Of a DNA stretch of 45,078 nt, positions 1 through 45,078 are shown in pieces. The position numbers and the translations under genes are program-made. This stretch comes from Candidatus Woesearchaeota archaeon (GTDB lineage: Archaea > Nanobdellota > Nanobdellia > SCGC-AAA011-G17 > JACPNG01): positions 34,139 to 79,216 of the forward strand of contig JACPNG010000022.1 of NCBI GenBank assembly GCA_016185605.1, written 5' to 3'. The first letter of the stretch is position 1, and every line of letters begins with the position of its first letter. The notes under the pieces are model-generated. The model ran no database searches, was not told the origin of the DNA, and saw nothing but the letters and a program-made list of their open reading frames with translations.

Positions 1-2
1 AT

Positions 3-56
3 CTGGATACAATAAATAGATTATTTGAAGATTATGTAAAAAATTCTGGAGTCTAA
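3..56 (+). CDS. C-terminal end of a CDS truncated by the window edge (...LDTINRLFEDYVKNSGV*)
   Basis: Open frame from window start to TAA at 54-56; too short to classify. Confidence 0.3.
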   Translation: MDTINRLFEDYVKNSGV

Positions 57-259
57 GTCCAAAAGTAGTTGGTAATGTAAATAAATCATAACTTAGAACT
101 GCCATACTTTGTCATAGAATAAATAATGTCCTGATTCTATTTCTATCCATATTGCAGGTCTGATTCTACAAGAACCAACTATTTGAGCTGAAAATTTAAT
201 TTTTTTCATAATAATCCCTATAGAATTGAGTATTTAATTATTTTTATTTAATTATATAA

Positions 260-994
260 TTATCCAAAAGGATCAATTTGAACCCTATAAAGAACAACAG
301 CAAATAATTTAGAGCTAATAATAGGCTTTTCTAAGACCCTACCATACAAACTAATAGATATACAAATATTGACTAAGACCCATAGATTAAACAGACAAGT
401 AGAGAATAAGAAATAGAATAATCTCAAATGAAAGTTCTTAGATGTAGTTCTGGGCTTAAAATCATGTTCTAGTTGCCTATATTTTGTCTCAATTCCCCAT
501 CTAGCTTTATAAAAAGAAAAAAGGTAATGGGTTAATTGTTCTGGAATATCTAAATTAGTAGAGAATGCTCTCTTTATTCCAACTTCATCATCAACTAAGA
601 CTAGATTTGTGATAACATCTCCAAACTTAAAATCCTTAATAACTCTAGCTTTGCAATCTTCACTCTTATCATACCATTGCTTTACAGTAGAACTTCTTAT
701 CTTGGGCATTAAATAATTAACATTATTATTGTTAAGAACTTTAATAATGGAAGGCTTATCAAATCCCCTATCTAAATACACTTTATCTATATGTATTTTC
801 TGTTTAGCCCTTTTAATCAGTTTATTAACTAATAATTCAATATCATCTAAAGGGTGAACAATTAAGGCATCTATTGTAAATCTTCTGCCAGCTACTACAA
901 TGGAACAAGTAATGAACTTAAAAAAATGACTAGTTCCTCTGTCTTGTTTGCTATTAACAATATAAGGATCATCTTTATCCCCATAACTTAGGAA
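260..994 (-). pseudogene. DDE transposase remnant (IS4/ISH3-like), N-terminally truncated
   Basis: The ORF track starts at an internal Met (781), but the same frame is open to ~994 (YGDKDDPYIVNSKQDRGTSHFFKFITCSIVVAGRRFTIDALIVHPLDD...). C-terminal RWGIETKYRQLEHDFKPRTTSKNFHLRLFYFLFSTCLFNLWVLVN is typical of archaeal IS4/ISH3-like DDE transposases. Confidence 0.75.
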
Positions 995-1001
995 TTAAAT
1001 A

Positions 1002-1394
1002 ATGGAAAAAACATGGATTAAATGGAATGAGAGAGATAAATATTTAACCAATGAGTCAGGAATCTATTTTTTAGCTCATTTTTATGGAAAATCTCCAGAA
1101 GAATTTAACTCTAAAGATAAAAGAATATTCTATATAGGTAAAGCTGGATATTTAAAGGGAAGATTAGAAACATTTGATAGATCTATTAATCATAAAGATA
1201 AAAATAAGATTAAGAATATAAAACATGATGGAGCAAGAAAGTATAGGAAGAAATATGGTAAGAATAAGATAAATCAACTTTATGTGGCTATTGAATTTGT
1301 TGCTGACACTTTAGGAGATAAAGAAAGAGAATATATTAAGAATTTTGGGGATAAAAAACCAGAGTTAAACATAAGAAGAACAAATAAAAAATGA
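1002..1394 (+). CDS. GIY-YIG nuclease-like protein
   Basis: SGIYFLAHF...RIFYIGKAGYLKGRLETFDRS matches the GIY-YIG core. Confidence 0.6.
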   Translation: MEKTWIKWNERDKYLTNESGIYFLAHFYGKSPEEFNSKDKRIFYIGKAGYLKGRLETFDRSINHKDKNKIKNIKHDGARKYRKKYGKNKINQLYVAIEFVADTLGDKEREYIKNFGDKKPELNIRRTNKK

Positions 1395-1495
1395 ATTTAT
1401 TCAAAGACGCACCAAGAGACTGGAGATTTTATCTAAAATACTTTAGTTTAGGATGGCTTACTGCTTTAGCTATGTGGTATTATTGGCTAAGATAA
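1391..1495 (+). CDS. 34-aa small hydrophobic protein (MNLFKDAPRDWRFYLKYFSLGWLTALAMWYYWLR)
   Basis: ATGA start/stop overlap with the GIY-YIG gene; one hydrophobic segment; absent from the ORF track because of length. Confidence 0.4.
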   Translation: MNLFKDAPRDWRFYLKYFSLGWLTALAMWYYWLR

Positions 1496-1559
1496 GAGAA
1501 TGGGAATATATTTAAAAACTAAAATTTATTATAGATATAATAAAGAGGGAGAGATAAAA

Positions 1560-2012
1560 ATGGAAAAAAGAGATTGGATATTAGCTTTTTTATTTGCTAA
1601 AGGAAAAACTGAAGAAATAGGCGAACCTATAGATGGTAGTTTAAGATTAATGAAAAATCTATTTTTATTATGGATAGAAAGAAACAATTTAAATTTAGAT
1701 AATATATATGAGGATTTCAAAAAATATAATTATGGTCCTTGTGATTTTAATGTTTATAAAGATATGAAGGACTTAAAAGAAGATAAATTAATAGAAGAAG
1801 TTGATATAGGCAGAAGTTATTCTAAATTAAAATTAACAAAAAAAGGTTATGAAAGAGCTGAGATGATATTTAATAATATGACTAGAGACATAAAAGAGAA
1901 AATTATAGAGATAAAAAAAGAAATAAATAGTAGAGATAGTTTATTATCACTATTAAAATTTATTTATGAGAAATACCCAGAATGGGCTGAAAATAGTTTA
2001 ATAAAAATATAA
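1560..2012 (+). CDS. SocA/Panacea (DUF4065)-like protein
   Basis: Likely start at 1560 after a GGGAGAG-type RBS; LMKNLFLLW...YNYGPCDFNVYKDMKDLKEDKLIEE...LKLTKKGYERA resembles the YGP...Y.DL..L...GLI...LT.KG pattern. Confidence 0.5.
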   Translation: MEKRDWILAFLFAKGKTEEIGEPIDGSLRLMKNLFLLWIERNNLNLDNIYEDFKKYNYGPCDFNVYKDMKDLKEDKLIEEVDIGRSYSKLKLTKKGYERAEMIFNNMTRDIKEKIIEIKKEINSRDSLLSLLKFIYEKYPEWAENSLIKI

Positions 2013-2036
2013 AGATTCAAAATAATGGGGGGTCAT

Positions 2037-2747
2037 ATGACCTTAATAGTAGCATTAGTATGTAAAGACGGGATAGTCATGGGAGCAGATAGTCAAGTTA
2101 CTTCAATGCCTATAAAAAGAAGAATTTCGGACAAAATATGTAAAGTGTGCGATTCTGTTTTAATGGCTGGTGCTGGTTCTTTAGCACAAATTCAGAAAAT
2201 TCAGGATAGTATTTATTCAATACCAGCTGAGATAATAAAGGAAGGAAATTTAGAAAAAATAAAGGATTTTATAAAAATGCAAGTAGCACACCCTATAAGA
2301 AAAAGTACATTAATACATTATCAACAATTAGGAACTCATCCAGATAGACCAGAAATAGGAGATAATGCAGAGATAATTTTAACAGGTTTTAATAGTCAAA
2401 GACCAACTATTTTTCATTTAGATGTAAATGCTATGGATACTAAACATAATGATTATTGTACAATAGGGTTTGGATTACCATTTGCACAAGTTATTTTAAA
2501 AGAAGTTAAAAATATTAATGAATTAGCTATTGAAAAAGGAAAAATATTAGTATATAAAGCAATAAAAGATGCAATTGAAACAGGTGCATTTAGTATGGAT
2601 TATCCTATAAGTATATGGACTATGATTAATAATGAAGGAAAGATAGTAACTAATAAAGTTGATGAGGATGAAATAAGAGGAATTGCAGATACAGTAAGTG
2701 CTATTTCTAAAACTACTATAGAAAAACTTTTTAGTATTGATAAATAA
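2037..2747 (+). CDS. Proteasome beta-subunit-like N-terminal nucleophile hydrolase
   Basis: MTLIVALVCKDGIVMGADSQVT...RRISDKICKV: Thr directly after Met, Asp at +17, Lys at +32. GGGGGGT RBS just upstream of ATG 2037. Confidence 0.75.
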   Translation: MTLIVALVCKDGIVMGADSQVTSMPIKRRISDKICKVCDSVLMAGAGSLAQIQKIQDSIYSIPAEIIKEGNLEKIKDFIKMQVAHPIRKSTLIHYQQLGTHPDRPEIGDNAEIILTGFNSQRPTIFHLDVNAMDTKHNDYCTIGFGLPFAQVILKEVKNINELAIEKGKILVYKAIKDAIETGAFSMDYPISIWTMINNEGKIVTNKVDEDEIRGIADTVSAISKTTIEKLFSIDK

Positions 2748-2755
2748 ACATTTTT

Positions 2756-3265
2756 ATGCCAAAATGTCCAAATTGTAATTATGAGTTAGTATTAATCCCT
2801 AATATAGTGAAGTATAAATGTTCTAAATGCGGTAAGCTATTTCCACAAAGAGATGTAGATAATATAACATTCCAAAGATGGAATAAGAAACAAAGAGATG
2901 TAGATAAACACAATCTCAAAGTAGAAAAGATAAGATCTAAACTAACAGAAGAAGAAAAAGACAAAAGAGCTAAGTTATGGAGAGAGAAAAATATTGAAAG
3001 GATAAAAGCTAGGGAAAGAGAATTATGGTATAATGGTACTAGAAAAATATATCTCAAAGAGTACTATCAAAGGGATTTAAACCGCTCACGTTTAGGCAAA
3101 AGAATCAAATATTATAGGTTAAGACAAAAGTTATTAGCACTTCAAATGTTAGAAAAACAAGAGATTAAGGCTTATACTAATAATCTATTCATTTCACCGC
3201 CCACTTACTTACATTACCAACTACTTTCCAAACCAAAAGTATTAAAAAATAAGAAATTAGCTTAA
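2756..3265 (+). CDS. Zinc-ribbon protein, possibly transposon-associated
   Basis: MPKCPNCNYELVLIPNIVKYKCSKCGKLFPQ: two CxxC knuckles, then a basic helical region. Confidence 0.55.
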   Translation: MPKCPNCNYELVLIPNIVKYKCSKCGKLFPQRDVDNITFQRWNKKQRDVDKHNLKVEKIRSKLTEEEKDKRAKLWREKNIERIKARERELWYNGTRKIYLKEYYQRDLNRSRLGKRIKYYRLRQKLLALQMLEKQEIKAYTNNLFISPPTYLHYQLLSKPKVLKNKKLA

Positions 3266-3269
3266 TCAA

Positions 3270-3540
3270 GTAGACTAGATTGGGCAGTCAGCCCTTGCCT
3301 GTAACCACAAACGGGCTTCATGGTGGAATCGAAGCTCAGGAAAAGGTATGGCTAAGGTTATTAGTCTTTATCTGGACGTTGAGGCTCTGTCCTGTTTGGT
3401 TGATATTTTTGTGAATCGTGTCAGATTAGGAATAAAGCAGCACTAAGCAAATATATTGGCGCTTACAGGGTAGCGGGGCCGAGAAAGGATAAAGGCAGCT
3501 AATCTCTTTGGTTTATATCAATTCTTGGGCGCGTCTACAC
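3270..3540 (+). ncRNA. ffs: Archaeal signal recognition particle RNA (7S/SRP RNA)
   Basis: Helix 8 motif GTGTCAGATTAGGAATAAAGCAGCAC (3418-3443) matches the GUCAG..GGAA..GCAGC signature; terminal GTAGAC (3270) pairs with GTCTAC (3533-3538); locally elevated GC. Confidence 0.85.
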
Positions 3541-3575
3541 TATCCATTAATATATTTTATGGAAATTGAAATTTG

Positions 3576-3600
3576 AAACGAAAGGTTTATAAATATACTA
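3576..3600 (+). promoter_or_regulatory. Archaeal BRE/TATA promoter for 3643-4152
   Basis: AAACGAAAGGTTTATAAATA, identical over 20 bp to 6183-6202. Confidence 0.6.
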
Positions 3601-3642
3601 TTCACTTTAAAGTAATAAATTTAATAGGAGTTAAGATATAAA

Positions 3643-4152
3643 ATGAAACTAAGACAAAATTTAGGCAATCTAGTAATATCTGTTGCAATAGGAGCAGCTG
3701 GTGTTTTATACTCATTTAATGCTGGAGCTCAAGATTCATATCATTCTTGTCCAAAAGGCATTATAGAAGCAGAAAACTATTTATCACATCTGAGAATTGG
3801 ATTAATGGGAAGTAACCCTAAAAGACAACATGAAAAAGCTGCAAGAGAATGGAAAGAATTCAATTATAGAATGCGTGAAGAAAATCTTAAAACTGAAATT
3901 CGCAAAGAAGTTGAACAAATATCAGAAGTTTATAGAAGATTAACATTAGAAGCTGAGAAAGCATCAAAACTTTTTAAAGAAGGAGATATTTTTGAAGGAG
4001 AAAAATTAATAAGAAATCATCCAAAACAAACTGAAGAATTAGCAGAAAGATTAGGTTGTACCCCTGAAAGTTTAGTTGGACCATATAAACAATATGAAAA
4101 ATTAATAGGTTTAGCTGAAAAATATGGACAAGTTCTAGGATCAATAAGATAA
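3643..4152 (+). CDS. Secreted protein of unknown function
   Basis: N-terminal signal peptide (LVISVAIGAAGVLYSFNAGAQD), then a charged helical region. Confidence 0.7.
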   Translation: MKLRQNLGNLVISVAIGAAGVLYSFNAGAQDSYHSCPKGIIEAENYLSHLRIGLMGSNPKRQHEKAAREWKEFNYRMREENLKTEIRKEVEQISEVYRRLTLEAEKASKLFKEGDIFEGEKLIRNHPKQTEELAERLGCTPESLVGPYKQYEKLIGLAEKYGQVLGSIR

Positions 4153-4163
4153 TTAGACTAAGA

Positions 4164-4676
4164 TTAAATATTTTTTAATTCAAACAATTCCTTGTCAACT
4201 TGGTTTAGAATATCCCCAATATTCTGGACAACTAACCCATATAATTTCTTTATTATCAATTCATATATTGATTCTTTCAATGGACCAGAGCAATAATTTA
4301 TTACATCCTTCATTTTATTAATTGACAATTGGGATATTTTCTCTTTTGGGATTCTGCATTCCATTGACTTGCCTTCAAATAGATTAATTAATTCTATAGG
4401 GGTTCCAATTCCCATCCTTTCTAGTTTTATATCAATTAGGCAAGAATCTCCTTTAGAGCCTTTTATTACATACTTAAATACATTATTGTCGATAATTCCT
4501 GTGAATTTTGCTGAGCTACATTTTATGGCCTGCTCATTAAAGCATTCTATTGTAGCGCAGTTTTTCTTTATTAGATTAGAGAAAAAGAAGAACCATACAG
4601 CTATTCCTATAATAAATATTATTAATATTACTTTCTTTACAGAAATCTCTTTTGCACCCCTTGTTCCTACTATCAT
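4164..4676 (-). CDS. Membrane-anchored protein of unknown function
   Basis: Single N-terminal TM (VILIIFIIGIAVWFFFF), then a soluble domain; downstream of dnaG. Confidence 0.65.
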   Translation of the reverse strand: MIVGTRGAKEISVKKVILIIFIIGIAVWFFFFSNLIKKNCATIECFNEQAIKCSSAKFTGIIDNNVFKYVIKGSKGDSCLIDIKLERMGIGTPIELINLFEGKSMECRIPKEKISQLSINKMKDVINYCSGPLKESIYELIIKKLYGLVVQNIGDILNQVDKELFELKNI

Positions 4677-4688
4677 TATATTAATAAT

Positions 4689-5891
4689 TTAAAAATTATT
4701 ATTTATCAAGATTTCTGCTCTTGTATCATTGGGCCTTACCCTAGATTCCATTCCAACTAAATACTTGACATTTGCCCTGTCTGCTATGTTTATTATATCT
4801 TTGTTGATTATTCCGTCAAACACAACAGCAAATACAGAGTTTAATGACTTTATTGTTGTCACTAACTCGCTGGTTGGGACTTTTCCAAGTATGTTCATCT
4901 CCTGATCAAGAATATAAGCTCCCCTTGTTCCTATTAAATCATCAAGCATTTTCTTAAAATTTTGCTTTTGCTGGGGTGATAAGATAACATTTGTGATTCT
5001 AGGTTCAATCTTTTCTTTTTTGTCTTCTATAGCATTATTCTGCTTTTCAGGAGTTTCAATTCCTCTTGTAATTCCTATCTGTTCTACAGTTATCTTGCTT
5101 CTTAATGCCTTATGAATTTCCTTCTTTGTTATTTCTTCTACTTCCTTGCCATCAGGAGCCCTTGTCACAAAATCAATTTCTGTTACACTAGAAATTTCCT
5201 TTATAATTAATTCTCCTCCCCTGTCGCCATCTACAAATACTGTTAGTATTTTCCTTCTTCCAAGCTCTATAATAGTTTCAGGAACTGATGTGCCATTTAA
5301 CCCAATTGCATTTTTTATCCCATGCTTTAATAGATTAAGGACATCTGCCCTTCCCTCTACTACAATAACCTCATCACTTTCATCTATGGATGGGCCAGCT
5401 GGTAATCTATCTTTGCCATATTCTACAATTTCCATCATCCTGACAGATTGAGCTACCTCATCTGTAATCTCCTGGGAGTCTGGTAATACAGAATCTGTTA
5501 ATACTTTTAGCAATTCCTTGGCTCTTTCTATAACAAAATTTCTTTTGGAAATTCTTACATCCTCTATTCTTTCTATCTTTACTTTAGAATTGCAAGGCCC
5601 TATTCTTTGGATGGTTTCCAAAGAAGCCGCTATTATAGCTGTTTCAGCCTTATCCAAAGAAGAAGGAATAATTATAGTTCCAAATGTTTTTCCGTATCTT
5701 GTTTCAGAATTTACTTCTATCCTTCCAATCCTTCCAGATCTCTGTAATTCTCTCAGTTCTAAATCTGATCCTAATAAACCCTCTGTCTGGCCGAATATTG
5801 CCCCAATTACATCAGGCTTGTCTACTACCCCTTCTATCTGTATTTGAGTATGAACTATATATTTTGCACTTACAGGACTTATCTTTGCCAT
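4689..5891 (-). CDS. dnaG: Archaeal DnaG-like primase / exosome-associated Toprim protein
   Basis: MAKISPVSAKYIVHTQIQIEGVVDKPDVIGAIFGQTEGLLG and Toprim core EVIVVEGRADVLNLLKHGIKNAIGLNGT. Confidence 0.95.
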   Translation of the reverse strand: MAKISPVSAKYIVHTQIQIEGVVDKPDVIGAIFGQTEGLLGSDLELRELQRSGRIGRIEVNSETRYGKTFGTIIIPSSLDKAETAIIAASLETIQRIGPCNSKVKIERIEDVRISKRNFVIERAKELLKVLTDSVLPDSQEITDEVAQSVRMMEIVEYGKDRLPAGPSIDESDEVIVVEGRADVLNLLKHGIKNAIGLNGTSVPETIIELGRRKILTVFVDGDRGGELIIKEISSVTEIDFVTRAPDGKEVEEITKKEIHKALRSKITVEQIGITRGIETPEKQNNAIEDKKEKIEPRITNVILSPQQKQNFKKMLDDLIGTRGAYILDQEMNILGKVPTSELVTTIKSLNSVFAVVFDGIINKDIINIADRANVKYLVGMESRVRPNDTRAEILINNNF

Positions 5892-6049
5892 TTGAATCAA
5901 CTCCTATCATTTTATAGTCTAAGAACAAGATACTATTTATTATAATTTAATGATTATTTTTGCTTTTATTTCTTGAAATGGGGCAACATCAGCCCCTAAA
6001 GTGAAAATAATGATTATATTCTCTTGTTCTTTTCTTAATTATTATGAAT

Positions 6050-6126
6050 ATAGCCTAGTATTAACTCCCAAGCTCATCGCCTTGGCTATCGCCGCACTCC
6101 ATTGAGTATCTCTATACTAGGCTCTT
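6050..6126 (-). ncRNA. Candidate structured RNA or leader
   Basis: 10-bp closing stem AGCCTAGTAT/ATACTAGGCT (6114-6123 with 6052-6061), internal hairpins CCAAG/CTTGG and ACTC/GAGT; TATA-like AAAGTATATAAATGC ~27 bp upstream on the minus strand. Confidence 0.4.
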
Positions 6127-6182
6127 TTGATTTTGAAAGCTAAGGGCATTTATATACTTTTAGTTTTTTCAGATAATATTAA

Positions 6183-6202
6183 AAACGAAAGGTTTATAAA
6201 TA
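6183..6202 (+). promoter_or_regulatory. Archaeal BRE/TATA promoter for the 6250-7619 operon
   Basis: AAACGAAAGGTTTATAAATA. Confidence 0.6.
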
Positions 6203-6249
6203 AGTTATACTACTATAAAGTGATGAAATTAGTTAAAGGGAGATAAAAA

Positions 6250-6462
6250 ATGGCATTAGATGATAATTTTAAATATGAATTAATAAAGCCATTATCATAC
6301 AAAGAACAAATTCCAATTGATGAGTCCTTAGTTGGATTTAAGGGATTAGATGGAAAGGAATATCCAACATTAGATGCTATGGTTAGAGCTAATGATAAAT
6401 ATATACAAAAAAAATCAGAAAGGCTAAGACAAGAAATAGAAAAATGGGAGGTTCAAAAATGA
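6250..6462 (+). CDS. Small protein of unknown function
   Basis: First gene of an operon; RBS GGGAGATAAAA; ATGA overlap with the next gene. Confidence 0.65.
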   Translation: MALDDNFKYELIKPLSYKEQIPIDESLVGFKGLDGKEYPTLDAMVRANDKYIQKKSERLRQEIEKWEVQK

Positions 6463-6737
6463 AATATTCAAGTTTAATATCAAAATTGGCATTGCCTTTT
6501 GTTTTAGCAGGAAGTATTGGATGTGCTAGTCAAGATTATAGTAGAGAAATAGAGGGTTTAACAGGAACATCTGTTAGAGAATCTGTTGAATATAAAATTG
6601 AGAATTTAGGGGGAAGGTCAATAAGGCCAGATAAAAATTATCCAGAGATTCCAGAGTTATCAATTAAGGGTTTAACAGGAACTAAGGTAGATAAATATAA
6701 TCCTACAGAAGGATTAACTGGAGAATACACAAGATAA
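6459..6737 (+). CDS. Putative lipoprotein with GLTG repeats
   Basis: Likely start 6459 with GGAGGT RBS; lipobox-like LAGSIGC; three GLTG motifs. Confidence 0.65.
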   Translation: MKYSSLISKLALPFVLAGSIGCASQDYSREIEGLTGTSVRESVEYKIENLGGRSIRPDKNYPEIPELSIKGLTGTKVDKYNPTEGLTGEYTR

Positions 6738-6749
6738 AAGGAGAGCAAA

Positions 6750-7016
6750 ATGAGCAATTTTAAAACATATGCACCAGCAATTTGCCTTAGCGGGCTTTTA
6801 TTATTTAGTTTAGCTAAGGGATGTAGCCCTTCACAAAGAGAGAGTGTACCAAGAGATGTAGTTTATCATATGTCAAGCTCAGTCAAACTCAATAAACCAA
6901 AAGCTAATGCTTATTTTAATTATATTCATTCAAGAATAGAAGAAGAGAGATCAAGAAGATTAAGTATGAAATATGATCCTAAGCTAGATTATTTAAAAGG
7001 AGAATTAAGGAGATAA
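6750..7016 (+). CDS. Putative lipoprotein
   Basis: Signal/lipobox-like LLFSLAKGC; GGAG RBS. Confidence 0.6.
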   Translation: MSNFKTYAPAICLSGLLLFSLAKGCSPSQRESVPRDVVYHMSSSVKLNKPKANAYFNYIHSRIEEERSRRLSMKYDPKLDYLKGELRR

Positions 7017-7019
7017 AAA

Positions 7020-7619
7020 ATGGCAGAAGAAAAAAAGGATAAAAAACTAGTAACTGTAGACGATATAGTAAGAAATACTTATTTAGGAGCAGGCGCTAAA
7101 AAGATTAATGAAGATCCTAGGAATGCAAGATATGCTGCTGGGGCTTTAGAACAATATTTAGCTGGAGCTAGTGCTGAAGTTAGAGAAGCTGTTGAGCCTT
7201 GGATAAAAGGATTGCCCCAAGCAATAGACTCTAATGGCGGAATCTTGCCCGTATTAGCAAGAAATGCATATGATAATTATCATAAAAACTCTGAAGAACT
7301 ATTTTTAGAAGCAAAAGTTTCTGATATATTAACTTCAGCCAAGAAATTAGGATATGACGGAGTAATCCCAGAATTTACTGGCGAATACAAAGATAAAACA
7401 TTCAGACAGTTAGCAGAAGAATATAAGAAAATAGAATCTAAACAAAAAGAAAAGAAAGAATTAACTGAAGATGAAAAGAAATTAGCAGGAACTTTACAAG
7501 TATTAATCTCATTAAAGGAGAGAATGTATAGTCATGCAATAACTAAGATGGATGACAGTTTTACAAGTGATCAACTTAAAAGTTTAGAGGAACAACTTAA
7601 ACCAAAAGATAAGAAATAA
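7020..7619 (+). CDS. Soluble helical protein of unknown function
   Basis: Same operon, 4 bp after the previous gene. Confidence 0.65.
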   Translation: MAEEKKDKKLVTVDDIVRNTYLGAGAKKINEDPRNARYAAGALEQYLAGASAEVREAVEPWIKGLPQAIDSNGGILPVLARNAYDNYHKNSEELFLEAKVSDILTSAKKLGYDGVIPEFTGEYKDKTFRQLAEEYKKIESKQKEKKELTEDEKKLAGTLQVLISLKERMYSHAITKMDDSFTSDQLKSLEEQLKPKDKK

Positions 7620-7643
7620 GATAATAATTAATTTTTTTTCTTT

Positions 7644-8429
7644 TTATTCTTCTAATTGTTTTACTAGAGAAGCCATTTCTCCTACAAATTTATCAGCTTT
7701 ATCCCTAAAATTCTGGATTTCTTTTCCGCTTAGGTCAGCTATTTCACCATGGCTTACATAATGGGCTAATGCATAAACTTCTTTATACCAGTCAACATAT
7801 TTTTGATTTAGCATTCCTTTTTTTACAAAATGCTCTTTAAGCATAATATCTATATGCTCTGGGCTTGGAGGAGCCACATTAGCTGACATTAAAGCAGCAT
7901 GAGCAGAATCTACCATTGCCCAATAAACAGCTTCCATTGAAGATAAAATGCTGAATTTAGCTCTTGCCAGATGCATTGGAGCCCTTCTTAAGGCATTATA
8001 AATAGCTTCTGGGGTCGGCCTTATTCTTCCTTTTGATAATAGAACTTTTAATGGATTAAAGAAGCCCCCAAAATCTATTAATGGAATCCCATATCTTATT
8101 ACATTAATTACAACTGGCTCTCCAGTAATCATCTGGTTCCAGAAAGCCGATAATGTTACTGTATTAATATGAAGTTTTTTTGGATATTTCAATGAAGCTA
8201 CTAATATTCCCATCTCCTGCCTATACCATGCTATTAATTCTTCATCCCATTGTATAGAACAATCATCTACAATCACAATAATATCAATATCGGATTTTTC
8301 ATCTGCTGAATGCTTGGCAGAGGAGCCGAAAAGAACTATTGATTTTATTACAGTATTGAATTTTTTGTAAGCTTTTACAGCAAAATCATAGGATATATCA
8401 TACCTTTGTTTATCATACTCTTGTTTCAT
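7644..8429 (-). CDS. Nucleotidyltransferase (MNT-type) domain protein, possible HEPN-like C-terminus
   Basis: IVLFGSSAKHSADEKSDIDIIVIVDD matches the GS..R....DiD motif. Confidence 0.75.
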   Translation of the reverse strand: MKQEYDKQRYDISYDFAVKAYKKFNTVIKSIVLFGSSAKHSADEKSDIDIIVIVDDCSIQWDEELIAWYRQEMGILVASLKYPKKLHINTVTLSAFWNQMITGEPVVINVIRYGIPLIDFGGFFNPLKVLLSKGRIRPTPEAIYNALRRAPMHLARAKFSILSSMEAVYWAMVDSAHAALMSANVAPPSPEHIDIMLKEHFVKKGMLNQKYVDWYKEVYALAHYVSHGEIADLSGKEIQNFRDKADKFVGEMASLVKQLEE

Positions 8430-8477
8430 ATCAACCTCTTTTATATTATAAGCTGTCTTTATTTTATAAATATTTAC

Positions 8478-10376
8478 TCATTGGTTTGGGGTTCCGCTGA
8501 ATCTGCTTTTGTCTCCGCCAATCTGGCCGCCTAATTCTTTTGGCAGGCTGGCAAATCCTCCCCCATATAATTCCTTGAAATGCACTTCTGGCAATAAATC
8601 TCCAAATCCATATCTGTAGACTCCTTCTGTATCTCTTATATATCCCCATCTTGTTTGGGTATCCATTGTGTAAAGTGGAGTATCCAAATTGCCCATTGCT
8701 TCTATTATTGGATCTGTCTTGAAGTGCTGCCACCAGCCTCCCCCTTCATGAACTAATCTTCCTTTTTCTATTTTAAATCCTTTTTTCTCTAGTTCTTTTA
8801 ACTGCTCCTTAATCTGTACATTGCCCATTCCAGCTGGGAGATGGACATCTCCAAATCCAAAATTATCTGTAATGTGAACTTGCTTGACTAATGGGGCTAT
8901 TTTTTTTGCCTCTTGTATTATTTCTTGCTCTGTAAATCCTTGCTTTCTTAGCATATTTATATGCCCAACATCCCAAGTAACTCCAATAAATTGAGATGCT
9001 AATCTTCTTGATTCCTCTTCTGATAAATTTTTTTCACTCATTAATTTCTGGGCGAATAATTTTCTGCTTTTTTCTATTGTATCTTTTAATCCTTCTGACC
9101 TAGATAATGTCCATTCTGGAAAGACATTTTCAACAACCGTTATAGGGGTATTTTTTCCGTATTTTTTATAGACTTCAAATGTTGCGTTTGCCACTGTTTC
9201 TGCTGTTTTGTCTTTTGAGAATTCATCTGTGGGCTTCCATAATTCTGGAGTTGGCAAATTTGAAAGTGTGGGAACAATATTATTTAAAATTATTTTTTCC
9301 TTTTTTTCTATTTCTTCAAACTTTCTCTTCAATATTCCTTCATCTTTATAATCTCTAAACTCATCGATAACTCTGGATTTTTCATTTCCTATTTTGCCTA
9401 ATTCTTTTGTAAGTTCATTAAAATTATTTAGAGCCGTTTTCTGTCTTGGATCTATTATTTCTTTTGGACCATATTTTTTTATTTTATCATTTATATCAAT
9501 AAGAGTCATACCTATGTTTCTATCTATTTCATTTACATGAGATTGTAATGAATTGATATTATTTTGAATTATGTTAAATTCTTCTTTTTGTTGATCTGAT
9601 AAATCAAGACCTTTTCCTATTCTATCTTTTATCGGTCCAAGAACTGCTTGTTGATTAATTAGTCTTTCTTGTACTTCAGCCCTTTCTTTTTGCAGGGTAA
9701 ATATTGGTAGGATGGTTCTATTCTCCCATTCTGTTCTATTTATTGATCTTTTTCTTACTTCGGGAGTCCATATCTCATCTTGTCCACCAAATCCTTTTCT
9801 TGTATCATACCTTAATGATTGAACCTGTCCTGTATCTTGATTGACAATTCCCATTGTGTCTTCTACTCTCATATTATTATTTCTTATTCTTTCAGCTTCT
9901 CCTGGGTCTGCTAAATTTTTTAGGTCTTTATCTTGTAACTGCCTCCATGTTCTTCCAGGAACCCCTCCGGAAGCATGGAAATTAACAGGAGTATTTCCAT
10001 TTGGATCTAATAAATGCCCTTTTTCTAATGCATCTATAAATTGCCTTTCAACTTCCTTTCTATGCTGCTCGCTCCAGCCGTCCCTAGAAAAGCCAGCAGG
10101 ATCCATCTCTTGTACAGGGGCGTGTAAATCAACATTTGCTCCTGTTAATTTTGTTAGTCTTCCAATTTCTGAAAAATGCTCTTTTGGAATGCTCTGAAAA
10201 ATATCTGGGCTTATATTGCTAATATCCAATCCTAGAACTCCAGCATTTAATTTTTGGGTGGCTTCTGCTATTTGGTTTGCTGTCTGTGGATTTGTTGTAG
10301 AGGCAAAAGCCCCTACAGGAATATAATACTTTGAATCCAAACTTCCTTCATATTTGTCAAAAAATACATCCACCAT
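8478..10376 (-). CDS. Xylose-isomerase-like / AP endonuclease 2-type TIM-barrel protein
   Basis: VDLHAPV, NFHASGG, VVENVFPEW, GVTWDVGHINM, KQVHITDNFGFGDVHLPAGMGN, LVHEGG; charged helical insertion in the middle. Confidence 0.7.
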   Translation of the reverse strand: MVDVFFDKYEGSLDSKYYIPVGAFASTTNPQTANQIAEATQKLNAGVLGLDISNISPDIFQSIPKEHFSEIGRLTKLTGANVDLHAPVQEMDPAGFSRDGWSEQHRKEVERQFIDALEKGHLLDPNGNTPVNFHASGGVPGRTWRQLQDKDLKNLADPGEAERIRNNNMRVEDTMGIVNQDTGQVQSLRYDTRKGFGGQDEIWTPEVRKRSINRTEWENRTILPIFTLQKERAEVQERLINQQAVLGPIKDRIGKGLDLSDQQKEEFNIIQNNINSLQSHVNEIDRNIGMTLIDINDKIKKYGPKEIIDPRQKTALNNFNELTKELGKIGNEKSRVIDEFRDYKDEGILKRKFEEIEKKEKIILNNIVPTLSNLPTPELWKPTDEFSKDKTAETVANATFEVYKKYGKNTPITVVENVFPEWTLSRSEGLKDTIEKSRKLFAQKLMSEKNLSEEESRRLASQFIGVTWDVGHINMLRKQGFTEQEIIQEAKKIAPLVKQVHITDNFGFGDVHLPAGMGNVQIKEQLKELEKKGFKIEKGRLVHEGGGWWQHFKTDPIIEAMGNLDTPLYTMDTQTRWGYIRDTEGVYRYGFGDLLPEVHFKELYGGGFASLPKELGGQIGGDKSRFSGTPNQ

Positions 10377-10377
10377 T

Positions 10378-10821
10378 TTATGAAATTATCTCCCTTTTTG
10401 TAGTATAAACTTTTTCTTCTTTTTTATCCTCTTTTTTTCTCCCTATTTCATCTGGCTGATATTTAGGTTCGTATAATTTTTCAGGATGGTATTTTAAGTC
10501 TGGTTTATTATCTTCTTTACGGGTGATTGGATTTAATGGGGATGTTATTTCATATTCGATTTTTTCCCTTCTTGTAAGGGGAGCTTCTGAGGCTGTCTCC
10601 TCTAATTCAGATTCAGGGCTTCTTAGGATATCTCTTTGTGGCTTTTGTATTGTTTTTTCTTCTGTTTCCTCACTTAATATTGTTGGTTCTGTAGAAACTC
10701 TTATTACAACATCTCCCTGAGATATATCATTAAATTCCTCATCAACTAAATCATCTATAGTTTCTTCTAGTTCTTCTTTATCTTCTTGTTTTTTCCTGTT
10801 ATTTTTATCTTCTACTAACAT
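10378..10821 (-). CDS. Acidic, probably disordered protein
   Basis: Glu/Lys-rich composition; in operon with the TIM-barrel gene. Confidence 0.55.
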   Translation of the reverse strand: MLVEDKNNRKKQEDKEELEETIDDLVDEEFNDISQGDVVIRVSTEPTILSEETEEKTIQKPQRDILRSPESELEETASEAPLTRREKIEYEITSPLNPITRKEDNKPDLKYHPEKLYEPKYQPDEIGRKKEDKKEEKVYTTKREIIS

Positions 10822-10953
10822 TAAATATTAAGGAATTAACAACTTATAAATATTTTTAATAAAAATTTTAGATGAAAGTATTAGTTAATAATTTATTACT
10901 AAATAATAGTTAATAATAGTAAGATTTATAAACTAATTTTATTTTGTTTTAAC

Positions 10954-11622
10954 ATGCAAGAAGAATTCAGAATAGAGGATGGATTTGAAATTAGAATAGA
11001 AGCTAGGTTGAAGAATGCTGCTTTAGTTAAAGCTAGAGAAGAATTAGGATTAACACAGGAAAAAGCAGCAGAACAAATAGGAATTAACAAAAATGTATAT
11101 AATAGCTATGAATGTATGAGAAACTATCCTACTGAAAAGCATAGATTTATTATTTGCGATTTTTATACTGCCAATGGAGTTCCCCTATCTGAAGAAGAGA
11201 CATTTCCTAGAGAGTTAAGAGAAATTAGAGTTAAGAAAAGAGTTGTTGATAGAGTATTATCAAGAGCAGAATTAATTTCATTAACTGGAGTTGACAAAAA
11301 ATTATTGCCTTCTGTTAGATTGGATGAGGGTAAATTTAGTGAAACTAATGAGTTAAAAAGTAAACTTGAAAGTGTATTATCTGACTTACCTTATGATCTT
11401 CAGATAGTTGTTAGACTAAGATATGGCATTGATGATGGTACGGGAGAGATACATGGAATAAGAAGTAAATATGTTGAATCTCAACATGATGAAATGACTT
11501 ATGAGCAAATCGGTGAATATTTAGGTATTAGTCGTGAAGAGGCTAGGCGACGTGAAATTATGTTATTTAGAAAAATTAGAAATCCATTAAGAAGTAAGAG
11601 TTTAAGAGATTTTTTAGATTAA
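10954..11622 (+). CDS. XRE-type HTH protein with C-terminal sigma-70 region-4-like domain
   Basis: N-terminal VKAREELGLTQEKAAEQIGINKNVYNSYE (XRE HTH); C-terminal VVRLRYGIDDG...MTYEQIGEYLGISREEARRREIMLFRKIRNPLRSKSLRDFLD parallels sigma-70 region 4. Confidence 0.75.
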   Translation: MQEEFRIEDGFEIRIEARLKNAALVKAREELGLTQEKAAEQIGINKNVYNSYECMRNYPTEKHRFIICDFYTANGVPLSEEETFPRELREIRVKKRVVDRVLSRAELISLTGVDKKLLPSVRLDEGKFSETNELKSKLESVLSDLPYDLQIVVRLRYGIDDGTGEIHGIRSKYVESQHDEMTYEQIGEYLGISREEARRREIMLFRKIRNPLRSKSLRDFLD

Positions 11623-13152
11623 TTACCAGCTTAGCATTCCATGCGCTTTTTTATAGATATCATATACAGTAAAAGTTTCAGCTGCAGCTGTATCTTGGGC
11701 TCTTTTTTTTAACTGTTCATCAATATAAGCAGGAGATAATTCAACCCTAAGCAAATCCCTGATTGTTTCAGCCATATCTTTTATTGGAACTGTTAAATCC
11801 TTGGCTGAATTGTAAACAGATTTTATTAAAGGAGTAGGCTTTACTTTTTTAGGCTCTTCTTTTTTCTCATCCTTAATAAATTCCTGCAAGTCATCATTAA
11901 TCTCCCTTAATGTTGATCCGACAACCTCGTCAACTAATTCTAATCCCTCGAATAATTCTTGGTCTTTTAGATATTTTAGATCTTCTTCCTTAAACACATA
12001 AGATCTTATTCTGACTTCAGTTCTTCCCCCCTGGGTATACTGAACTCCTGACTGGGTCTGCCTTACTGAATGGGGAACGCTTCTAAACATAAATTCCATC
12101 TCAACACATGCATAATATTTAGTGTCTGATTTTGCATTTTCAGGAAGTTCCCTAGAATCAATCATATCCTGGACTCTTACTGGCTTTTTGCCAAATACAC
12201 TAAGATGCAACTCCATATTATTGAATACATTAACTATGTTTGGGCTTCTAAAGTCTTTCATTCCTAATTTCTGGGCAGCTATTATATATGGCCTTGTCCA
12301 GTCTGCATATAATTTTAATGCCCCCACTTGAGATTTTAGATATGATCTTTCTATATTGAATCTTTTTCTTAATTCCCTCTCAGAATAATCCTTCCATTTA
12401 CTGTATTCTTCTAATCTAGGCTTTAATATTCTTTTTACCCTGTCATTTAAATCCATTTTTTCAACTTGTTTTGAATTAGCTGCATACAAAAAAGCATCTC
12501 TTATAGTGACAAAATTCAATTGCTGCGATAATGAATGTATTGCTCCTCTGCCTCTTTTTATGTCTACATTATCGAGCCACATCTGCTTTAATCCCAATTC
12601 AGCTGTTTTCCTTATTTCTTCATCTGGAGACTTTAAATCATCATAAGTTTCTAATCTTATCTTGAACTCTTTTAGGTCATATATTAAATTTATAATGCTT
12701 CTAATTAGAGTATTAATTGTTCCAAGCATCTTCATTGCCTGCTCCTGCATTCTTGTTGCTCTTGAGCCTATATCTCCATAGAATGCAGAGCCGACAGAAG
12801 CCTCAAAATCCTCTTTTGTTTTATCAACTTCAAAACCCCTTCCTGCAGGGGGCATGCTTTTTAAAAAATCCAAAAGCCAGAAATAAACTGGCTCTATTCC
12901 CTCTGCCAATGAGTCATATCCAAGAAAATATTCAACACCCTTGTTTTCATTTTTTATCTCTTCTATCAATAGTTCCCTAACCTGCCTTTTTTTGCTCGGC
13001 TCTTTTACTTTCTCCAGTAATCTTTTTAAGAAATCTATCTTATCAGAAAATTTAGACATCTCTTTTTTAATATCATCAATTGAATTTTCTTCTATTCTTT
13101 CTAATCTTTTTTCAGTAGCAAATAACTGATTCAAAAATCCCTTAGCAGCCAT
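11623..13152 (-). CDS. Large helical protein of unknown function
   Basis: Long uninterrupted 509-aa ORF; no recognised domain. Confidence 0.7.
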   Translation of the reverse strand: MAAKGFLNQLFATEKRLERIEENSIDDIKKEMSKFSDKIDFLKRLLEKVKEPSKKRQVRELLIEEIKNENKGVEYFLGYDSLAEGIEPVYFWLLDFLKSMPPAGRGFEVDKTKEDFEASVGSAFYGDIGSRATRMQEQAMKMLGTINTLIRSIINLIYDLKEFKIRLETYDDLKSPDEEIRKTAELGLKQMWLDNVDIKRGRGAIHSLSQQLNFVTIRDAFLYAANSKQVEKMDLNDRVKRILKPRLEEYSKWKDYSERELRKRFNIERSYLKSQVGALKLYADWTRPYIIAAQKLGMKDFRSPNIVNVFNNMELHLSVFGKKPVRVQDMIDSRELPENAKSDTKYYACVEMEFMFRSVPHSVRQTQSGVQYTQGGRTEVRIRSYVFKEEDLKYLKDQELFEGLELVDEVVGSTLREINDDLQEFIKDEKKEEPKKVKPTPLIKSVYNSAKDLTVPIKDMAETIRDLLRVELSPAYIDEQLKKRAQDTAAAETFTVYDIYKKAHGMLSW

Positions 13153-13231
13153 ATTATTCTTAGTAATTTCCTATCTTATAAAGGTTTTTTATACAAGAAA
13201 GATTTATTAATTAAATTAATAATTCTAATAT

Positions 13232-13747
13232 ATGATAACAAGGGGTCAGAACTTTATAATGCATAATACAGGGATAAAGATACAGCAGAAAGGGATATAT
13301 GACTTAAAGGATCTTCTTAAGACAATACAAGTATTCTTCGAGGAAAAAAAATATACATTTCAACTATCAGAAACCCAGGATAAAGCCAGAGACAAGGGAT
13401 ATGAATTAATTATTGGGATGAAATCAGATAGGGATGTAGATGATTATGTAAGATTTCATATTGACATTCATATGCTGATTATTGAGATGGAAAAAGTAAA
13501 GGTAAAAAACAAAAATCTTGACCGAGGAAATATGGACATTAATTTTAAGGCGTATCTTTATTTGGATTATAAAAACAGGTGGAATAAAAATTTTATGTCA
13601 AGATTCTTGAATTTGATATACAACAATTATATAATTAAAACCAAGATAAAAACTGAATATGAGAGAAATCTTTATATTGATTTGATTGACTTACATAATT
13701 TGGTAAAAGAAAGATTAGGATTATATACTCATTATTATGGGGCATAA
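13232..13747 (+). CDS. Orphan family paralog 1
   Basis: Similar to 13759 and 14278 products (YDLKDLLKTIQVFFEEKKY...DDYVRFHIDI...YKNRWNKNFMSRFLNLIYNNYIIK). Confidence 0.7.
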   Translation: MITRGQNFIMHNTGIKIQQKGIYDLKDLLKTIQVFFEEKKYTFQLSETQDKARDKGYELIIGMKSDRDVDDYVRFHIDIHMLIIEMEKVKVKNKNLDRGNMDINFKAYLYLDYKNRWNKNFMSRFLNLIYNNYIIKTKIKTEYERNLYIDLIDLHNLVKERLGLYTHYYGA

Positions 13748-13758
13748 AGAGAGGTTAG

Positions 13759-14241
13759 ATGATAAAAAAAGTAATTGTAGTTCCTTCAACTAGGTTTAGG
13801 CATGTCGGAATACTGGATTTGACTGAATTCTATAGATGGCTGAAAAGATGGCTTGAGTTTAATGGATACTGGACAAACTCAAATGAAAAACAATATATTG
13901 AGACAATGCTGCCTGGAGGGGCAAAAAAAATAGAGTTTACCTGGGAGTGCAGAAAGCAAAAAAGCCCTGACTTTACTTATGTCATACCAATAACATTTGG
14001 TTTTATAGGAATAAAAGATGTTGAGATACAGAGGGGAGATAAAAAGATAAAATTACAGAGGGGAGATTTTGATATTAGAATGAGAGCATACTTGGAAAAA
14101 ACAGGTGATACAGGGGCATTAAGGGAATTATACGAAAGATATATAATAAAGAAAAGAATAGATGAATATAAATTAGATTTGTATGACAAGTTCTATAAAT
14201 TAATTGAGGATATGAAGGAATTTGCCAATGTTTACACTTAA
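13759..14241 (+). CDS. Orphan family paralog 2
   Basis: LDLTEFYRWLKRWLEFNGYWTNSNEKQYIE...RELYERYIIKKRIDEY. Confidence 0.7.
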   Translation: MIKKVIVVPSTRFRHVGILDLTEFYRWLKRWLEFNGYWTNSNEKQYIETMLPGGAKKIEFTWECRKQKSPDFTYVIPITFGFIGIKDVEIQRGDKKIKLQRGDFDIRMRAYLEKTGDTGALRELYERYIIKKRIDEYKLDLYDKFYKLIEDMKEFANVYT

Positions 14242-14277
14242 CGAAAACATTAAAAACAAAATATACTCCTTAAAACC

Positions 14278-14772
14278 ATGCCAGAGATAGATTATGTAAT
14301 TCCAGCTATAAAATTAGAGCAAAGAGCAGTATTCAATTTTGCTGATTTATATAAATTATTAAAATCATGGTTTAACCTCCATAATTATGATTTCTATGAA
14401 AAAGAATATATTGATGTGCTGAAAGAAGGAGGAGAAAAAAGCGATTCAATAAAATGGGAAGCTGAAAGAAAAGTAGATGACTATGTAAAATTCCATATTG
14501 AATTAAGAATAAAATTAGCTGATGTCGAAGATGTTAAATTAAAAGATAATCTTGTCTGCAAGGGAACATGCGGCATAAAATTCGAGTCTTTTCTGGAGAA
14601 GGATTATGATAATAGATGGGAGAGGAATTTTTTCATTAAATTTTTAAGGGCATTATATGACCATTTTATATTAAGGCCTAAATTAGAAAGGTATGCAGAT
14701 GAGCTTAAGCAAGAAACTTATGATGTTTTTGAACAGGCAAAATCATTTTTAAAATTGAGGGGTGAGAAATAA
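14278..14772 (+). CDS. Orphan family paralog 3
   Basis: FNFADLYKLLKSWFNLHNYDFYEKEYID...DDYVKFHIEL...YDNRWERNFFIKFLRALYDHFIL. Confidence 0.7.
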   Translation: MPEIDYVIPAIKLEQRAVFNFADLYKLLKSWFNLHNYDFYEKEYIDVLKEGGEKSDSIKWEAERKVDDYVKFHIELRIKLADVEDVKLKDNLVCKGTCGIKFESFLEKDYDNRWERNFFIKFLRALYDHFILRPKLERYADELKQETYDVFEQAKSFLKLRGEK

Positions 14773-14963
14773 TGTGGCCATTTAGCTTATTTAGGAGAAA
14801 AGAAGAAGAAACTGAAGTCCAGGACCAATTTTACGGCACAGATGATTATTATGAAAGGGATATGGAGATGGTGATAAGCAAATTAGATTTGGTGAATGCA
14901 AGACTAGAAAACATAAACACAAGATTGCAGAGATTAGAAGAGTTTATGAAAAGAATTCCATGA
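14772..14963 (+). CDS. Small coiled-coil protein
   Basis: Overlaps both neighbours; C-terminal heptad-like region (VISKLDLVNARLENINTRLQRLEEFM). Confidence 0.6.
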   Translation: MWPFSLFRRKEEETEVQDQFYGTDDYYERDMEMVISKLDLVNARLENINTRLQRLEEFMKRIP

Positions 14964-15367
14964 AAAAATGGATATTAACATTTCTTGTAGTTATTCTTGA
15001 CCAGTTAACCAAATCATATTCTAATCTTATTGATTTTGATTTTTGGTTATTAAGCATAAGACAGATAAAAAATACAGGAGCAGGGTTTGGAATATTAAAA
15101 GATTATAGGTTTTTGTTGATTTTTATTTCGATTATTGTGATGTTTATAGCAATTTATTACTTGATTAATGCCAAAAATAAATATTCAATTTACGGATTAA
15201 GCTTTATTCTCGGAGGGACAATAGGAAATCTAATAGACAGGATATTTTTTGGGTATGTAAGAGATTTTATTGACTTTGGATTCTGGCCTGCTTTTAACTT
15301 AGCTGACAGCTTTATTACTATTGGGGGGATTATTCTTGTTTACTTGCTAATAACTGATAAAATATAA
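14960..15367 (+). CDS. lspA: Signal peptidase II-like (lipoprotein signal peptidase)
   Basis: LDQLTKS, IKNTGAGFGIL, GGTIGNLIDRIFFGYVRDFIDF, FNLADSFITIG: the characteristic LspA motifs with both catalytic-type Asp positions. Confidence 0.85.
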   Translation: MKKWILTFLVVILDQLTKSYSNLIDFDFWLLSIRQIKNTGAGFGILKDYRFLLIFISIIVMFIAIYYLINAKNKYSIYGLSFILGGTIGNLIDRIFFGYVRDFIDFGFWPAFNLADSFITIGGIILVYLLITDKI

Positions 15368-15401
15368 CTAATTTTATAAACCGATTATATTATCGATATT
15401 T

Positions 15402-15842
15402 ATGGTATTTATGACAATTAGAGGGGTAAATATAGATATTATAGTTCCAGTACATGCTGATTGGCGTGGACCAACATATGAATTATTTAAAGGAGATAAA
15501 TATGAACAAATCACTACATATAAAAGGAATATGGGTGGAGTCTTTGGAAAACATTTTCATAAGGGAGATGATATTTCTAAGAATCCTGAAACTTTAATTG
15601 TATTAGCTGGAAGATTAGAGTTTATAGCATACAATCGATTTGGTGAAAAGATGAGTGAATTTCTTGAAGGAAACTGCGAATCTCTTCCTAAGATAACTAT
15701 CTCTCCAGAAGTTATACATACTGTTGTACCAAGAGGATCTGGCTTGATTATCTTAGAACCTAGATCACTATTTAATCCAATTCATTTAGATACATATCCT
15801 GAAAGTGAGTATGTTAATCATATAAGAAAAAAATATGGATAA
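15402..15842 (+). CDS. Cupin-like protein
   Basis: GKHFHKG...PETLIVLAGRLEFIAYN...VIHTVVPRGSGLII. Confidence 0.55.
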   Translation: MVFMTIRGVNIDIIVPVHADWRGPTYELFKGDKYEQITTYKRNMGGVFGKHFHKGDDISKNPETLIVLAGRLEFIAYNRFGEKMSEFLEGNCESLPKITISPEVIHTVVPRGSGLIILEPRSLFNPIHLDTYPESEYVNHIRKKYG

Positions 15843-16458
15843 TATTGATAATATTTATAATCTTCTTCTCAAAGAGTATGGTCTAAGAAATTGGTGGCCT
15901 ACAAAAACTTTTAATAAAAGATTTGAAATTTCAGTTGGGGCAATCTTAACCCAAAATACAAACTGGAAGAATGTTGAGAAAGCTATTAATAGTCTAATAG
16001 AAAATAATTTATTATCCCAGGAATCAATAAATAAAATAGAGACTAAAAAATTAGCTAGAATAATAAAAAGTTCAGGATATCACAACCAGAAAGCAAAGAA
16101 ACTAAAAGAGTTTGTCAAATTTCTAAATTCAAAAAAAGAAATTAATAGAGATAATCTATTAAATGTCTGGGGAATTGGAAAAGAAACAGCAGATTCAATA
16201 TTATTATATGCTTATAATAATAAAATATTTGTAATAGATGCATATACAAAAAGAATATTTAATAGAATAGGATTTAATGAACAGGATTATGATGAATTGC
16301 AAAATTTATTTATGGATAACTTAAAAAAAGATATTAATTTATACAAGGAATATCATGCTTTATTAGTAGAGCATGGAAAAAATATCTGCAAAACAAAGCC
16401 GTTATGCAGCAAATGCTGTTTAAATAAAATGTGCAATTATCCAAAGACTATTTCTTGA
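15835..16458 (+). CDS. Endonuclease III-family HhH-GPD DNA glycosylase with FeS cluster
   Basis: ILTQNTNWKNVEKAI, LLNVWGIGKETADSILLYAYN, VIDAYTKRI, C-x6-C-x2-C-x5-C (CKTKPLCSKCCLNKMC). Confidence 0.85.
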   Translation: MDNIDNIYNLLLKEYGLRNWWPTKTFNKRFEISVGAILTQNTNWKNVEKAINSLIENNLLSQESINKIETKKLARIIKSSGYHNQKAKKLKEFVKFLNSKKEINRDNLLNVWGIGKETADSILLYAYNNKIFVIDAYTKRIFNRIGFNEQDYDELQNLFMDNLKKDINLYKEYHALLVEHGKNICKTKPLCSKCCLNKMCNYPKTIS

Positions 16459-16900
16459 TTAATCTGTCCTTGCTTATCATATTTCTAACCTTTCCGTCTT
16501 TATAAATTCCAGAGCCGAAATAATCATTATTATGCCTTATTATCACATAAATACTAAATTTTTTATCTGTTGCTATATCATTTCCTCTGACCCATAATTT
16601 AATCTCATCATCATTAAGCATTAATACATTGCTTTTTGCTAATGGCCCAATTATCTGGGTTCCCTCTATACTTAATCTTATTCCACTTGGATGTATCTTG
16701 GCAAAATACAATCCAAGAGAGTTTATCCTTATATCTTTTGTATCTAATTTAGCGAAATCATTGCTTAGAATAAATATTTTATTATCATTATTTCTCAGGA
16801 AAACATAATCTAAATCTAATTTTTTTACTCCATATTGCTCTTTTATATTATCTAATAATTTCTTCTTCTCTTTGCTGTTTAATATCTTCAAATTAATCAT
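16448..16900 (-). CDS. PUA-like RNA-binding protein
   Basis: RINSLGLYFAKIHPSGIRLSIEGTQIIGPLAKSNVLMLNDDEIKLWVRGNDI resembles PUA-type domains found with Nol1/RsmF-type proteins. Confidence 0.5.
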   Translation of the reverse strand: MINLKILNSKEKKKLLDNIKEQYGVKKLDLDYVFLRNNDNKIFILSNDFAKLDTKDIRINSLGLYFAKIHPSGIRLSIEGTQIIGPLAKSNVLMLNDDEIKLWVRGNDIATDKKFSIYVIIRHNNDYFGSGIYKDGKVRNMISKDRLIKK

Positions 16901-17883
16901 TTTGTCTCTTCATTGAATAAATATGATGGCAGATATGATCTTTTGTAGTAGCTGTAAAACTCAATTAGATTATATTTTTCTATTATATCCTTGAATTCCT
17001 CTCTTAACTCCATTATTATGTTTCTCATCTTGTTTCTGTCCAATGATTCTATATCTATTTCCATGTCCCAGTCCCCAACAGTCTTATTTACCTGGACTAT
17101 CTCTTTAGTCTTTAACAGATATTCCATAATCTCATCTTCCCTGTCAATGCTTATATTGTGCAGTTTAAGAAACAGTCTATTCTTGTTTATTCCTAGTTCA
17201 TTTGTGTTTACAATATGCTTGAATCCCTTTATTATGCTTCTCTTTGTCAGATTATTAATTATAGATTTTACTGTCTTTATGTTTAATCCAGATTCATCTG
17301 CAAGATCAACAAATCTCATTGTCGGATTTAATAATAAGTTTTTCATGACATTCATCTCCTTTACATTAAATAGTTCCCTTTCTCTATCACCGCCAATAAT
17401 TCTTTCTGGTTTTATGTTTAATGGATTTAGATTATTTGACAGATAATTTCTTGGATAATTATGAGTGACAATATTCAAGACTATTTTATATTCATTTAAT
17501 GCCGGAGTTAATGTGATGATTTTTTTCAATTCTTTGTTAAATCTAGAGGAATTAGGGCATGCAAATTCAATTACAATATCAAATTCCCCTGTTAATTCAT
17601 ATATTGAGACAACATACGGATTATTATAGATTTCAGAGATGATTCTTACTTTATCCTGCTCATTGATATAGCTTGCTTTGAAGTACACCCTAAATAATAT
17701 TAATCCAAAATAAGAATAGTCAAAGATGCAATATGAGTCTCCTATCAAATTGTCTCTTTTTAGGCTGGCTAATGAATATCTAAGCCTTTGAGGTGTCTTC
17801 TTGAGATACTGGGATAACTCCCTTAGACTTATTCTTGCATTTTCTGACCATAAATAAATAAGATTGTAATCTGTTTTTACCAT
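16897..17883 (-). CDS. Lrp/AsnC-family transcriptional regulator with two HTH modules
   Basis: NARISLRELSQYLKKTPQRLRYSLASLKRDNLI and NPTMRFVDLADESGLNIKTVKSIINNLTKRSIIKGF; ELTGEFDIVIEF and TVGDWDMEIDIE. Confidence 0.75.
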   Translation of the reverse strand: MVKTDYNLIYLWSENARISLRELSQYLKKTPQRLRYSLASLKRDNLIGDSYCIFDYSYFGLILFRVYFKASYINEQDKVRIISEIYNNPYVVSIYELTGEFDIVIEFACPNSSRFNKELKKIITLTPALNEYKIVLNIVTHNYPRNYLSNNLNPLNIKPERIIGGDRERELFNVKEMNVMKNLLLNPTMRFVDLADESGLNIKTVKSIINNLTKRSIIKGFKHIVNTNELGINKNRLFLKLHNISIDREDEIMEYLLKTKEIVQVNKTVGDWDMEIDIESLDRNKMRNIIMELREEFKDIIEKYNLIEFYSYYKRSYLPSYLFNEETK

Positions 17884-17989
17884 TAAATTTAATAGAATTT
17901 TTATAAATTAATAAATATTTCTATATTTTAGGATAAAAGTAAAAAAACCCCATAAATACCTATATATAGGGAAATTCCTTATAATTGAT

Positions 17990-18847
17990 ATGGAAAATGG
18001 AAAAAGAATATACCCATTTAATGTACTTTTACAATTTAATTTAGAAGATAATCTAGATAATTGGTTTAGAAATTATGCTAGGATAGTTAAAGGTAGAATA
18101 GAATCTAAGCCTGGAGAACCACTTATAGAAGAAGGTGGAGAAGAAAATGAGAAATTAAAAGGCATTTTAGTTCTTGAAAATGGCGACACTTTAGTATCTA
18201 GGTTAAAAGAAGATAGAATTGTTCTAGACACCATAATTCCACCTGCAGTTTATGTAGATGGAGAATCAGGACTTCTTGATTATATAAGAAAAGCTGTTAA
18301 GGGTGAAAATAGCTCTAGGAAAAAATCCCGTGAAAGCTCATATGCTCTTGATGGAAAACATAATAGAGTTACTAGGGTTCGTGAATTTAGTAATAATATA
18401 GATTCTCTAGATGGTATATTATTCAAAGATTATGTACCAACAGACTTTATCTCTACACAAGAATATATTGATCCTGATGAGCCAGAAGGGGGAATAGGGA
18501 CAAAAACAAGAAATGCTATAAGATTAGCATTGGGCTATCCAAACGTTAGAACATTCCAGATAAAAAGAACACCTTATTCTAATACTGGCATGGGCGTAGT
18601 TACAGAATTTGGAAAAGATGGATTAGTAAGGACAGTCCATCTAGAATATATGCCTGGGAAAAAATCCCCAAATATTCCTTATGTTCCAGTACCTCCAGGA
18701 TTTGAAAGATTTCAGCTAGTTGCAATCGATAGAAGATATAAAAGGGATGATAGAAATGAAAGAGGAATTGTTTGTGCTAGTAAAAATTATCTTGACGTTC
18801 GTGAGGTATTACCTCTTTCGGTAGATAGGGATTACATTAATGCTTAG
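17990..18847 (+). CDS. Protein of unknown function
   Basis: 285-aa ORF preceded by AT-rich promoter region. Confidence 0.6.
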   Translation: MENGKRIYPFNVLLQFNLEDNLDNWFRNYARIVKGRIESKPGEPLIEEGGEENEKLKGILVLENGDTLVSRLKEDRIVLDTIIPPAVYVDGESGLLDYIRKAVKGENSSRKKSRESSYALDGKHNRVTRVREFSNNIDSLDGILFKDYVPTDFISTQEYIDPDEPEGGIGTKTRNAIRLALGYPNVRTFQIKRTPYSNTGMGVVTEFGKDGLVRTVHLEYMPGKKSPNIPYVPVPPGFERFQLVAIDRRYKRDDRNERGIVCASKNYLDVREVLPLSVDRDYINA

Positions 18848-18893
18848 CAAAAATAACCAACATTTTTAAATAACTATTTTCTTTTTTATTATT

Positions 18894-20516
18894 ATGAGAA
18901 ATTTAATACTAAAGTATGCTCTGCAAAATGCTGTCAGATATAATGGAAAAGCAAACATAGGAGCAGTAATAGGAAAGGTTTTCTCTGAAGCTAAAGTAGA
19001 AGACAGAAAAAAATTATCTCTAGAAGTAAAAAAGATTGTTGATGAGGTAAATAAATTAGGATTAGAAGAACAAAAAAAACAATTAGAGAGATTAGCTCCT
19101 GAGTTATTGGAAAGAAAATTTGAGCAAAAAGGATTATTTGATTCATTTGGGATAAAAGGCAGAGTAGTAACAGCATTTCCACCTGAGCCGAGCAAGTATT
19201 CCCACATAGGCCATATAAAAGCCTTAATGCTGAATTATGAATTAGCCAAAAAACATAATGGGAAATTTATTTTTAGGTTTGAAGATACAAATCCAACTTT
19301 AATAAAAAAGGATTTCTATAAAATTTATCTGGAAGATTTGAAATGGCTGAGAATAAAGCCAGACAAGATTACTTACGCTTCTGACAATATGAAAAAATTC
19401 TATGAATTAGCTGAAAAACTAATTAAAAATAATAAGGCTTATGTCTGCAAGGATTCATTGGAAGATATAAGGCAATATAGGGCTGATGGGGTTGAATGCA
19501 AAGACAGGATAAATTCCACAGACGAAAATCTTAGGTTATGGAAGTTAATGTTAAAAGGGAAAAAATATGTTCTAAGGTTAAAAATAGACATGAATCATCA
19601 AAACTCAACAATGAGGGATCCTATAATATTCAGGATAATAAATGAAAAGCATCCTAGACTAGGAGCTAAATTTAAATTATGGCCGACATATGATTTTGAG
19701 AATTCTGTCATGGATTCATTGGAGCAAGTAACTCATAGGATAAGAAGCAAGGAATTTGAGTTAAGAGGGGAATTGCATAATTTTATCCAGAGGAGTTTAG
19801 GATTTAATGAGACTAAACTATATGAATTTGCAAGATTTAACTTAAAGGGAGTTCCAAGCTCTGGAAGGATAATAAGGGAAAAAATAGTTAATAAGGAATT
19901 GATTGGATGGGATGATCCTAGCTTAACAACAATAGCCTCTTTGAGAAGAAGAGGATTTAAACCGAATGCCATAAAAGATTTTGTTTTATCTACGGGAATG
20001 TCAAAATCAGAAGCAGAATTAGACTGGGGAGATTTGATAATGCATAATAAAAGACTACTTGACAAAGAATCAAGAAGATATCATTTCATAGACAATCCGT
20101 TGAAAATAAAAATAAAAGATGCCCTAAAATCAAATGTTAAAGTTCAATTCCATCCAGACAATAATAAATTAGGATATAGAATTTTCAAGACTTCAGATGA
20201 ATTTTATATCAAGGATAAAATAGAGCAAAATAAAGTATATAGGCTAATGCATCTTTTTAACTTTAAGAATAATAAATTTTTATCTATGAAATTAGATAAT
20301 TCATTAAATGCAAAATTAATCCACTGGCTGCCTGTCTCAAAAGATTTAGTTGATGTTGAGATTTTAATGCCAGATAAGACAATTCTGAAAGGATTAGCTG
20401 AAAAGGATGCAAAAAAGATTAAGATAGGAGAGGTTGTCCAATTTCTGAGATTCGGCTTTGTCAGATTAGACGAAAAGAAGAAAAATAAATTAATATTTTG
20501 GTATACGCATAATTAA
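18894..20516 (+). CDS. gltX: Glutamyl-tRNA synthetase (archaeal type)
   Basis: VVTAFPPEPSKYSHIGHIKALMLNYELAKKHNGKFIFRFEDTNP; LIGWDDPSLTTIASLRRRGF. Confidence 0.93.
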   Translation: MRNLILKYALQNAVRYNGKANIGAVIGKVFSEAKVEDRKKLSLEVKKIVDEVNKLGLEEQKKQLERLAPELLERKFEQKGLFDSFGIKGRVVTAFPPEPSKYSHIGHIKALMLNYELAKKHNGKFIFRFEDTNPTLIKKDFYKIYLEDLKWLRIKPDKITYASDNMKKFYELAEKLIKNNKAYVCKDSLEDIRQYRADGVECKDRINSTDENLRLWKLMLKGKKYVLRLKIDMNHQNSTMRDPIIFRIINEKHPRLGAKFKLWPTYDFENSVMDSLEQVTHRIRSKEFELRGELHNFIQRSLGFNETKLYEFARFNLKGVPSSGRIIREKIVNKELIGWDDPSLTTIASLRRRGFKPNAIKDFVLSTGMSKSEAELDWGDLIMHNKRLLDKESRRYHFIDNPLKIKIKDALKSNVKVQFHPDNNKLGYRIFKTSDEFYIKDKIEQNKVYRLMHLFNFKNNKFLSMKLDNSLNAKLIHWLPVSKDLVDVEILMPDKTILKGLAEKDAKKIKIGEVVQFLRFGFVRLDEKKKNKLIFWYTHN

Positions 20517-20518
20517 TT

Positions 20519-21106
20519 ATGATAGACAGAAAAGAAAAAATACTGGATTTTCTGAAGGAGATTGAGAAATTCAAGCTTGTGAAAAGAGAAACTTATCTTT
20601 CTAATCTTGAAAATGAGAGTGATTCAGACCATGTATGGCATCTATGCATGTTTATCTTATTGTTTGAGAAGGAATTTAATGATATAAATATATTAAAAGC
20701 AATCAAGATAGCAATGATTCACGATTTAGGAGAGATTTATTCTGGAGATATATTTGCATTTTCCAAAGAGAAATCAGAAAAGAAAAATAAGGAAAAGGAA
20801 GGAGTAATCAAAATACTGTCAAAACTTCCAGAAGATTTAAGGGAAGAATACTATAATCTCTATCTAGAGTATGAAAACCAAGAAACAGAAGAATCAAAGT
20901 TAGTAAAAGCTATGGACAAGATACAGCCCATGCTGCAGAATATCTGCTCAAAGGGAAAATCCTGGGAAAAGCATAATATCTCTGCTGAAGAGATAGACAA
21001 TTATAAGATGAAATACCTAAAATACAATAAACTATTCAATGATCTTTATAAAACACTCAGAAAAGAGGCTTTAGATAAGAAATTACTAAAAGAAAATCAT
21101 AACTAA
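20519..21106 (+). CDS. HD-domain hydrolase (YfbR/HDDC2-like)
   Basis: ESDSDHVWHLCMFILLF...AMIHDLGEIYSGDIFAF...KAMDKIQP. Confidence 0.8.
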   Translation: MIDRKEKILDFLKEIEKFKLVKRETYLSNLENESDSDHVWHLCMFILLFEKEFNDINILKAIKIAMIHDLGEIYSGDIFAFSKEKSEKKNKEKEGVIKILSKLPEDLREEYYNLYLEYENQETEESKLVKAMDKIQPMLQNICSKGKSWEKHNISAEEIDNYKMKYLKYNKLFNDLYKTLRKEALDKKLLKENHN

Positions 21107-21178
21107 TAAATCAACATAATCTTTATATATTCTTTGTAGCGGAATAGTAACATAAATATACTATATTAAAGTGATAAA

Positions 21179-22573
21179 ATGGCTTTAGAAGCATTAACTG
21201 TATTAGCTGGCTATCAGGGATTTATATCAGCTGTGCTATTTTTAATAGTAATACTTTTTTGGTTTAATCTCAAAAATAAAGGCATAGAAGAATTATTCAA
21301 GGTTAAATATATACTAACGTTTTCTGTTTTGATTGGATTAATATTTATTATAAGATCATTTGATTTTTTCACTAGCTTAGATGTTGTAAGAAAACCATTG
21401 CAATCAGCGTTACAGCTGATTATTATATTGGCTTTATCAATATATTCATTCAAGGAGCTTAAATTAAACCTTGACAGAAGAAGACTGCAACTTCAGGGAC
21501 TATTGAATTCCAGTGTTGATAATCCAATGAAAGAAGAAATTGACAGAAATATATTAATGCCTGAGATAAAAAAAATAGAGAAAGAGAAGCAATTAATGCA
21601 AAAAGAAAGGTTAGAAATTAATACAGAAAAGAAAAATATTGAGAAAACAGGAAAAAAACTGGCTGATAATATCAACAAGTTTAGAGAACAGAAAAAGATA
21701 GTAAAAAAGCAGCAAAGAGATATTGATAAGGAAAAGTCATTGCTGGAGGAGAGAAAAGAAAATCTTGAGGAAAGAGAGCAGTCATTAATAGATGAGAGAA
21801 ATAAACTTGAGAAAGAAAGACAGAAGATAAAGGAAAAATTAGAAGAGCTGAAAGAAAGGGAAATAAAAGTTGTTGATGTTGAGGAAGAGATAGAAGACAA
21901 AAAAGAAGAAATAGATGATTTAAGAGATGAAATAACAAGGGAAAAGAAAAGGATTGACAGTGAAAGCCAGAAGCTTAGTCTTGAGATGAAGAAATTAGAG
22001 GGAATAAAAGAGAGCATTGCCAAAGATAAATTATTTATAAAACAGGAAGAAAAAAGATTAAATTCAACTAAAAATAAAATTTGGGACGACCAGGATAAAT
22101 TTTATGACGACAAAGAGCTATTGATAGAAGAGAAAGATTCATTAAATAAATTAAAGTTAAGAATAAAAGAAAGGGAAGAGGACTTAATAAAGAAAGAAGA
22201 CGAGTTTTACTCAAAAGAAGACAAATTAGAGGAAGAAAGATATAATCTAAACCAGTTAACGAAAAAACTTGCTAAAGGAGAAGAAAATATCAAGAAAGAG
22301 TACAAAGATTTAGAGGAAATTAAAAGGTATATAGATAATGAGAAGAAAAGATACAAGGATATAGACATAAAACAGTCTAGGTTAAATAGCGATTTAACTA
22401 AATTGAATAAATTAAAGATGCAGATAGAAAAAGAAAAAAGAGATATTAACAGTGAATGGAAAAAACTAAAAATAAAGAAAAAAGAATATTTTGACAGATT
22501 AGACAAACTAGAAGACCAGGAAGAAAAAATTGAGGAAGAAAAGGAAAAATTAAGAATCCAGAGGAGAAGATAA
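21179..22573 (+). CDS. Membrane protein with N-terminal TM segments and long coiled coil
   Basis: About three hydrophobic segments in the first ~90 aa, then ~350 aa of Glu/Lys-rich coiled coil. Confidence 0.7.
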   Translation: MALEALTVLAGYQGFISAVLFLIVILFWFNLKNKGIEELFKVKYILTFSVLIGLIFIIRSFDFFTSLDVVRKPLQSALQLIIILALSIYSFKELKLNLDRRRLQLQGLLNSSVDNPMKEEIDRNILMPEIKKIEKEKQLMQKERLEINTEKKNIEKTGKKLADNINKFREQKKIVKKQQRDIDKEKSLLEERKENLEEREQSLIDERNKLEKERQKIKEKLEELKEREIKVVDVEEEIEDKKEEIDDLRDEITREKKRIDSESQKLSLEMKKLEGIKESIAKDKLFIKQEEKRLNSTKNKIWDDQDKFYDDKELLIEEKDSLNKLKLRIKEREEDLIKKEDEFYSKEDKLEEERYNLNQLTKKLAKGEENIKKEYKDLEEIKRYIDNEKKRYKDIDIKQSRLNSDLTKLNKLKMQIEKEKRDINSEWKKLKIKKKEYFDRLDKLEDQEEKIEEEKEKLRIQRRR

Positions 22574-22577
22574 AAAT

Positions 22578-22904
22578 ATGATAGATGAGATAATATTTGG
22601 GATAAATGTAATATCATTGTTATTATTGTTAATCTCGATTTTTATAATCTCCTTGTCAAAGAGATTTGAGAAGGAGAATGCCAAAAATGTGGTAAACATA
22701 ATATTAATAGCCCTATTATTCACTCTTATTGTAATTGGTTATGATACGTTAATGTCTGCCATAGTATTTACTAAAATTTCAAGCTTATTGGGTAATATAC
22801 CATTGGATATAATATCGTTGATAATTGAGCTTACAATAATCCCAATAATAGCATTATGCTTTCTGGCATCATTATTGTATCTGAGGGAATTAAAGAATCT
22901 TTGA
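22578..22904 (+). CDS. Small multi-TM membrane protein
   Basis: Hydrophobic throughout; directly follows the coiled-coil gene. Confidence 0.65.
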   Translation: MIDEIIFGINVISLLLLLISIFIISLSKRFEKENAKNVVNIILIALLFTLIVIGYDTLMSAIVFTKISSLLGNIPLDIISLIIELTIIPIIALCFLASLLYLRELKNL

Positions 22905-22940
22905 TAATCTTTATATATAATCTTTAATATATATTAGATT

Positions 22941-23504
22941 ATGAAGATACTTGGAAGAAAAGTTGCCATAGACAGGGATTTTAAGGAGATATTCATTTCT
23001 GAGATAATCTCAATTTCAGGAGGTTTAATCGCTGGAATGTTCTTATTGAATTTATTAGGCAAACAGTATCTATTATCTGGGTTGTTTATATTATTGCCTG
23101 GATTTCTGGAGATGCACGGCAATATATTTGGAAGCTTGGCAGCAAGACTTGGAACTTTATTACATACAAAACATATAAAGCCAATCTTTAAATTTAATAA
23201 GATATTAACAATAAACATCTGGGCAACAATATTACTTATGTTCATAGTGTCATTGTTTCTTGGGATTGTAGCTTATTTTCTTAATCTTTATATTTTTAAT
23301 ACAAACACCCCAATATTAATATTATTAACTTTTATAGCTGCTGTTATTGCTTTATTAATTGAAATCCCGTTGACAATAGCAACAACATTCTGGTTTTTCA
23401 AGAAAGGATATGACCCAGATGATATAATGGGCCCCTATGTAACCACAACAGGAGATGTAATAAGCATAGTCTCAATATTGATAGGAGTTTTGTTTATAGC
23501 ATAA
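22941..23504 (+). CDS. MgtE/SLC41-like divalent cation transporter membrane domain, half 1
   Basis: LPGFLEMHGNIFGSLAARLGTLLHT...KGYDPDDIMGPYVTTTGDVISIVSILIGV. Confidence 0.75.
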   Translation: MKILGRKVAIDRDFKEIFISEIISISGGLIAGMFLLNLLGKQYLLSGLFILLPGFLEMHGNIFGSLAARLGTLLHTKHIKPIFKFNKILTINIWATILLMFIVSLFLGIVAYFLNLYIFNTNTPILILLTFIAAVIALLIEIPLTIATTFWFFKKGYDPDDIMGPYVTTTGDVISIVSILIGVLFIA

Positions 23505-23505
23505 G

Positions 23506-24063
23506 ATGTTCACCCTAAAACAAATATTCAAAGAAAGCATATCTGTATTAATTATTGCATCTATTTTGAGTTTAATAACAGGATTATTATTAAGCAGTAT
23601 CCAAAAAACCTTGTTAATAGTTCCAGCATTGATTATAATACTGCCTGCTTTAAACGGGACAGTCGGCAATTTTGGGGTGATAATAACTTCCAGGATTACT
23701 ACAGCATTATATGAGAGAAAAGTCAAGGGATTATGGTACCATACAAAGATTGCAAAGCATCTTTTCAAGGATTTAATCCCGATAAGCGTCTTCAGCGCAT
23801 TTTATATAGCAATATTATCTACAATTATTGCAAATATTAATGGATATGGGTTTGAGACTATAACATTATTGAAGATAATGATCATAACATTGATTACAAC
23901 AATATCTTTGGTATTATTAATATTTATTGTAGCTGTTTGCGGAAGCATTTATGTATATAAGAAAAAAGCAGATCCAGACGATGTTTTGATTCCAATAACA
24001 ACCTCAATAGCTGATTTGGGAAGCGTGATAGTCTTCTCTTCATTAATATTTTTGCTGTTCTAA
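23506..24063 (+). CDS. MgtE/SLC41-like divalent cation transporter membrane domain, half 2
   Basis: LPALNGTVGNFGVIITSRITTALY...KADPDDVLIPITTSIADLGSVIVFSSLIF. Confidence 0.75.
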   Translation: MFTLKQIFKESISVLIIASILSLITGLLLSSIQKTLLIVPALIIILPALNGTVGNFGVIITSRITTALYERKVKGLWYHTKIAKHLFKDLIPISVFSAFYIAILSTIIANINGYGFETITLLKIMIITLITTISLVLLIFIVAVCGSIYVYKKKADPDDVLIPITTSIADLGSVIVFSSLIFLLF

Positions 24064-25862
24064 CTCTTTGATCTTGGGGAAAAATTAATTTTTATAAAAG
24101 CAAAGACAGCAATTATAGCCAATAATATGATTCCAGTTATGACTGTTCTTATATTGCTATTATCAATCTCTCTAATTATTTCTCCAGTCACTATATTATT
24201 TGGTTTTTCTTTAATATCTATAACTTCTTCTTTTGGCTCTTCTGGCTTTGTCTCTGTAATCTCTTCTTTCTTTTCCTCAACCCTTAAATTTTCCTGGCTC
24301 TCAAAATTATTTACTTCATTCTTGGTTGTTTTTCTTCCCCCGCTACTTGAGGAACTTGCAGAACCAGAAGAACTGGTTGGAGGGTTATTTTCTATCTCGT
24401 TTCCAAATACACCATAGGTGCTAAAATGAGTAAGATTAATCTCTATATAATTATCTTCTGTATTTATACTAGAATCAAGGGCTTCCCATATAGAGCTACT
24501 CTCATTATAGTAATAAATCTTTAATGAGTCTTCTTTTAGGTTTAACCTGTTTATTTCCTCATCTGTATAATATATTTTTATTGATGTTGAACTTAGCGAT
24601 TGTATTAAATTTGGATTTGCATTTATATCAACAAATTTTAATGACTTGCTTGGCAAGTTGCTTTCGTGGTTTTCATATGAAACTACAGATATATTTGCGT
24701 CGCTTATATTATCATTAGTCAATATATCTAATATAATATCTGTTGTGTTTATCTTAGTTAGTTTATTAGCTTCTACAGATATCACTTGGCTATTATTTAT
24801 CTCATAATAATCTGGAAAACATCCTGATGATTCTAATGGCTTATTAATTGTTGTTCCGCACGAGCTTATATCATTGCATATTCTTGTTACTAATTTAGTT
24901 TCTTGGGAGCATTCACTCCATTCATCGCAGCTCCATGACTCTTCACAAATTTCCGATAAATAATCAATGCTGATATCATATAATCTAGGAGTTGTTAAAG
25001 TATCACCTGTAAGATTAGCATTAAATCTAACAGCTGTTTTGTTTATAAAAGAGATATTATTGTCTGTAATATCCAACCAATTAACTCCAGAGTCTGTTGA
25101 ATATTTATAAATAATATTACCTTCATAGTATGAATTAAATATCAGATAGGAGCTTATTATATTAATGTCTTTAGTTTCTATAACAGCTGAGCCAGGATAA
25201 CTTGTATTTGTTGAGTTGTTTTCTATTGTCTCAAAATGCGTGGCATTGATGTAATCAAATGCCACTTCGTCCTGCACTTTTATTAACAATGAGTTATAAT
25301 TATTTGGGAGATTATTTATATTTATATTATACCAGCCCTCCTGATTTTTGCTATAATGCACTAAGCCATATCCTGGAGAGTTACAAGGTATAGAGATGTC
25401 ACATAGATAAATATCCGAGTCTTTTCCTTCTTTTAGGTATAAGTTGATTATATCGCCATTACTCAAATAATCATTGAAATATATATTAAATACACTATCT
25501 TCTTTTACCTTATGTTTCTTATTGTCATTAAACACAGAGACTTTATCTGTTTTATCCTCATCATTATAAACTGCTTGCTGTATTTCATAGCCAATCTCAT
25601 TTGTTGTTGTCCAGAATTCTGTAATTATTGTAGGAATAAGGGTAACCTCTCCGTTACTAATGTTTATTAGGCTATTATCATAATTATAATCATCTGGATT
25701 GTCAAAAGTCCAGTTATATGAACTAGGACTATAAATAACAAATCCTATATAACTTGGCTTTATAAAAAAGAATAATGAGATGAATAATCCAACTAATGCC
25801 AGTATAAAAAGCTCTTTTTTTAGCCCTATCTCAATATGCTTGGATTTTACTCTCTTTTTCAC
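24060..25862 (-). CDS. Large cell-surface protein with thrombospondin-1-like Cys/Trp segment and C-terminal TM
   Basis: N-terminal TM, CEESWSCDEWSECSQETKLVTRICNDISSCGT, Ser-rich linker, C-terminal TM with basic tail. Confidence 0.7.
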   Translation of the reverse strand: MKKRVKSKHIEIGLKKELFILALVGLFISLFFFIKPSYIGFVIYSPSSYNWTFDNPDDYNYDNSLINISNGEVTLIPTIITEFWTTTNEIGYEIQQAVYNDEDKTDKVSVFNDNKKHKVKEDSVFNIYFNDYLSNGDIINLYLKEGKDSDIYLCDISIPCNSPGYGLVHYSKNQEGWYNININNLPNNYNSLLIKVQDEVAFDYINATHFETIENNSTNTSYPGSAVIETKDINIISSYLIFNSYYEGNIIYKYSTDSGVNWLDITDNNISFINKTAVRFNANLTGDTLTTPRLYDISIDYLSEICEESWSCDEWSECSQETKLVTRICNDISSCGTTINKPLESSGCFPDYYEINNSQVISVEANKLTKINTTDIILDILTNDNISDANISVVSYENHESNLPSKSLKFVDINANPNLIQSLSSTSIKIYYTDEEINRLNLKEDSLKIYYYNESSSIWEALDSSINTEDNYIEINLTHFSTYGVFGNEIENNPPTSSSGSASSSSSGGRKTTKNEVNNFESQENLRVEEKKEEITETKPEEPKEEVIDIKEKPNNIVTGEIIREIDNSNIRTVITGIILLAIIAVFAFIKINFSPRSKS

Positions 25863-25965
25863 ACCCGTATATTAAATCTGGATGTATATAATAATTTCTT
25901 TACTATAATTTACTATTTTAGAAGTAAAACAAGGATTAATAAATGATAAACTGATATAAATAATT

Positions 25966-26133
25966 ATGAAAGTCCACCATGGCATATTTGAGGGAATGTT
26001 TTTCATTGGCTTGATTCTTGTTATAATTCCCTTCTTTGTAGTTCAATTATATCCAGTTGGAATAGTTTTGGGGTTAATATTAATGCTATTGTCTGCTGCC
26101 AGGGAAAGGATACATTTATTGAAGCATAAATGA
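25966..26133 (+). CDS. 55-aa small membrane protein (MKVHHGIFEGMFFIGLILVIIPFFVVQLYPVGIVLGLILMLLSAARERIHLLKHK)
   Basis: Missed by ORF track length cutoff; two hydrophobic segments; ATGA overlap with the next gene. Confidence 0.5.
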   Translation: MKVHHGIFEGMFFIGLILVIIPFFVVQLYPVGIVLGLILMLLSAARERIHLLKHK

Positions 26134-26438
26134 AACTTAAAAATTATAAGATATATAAAAATCCCATCCTGCAATTTATCGGGCTGAGATTTTCCAGAAA
26201 AACAAATAAGATTATAGTGTTTGAATTGTTTAATGAATCAAAAATAAATTCAATTATAGACACATTCTTTGTATTTTATGCAATAAATGTTATATGGTTA
26301 GATAAAAATAAAAAAGTTGTTGATATAAGAAATAATGTAAAGCCGTTTTCTTTTGCTATCCCAAAAAAAAGATCAAAATATGTTATAGAATCTACAAATT
26401 TTCTGAATATTAAGATTGGAGAAAAAATAAAATTTTAG
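26130..26438 (+). CDS. DUF192-like small protein
   Basis: IIVFELFNESKINSIIDTFFVFYAINVIWLDKNKKVVDIRNNVKPFSFAIPKKRSKYVIES resembles the DUF192 pattern. Confidence 0.55.
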   Translation: MKLKNYKIYKNPILQFIGLRFSRKTNKIIVFELFNESKINSIIDTFFVFYAINVIWLDKNKKVVDIRNNVKPFSFAIPKKRSKYVIESTNFLNIKIGEKIKF

Positions 26439-27406
26439 AATAAAAATAATCCCCCTAATAATTTAGACATAATAAATCTTGTTATAAAAAATAAGGATAA
26501 TGTCATAACTATTAAAAAAGGAATAAATTTGGCTCCCCTTTTTTCCTCCCCTTTTAATATTAGACCCATCATTAAGCTTCCGAAAATAGAGGTAGTTATT
26601 AATGAAATAATTGCATAGGTTAATATAAAGTTCTTTTCTATGGAAACTCCAGAGAATTTTATCGGTAATCCAGATATAGCCCTTTCAGGAATATCAACCT
26701 TTGATAATATACTAGTTAATACGTCTATTAAAAATGAGCTTAATCCATATAGCAAAGGGGCTCCAATACCAACAGCAACAAATATGAATATAACATACAA
26801 CATAATACTGGATCTTATTCTTTGCTCCAAAAAATCCCTATTTCTTAGATTACTAGATGTTTGCTCCAATAACGGAGCTAACTCTCCACCAGATCTTAAA
26901 CCAGAAACTAATAGTCTTACTGTCTTGTCTAATTTATCTGATTTAATTCTTTTACTCATATTGTTTAATGCTACTGTTATATCTTCGCCCAAGGTTATCT
27001 CCTTTCCCAACATACTTATTTCATCTTTTAAAGGTCCGAATTCTGGCCTAGCTGCTAATAATAAAGACCTTTCTACTGTTAAGCCTGCTCTTAGATTACT
27101 AGCCATTAATTGCAAGGCATCTGGCAGGGATTTTTCTATGTAAGTGGCTCTTGCCTCTATTTTTAACAATAACCATAAATAAACAACTATCTCAAAACTG
27201 ATAAAAGCTATAATAAAAATAATAAATAGATTTAGATTGAATAATAATCTTAAATTAAATGATATTAACCAAGCTAATCCAAATCCAAAGAATAATAAAA
27301 ATCCTAATAATTTATTGGGATCTACTCTTAAGTTGGAATATCTCAATATCTCAATATATCTGTCTTTTACTTTTTTTGGATACAATTTTGATATTAGCCT
27401 GTACAT
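26435..27406 (-). CDS. Type II/IV pilus system membrane protein (GspF/TadC/FlaJ-like)
   Basis: LPDALQLMASNLRAGLTVERSLLLAARPEFGPLKDEISMLGKEITLGEDITVALNNMSKRIKSD. Confidence 0.85.
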   Translation of the reverse strand: MYRLISKLYPKKVKDRYIEILRYSNLRVDPNKLLGFLLFFGFGLAWLISFNLRLLFNLNLFIIFIIAFISFEIVVYLWLLLKIEARATYIEKSLPDALQLMASNLRAGLTVERSLLLAARPEFGPLKDEISMLGKEITLGEDITVALNNMSKRIKSDKLDKTVRLLVSGLRSGGELAPLLEQTSSNLRNRDFLEQRIRSSIMLYVIFIFVAVGIGAPLLYGLSSFLIDVLTSILSKVDIPERAISGLPIKFSGVSIEKNFILTYAIISLITTSIFGSLMMGLILKGEEKRGAKFIPFLIVMTLSLFFITRFIMSKLLGGLFLF

Positions 27407-27407
27407 A

Positions 27408-28298
27408 TTAACCCATCATATTTGGTCTTCTTGATTTTATAGCTCCTAAAAACATTATCTGGAAGAATATTACTACAATGAATATTCCCCAGAATAATAG
27501 CTTGATTGTAGCTTTATCTAATGCTATAATAGTTCCTAAAACAGTAATAAAAGTTACACCTAATGAAGGAACAATAACCGCTATTAACATATAAAACATG
27601 GCTAATGGATTTAGTTGGGAGCCATACCTCTGTATTTGTATATTTTGCTCTTCTATTAGTGAATTTATGGTTTCATTTATTACTATGCTTAGATTACTTC
27701 CAGCTTTCATTCCATTTATAATCTGCCATAAAGATCTTCTGAATAATATGGATGAATTATCCTGTGAAATCTCCTCTAATGCCTCTATTTGAGATACTCC
27801 GGCATTGATTTTTCTAACAACTTTGTTAAACTCTTCTGATAAATCATCATAATTACTAGATGATAAGTTAGTTAGTATATCAAAAATTGGTATTCCAGAA
27901 TTTAATTGTACAAGCATGTCTTGCAGGGCTGGTATTAAATTTTTCTCTATGCCCCTAATCTTTCTTCTCGATAATAGTTTCGGATAAATAATCTGCTGTA
28001 TAAACACCAATATGGTTATTATTAATGATATTAATAAAGTGACTAGAATATATTTTTGTGCTTCAAATCCAAATTTAACAAACACAAAAACTGAAAACGA
28101 TGTAAGTATAAAAAATAAAAAAGAGGCTAAAAGACTCATAGCTACATATTGTTTCGATTCTATTTTTAGATTAGCTCGTCTTAGATCCAGCTTTAGAAAT
28201 GGAAATCCTTTTTCTATAAAAGAAGCTATTCCTAATAAATGATATGATAATCTTCTTAAAGTATTTACAGGTAAAAAAGAAAATGGAAGTCTAAACAT
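27408..28298 (-). CDS. Type II/IV pilus system membrane protein (GspF/TadB/FlaJ-like)
   Basis: IEKNLIPALQDMLVQLNSGIPIFDILTNLSSSNYDDLSEEFNKVVRKINAGVSQIEALEEI. Confidence 0.85.
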   Translation of the reverse strand: MFRLPFSFLPVNTLRRLSYHLLGIASFIEKGFPFLKLDLRRANLKIESKQYVAMSLLASFLFFILTSFSVFVFVKFGFEAQKYILVTLLISLIITILVFIQQIIYPKLLSRRKIRGIEKNLIPALQDMLVQLNSGIPIFDILTNLSSSNYDDLSEEFNKVVRKINAGVSQIEALEEISQDNSSILFRRSLWQIINGMKAGSNLSIVINETINSLIEEQNIQIQRYGSQLNPLAMFYMLIAVIVPSLGVTFITVLGTIIALDKATIKLLFWGIFIVVIFFQIMFLGAIKSRRPNMMG

Positions 28299-29793
28299 TT
28301 TTATTATCCGAAAGATCTAGCTTTTTTGAATTTTGTTTTGCTAATTTTTCAATTTTTTCTTGGTTGGAATAATATTCATTCATTATTTTTCCAACCTCCC
28401 CTATACTTCTAAAATTATTCTTAGACATCCAATTTAATATTGTTTTTTTAGTCTCTATTTCTCTCAATAATTCCTTTATTGTTAAGCCAGTAAATCTGCT
28501 TAGGTCTTCCATTAATCTTATGGATCCCACATGAGCAACGATCTTATCATTTTCTGGTTTCCATCTATATAATATATTAGGATGGACTTCTTCCTCTGAT
28601 ACTATAAATTCACCAACTTGATATACTCTTCTTAGGCCTTTTTTTCTATCTCTAAACATTACTAGATTAAGATTAACAGCACTTAATAAATTTGGAGGAA
28701 CCTCTATTGGCGGATTTATTAATCTCTGAATTGTCTCGCTAATTGTGTCAGCATGCACTGTGGAATATACGCTATGGCCTGTATGCATCGCCTCAAATAA
28801 TACCTGGGCCTGTTCTTTTCTTCTTATCTCCCCTAAGACTATTCTATCTGGTCTCATTCTAAGAGAATTAACTAATAAATCCAGCATAGAAACCTCCCCC
28901 TTTCCCTCTGGATTTGGTTGTCTGGTTACAAGAGGACTCCAGTATAAGAATTCTGGCAGAGATAATTCTCTAGTGTCTTCTATACTAATAATCCTATGAT
29001 TTGGGGGAATAAAAGGCATACATACATTCAGTAAGCTTGTTTTACCAGAGGCAGTTCCCCCGCTGATTAATACATTAAACTCATATTGGATGGCTTCCCA
29101 TATTAATGCAAATACCTCACTAGTGCATGTATTATTTGTTATAAAGTCTGTAACAGTCCAAGGATCTCCAGCGAATTTTCTGATTATAAGGGTGTTGCCC
29201 TTAGTTGATACAGGGAATAAAACAGCATTTGCCCTATCTCCAGTTACTAAATGAGCGTCTAGTAATGGATTTAATGTGGTAATTTGTCTACCAACCCTTC
29301 TGGCTATTATGCTAGTATAGTTTTGTATTTGTTCCTCTGTTTTTACTGTTATGTTTGTGTCAACCCACCCATATTTTTTATGATAAATCTTTATTGGTTC
29401 TTTTGAGGAGTTTATTACAATTTCTTCTAAATAAGGATCATTTAACAAAAATTCAATATCGCCTAGACCAAGCATATCATGTATTAATATTCCTGTTAAA
29501 TAAGAAATTGTTTGTAGATCTGTATTCGGCATTTTTTGTTTTATTAAAGTAACAGCTTTTTCAGTAAATTTTTCTTTTAGAATATTAATTGATTTCTGAT
29601 TTATAATTTCTGTAACAGAGATAGCAACGTCTGTAATTAGTTCATTTTTTATCTCATCCATAAATGCTATTGTTGCTATTCCTAGTCTTGGTTTTACTAA
29701 TTCATATAATTTAACTTGATTTTTATCCCCTAATATTCTTACATATGTTTCTACATTATCAGCTTTTACTTTGTATTTTTCTATTTCTTGCAT
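28291..29793 (-). CDS. Type IV pilus / archaellum-like secretion ATPase (GspE/TadA/FlaI family)
   Basis: Walker A ISGGTASGKTSLLN, RIISIEDTREL, RMRPDRIVLGEIR, AMHTGHSVYSTVHAD. Confidence 0.93.
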   Translation of the reverse strand: MQEIEKYKVKADNVETYVRILGDKNQVKLYELVKPRLGIATIAFMDEIKNELITDVAISVTEIINQKSINILKEKFTEKAVTLIKQKMPNTDLQTISYLTGILIHDMLGLGDIEFLLNDPYLEEIVINSSKEPIKIYHKKYGWVDTNITVKTEEQIQNYTSIIARRVGRQITTLNPLLDAHLVTGDRANAVLFPVSTKGNTLIIRKFAGDPWTVTDFITNNTCTSEVFALIWEAIQYEFNVLISGGTASGKTSLLNVCMPFIPPNHRIISIEDTRELSLPEFLYWSPLVTRQPNPEGKGEVSMLDLLVNSLRMRPDRIVLGEIRRKEQAQVLFEAMHTGHSVYSTVHADTISETIQRLINPPIEVPPNLLSAVNLNLVMFRDRKKGLRRVYQVGEFIVSEEEVHPNILYRWKPENDKIVAHVGSIRLMEDLSRFTGLTIKELLREIETKKTILNWMSKNNFRSIGEVGKIMNEYYSNQEKIEKLAKQNSKKLDLSDNKNV

Positions 29794-30719
29794 AATTCTG
29801 GCTCACCCCAAGCAGGATAATTTATTACAATTAAATCATGATTTTCCAATATTTTAGCCCACTCCTCTATAACTTTTTTATCCACTTTAATGCTTTTAGC
29901 AGCATAAGATAAAGGAATACACTCATTTATTTTTATTAAGTTATATAATATGTCTATATCTGTTGTATATCTTCCTCTCTTAAATTCTATATTCATCAGT
30001 TTAAACTTTCTTTTTTTCTTTAATCTTTCTGGTTTATATAAAGAATAAGATCTGGTAAATAAGACCATAAGAATTAATACAACTATAGAACCAGTAACAA
30101 TGAAATATAATGTAAATTTTCTATCTAATAAACCCCTCTTAAACAATATGATTATAGTTGTTATATAAGCAACAAATATAAAGAAAACAACTTTGTGCGC
30201 AAATGTCTTTTCTGTTTCCTTAATCTGCTTTAAGGATTTATTCTTTTGATATTTTATAGTTAATATAGTCATGAATATCAGCAAAATCATTATAAATATT
30301 AAGAAGAATATTCCAATTACAGAAATTCCAGATTTTATGATATATTTTAATAGATTATAGATTAAAAATATTAATAAAATAATGCCTAATGTTAAGAATA
30401 TACCTTTAAAAATCCTTTTTGGATTTTTAATAAATCTTTTAATAATTTTATTATAAATCCCTTTTAATCTTTCTGATAAGTACTTAAATCTCTTTTTGTT
30501 AAATATCTTTTTTATTATTTCTCTATAAAATATTAAGAATTTTATTATTTCATGGAACATATTAAATGGAAAGGCTGGTATAATTGTTATAATTAAAAAA
30601 ATTAGTAATATACCTCCTACAATTATAAGATATTTAGAAAATATTTTTAAGAATATACTTGATATGAGAAGAATAACACTTAACCAGAATATTAATGTAA
30701 AATAGTCTACTTTCTTCAT
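29781..30719 (-). CDS. Polytopic membrane protein with C-terminal wHTH-like segment
   Basis: Several TM segments, then DIDILYNLIKINECIPLSYAAKSIKVDKKVIEEWAKILENHDLIVINYP. Confidence 0.6.
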   Translation of the reverse strand: MKKVDYFTLIFWLSVILLISSIFLKIFSKYLIIVGGILLIFLIITIIPAFPFNMFHEIIKFLIFYREIIKKIFNKKRFKYLSERLKGIYNKIIKRFIKNPKRIFKGIFLTLGIILLIFLIYNLLKYIIKSGISVIGIFFLIFIMILLIFMTILTIKYQKNKSLKQIKETEKTFAHKVVFFIFVAYITTIIILFKRGLLDRKFTLYFIVTGSIVVLILMVLFTRSYSLYKPERLKKKRKFKLMNIEFKRGRYTTDIDILYNLIKINECIPLSYAAKSIKVDKKVIEEWAKILENHDLIVINYPAWGEPELCKK

Positions 30720-30776
30720 ATATGGAATTTTATCTTTGAATCTTTAATAAATATTGTATTCTTTTTTAAATGGTAA

Positions 30777-31586
30777 CTATACTAATTCTATATCCCCATT
30801 CTTAATTATATTATAATCATTAAATGTTAACTTTAAAATATCGGCTAAAACTATTTTTTTTCTTATATTATCTAAAAATTCTATAGTTGTTTTAATAACT
30901 ACATTTGTGTTTGAATTATTATCTATAATTATTTCATTGTTATTTATATTTATATCAAGATTTCCGCTCACAAGTTGGATTCTGATCTTACTACTTTCGG
31001 CTGGATTTATCTTATGACTCTTTGTATTTTTAGAGCCTGATTCATAAATGACTGTAAAATCAACCTCTCCGGGACTAAATTCAATCCATTCTACACTGGA
31101 ATTTATATCTTTATTAAAAAAGTATAATATATAGGCGCTTGCATTAGAATTATGTTCTATTATTATTCTATCATCGCCATATTTATCATGTTTGTATTTT
31201 ATCCCATTTGGCTTAATTGTTATAGGCAAATTTTCTGTTATTGTATCATCTAAAAAAACATTTGGAAATTTAGATTCTAAAAATTGTTTAAACTTTGTAG
31301 TTTCATTTTTAAAATTATTAGCATTAAGATTTGGCAAAGTTTCATTTATTATGATATATTTTTCACTAGTTTCAAAATTAATTCCAGATTTACTTTCTAC
31401 TATTTTATTAAATGATCTTTGAATTGAATTATCTAATTCATAAATATAATCTAGAACTAGTTCTTCATTTCCAATCTCTTTAGCACTTTCAAAAACATTA
31501 AAAATTAGAGTAGACACAGCTAGAACTAATAATGAGAATAATGTTAATCCCAATGTGAATAATATTCCCTTTTTTACTTTAGCCAT
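30777..31586 (-). CDS. Pilin-like protein of the pilus operon
   Basis: Likely start at MAKVKKGILFTLGLTLFSLLVLAV; single N-terminal TM and extracellular domain. Confidence 0.6.
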   Translation of the reverse strand: MAKVKKGILFTLGLTLFSLLVLAVSTLIFNVFESAKEIGNEELVLDYIYELDNSIQRSFNKIVESKSGINFETSEKYIIINETLPNLNANNFKNETTKFKQFLESKFPNVFLDDTITENLPITIKPNGIKYKHDKYGDDRIIIEHNSNASAYILYFFNKDINSSVEWIEFSPGEVDFTVIYESGSKNTKSHKINPAESSKIRIQLVSGNLDININNNEIIIDNNSNTNVVIKTTIEFLDNIRKKIVLADILKLTFNDYNIIKNGDIELV

Positions 31587-31963
31587 ATCCAATACCTCGC
31601 AATACAATAGTTTAATTCATTAGTTGCTATTGCCCTTGTGCCGGAGGCTACAAAGATATTATTAGGAAGCTCTGAAGATGTTTCTATTGCCTTATTGGGA
31701 CATTCAATTTTTATTTTCATATTATAATTTACAGGCAATAGCCTGTCTATAGAAGATTCAATTGAATTTTTATTTAAAGAAGCCAATACATCTGTATTAT
31801 CTAACACTGCTAATATATCATTGCCAACTTTGTTCATTTGTATATTAGCAATTGCATTATAATCTGCTTGGGATATCTTATATATGCTGAAAGTTAAAAT
31901 AATAAAAACAACCAATACTGCTACAGTCAGATCAAATGCGATTACAAAACCTTTTTTATTCAT
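31574..31963 (-). CDS. Pilin-like protein
   Basis: MNKKGFVIAFDLTVAVLVVFIILTFSIY prepilin-like N-terminus. Confidence 0.6.
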   Translation of the reverse strand: MNKKGFVIAFDLTVAVLVVFIILTFSIYKISQADYNAIANIQMNKVGNDILAVLDNTDVLASLNKNSIESSIDRLLPVNYNMKIKIECPNKAIETSSELPNNIFVASGTRAIATNELNYCIARYWIWLK

Positions 31964-31965
31964 TT

Positions 31966-32439
31966 TTAAAATAATGTCAAATCTATAATAGCCTCTTTTT
32001 TATTATATACAGCAAATCTTCTTGTTGTGGTAATCTTTTTTCCTGTAATGGGAACTCCTACACCAGATATAACATCATTATTGCTAAATTTTATAGTCAG
32101 ATTAAAATCATACTTTTGTATATTCATGATAGATTTTAATTCATTATAATCAATGTCTTCTAATTCCATTAATTTAGTTTGATTTATTATTCTGTCTTTA
32201 TTGACTAAGCCTATTTCCTTTATATCCAAATTGTTGCTTTCCCAATCCTCAGGAATACCCTGAGTTTTAATTAAAGAGTCTGTAACTTGTGATGCTAATC
32301 TTTGTTTTTCATTATCCTCTAAATTATTATTTAATTTATTATTGTAGGAATTGAAGGTTGAAAATAAAAAAACAAATATAACCATAAATACAAAAACTCC
32401 AATTATAAGTTCCATAGAAGATAATTGTGCTTTAGACAT
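31966..32439 (-). CDS. Pilin-like protein
   Basis: MSKAQLSSMELIIGVFVFMVIFVFLFSTF. Confidence 0.6.
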   Translation of the reverse strand: MSKAQLSSMELIIGVFVFMVIFVFLFSTFNSYNNKLNNNLEDNEKQRLASQVTDSLIKTQGIPEDWESNNLDIKEIGLVNKDRIINQTKLMELEDIDYNELKSIMNIQKYDFNLTIKFSNNDVISGVGVPITGKKITTTRRFAVYNKKEAIIDLTLF

Positions 32440-32818
32440 TTTCGATTATTATATCACTCTCTTGGTTTATTATTCTAATATTACCATTTGTTATACTAAA
32501 ATTGCTTTCTCCATTATTGTTAATGGGGGAAGTTATAATATCACATTGAACATTGGAGTCTTTTATGTATAATCTCTCATTATTTAAAAAAAATATATCA
32601 TAATTAGTCTTTGTTTTAATTTCTATTCCATCTCCTAATATAAATGCTTTATTAACAAAATTAGCCATTCTTATACAATTAGAAGTCATATCAACAAATA
32701 ATTCCTTGTCATTTAATTCAATTCTTTTATCCAATGTTAAAAATAAAATAATTCCAAATAAGAAAAATATAGTAGCTATAACAATTACAAATTCTATTGC
32801 AGCCTGAGCTTTTTTCAT
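32432..32818 (-). CDS. Class III signal peptide pilin-like protein
   Basis: MKKAQAAIEFVIVIATIFFLFGIILF. Confidence 0.75.
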   Translation of the reverse strand: MKKAQAAIEFVIVIATIFFLFGIILFLTLDKRIELNDKELFVDMTSNCIRMANFVNKAFILGDGIEIKTKTNYDIFFLNNERLYIKDSNVQCDIITSPINNNGESNFSITNGNIRIINQESDIIIENV

Positions 32819-33978
32819 TATTCTAATTCTTCAACTTTTATATGTAATTCAGAAAATTGAAGTCTTTTATTGTCTTGTAAGTTATCTTCCTGAGCTGTAA
32901 CTCTAAATTTTATAAATCCAAAGTTATCTTCTAAATGCGCTATATTTGTTATGTCTAATTCAACCCATTTAACTTTTTGGTTTAATACAGAAGCCGGAAT
33001 TGAAAAATCAACATAATTAGCAGTATCTATTGTATTACCATCTGATTTATATCTAAAAACCCTTAATTTAAATGGATCTTGATCAATAATCCTTACTCTT
33101 CCATATAAAAGTATTTTCCCATAGTTTTTAGTATCTGAATTATCTTTTATTATGAAACCTTCATAATTTTTCCCTCCGCTTAATCTTGTTTTTATAACAG
33201 AAGTTGTTGGTGGTGTATTGATATCATCATCTAATAGATTTAGTGTTATATCCTCTAAAGCTTTCATCTGAGAATCTGTTGTAGCTAAACCAATGCCATT
33301 TGTCTTAAAATACCATCCATTTTCTATGCCTTTGTCTAAAAATGCCTTTCCAGACTCTTCTTCTGTTGGGCAGTCTTGAGAGCAGTTTTGTGTATTTTCA
33401 TTACTATCACATATATTATTTCCACAATTTCCAGAATCGCAACTTCCACAATCACTAGGACAAGAATTGCAGTCTTCACTAGCCTCACATACATTATTTC
33501 CGCATATACATGCTCCACAATCTTTACTGCATGTGCTGCATGTTTCAAATGCTTCACAGATATTATCTCCGCATGAAGAACTTAGTTCTCCTATTAAAAC
33601 AACCCCAGATTCTAACATCTCTAATTGTATGTAATGAATTCCTTTGGTTATAGGAATATTTCCAGTAACATTAGCTTTTGTTATTATAAAAACATCAGAT
33701 GTTCCTTCAAAAATCCTTAATTTGAATAATATCTCTTTGCCTGATATAGAAACACTTTCAATTCCATCTGGAAGCGTTACAGGAATATAATCTTTTGATC
33801 CTGGTCCCAATGTATAAATAGTTTCAGCTGTATTCTTCAAATCATTTAAAGCTGAATTAATCTCGTTTAATTTTACTTCTGTATTTGCTTCTGTTAAAGA
33901 ATAATATATTATGGGGGTAGCAATAACAAGGGCTATAGCTATGATAACCATATATTCTACTGCTACTTGAGATTTCAT
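32818..33978 (-). CDS. Class III signal peptide protein with Cys-rich repeats and C-terminal beta domain (possible adhesin pilin)
   Basis: MKSQVAVEYMVIIAIALVIATPIIYY; CGDNICEAFETCSTCSKDCGACICGNNVCEASEDCNSCPSDCGSCDSGNCGNNICDSNENTQNCSQDCP. Confidence 0.75.
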   Translation of the reverse strand: MKSQVAVEYMVIIAIALVIATPIIYYSLTEANTEVKLNEINSALNDLKNTAETIYTLGPGSKDYIPVTLPDGIESVSISGKEILFKLRIFEGTSDVFIITKANVTGNIPITKGIHYIQLEMLESGVVLIGELSSSCGDNICEAFETCSTCSKDCGACICGNNVCEASEDCNSCPSDCGSCDSGNCGNNICDSNENTQNCSQDCPTEEESGKAFLDKGIENGWYFKTNGIGLATTDSQMKALEDITLNLLDDDINTPPTTSVIKTRLSGGKNYEGFIIKDNSDTKNYGKILLYGRVRIIDQDPFKLRVFRYKSDGNTIDTANYVDFSIPASVLNQKVKWVELDITNIAHLEDNFGFIKFRVTAQEDNLQDNKRLQFSELHIKVEELE

Positions 33979-34108
33979 TGATAATTAATCTTTTACAACT
34001 CTTTTATAATTTCTTATTATCTTTAAAGTAGTATAAGAACCTTTATATATAAAAATATCATTTTAAAATTATTATAAATTAATAATTTCATAAGAGGAGG
34101 TTTATTAA

Positions 34109-34534
34109 ATGAAAAAGGGACAGGCAGCCATCGAATTTTTAATGACTTACGGATGGGCTATTTTAGTTGTTTTAGTTGCTATTTCAGCATTATGGTTTTT
34201 TGTTGGTAATCCTCAATCTTTAGTTGCTGATAATTGTAGGTTAGCAGCACCATTGAATTGCGAGGGTGCGACTGCTACTGCAACAAGTATAACAATGAGG
34301 GTAAGAAACGGACTTACAGAAACAATTACAGTAACAGATGTTGATTTGCCAGATTTAACAACCGGTAGTTGTACTGCTGGAAGTGGTAGTATTAATGCAG
34401 GGGCTGTAGGGAATGTAGCTGTTACATGTAGTGGTTTATCAGGCAAGGTAAGGTCTGCAGTTACAATAACATATAGCACTCCAGGATTAACAGGAAGGGT
34501 TATTACAGGAAATCTTGTTGTAACTGTAGCTTAA
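34109..34534 (+). CDS. Major pilin-like protein, class III signal peptide
   Basis: MKKGQAAIEFLMTYGWAILVVLVAISALWFF; own strong RBS (AGGAGGT). Confidence 0.8.
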   Translation: MKKGQAAIEFLMTYGWAILVVLVAISALWFFVGNPQSLVADNCRLAAPLNCEGATATATSITMRVRNGLTETITVTDVDLPDLTTGSCTAGSGSINAGAVGNVAVTCSGLSGKVRSAVTITYSTPGLTGRVITGNLVVTVA

Positions 34535-34554
34535 TTTTTTCTTTTTTATTAAAT

Positions 34555-35256
34555 TTATTCTAGTGTAAATATTTTATTAGGATAAACAATAACTCCCTTT
34601 TCACCTATATCCATAGAAAAAGTTTTTAACGGATGTTTTGTGCCCCTCATCTTAAGAATTTCTATTGCTCTATGTCTAACCCCTTTCATCTTTAGATAAT
34701 ATAATAAGATAATGCTATCAACCTCAAACTCTAGAGCAGCAGAAATTGTATGACCCTCTTTTTCCTCTTCTTCTGAGGTTAACAAGGCAGTACAACCCCA
34801 TTTCTGGATTAATTCAAATAATGCTAGAGCAGCCTCTTTTTTCGTCAATTCATCTTGGTAAAGTAAGGAAAATGAGGTTATAGAATCTATAACAATTCTT
34901 TTAGCTTTCATCTTTGTTATAATGGAATCTACTGAGCCTCCACCCTCTATTAATACTTTTTTAACCTGCTCAGGGGTATATTCTAAAAAAACAAATAAGT
35001 TATCTTTTTCATATTTTTCTAAATCCCAGCCAAAGCTTAGAATATCCTCATAGAATTTTTCTTTTTTTTCTTCAAATGTGATATAAACAGCAGGCTCCCC
35101 TCTTTTAATACCATCTAACAGGAATTGCATTGCAAATATTGTTTTTCCAGTTCCGGGACCTCCAGCAACCAGATTAATGCTAAATTCTTTAAATCCGCCA
35201 GAGATTAATTCATCAAATCCTGGAACCCCTGTAGAGACTCTTTTAATTCTTGGCAT
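34555..35256 (-). CDS. KaiC/RAD55-like ATPase
   Basis: STGVPGFDELISGGF, Walker A GGPGTGKT, RIVIDSITSFSLL. Confidence 0.85.
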   Translation of the reverse strand: MPRIKRVSTGVPGFDELISGGFKEFSINLVAGGPGTGKTIFAMQFLLDGIKRGEPAVYITFEEKKEKFYEDILSFGWDLEKYEKDNLFVFLEYTPEQVKKVLIEGGGSVDSIITKMKAKRIVIDSITSFSLLYQDELTKKEAALALFELIQKWGCTALLTSEEEEKEGHTISAALEFEVDSIILLYYLKMKGVRHRAIEILKMRGTKHPLKTFSMDIGEKGVIVYPNKIFTLE

Positions 35257-35258
35257 TT

Positions 35259-35957
35259 CTAAAATTCTTTCTCAGATAAAGAAAATGGAATTTGATCTGT
35301 TAATATTTTCATTCCACCCTTTGTTATAGTTAATGGATAGATGTTAATTGGATAATTTTCCCCCCTCATTTTTGCTATATGAATGCATCTTTCAAAACTA
35401 GCGCCTTTTCTGATTTTGAACAATAATATCAAGCCGTCAAACAGGAAATCCTCTTCTTTAAAAACCATATCTGATATATTAGATGAAAAATTTTCAGATA
35501 TTGCTAATAAAGTAATTCCTAGTTCTTTGGCTTCTGTTAAAAATGATATTAATCCTCTTCTATAATCTTTATCATATATAAACTCAAACATTGTTAATGA
35601 ATCTATAACAATTCTTCTAGCTTTATTTTTTCTTATTTGTTTTAACGGCTCTTCTAGAGATAAAATCTTGCCTGTAACAGACTGGGGTATTATGCTAATT
35701 AAATTCTTCTTTTCTAGTTCTTCTAAATTGATACCTAGACTCTCAGCATTTTGGTTTATTGACTCTAGGCTCTCTTCAGAGGTTACATATACTCCAGGCT
35801 CTTTTTTATTGGCACCATCTACTAGAAATTGTAATCCAAATATGCTCTTTCCAGTTCCAGGAGCCCCTGTAACAAGAATTGTATTAACTCTTGGAATTCC
35901 CCCCTTTAATAGCTTGTCTAATCCAGGAATTCCTAAATCTATTCTTTCATCTTTCAT
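35259..35957 (-). CDS. KaiC/RAD55-like ATPase
   Basis: DLGIPGLDKLLKGGIPRVNTILVTGAPGTGKS, RIVIDSLTMFEFI. Confidence 0.85.
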   Translation of the reverse strand: MKDERIDLGIPGLDKLLKGGIPRVNTILVTGAPGTGKSIFGLQFLVDGANKKEPGVYVTSEESLESINQNAESLGINLEELEKKNLISIIPQSVTGKILSLEEPLKQIRKNKARRIVIDSLTMFEFIYDKDYRRGLISFLTEAKELGITLLAISENFSSNISDMVFKEEDFLFDGLILLFKIRKGASFERCIHIAKMRGENYPINIYPLTITKGGMKILTDQIPFSLSEKEF

Positions 35958-36035
35958 TTGGATTTTTATAATTTAGCTAGTATAAAAAGATTACCACCAA
36001 AATAATTATATACCCAAATATCATAATTAGGATAA

Positions 36036-36590
36036 ATGGGAGCAGCTGAAAGCTTTGAGAAGAAAGTAAAAGGATTAAAAGATTATATTGCTTTAGCTAC
36101 CGTTACTTCTAAAAATTATCAGAAAACTAATCTGGAAATTGTAAAGCATTTAACCCAACAAGGGATTCCTGGAGTCTATGTTACATTAAACAAGCCATAT
36201 CAAACAATGAATGAATTATTTGGAAGAAAGAGAATAGATGCAAAATTAATAATATTTATAGATGCTGTAACTAAAACAGTTGGTGGAAATATAAAAAAAA
36301 CAAGAAATTGCTTGTATATTGGAAATCCCGAAAATTTAAGTGATATTTCTTTGGCTATGGATCAAGCTGTAAGAGCTTTAGGAAACAAGGAAAAATTCCT
36401 ATTCTTTGATTCTTTGAGCACTTTATTAATATATAACAAAGTTAATACTGTTGCTAGATTTATACACTTTATATCTGGAAAGATGAGGATTTGGAGGGTA
36501 AAGGGAATTATAATTTCATTGCAGAAGGATAAAGATGAGGAATTAATAGATGAGCTAAGCCAATTTTGCGATGTAATGATAAAGTTTTGA
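36036..36590 (+). CDS. Degenerate KaiC/RAD55-like protein lacking Walker A
   Basis: GIPGVYVTLNKPYQTMNELF, KFLFFDSLSTLLIYN, but no GxxGxGKT. Confidence 0.65.
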   Translation: MGAAESFEKKVKGLKDYIALATVTSKNYQKTNLEIVKHLTQQGIPGVYVTLNKPYQTMNELFGRKRIDAKLIIFIDAVTKTVGGNIKKTRNCLYIGNPENLSDISLAMDQAVRALGNKEKFLFFDSLSTLLIYNKVNTVARFIHFISGKMRIWRVKGIIISLQKDKDEELIDELSQFCDVMIKF

Positions 36591-36602
36591 AAAGGAGGTA
36601 AG

Positions 36603-37043
36603 ATGAAGAATATTATTAAATTTATAATCGGGGCAATTGCTATTCTTTTCGGCTTATATGCCCTAATAAGAATTATTGATCATAAGGAGTTAACTGTAGG
36701 AGCATTTACTTTAACATTTGGAATAACAGCCATAATATGGACTATAAGGGCAATAAAAGCCCTATCACCAGGATCTTCATTAAGAACTTATGCTGGATAT
36801 TTTCTGACTTCATTGATTTTCATAGTTCTTTTTTCAATTTATCATTCATTAAATACTTTTTTTAAATGGCAGCAGACAATAGGGGATTTTATGGTTCTGC
36901 CGGAATTTATGTTGATAACAATAGCTTATATGATATTTGTAATATCCGGCTATAACATGTATAAATTAGGAGAAGAATTTGGATTTCAAATGCAGGCTAA
37001 AAATATAGAAAAAAGAATTAAAAATAAGAAAAAGAAGAGATGA
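36603..37043 (+). CDS. Multi-TM membrane protein of unknown function
   Basis: About four hydrophobic segments; follows the KaiC-like gene with GGAGG RBS. Confidence 0.6.
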   Translation: MKNIIKFIIGAIAILFGLYALIRIIDHKELTVGAFTLTFGITAIIWTIRAIKALSPGSSLRTYAGYFLTSLIFIVLFSIYHSLNTFFKWQQTIGDFMVLPEFMLITIAYMIFVISGYNMYKLGEEFGFQMQAKNIEKRIKNKKKKR

Positions 37044-37155
37044 ATGTAAATTAATATATTGGTATTTTCTTCAATCAAATCAATCAATCCAGAAAATTAA
37101 TTAGTTTGTTAATAGAAAGTAATTCATAATCTAAAAACTTATTTCTTATAATCAG

Positions 37156-37737
37156 CTAATCAACAGCCTTTACATTTGGCACTTGTCCATATTCCATATA
37201 AAGCGTAAAGTGCTTTACTAGCTTATTATTTTCATCGTTTGACTCGCGGATTTCTGAGCCAGAATCTACAGTTGCGCTTACTTCATAATTAACATCAAAT
37301 TCTCTGAGGTAAACTGGATATAACCAAGCACCCCCTATCTCTTCACCAGGCATTAATACTTTTCCCCCTTCAATCCAGGAGCCCCCCCATTTTGGAGAGA
37401 ATTTTCGATTAGTACGCTGCAAATTATTTTCATATCCCGGGGCATTCACAATAATGTTGAATGGTCGTGATACAGGAGCTTCGCCAATATTCTTAATAAT
37501 TACTGCCACCATATATTTATAGCCATATACTCCTTGTATGCTTTCCGCTGTTCTGGCCATGATTATCTTGCTTACAATAAGATCTGAACCATGACTATCA
37601 TCTCTAGAAATAAATGTGTTTCCTTGATAGTCAAAGGAATTCTTCATTAAAAAGCCAATAATAAGCAATAATATAATAAGAAATAAAATAGTAATGACTT
37701 TTTTATTATATTGATTTTTTGTATTTGATTTTCCCAT
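37156..37737 (-). CDS. Membrane-anchored CARDB-like domain protein
   Basis: N-terminal TM; VAVIIKNIGEAPVSRPFNIIV...VSATVDSGSEIRESNDENN. Confidence 0.65.
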   Translation of the reverse strand: MGKSNTKNQYNKKVITILFLIILLLIIGFLMKNSFDYQGNTFISRDDSHGSDLIVSKIIMARTAESIQGVYGYKYMVAVIIKNIGEAPVSRPFNIIVNAPGYENNLQRTNRKFSPKWGGSWIEGGKVLMPGEEIGGAWLYPVYLREFDVNYEVSATVDSGSEIRESNDENNKLVKHFTLYMEYGQVPNVKAVD

Positions 37738-37879
37738 TCTTATAGCTTAATATTTAACTACTTTATAACTATTTAAATATTTTTAACAGCTAATAATAAA
37801 TCTTGTTGTAAAAAAAGAACTTTCAGATAGATTATTAAAAGAATAGATATATATAAAAACCCAATTTATTATTTCTTAT

Positions 37880-39211
37880 ATGAAAATGGAATTTTTTAGC
37901 GTTGGAGGCTATAGTGAGGTCGGCAAGAACATGTCGGCTGTAAAAATAAATGATTCTATAATTATTTTGGATATGGGCTTTTTTCTCCCTGCTTTGGTAG
38001 ATTTTGAGGAGTCTGGGGGAGAGAGAAAAAACCTTACAGCAGAGGGAATGATAAAACTAGGGGCAATTCCAAATGACAAATTATTAAGGCCATTAAAAGA
38101 CAAGGTTAAAGGCATTGTTCTGGGGCACTGCCATCTAGACCATATTGGCTCTGTTCCTTTTTCAGCCCCTAATTATGATGCCCCAATTCTAGGAAGCCCC
38201 TATACATTAGAAGTCTTAAGATCTGAATTGGAAAATGAAAGGGTTTCTTTAAAAAATAAATTATTAAAAATAAATCCCAACTCAAGCTATAAATTAGATA
38301 ATGTCGAGGTTGAATTTATACACATGACTCATTCTACATTACAAACTTCCTTGGTTGCATTGCATACTAAGGAAGGAACTATATTATATGCAAATGACTT
38401 TAAGTTTGACAATTCCCCTGTAATCCAGAAGAAGCCAAATTATAAAAGATTAAAGCAGTTAGGAAAAGAAAATGTAATTGCCTTGGTTGTTGAATCCTTG
38501 TATGCCCATCAAGAGGGCAAGACTCCTTCTGAAAAAGTAGCTAGGGAAATGCTAAAAGATGTCATGCTTTCTGTAGAAAATACTGAAAATGCAATTATCT
38601 GCACAACATTTGCCTCTCATATCTCCAGATTAAAATCCATGGCTGAGTTTGGGGAAAAATTAAACAGAAAAGTAGTATTTTTGGGAAGATCAATGCAGAA
38701 ATATATTAATGCAGCTGAGAATCTTAAATTAGTTGAGCTGTCAAAAAGGCATGAGGTAATAGGATATTCTTCAAAAGTTAAGAAAAAGCTTTCTGATATT
38801 GAAAGGCATGGAAGGAATAAATATTTGATAATCTGCACAGGAGGACAGGGAGAGCCTGGATCTATGCTGACAAGATTAGCTTCCCATCAGCTTCCTTTTG
38901 AATTATTAAAGGATGATCATGTTATATTTTCAAACAGAACAATTCCTGTAGAAATCAACATAAGAAACAGGGATAAATTAGAGAGGGATTTAAAAAACAA
39001 GCATGTTAGAATCTTCAAGGATATTCATGTATCTGGGCATGCTTACAGGGAAGATTTAAGGGACTTAATTAATATGGTAAAGCCAAAGAATATAATTCCA
39101 GCTCATGGACCATTAGAAAAATTAAATAATCTAGCTTCTTTAGCCTTTGATATGGGATATTCCAAGAAGGAAGTAAAGATTATGAGTGACGGGCATAGTG
39201 TTGAGATTTAG
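37880..39211 (+). CDS. rnj: Ribonuclease J-type metallo-beta-lactamase/beta-CASP nuclease
   Basis: SVGGYSEVGKNMSAVKI, GHCHLDHIGSVPF, ICTGGQGEPGSML, HVSGHAYREDLRDLI, IIPAHG. Confidence 0.92.
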   Translation: MKMEFFSVGGYSEVGKNMSAVKINDSIIILDMGFFLPALVDFEESGGERKNLTAEGMIKLGAIPNDKLLRPLKDKVKGIVLGHCHLDHIGSVPFSAPNYDAPILGSPYTLEVLRSELENERVSLKNKLLKINPNSSYKLDNVEVEFIHMTHSTLQTSLVALHTKEGTILYANDFKFDNSPVIQKKPNYKRLKQLGKENVIALVVESLYAHQEGKTPSEKVAREMLKDVMLSVENTENAIICTTFASHISRLKSMAEFGEKLNRKVVFLGRSMQKYINAAENLKLVELSKRHEVIGYSSKVKKKLSDIERHGRNKYLIICTGGQGEPGSMLTRLASHQLPFELLKDDHVIFSNRTIPVEINIRNRDKLERDLKNKHVRIFKDIHVSGHAYREDLRDLINMVKPKNIIPAHGPLEKLNNLASLAFDMGYSKKEVKIMSDGHSVEI

Positions 39212-39258
39212 AATTTTTAATCCAAAATCTTTAATAATTATAATATACTATTTTTTAG

Positions 39259-39636
39259 ATGAACAAAAAAGTAATTCTCACTGTAAGGATATTATTTGGG
39301 ATTATATTAATCATATTTGGGGGAATGGCATTCTTAAACCTAGAAATTCCTGATTTTTACCCTGCTGAAGCTAAATTATTTCTTGAGGCACTGGCTGCTA
39401 CAGGATATATGAACCCTATTATAGGGATTATCTTTATAATTGCTGGATTGATGTTTGTTTTAGGAATGTATGTTGCTCTTGGCGCTATACTTTTAGCTCC
39501 TATACTTGTGAATATTATTTTATTTCATATATTTCTTGATATAAAATCAATTATTATTGGTTTAGTATTTGCTTTACTAAATATATTCATAGCGTATACA
39601 GAATGGGATAAATATAAGCCCTTATTAAGGAAATAA
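39259..39636 (+). CDS. DoxX-like membrane protein
   Basis: Four TM; LTVRILFGIILIIFGGMAFL...FLEALAATGYMNPIIGIIFIIAGLMFVLGMYVALGAILLAPILVNIILFH. Confidence 0.75.
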   Translation: MNKKVILTVRILFGIILIIFGGMAFLNLEIPDFYPAEAKLFLEALAATGYMNPIIGIIFIIAGLMFVLGMYVALGAILLAPILVNIILFHIFLDIKSIIIGLVFALLNIFIAYTEWDKYKPLLRK

Positions 39637-39637
39637 A

Positions 39638-39832
39638 TTAAATTTTAATGAAAATATTTCTTTTCCCTTTTAACTTCTCTACTTTTTCATATCTTCCTTC
39701 ATTTATGCATTTAAAGCACTTTTCTGTGTAGTCTGTAGAATAAGGCTTTCCAGGAGTTCCTTTCCAGCATTTTCTTTTGCATCTAAACAGAGTTAATCCA
39801 TGTATTGGACACTCTAAAATCCTCTTCTTCAT
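39638..39832 (-). CDS. Small Cys-rich protein
   Basis: MKKRILECPIHGLTLFRCKRKCWKGTPGKPYSTDYTEKCFKCINEG; internal Met preferred to the ORF-track start at 39883. Confidence 0.45.
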   Translation of the reverse strand: MKKRILECPIHGLTLFRCKRKCWKGTPGKPYSTDYTEKCFKCINEGRYEKVEKLKGKRNIFIKI

Positions 39833-40119
39833 CTGAACACGCTCCAGACTTTCTCTGAAGCGGGCACATGCCTTTGCACTCACTTCATTTGTTCCTTTAA
39901 GGAACTAAGTCTTAACGCATGTTCATTTCTATAATTATCATCTTGTAATTTCCCCCTTAATACATTTTATAAATTTTTAATAAAATTGCTGACAACTAGA
40001 AGAAAAATATAGGTATATGAGCCTTAAGCTGTAATCTTTTACCAATAATCTTTAATCCTTAGTCTTTAAAGCATCACATCACATCCTAAGGTGTCAACAC
40101 CGGTTGGAGTTGCATAATA

Positions 40120-40156
40120 TTATCTTATACTAAATTATAGATTTAGTATAAGATAA
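40120..40156. repeat. Perfect 15-bp inverted repeat with 7-nt loop
   Basis: TTATCTTATACTAAA-TTATAGA-TTTAGTATAAGATAA. Confidence 0.85.
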
Positions 40157-40216
40157 CACTACACGCCTATACTACTTCAAGCCATCAGCAATCTTATCCA
40201 TCAAAGACAGATAAGC

Positions 40217-40675
40217 TTAATCTAGCAACTTGGTTGTCCAGTTAGTAATCTGTATTTTATTATCAAGCTGGATTTTATCAATCTCTAATTTTTCTAATTT
40301 ATCCTCTACTTCAAGTTCATCAAGTTGAGGAACTAACTCTTTTTCATCTTTGTCTCTAAATAAAAAATCTCTTTTTCTCTCGAATAAAGTGCTTAAATGT
40401 GAAATTTTGCTGCGTAAATCATTAACCTTTATTATTGCTTCAGCTAATGTTATTGTTTCTCCAGTAACTTTTGTGTTTATATTGGTTTTTTGTATTTTAA
40501 TCTTTAACTCAAGTATATCTTCAATCTTTTTGTTTATTTCTTCGCTTAACTTCTTAGGATCAAATTTTGTCTTTTTACCTTCTTCTACATAAACATTCTC
40601 TTTTCTCAATAAAATTAATCGTGCTAATCTACTCTTTTCTTTTTTTAATGTGCTTAATGCTTCACCGAGTTTCAT
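40217..40675 (-). CDS. DIP1984-family-like protein
   Basis: MKLGEALSTLKKEKSRLARLILLRKENVYVEEGKK...KIQKTNINTKV...TLAEAIIKVNDLRSKISHLSTL...IDKIQLDNKIQITNWTTKLLD. Confidence 0.65.
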   Translation of the reverse strand: MKLGEALSTLKKEKSRLARLILLRKENVYVEEGKKTKFDPKKLSEEINKKIEDILELKIKIQKTNINTKVTGETITLAEAIIKVNDLRSKISHLSTLFERKRDFLFRDKDEKELVPQLDELEVEDKLEKLEIDKIQLDNKIQITNWTTKLLD

Positions 40676-40785
40676 TTTATATCTAAAAATTAACTTACTT
40701 AAATATATAGAACGTATGTTTTTGTGGGTGTAAAAACATTCCAAATTATGGAAAAGTTTATATATTCCATAGATTATAATATTTA

Positions 40786-40868
40786 TATAGGGGGACGCGA
40801 CCTGACGAAAGCCATATACGCTCTGCGTTGGTATGGGGAGTAGGATAGACGGACGCCATAACCCTGTA
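40786..40868 (+). ncRNA. Candidate structured RNA
   Basis: GC-rich island in AT-rich DNA; TATA-like GTTTATATATT ~25 bp upstream; closing pair TATAGGG/CCCTGTA; internal hairpin CCATAtACGC/GCGTtggTATGG. Confidence 0.5.
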
Positions 40869-40888
40869 CTTCATTTTCTTTGATTCTT

Positions 40889-41347
40889 TTATTGTTTCAA
40901 CCTTTCTATATTTAGAAGATTATCCAAAACAAGACTTGCCTGATATTCTGGAGTTCCTTCCACAAGTTCACTTTCCTTCTTTACAACAACTCTTTTTCCA
41001 TCAACAAATCCAACTAATTTATTAAAAGCCTTATATTGACGGTTATCTACTGAAATAAATATTATACAATTTTCGTGTTTTTTAATAAATTTAAGGACGT
41101 CTGCATAAGTGTCTATATTCTTATACAGTTCTTTGATTCCAAATTTTAAGAAATATGATTTGATATTTTCTCTTTTAATTGTCTTTTTGATATTTTTCAA
41201 ATAAATTTTCTTATTTCTAACTTCTTTATAGTGTCTAAACCTAGAGATTTTCGGCAACAACACAATTATTTTATCATGTTCAATAATATTATATCCAATT
41301 AAATTCTCTGAAAAATCAATAAAAATGTAATAATCAAATTCTTCCAT
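40889..41347 (-). CDS. Protein of unknown function
   Basis: 152-aa ORF (YYIFIDFSENLIGYNIIEHDKIIVLLP...). Confidence 0.6.
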   Translation of the reverse strand: MEEFDYYIFIDFSENLIGYNIIEHDKIIVLLPKISRFRHYKEVRNKKIYLKNIKKTIKRENIKSYFLKFGIKELYKNIDTYADVLKFIKKHENCIIFISVDNRQYKAFNKLVGFVDGKRVVVKKESELVEGTPEYQASLVLDNLLNIERLKQ

Positions 41348-41365
41348 TTTCTATCATAAATTAAC

Positions 41366-41575
41366 TTAAATTAGTTTATTATTCCTCTTGCTGCCATCTA
41401 AATATATAACCATTATGGACCTTTCACTTTCATCTTCTGCTAAATAACAATATAATAACTGGCCTTTTTCCAGACAACAGCCAGTTGCAACTAACTTATT
41501 AATAGAAATGCTTAAAGTAGCCCTCTTTTGGGTGATTTTACTCTCCCAGCCCATGTTATGGAATTTTATTTTCAT
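41366..41575 (-). CDS. Small protein of unknown function
   Basis: Likely start MKIKFHNMGWESKITQKRATLSISI...; CCLEKGQLLYCYL weakly recalls AbrB/SpoVT-type barrels. Confidence 0.4.
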   Translation of the reverse strand: MKIKFHNMGWESKITQKRATLSISINKLVATGCCLEKGQLLYCYLAEDESERSIMVIYLDGSKRNNKLI

Positions 41576-41646
41576 TTGAGTAAATAGATTACTATTATTG
41601 ATAACCAATATAAGTAACAATAGATATATAAATATTTTGGTACTTA

Positions 41647-42099
41647 ATGAGAAGTATTAAAATGCATCCAGTAGAAAAAGAAAAATTAATCCATAATAGA
41701 ATAATTGAGTTTCTGAGAAATAATCCCAAGGGTTTGACGATGACGGAATTAGTAAGAAATACTAAATTTTCCAGAAAAGCCATTGAAAAACATTTACAAG
41801 TATTAATTCTTGAAAATGAGATTTATATGAAGCAGTTTGGGGTTACTAAGGTTTATTACCCGAACCATAGGATTCATCATTTTGATTTTGAGAAGTTAAA
41901 TTATAATAACAGAACAATATGGTTTGATATTCTGGAAAATGAATTCGGAAGGTATTTGTTGATACAAAAAAAGAAAAAGGACGGAAATGAATGGGTTCAT
42001 GAGCATTCTATCACCATACCATTAGAGCAGACTAAAAAATTCGCGAATGCTTTAAACAAAATATTAAGTTCTTATAGAATTGATAAATTAGTTAAATAA
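41647..42099 (+). CDS. Winged-helix protein with C-terminal PUR/PC4-like segment
   Basis: IIEFLRNNPKGLTMTELVRNTKFSRKAIEKHLQVLILENEIYMK; RTIWFDILENEFGRYLLIQKKKK...SITIPLEQTKKFANALNKIL. Confidence 0.65.
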   Translation: MRSIKMHPVEKEKLIHNRIIEFLRNNPKGLTMTELVRNTKFSRKAIEKHLQVLILENEIYMKQFGVTKVYYPNHRIHHFDFEKLNYNNRTIWFDILENEFGRYLLIQKKKKDGNEWVHEHSITIPLEQTKKFANALNKILSSYRIDKLVK

Positions 42100-42111
42100 T
42101 TTAAAGATGGT

Positions 42112-43323
42112 TTAATGCATAGCATAATTTCTATTTCTGGAGAATCCCCTTCTGAACTTGTTATGGAATGGGACCCTTCTAAATCCTCTATTCTCTTCTA
42201 CTCTTACTGCGTTGATCCTTTCAATCATTATCTTTTCCATCTTTTCAATCTTAAAGGAATATTCTCTTAAGATAGAAGACATGTTTGGATGATCATCTTC
42301 TGATAATATATTAATTACTTTTCCTTCTTCTCCTGCTCTGGCTGTCCTTCCTATCCTATGGACATAATCTTTTGGATTTTTTGGAATATCATAGTTATAG
42401 ATATGAGAGACATTATCAATATGCAGTCCTCTTGAAGCCACATCTGTGCATACTAGAACTTGCACTTTGGCATCATTGAACATTTCTATAGTATTATTTC
42501 TTTTATTCTGGGATAATCCTCCATGGATTGGAATAGCTTTTATTTTATTAGATTGCAGATTTTTGGCTATGAAATCAACATTCCTTCTTGTGTTACAGAA
42601 AACCATCACTAATCCGGATTTTTCATGCTCCAATAAATATACTAATAATGATAGTTTCATCCCTCTTGTGATATTATAATAGACTTGCTTAAGCTTTTCA
42701 GGATCAACTAAATTATTAGCAGAAACTTTTATTGGAGAATTCATATATTTCTGGGCTAATCTTCTTATGTTATCTGAGATTGTAGCTGAGAAGAATAAAT
42801 TTTGCCTTTCTTTTGGGCATGATTTTATTATCTTTTCAATGTCTTCTATGAAACCCATCTCAAACATCCTGTCAGCTTCATCCAATACAAGAATATTAAC
42901 TTTTGATAAATTAATTGTATTTCTTTGGAGATGATCACATAATCTTCCTGGAGTGCCAACAACGACTTCAGCCCTTCTTAAAACATTAATTTGGGGATCT
43001 ATTGCAACTCCCCCATATATTGCTGTAATGTTTAAGTTTCTATGCTTTGAGATTAATTTTAATGAGTCTTTTACTTGGTTGGCTAATTCTCTAGTAGGGG
43101 TAATAACTAAAGCTTGTATTCCTTTGTTTGGAATTACTTTTTCTGATATTATAGTTCCGAAAGCTAATGTTTTTCCTGATCCAGTAGCTGATTCCCCTAT
43201 AACATCTTTTCCTTCTATGATTAATGGAATTGACCTTGATTGGATGTCTGTAGGCTCATTATAGCCAATTTCTTTTATATTTCTTAATAATTCATTGCTT
43301 AGTTTAAAATCTTCAAATTTCAT
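42112..43323 (-). CDS. DEAD-box RNA helicase
   Basis: Q-motif region, SATGSGKT, PTRELANQ, LDEADRMFEMGF, FSATIS, TDVASRGLHI, HRIGRTARAG. Confidence 0.95.
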   Translation of the reverse strand: MKFEDFKLSNELLRNIKEIGYNEPTDIQSRSIPLIIEGKDVIGESATGSGKTLAFGTIISEKVIPNKGIQALVITPTRELANQVKDSLKLISKHRNLNITAIYGGVAIDPQINVLRRAEVVVGTPGRLCDHLQRNTINLSKVNILVLDEADRMFEMGFIEDIEKIIKSCPKERQNLFFSATISDNIRRLAQKYMNSPIKVSANNLVDPEKLKQVYYNITRGMKLSLLVYLLEHEKSGLVMVFCNTRRNVDFIAKNLQSNKIKAIPIHGGLSQNKRNNTIEMFNDAKVQVLVCTDVASRGLHIDNVSHIYNYDIPKNPKDYVHRIGRTARAGEEGKVINILSEDDHPNMSSILREYSFKIEKMEKIMIERINAVRVEENRGFRRVPFHNKFRRGFSRNRNYAMH

Positions 43324-43513
43324 TTTTCTCCCTATTAGTTTATTTAGCACCTATATAGAAAAAGCGAAATGTTATGTTGTTACAAGTGCCTTCTCGTAAA
43401 TTGTAATGCTATTATACTAGGCTTTTTTATTGATTTATAAGGCTTTTGGTTTGTGAAAAATCTTTTTAATTTATTTTTTAAAAGATTATGTGGAGAGAAT
43501 TAAGAAATGAAAT

Positions 43514-43663
43514 TTAACAAGAACTTTCTTCCTTTAGCTTTCTTATTTTATTTTTTATAGCAGCAATAATAAATTCTTCCCTTGTGGAATATCCATATTT
43601 ATCTAATTTTTCATCCATCCTATTTACTAAATCTTTTTCTAACTTAATATTTATTATTTTCAT
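43514..43663 (-). CDS. Ribbon-helix-helix DNA-binding protein (49 aa)
   Basis: MKIINIKLEKDLVNRMDEKLDKYGYSTREEFIIAAIKNKIRKLKEESSC; below ORF track length cutoff. Confidence 0.65.
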   Translation of the reverse strand: MKIINIKLEKDLVNRMDEKLDKYGYSTREEFIIAAIKNKIRKLKEESSC

Positions 43664-43742
43664 TTAATAATTAGCATATCTAAAATATATAAAGATATCT
43701 TTAGATAAATATTTATAAAATATAACATTTGGAGAAAATTAA

Positions 43743-43826
43743 TTGAAAATTAAAGATCTTCCATGGTTTAACCGCCCAGGGTTTAAACTAACAAGAAATG
43801 AGATTTATTTCGAAAGTTTTAAATAG
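43743..43826 (+). pseudogene. Truncated radC 5' copy
   Basis: TTG AAA ATT AAA GAT CTT CCA TGG TTT AAC CGC CCA GGG TTT AAA CTA ACA AGA AAT... = xKIKDLPWFNRPGFKLTRN, then diverges to a stop; matches codons 2-19 of the gene at 44835. Confidence 0.8.
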
Positions 43827-43953
43827 CTGTTTGCCACTATTAAATCAATAAAATGAAAGAAAATATTTTTATATATATTCTGACTGCTTTTATTAATAAT
43901 GGGAGAAAAGAGATTATATTTAATTCTATTTATAATGGAGGAATTCTGTAAAA

Positions 43954-44187
43954 ATGGAGTCTGAATTAGAATTATTGAAAAAATCCGAAGAGGATTTGGA
44001 ATGGTTTAATGAAAATTATGAAGAGCTTAAAGAAGATTATGATAATGAGTTTGTGGCAATAAAAGAAGGAGAAGTTATATCCCATGATAAGGATTTTGAA
44101 AGATTATTGAATAAACTAAAAACTATGAAAGAAAATCCAGCGAAAGTAATCATAATGCACGTTTCGAAGATAAAGTTGATTTTATAG
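43954..44187 (+). CDS. DUF5678-like small protein
   Basis: NYEELKEDYDNEFVAIKEGEVISHDKDFERLLNKLK. Confidence 0.65.
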   Translation: MESELELLKKSEEDLEWFNENYEELKEDYDNEFVAIKEGEVISHDKDFERLLNKLKTMKENPAKVIIMHVSKIKLIL

Positions 44188-44196
44188 TTCTAAAAA

Positions 44197-44640
44197 ATGA
44201 GGATTCCCTTAAAGATTGTGGCGGGAAGATTACTTCTTAATGCCAGGTTAAATTCTCATAGTTATAGAATTGCTTTTGGACAGATTGTATTTGTTGTAGA
44301 TACGGGAAGTAATGAGACTTTTATAAGTGAAGGGGATGCTTTAAGACTCAATATACCAATTAACAAACTATCTTTTGAGAGGCATATTCGTATGGCAGGC
44401 TCCACTTTTGAATTACTTAAAACAAAATCTTTATCAATAATAATGAGGGATGAAGAAAATAAAACTCAAAAAATAGATTTAGATTTTTCTTATGTTGCAC
44501 GTGGAACTAAAAAAAGTGATAAAGAGAAGAATATAGCTCTCAGCTTTCCCTCTATCTTAGGATTGGATTTCTTGGAGAAAAATAAATTTTCTTTAGTTGT
44601 TACTCCCCATATGGATTTAGCTTATCTGGAGAAAGAGTAA
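44197..44640 (+). CDS. Retropepsin-like aspartic protease
   Basis: FVVDTGSNETFISEGDALRLNIP...RMAGSTFELLKTKSLSI...PSILGLDFLEKNKFSLVV. Confidence 0.7.
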   Translation: MRIPLKIVAGRLLLNARLNSHSYRIAFGQIVFVVDTGSNETFISEGDALRLNIPINKLSFERHIRMAGSTFELLKTKSLSIIMRDEENKTQKIDLDFSYVARGTKKSDKEKNIALSFPSILGLDFLEKNKFSLVVTPHMDLAYLEKE

Positions 44641-44663
44641 ATAACCATAAATATCGCATAATT

Positions 44664-44733
44664 ACCTCTCGGAAATTACACGACTACCTCTCCAATATTA
44701 CACAATGCTACCTCTCTGATATTACATGGCTAG
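44664..44733. repeat. Three imperfect 22-24 bp direct repeats (minus strand TGTAATNTNNGAGAGGTA)
   Basis: ACCTCTCggaaATTACAC / ACCTCTCcaatATTACAC / ACCTCTCtgatATTACAT. Confidence 0.8.
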
Positions 44734-44834
44734 TATGAGAATTCTGGGGTTTTAGGCTCTGGCTGTGGGTTTTACTGATGTTGTTTTGCGATTTTATAAA
44801 TATCTTTATAAAATCTGTAAAGGAAATAATTTAA

Positions 44835-45078
44835 ATGAAAATTAAGGATCTTCCATGGTTTAACCGTCCGGGATTTAAGCTGACTAGGAATGGGGTTAAA
44901 ACTTTGGATAATGCTGAATTATTAGCTATTATCTTTGGGGTTGGAGCTAATGGCGAATCTGCTTTAGAATTATCTAATAGATTATTAAAAGATTATAATC
45001 TTAATAAGCTGGATGATCTAAGCTTTAATGAGCTTAAGGAAGAATGCAATGACATTGTAAAGGCTTTACAATTATCTA
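44835..45078 (+). CDS. radC: RadC-family protein, N-terminal part (runs off window)
   Basis: MKIKDLPWFNRPGFKLTRNGVKTLDNAELLAIIFGVGANGESALELSNRLLKDY. Confidence 0.8.
   Translation, partial: MKIKDLPWFNRPGFKLTRNGVKTLDNAELLAIIFGVGANGESALELSNRLLKDYNLNKLDDLSFNELKEECNDIVKALQLS

Follow-up and report, generated by a model that had tools for sequence, protein, structure and literature searches.

Gene content of the locus

The window, by which we mean the whole stretch of 45,078 nucleotides that was analyzed, corresponds to C18:34139-79216 in an 857-kb DPANN-type archaeal genome. A block of four ORFs, all of them confirmed in the ORF list and all on one strand, has a DnaG-like gene and the gene of an archaeal SRP RNA in its vicinity (window ORF list, Rfam) and lies between the latter and a transposase remnant (Table 1). 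An earlier note, made from the sequence, had described four close same-strand genes with an ATGA overlap beside such a remnant, and both the ORF list and a match to PF01609 agree with that description; the remnant is present in one copy only in the host genome. Two starts are possible for each of the last two genes of the block, and homologues favor 1560 over 1500 for the Panacea-like ORF (MEKRDWIL...) and 2037 over 2025 for the hydrolase ORF (MTLIVALVCKDGIVMGADS...), which places the hydrolase start 24 nt after the Panacea-like stop.

Table 1. Features at the locus, in window coordinates.
Feature	Position	Strand	Remarks
DDE transposase remnant	260..781	-	PF01609, E=3.6e-4, just under the cut-off
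GIY-YIG-type nuclease, 130 aa	1002..1394	+	Upstream neighbor; motif and PHROG match
Putative membrane peptide, 34 aa	1391..1495	+	From the ORF list; ATGA overlap with the GIY-YIG stop
Panacea-like winged-helix protein, 150 aa	1560..2012	+	First gene of the conserved pair
Proteasome-type Ntn hydrolase, 236 aa	2037..2747	+	Second gene of the pair; PF00227
Zinc-ribbon protein	2756..3265	+	Starts 8 nt downstream of the hydrolase
Archaeal SRP RNA	3268..3540	+	Rfam RF01857, 133.5 bits; downstream boundary of the accessory block

The first ORF carries a GIY...YIG...R motif and matches a PHROG endonuclease profile (E=6e-5), with the Pfam GIY-YIG family reaching only E=0.1, and a family profile search with the 34-aa ORF returned no match. 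No GIY-YIG motif was seen at the 12 further loci that carry the pair (described below) or in 144 relatives, and the ORF lists of those 12 loci likewise did not contain the 34-aa peptide. Of the single accessory operon proposed earlier, what recurs is the Panacea-like/hydrolase pair; a four-gene system is not supported. On this distribution the GIY-YIG gene probably lies outside the module, and the small peptide is not a part of it.

The basic zinc-ribbon protein downstream belongs to a separate DPANN family which is multi-copy in some relatives and in which a number of copies are broken by stops. This suggests a mobile or decaying element, probably unrelated to the pair.

A divergent proteasome-type hydrolase

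The hydrolase matches the proteasome family PF00227 with 56.5 bits (E=3.7e-15) against a cut-off of 22.4, and 8 of 9 aligned members match the family. Thr directly follows the initiator Met, a propeptide is absent, and the alignment confirms the Asp17, the Lys33 and the GFG in place of GSG that had been read from the sequence, with Gly47 kept in addition. Thr1, Asp17, Lys33 and Gly47 are retained in the window and in 11 intact viral members, including 5 members which were found via the partner gene and hence were not selected on these residues. The supporting residues are less constant: the Ser129 motif is GSG in the viral members and GFG in the window, and Asp166 is not conserved among the pair hydrolases, the window having Gly at that position. 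Ser129 and Asp166 act together as a supporting relay in the yeast proteasome, where a D166N substitution strongly lowers activity (PMC4792962); given the degeneration of both positions, the window enzyme may be slow, specialized or impaired.

Housekeeping alpha and beta genes are located on other contigs of the same genome (C23 and C5, respectively), which makes the window hydrolase a third, divergent copy, distinct from the housekeeping proteasome as the earlier note had proposed, and rules it out as the only proteasome of the genome. DPANN housekeeping betas have a KTG-Thr propeptide; more generally, the propeptide ending in Gly-Thr, the GSG at Ser129 and Asp166, which are canonical for 20S beta subunits, are all three present in them and absent in the window hydrolase. 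The host genome (~92% complete) gave no match to the OB domain of PAN-type ATPases (PF16450), despite its proteasome alpha and beta genes.

An AlphaFold model of the hydrolase (pTM 0.72, with a poorly modeled middle) matches 20S proteasome subunits, and it bears on whether the protein might instead resemble connectase and be not a protease but a monomeric enzyme of the ligase or amidase type, with the Panacea-like protein or another target as its substrate and toxicity not involved. Connectase shows that ligation is possible in the proteasome-like family (PMC8665760), and the second relay of Ser129 and Asp166 is not conserved here; however, the S3-S4 insertion of the connectase type is not evident in the AF2 model, and we regard this explanation as very improbable.

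The Panacea-like partner

Profile searches left the Panacea/SocA assignment of the earlier note below threshold. The 1560-2012 protein scores 13.2 bits against Pfam SocA_Panacea (PF13274), for which the cut-off is 25.7, and the best member of the pair family reaches E=2e-4. It does match the PADLOC profiles PDC-M19A, type I specificity-subunit C-terminus and DarG, and across eight Panacea-like pair proteins PADLOC returned PDC-M19A for all eight and DarG for five. The AlphaFold (AF2) model is a winged helix (pLDDT 90), and the PDB chains that match it best come from the DarTG complex of M. tuberculosis (7yk3; Foldseek E=1.4e-3, TM 0.60). The GPV motif of Panacea domains is kept as GP, with F as the third residue in viral members (YGPF) and C in the window (YGPC). 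As GPV is important for neutralization by PanA, this substitution and the score below the Pfam cut-off count against an antitoxin reading.

The next Foldseek matches are winged helices that bind DNA, among them RTP and MarR, and these, together with the phage settings of the pairs, would fit a regulatory switch in which the Panacea-like protein binds DNA to repress its own operon and is cleaved or modified by the hydrolase on a signal, in the way of ImmA-type proteases and their repressors. However, the best fold match is a toxin-antitoxin complex and not a repressor, and the C-terminal domain of DarG is itself a DNA mimic (PMC11481870); a switch of this kind is, in our judgment, distinctly unlikely.

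In three other DPANN genomes (L035, L069, L070) a Panacea-like domain is fused to an apparent DUF488-type domain, as judged by eye, and PADLOC PDC-M19A (294 aa) may represent such a Panacea-like/DUF488-type fusion. Elsewhere (L027, G306:C5) a DNA cytosine methyltransferase-like gene has a Panacea-like gene two genes upstream of it, possibly another defense association.

Recurrence of the gene pair

Conservation of the pair was the decisive test. Its absence elsewhere was one of three observations that the earlier note had named as refuting, the others being a 1560-2012 protein without a Panacea fold and a beta-like protein that is simply the only proteasome subunit of the genome; all three were checked and none was borne out. 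The window hydrolase has no close sequence relatives that similarity search could find in IMG/VR, phages, plasmids or genome contigs, and among 371 DPANN genomes its relatives were housekeeping betas only. We searched IMG/VR with a degenerate DNA pattern for the first 18 residues of the hydrolase, a looser pattern and then one profile-guided round. The first pattern returned two contigs, both with a Panacea-like gene immediately upstream, and the hydrolase-side searches together yielded seven contigs with a long-form hydrolase (L056-L062), all seven with a Panacea-like gene directly upstream; the hydrolase gene of L058 is missing the part that encodes D17 and K33 and appears broken. By comparison, no Panacea-like gene was found near any of eight other Ntn families with a Met-Thr start, within the flanking DNA examined (7/7 vs 0/8; Fisher p=1.6e-4). 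Searching in the opposite direction, from the Panacea-like alignment, yielded 21 loci, or 17 distinct testable loci once 2 at a contig edge and the redundancy among 3 identical ones were discounted, and at 12 of these 17, including 5 new ones, the hydrolase adjoins the Panacea-like gene. The pairing thus recurs, and the module is present on at least 12 phage or prophage contigs and in the archaeal window.

In the 12 viral loci and the window alike the Panacea-like gene comes first and the hydrolase second, with intergenic gaps of -4 to +25 nt across the pairs and several ATGA or GTGA overlaps. Close pairs of the viral clade have pN of 0.18-0.32 and pS of at least 0.74 for both genes, synonymous change being saturated; purifying selection acts on the two genes in this clade. 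The five distinct Panacea-like loci that have no hydrolase indicate that the partner may be exchangeable. tblastn found no counterparts of the viral partners in plasmids and phages, and no Ntn gene stands beside other DPANN Panacea-like genes (9 places in one search, some of them weak, and 7 in another).

Two further arrangements were seen in these searches. L082 has two Panacea-like paralogues in tandem and no hydrolase, and eight loci (L036, L039, L040, L044, L045, L046, L048, L049) encode short (163-196 aa) proteasome-like phage proteins with a Met-Thr start, a separate type which is found without a Panacea-like gene.

Viral pairs occupy typical prophage cargo positions. The neighbors include a terminase (L059), a P22-type portal (L060), a capsid gene (L084) and an integrase (L075, L081), and restriction genes are adjacent twice, as HsdR with a tail-fibre-like protein (L076) and as a SacI-like restriction enzyme with a D12 methyltransferase (L056); a toxin-like/HTH gene pair lies near the module in L061.

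Kinship of the archaeal copy

Whether the window pair belongs with the viral pairs was judged from profiles, trees and gene order. An HMM built from the 12 viral Panacea-like partners scores the window protein at 75.6 bits and other DPANN Panacea-like proteins at no more than 56, and a profile from the viral hydrolases only gives 52 bits for the window and at most 43.5 for the other archaeal homologues tested. The window Panacea-like protein is 29% identical over its full length to the L037 partner; its position in the Panacea-like tree is not resolved. For the hydrolase, a smaller tree joins the window with the pairs (94/72), whereas a larger one excludes it from the clade of viral pairs (95/93) and puts it between the archaeal betas and all others. 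The latter placement favors a view in which a diverged archaeal beta and a promiscuous Panacea-like gene came together in the window by chance or independently, the bacterial and viral pairs being separate; the highest identity of the hydrolase, 29% to an archaeal beta, and the presence of the pair in 1 of 371 sampled DPANN genomes point the same way. Against this stand the higher scores of both window proteins on viral-only profiles, the shared gene order and spacing, and the smaller tree, and we consider juxtaposition quite improbable. Common descent of the window and viral pairs is favored by the sequence comparisons, the window copy being, by its GFG for GSG, a divergent one.

A proposed toxin-antitoxin or defense module

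Taken together, these results lead us to propose, at a little under an even chance, that the two genes of window 1560-2747 form a horizontally spread module of a type II-like toxin-antitoxin or defense kind, with the hydrolase held in check by the Panacea-like protein. The toxin-antitoxin or defense setting suggested in the earlier note is plausible from the prophage cargo positions, the nearby restriction genes and the DarTG-like fold. The restraining role is proposed by analogy: the Panacea antitoxins that have been tested bind and neutralize diverse toxins directly, the antitoxin usually being encoded first (PMC8832971), and the C-terminal domain of DarG blocks the active site of DarT by direct binding (PMC11481870). 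In such a module methionine aminopeptidase would remove the initiator Met and expose Thr1 of the hydrolase, and the Panacea-like protein, made first, would bind the enzyme and hold it inactive. Loss or diversion of the partner, for example during phage infection, would release the hydrolase, which would then cleave proteins of the cell or of the phage, with growth arrest or abortive infection as the outcome; the effector of the module would be a proteasome-fold enzyme.

The co-conservation of the two genes would also be expected if, as the earlier note had suggested, the Panacea-like protein were an adaptor, one that brings specific substrates, for example proteins of phages or mobile elements, to a hydrolase inactive alone, as in SocA-SocB-ClpXP. 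SocA is indeed a proteolytic adaptor with a Panacea domain (PMC8832971), and no ATPase gene is evident among the neighbors of the pairs, so that recruitment would need another source. However, PanA antitoxins other than SocA neutralize without ClpXP or Lon (PMC8832971), and a ring protease that has no unfoldase would have access to unstructured segments only. We consider an adaptor role unlikely, and judge inhibition by direct binding somewhat more likely than adaptor function.

Many prokaryotic and phage proteasome homologues have no known role, and the pair provides this orphan group with its first recurrent genetic partner; a tight partner of the antitoxin type also yields a concrete, testable functional hypothesis. 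If restraint by the Panacea-like protein is correct, a proteasome fold would serve as a regulated effector in a role other than housekeeping degradation, and a new enzymatic class would be added to Panacea-controlled effectors. A broader proposal, which we find possible and rather doubtful, is that recruitment of proteasome-fold enzymes has supplied toxins or defense effectors, forming a phage-borne, Panacea-controlled and unfoldase-independent Ntn family with its own inhibitor in bacteria, phages and archaea.

Comparison with known systems

The open-access literature searched contained no report of a Panacea-like/proteasome-like pairing. The pair resembles PanAT (Kurata et al., 2022; PMC8832971) in being a two-gene unit with a small Panacea-like protein first, an exchangeable partner and prophage locations, and differs in that the partner is a proteasome-fold hydrolase, the domain falls under the Pfam cut-off and YGPF or YGPC replaces GPV; the main text of that paper makes no mention of a proteasome or peptidase toxin or partner. 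DarTG supplies both the PDB entry that the Panacea-like model matches best (7yk3) and a precedent for inhibition by binding through the DarG C-terminal domain, whereas the pair has no macrodomain, NADAR domain or DarT-like ADP-ribosyltransferase. With archaeal 20S beta subunits and HslV the hydrolase shares the fold and catalytic triad, but it has no propeptide, alpha or HslU partner, or conserved Asp166; the C-terminal helix also differs, and the housekeeping proteasome genes are separate. Furthermore, the 22 novel proteasome homologues of Fuchs, Alva and Lupas (2021; PMC8665760) are alike in fold, in the Thr1-Asp17-Lys33-Gly47 core, in having no propeptide and, for some, in their occurrence in phages. 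That survey found no genomic context suggesting a function for the new homologues (PMC8665760), whereas the hydrolase described here has a specific, recurrent partner gene.

Follow-up and report, generated by a model that had tools for sequence, protein, structure and literature searches.

Transcription in archaea starts with TBP and TFB, not with sigma factors. PMC8204110 reports that sigma-70 factors (fam00359) are prevalent among Woesearchaeota, excludes mis-binning as the cause and finds no anti-sigma factor. A functional test of a DPANN sigma-70 was not found in the open-licence literature. The protein described here resembles these factors in that it occurs in the same archaeal groups, is derived from sigma-70 and is present alongside TBP and TFB. 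However most DPANN sigma-70 proteins examined span regions 2 to 4, whereas this one consists of region 4 only, positioned behind an XRE-type helix-turn-helix (HTH). An XRE-sigma4 fusion is not described in the passages of PMC8204110 consulted, nor was one found in the open-licence literature. The presence of sigma-70 in these archaea is already known; the XRE-sigma4 architecture is new here.

Other described systems resemble parts of the fusion protein. Region 4 of RpoD/SigA (PF04545) has the same C-terminus and RxPxRSxxLRxFLD tail, but the fusion protein carries the XRE domain in place of regions 1.2, 2 and 3, alters the equivalents of Q589, R554, R586 and K593, and has a 16-residue insert before 4.2. 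With XRE/Cro-type regulators (HTH_3) it shares an N-terminal HTH above the cut-off and a divergent position beside a likely target; its C-terminal half, however, is sigma region 4 and not a ligand or dimerisation domain. Also related are proteins in which sigma region 4 is fused to the bacterial RNAP alpha C-terminal domain (L148:1468-2640, minus strand; L150:1477-2682, minus strand; L151:1231-1764, plus strand). These reuse region 4 without a detected region 2, as the fusion does, but with alpha-CTD and not XRE as the partner. They are encoded in G054, G021 and G053, three archaeal genomes from the order of the window genome; both domains are above the Pfam cut-off, and the G054 gene lies a few genes from EF-2 and adjoins a methionyl-tRNA-synthetase-like gene.

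The XRE-sigma4 gene is located at 10954..11622 on the plus strand of the window, i.e., the whole stretch of 45,078 nt that was analyzed. It is an ORF of 222 aa with an ATG start, delineated by Pfam matches and homologues. The XRE-type HTH comprises approximately residues 22-75 (11017..11178, plus strand), with boundaries inferred around an HTH_3 match to residues 26-53 (33.3 bits, cut-off 23). Sigma-70 region 4, together with a primary-sigma C-terminal tail, makes up residues 134-222 (11353..11619, plus strand), as determined from profiles, PDB sequences, BLAST and alignment; the Pfam Sigma70_r4 match covers residues 142-209 (33.4 bits, cut-off 24.1, E 3e-8). An earlier note on this DNA had claimed a sigma-70 region-4-like domain fused to an XRE HTH. 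Both matches exceed their curated cut-offs within the one ORF and the second half is most closely related to the C-termini of RpoD/SigA, which upholds that claim. Pfam shows no Sigma70_r2 in the protein, and regions 1.2, 2 and 3 are not detected.

It should be noted that a weak region 4 match alone proves little, because the TFB of the same genome (G000), taken as a specificity control, itself matches Sigma70_r4 at 23.5 bits, just under the cut-off. The sigma identity of the second half is based on the extended match and on the profile ranking. The top NCBIfam models for this half are sigma70-ECF and RpoD C-terminal models, and they reach residues 221-222. The best PDB sequence match is RpoD/SigA region 4 (E 3e-9, residues 135-222), and sigma factors account for nearly all of the best 60 PDB chains listed. 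Enterococcus SigA displays 40% identity over residues 134-222 by BLAST, up to the last residue. The resemblance had also been said to extend into a RHPSRS..LR.FLD tail, and indeed the protein retains every one of the E. coli sigma-70 residues R599, P601, R603, L607, R608, F610 and L611. The suggested comparison of Sigma70_r4 with generic HTH families was run, and sigma models and sigma chains rank highest. A generic HTH without a sigma link is ruled out by the Pfam, NCBIfam and PDB rankings and the alignment.

An AlphaFold model of the fusion protein has a mean pLDDT of 49, with region 4 at about 72-84; in view of the low overall confidence, only the region 4 fold was used. A Foldseek search with this low-confidence model as query gave only sigma/RNAP holoenzyme chains among the top 50 listed, none with E <0.001. 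Between the two domains is a linker with an ISL...LLP motif (residues ~105-133; 11266..11352, plus strand) that is conserved with L097 and L002. RpoD-type NCBIfam matches begin at residues 117-134, and the linker might be what is left of sigma region 3.2. Alignment places the 16-residue insert between 4.1 and 4.2 at residues 164-179 (11443..11490, plus strand), and the full-length sigma of G031 is likewise longer near the 4.1/4.2 junction. Genome G024 encodes proteins that consist of region 4 alone, and one of them has a linker like that of the fusion. Small region-4-only proteins of 107-120 aa are encoded at L081:6552-6911, L002:1483-1803 and L111:1480-1821, the first of which follows an archaeal NAC-like gene at a distance of a few genes.

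The residues that read the -35 element are retained to different degrees. In the window protein the equivalents of R562, R584, E585 and R588 are kept and those of R554, R586, Q589 and K593 are changed. The G074 homologue keeps the equivalents of E585, R586, R588 and Q589, and its reading helix is lost only in part; in the alignment, G276 and G024 have lost most of this helix. In the full-length archaeal sigmas compared, TRERxRQ is kept or nearly so. The C-terminal tail is poorly kept in G074 and only in part in G276. In a comparison of the window and G276 proteins, conservation is highest in the XRE domain, with 43.8% identity over residues 1-75 as compared with 30% in region 4. These conservation estimates are based on three or four sequences. 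They suggest that the XRE domain is the reader shared by these proteins and that region 4 is a second module, reused and less tightly constrained, although region 4 of the window and G074 proteins may still read DNA.

The host genome G000 (Nanoarchaeota-class) is 857 kb in 26 contigs and ~92% complete, with the window on contig C18. It has both TFB and TBP, and the window itself encodes an archaeal DnaG and an archaeal-type GluRS (equivalog matches). Bacterial rpoB (TIGR02013), which would denote a bacterial core RNA polymerase for the fusion protein to act with, is above cut-off in none of eight genomes scanned, G000 and seven relatives. In G000 the model gives no match of any score, and the genome's own Rpo2 may fall in the missing part. 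Sigma factors are unexpected in archaea, and a bacterial or chimeric contig, or a sigma match that is merely a generic HTH, would account for the observation. This explanation is already contradicted and can practically be set aside: archaeal DnaG and GluRS equivalogs lie inside the window, the adjoining 509-aa gene is a core gene in 37 of 40 genomes, two other archaeal genomes carry the fusion, one on the contig of an archaeal ribosomal/RNAP-subunit operon and one between EF-2 and EF-1alpha, and the profile ranking favors sigma. Contamination or chimerism, raised beforehand as something to check, is ruled out by gene content and synteny, and the attribution to an archaeal genome stands. The base composition of the gene was also considered as a sign of foreign origin. 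Its GC is 0.309 compared with 0.303 for other genes and its GC3 is 0.157 compared with 0.234 elsewhere (sd 0.057); the composition is native.

A look for further sigma regions elsewhere in the genome had also been proposed. At E 0.001 the profile search detects no Sigma70_r2 in the ~92% complete genome G000. Since no region 2 is found in either protein or genome, XRE-sigma4 is not a sigma factor by itself.

The stop codon of the XRE-sigma4 gene abuts, base-to-base, the stop codon of the 509-aa lineage core gene (11623..13152, minus strand), the first gene of the interrupted operon. This core gene occurs in 37 of the 40 genomes examined for it, one of them G000. In G002, G007 and G029 this gene, a disordered gene of ~200 aa and a TIM-barrel gene follow in succession on one strand, mostly touching or overlapping; G002 has one extra small gene ahead of the disordered gene. 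In G031 the TIM-barrel gene comes directly after the 509-aa gene. The second and third operon genes in the window are a probably disordered, divergent neighbor of 147 aa without a Pfam match (10378..10821, minus strand) and a 632-aa, weakly xylose-isomerase-like TIM barrel (8478..10376, minus strand; 29.5 bits, cut-off 31.1). Here the XRE-sigma4 gene, on the opposite strand, splits the 509-aa gene from the disordered gene.

Archaeal TATA boxes are present ahead of both divergent genes: TTTATAAA (10925..10932, plus strand) at -29 from the XRE-sigma4 start codon, and TTTATAAG (10843..10850, minus strand) at -29 from gene 10378-10821. Several other genes of the window likewise have a TATA-like element at -29 to -31. 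Both of the only two exact copies of TAGTTAATAAT in the window lie between the two TATA boxes, at 10882..10892 and, 25 bp further on and just upstream of the TATA box, at 10907..10917 (plus strand). These are candidate operator sites, as a lead only: the repeat is AT-rich in a 30% GC genome, near-matches number 10 with 7.5 expected, and the repeats could be due to chance. No Rfam RNA is found near the gene.

Other genes of the window deserve mention. A bacterial-type lipoprotein signal peptidase is encoded at 14960-15367 (Peptidase_A8, 110 bits), and genes of similar appearance adjoin the 509-aa core gene of L090 and of L091. At 13232-14772 is a row of three genes that resemble one another and belong to an uncharacterized family, the first without a Pfam match; in L086, L088, L015 and L118 look-alikes neighbor the 509-aa core gene or sigma genes. 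A partial DDE transposase-like ORF is present at 260-781 (DDE_Tnp_1, 20.8 bits, below cut-off).

Both domains were matched in only two of the 103 genomes of the order (G000 and G074). The 378 genomes of the class yielded one more fusion, in G276, and a 371-genome phylum sample none. This gives four copies in three genomes from three families, and the fusion is a small archaeal family. The complete G074 copy, with region 4 and HTH_3 both above cut-off (HTH_3 48.1 bits), shares its contig with genes for archaeal RNAP subunit D, uS11, uS4 and uS13; a second G074 copy, L080:8153-8563, runs off its contig ahead of region 4. The G276 copy is located, together with a PAP2-like gene, between EF-2 and EF-1alpha, and has region 4 above cut-off and HTH_3 below (19.3 bits). 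The window protein is 34% identical to that of G276 over residues 11-217 (E 5e-32), and 27% identical to that of G074 from its own order. A copy closer to the other-order homologue than to the own-order one fits either transfer or an old duplication followed by loss.

Searches of mobile elements gave no carrier of the fusion. Neither the window protein nor the G276 protein has a fusion-covering match in 50,697 phage and 72,556 plasmid records, and the long phage and plasmid matches of the G074 protein that were examined are RpoD or full-length sigmas, aligned from region 3 into region 4. No source was found among these phage or plasmid records. A match of the G276 copy in Streptomyces is a full primary sigma. 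One genome-contig scan with the window protein found no match and a second scan found only G276 itself, and pattern scans of viral contigs, which detect close relatives only, were empty. For the origin of region 4, three bacterial sigmas were compared with archaeal ones by BLAST; bacterial SigA scores 58.5 bits and the archaeal sigmas 52.8, too close to decide between an archaeal and a bacterial source. The earlier note had proposed horizontal capture of a bacterial or phage regulator. The homology to a bacterial primary sigma stands, but a direct capture is not required, since archaea of this class commonly carry sigma-70 genes; no phage or plasmid carrier was found and the composition is native.

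The fusion could also be a leftover of a mobile element or archaeal virus, for example an immunity-type repressor stranded in the chromosome. Its very patchy distribution, its insertion into a conserved gene run, the two copies in G074 and the closeness of the window copy to that of G276 would all fit such a history. It seems unlikely, however, with a native composition, no integrase or virus gene seen beside the gene, and no relative in the phage and plasmid sets or, within the reach of scans limited to close relatives, in viral contigs.

Full sigma-70 proteins are frequent in related archaea. Sigma70_r2 is found in 64 of 190 relatives, 62 of them above cut-off, with ten of ten control bacteria positive and none of four control archaea. 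Many of the full-length archaeal sigmas have a near-bacterial region 2 and the TRERxRQ helix. Several of the sigma genes lie on DNA that is clearly archaeal. The G047 sigma has regions 1.2, 2, 3 and 4 above cut-off, and its gene follows EF-2, EF-1alpha and uS10. The G031 sigma gene comes after a ribosomal and RNAP-subunit operon, that of G012 is near exosome and proteasome genes, and that of the single-contig genome G138 is immediately upstream of an archaeal-type uS15. Full-length sigma-70 homologues amid archaeal ribosomal-protein or elongation-factor genes are seen at L118:6896-7930, L014:8861-9724 and L015:8992-10026, one of them in G138.

The number of these sigmas, their near-bacterial region 2 and reading helix, the position of several among archaeal ribosomal-protein or elongation-factor genes, the sigma4-alphaCTD fusions within the same order and the tail residues retained by the window protein raise the alternative of a hybrid system. 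Sigma-70 modules would dock on the archaeal RNA polymerase, and the fusion would be an XRE-targeted adaptor that recruits or blocks the polymerase through sigma4. We consider this somewhat unlikely. There is no detectable full-length sigma in G000, the tail is poorly kept in G074 and only in part in G276, and the bacterial flap partner is absent, because no bacterial rpoB is above cut-off in the eight genomes. More improbable still is a second, bacterial-style layer of promoter recognition on the archaeal RNAP, composed of sigma-70 regions and alpha-CTD, with XRE-sigma4 as an operator-targeted adaptor.

In bacteria the sigma tail residues contact the beta flap. As the window protein keeps these residues, it might be an effector directed at the RNA polymerase of a bacterial partner. 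The earlier note had likewise raised interference with a bacterial RNA polymerase, which is not supported. An effector role is very unlikely: no secretion signal was noted, the promoter is archaeal, the gene sits within a chromosomal gene run, and the relatives lose parts of the sigma-like surface.

We tentatively prefer another function, quite possibly that of an archaeal, chromosomal, local transcription regulator built from two DNA-binding modules. The fusion is not a promoter-melting sigma, because it has no part for binding core polymerase or for opening the -10 element. The XRE domain would be the specific reader, binding its own upstream region at the candidate repeats at 10882 and 10907 beside the TATA box. 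Besides its own gene, the regulator would probably control the divergent genes 10378-10821 and 8478-10376, a target guessed from position only. Region 4 would be retained as a compact additional module, which in this species may contribute a DNA contact, and its C-terminal helix might offer a docking surface.

Several observations favor this local regulator. Both domains are above curated cut-offs and the architecture recurs in related archaea. A TATA box is at -29 of both divergent genes, and TBP and TFB are present and no region 2 is detected. The operon is split by XRE-sigma4 and its downstream genes have their own TATA-like start; in four relatives its genes lie together on one strand. XRE is more conserved than region 4 between the window and G276 (44% as compared with 30%), and the -35-reading residues, kept in full-length archaeal sigmas, are largely lost in G276 and G024. 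Against it, the candidate repeats could be chance, and the window and G074 proteins retain some of the -35-reading residues.

Region 4 placed behind a plain XRE domain provides a small protein, easily expressed and assayed, for a test of sigma region 4 on archaeal promoters and polymerase. Bacterial upstream-promoter recognition has a second half, for which the sigma4-alphaCTD fusions in sister genomes pose an equivalent question.
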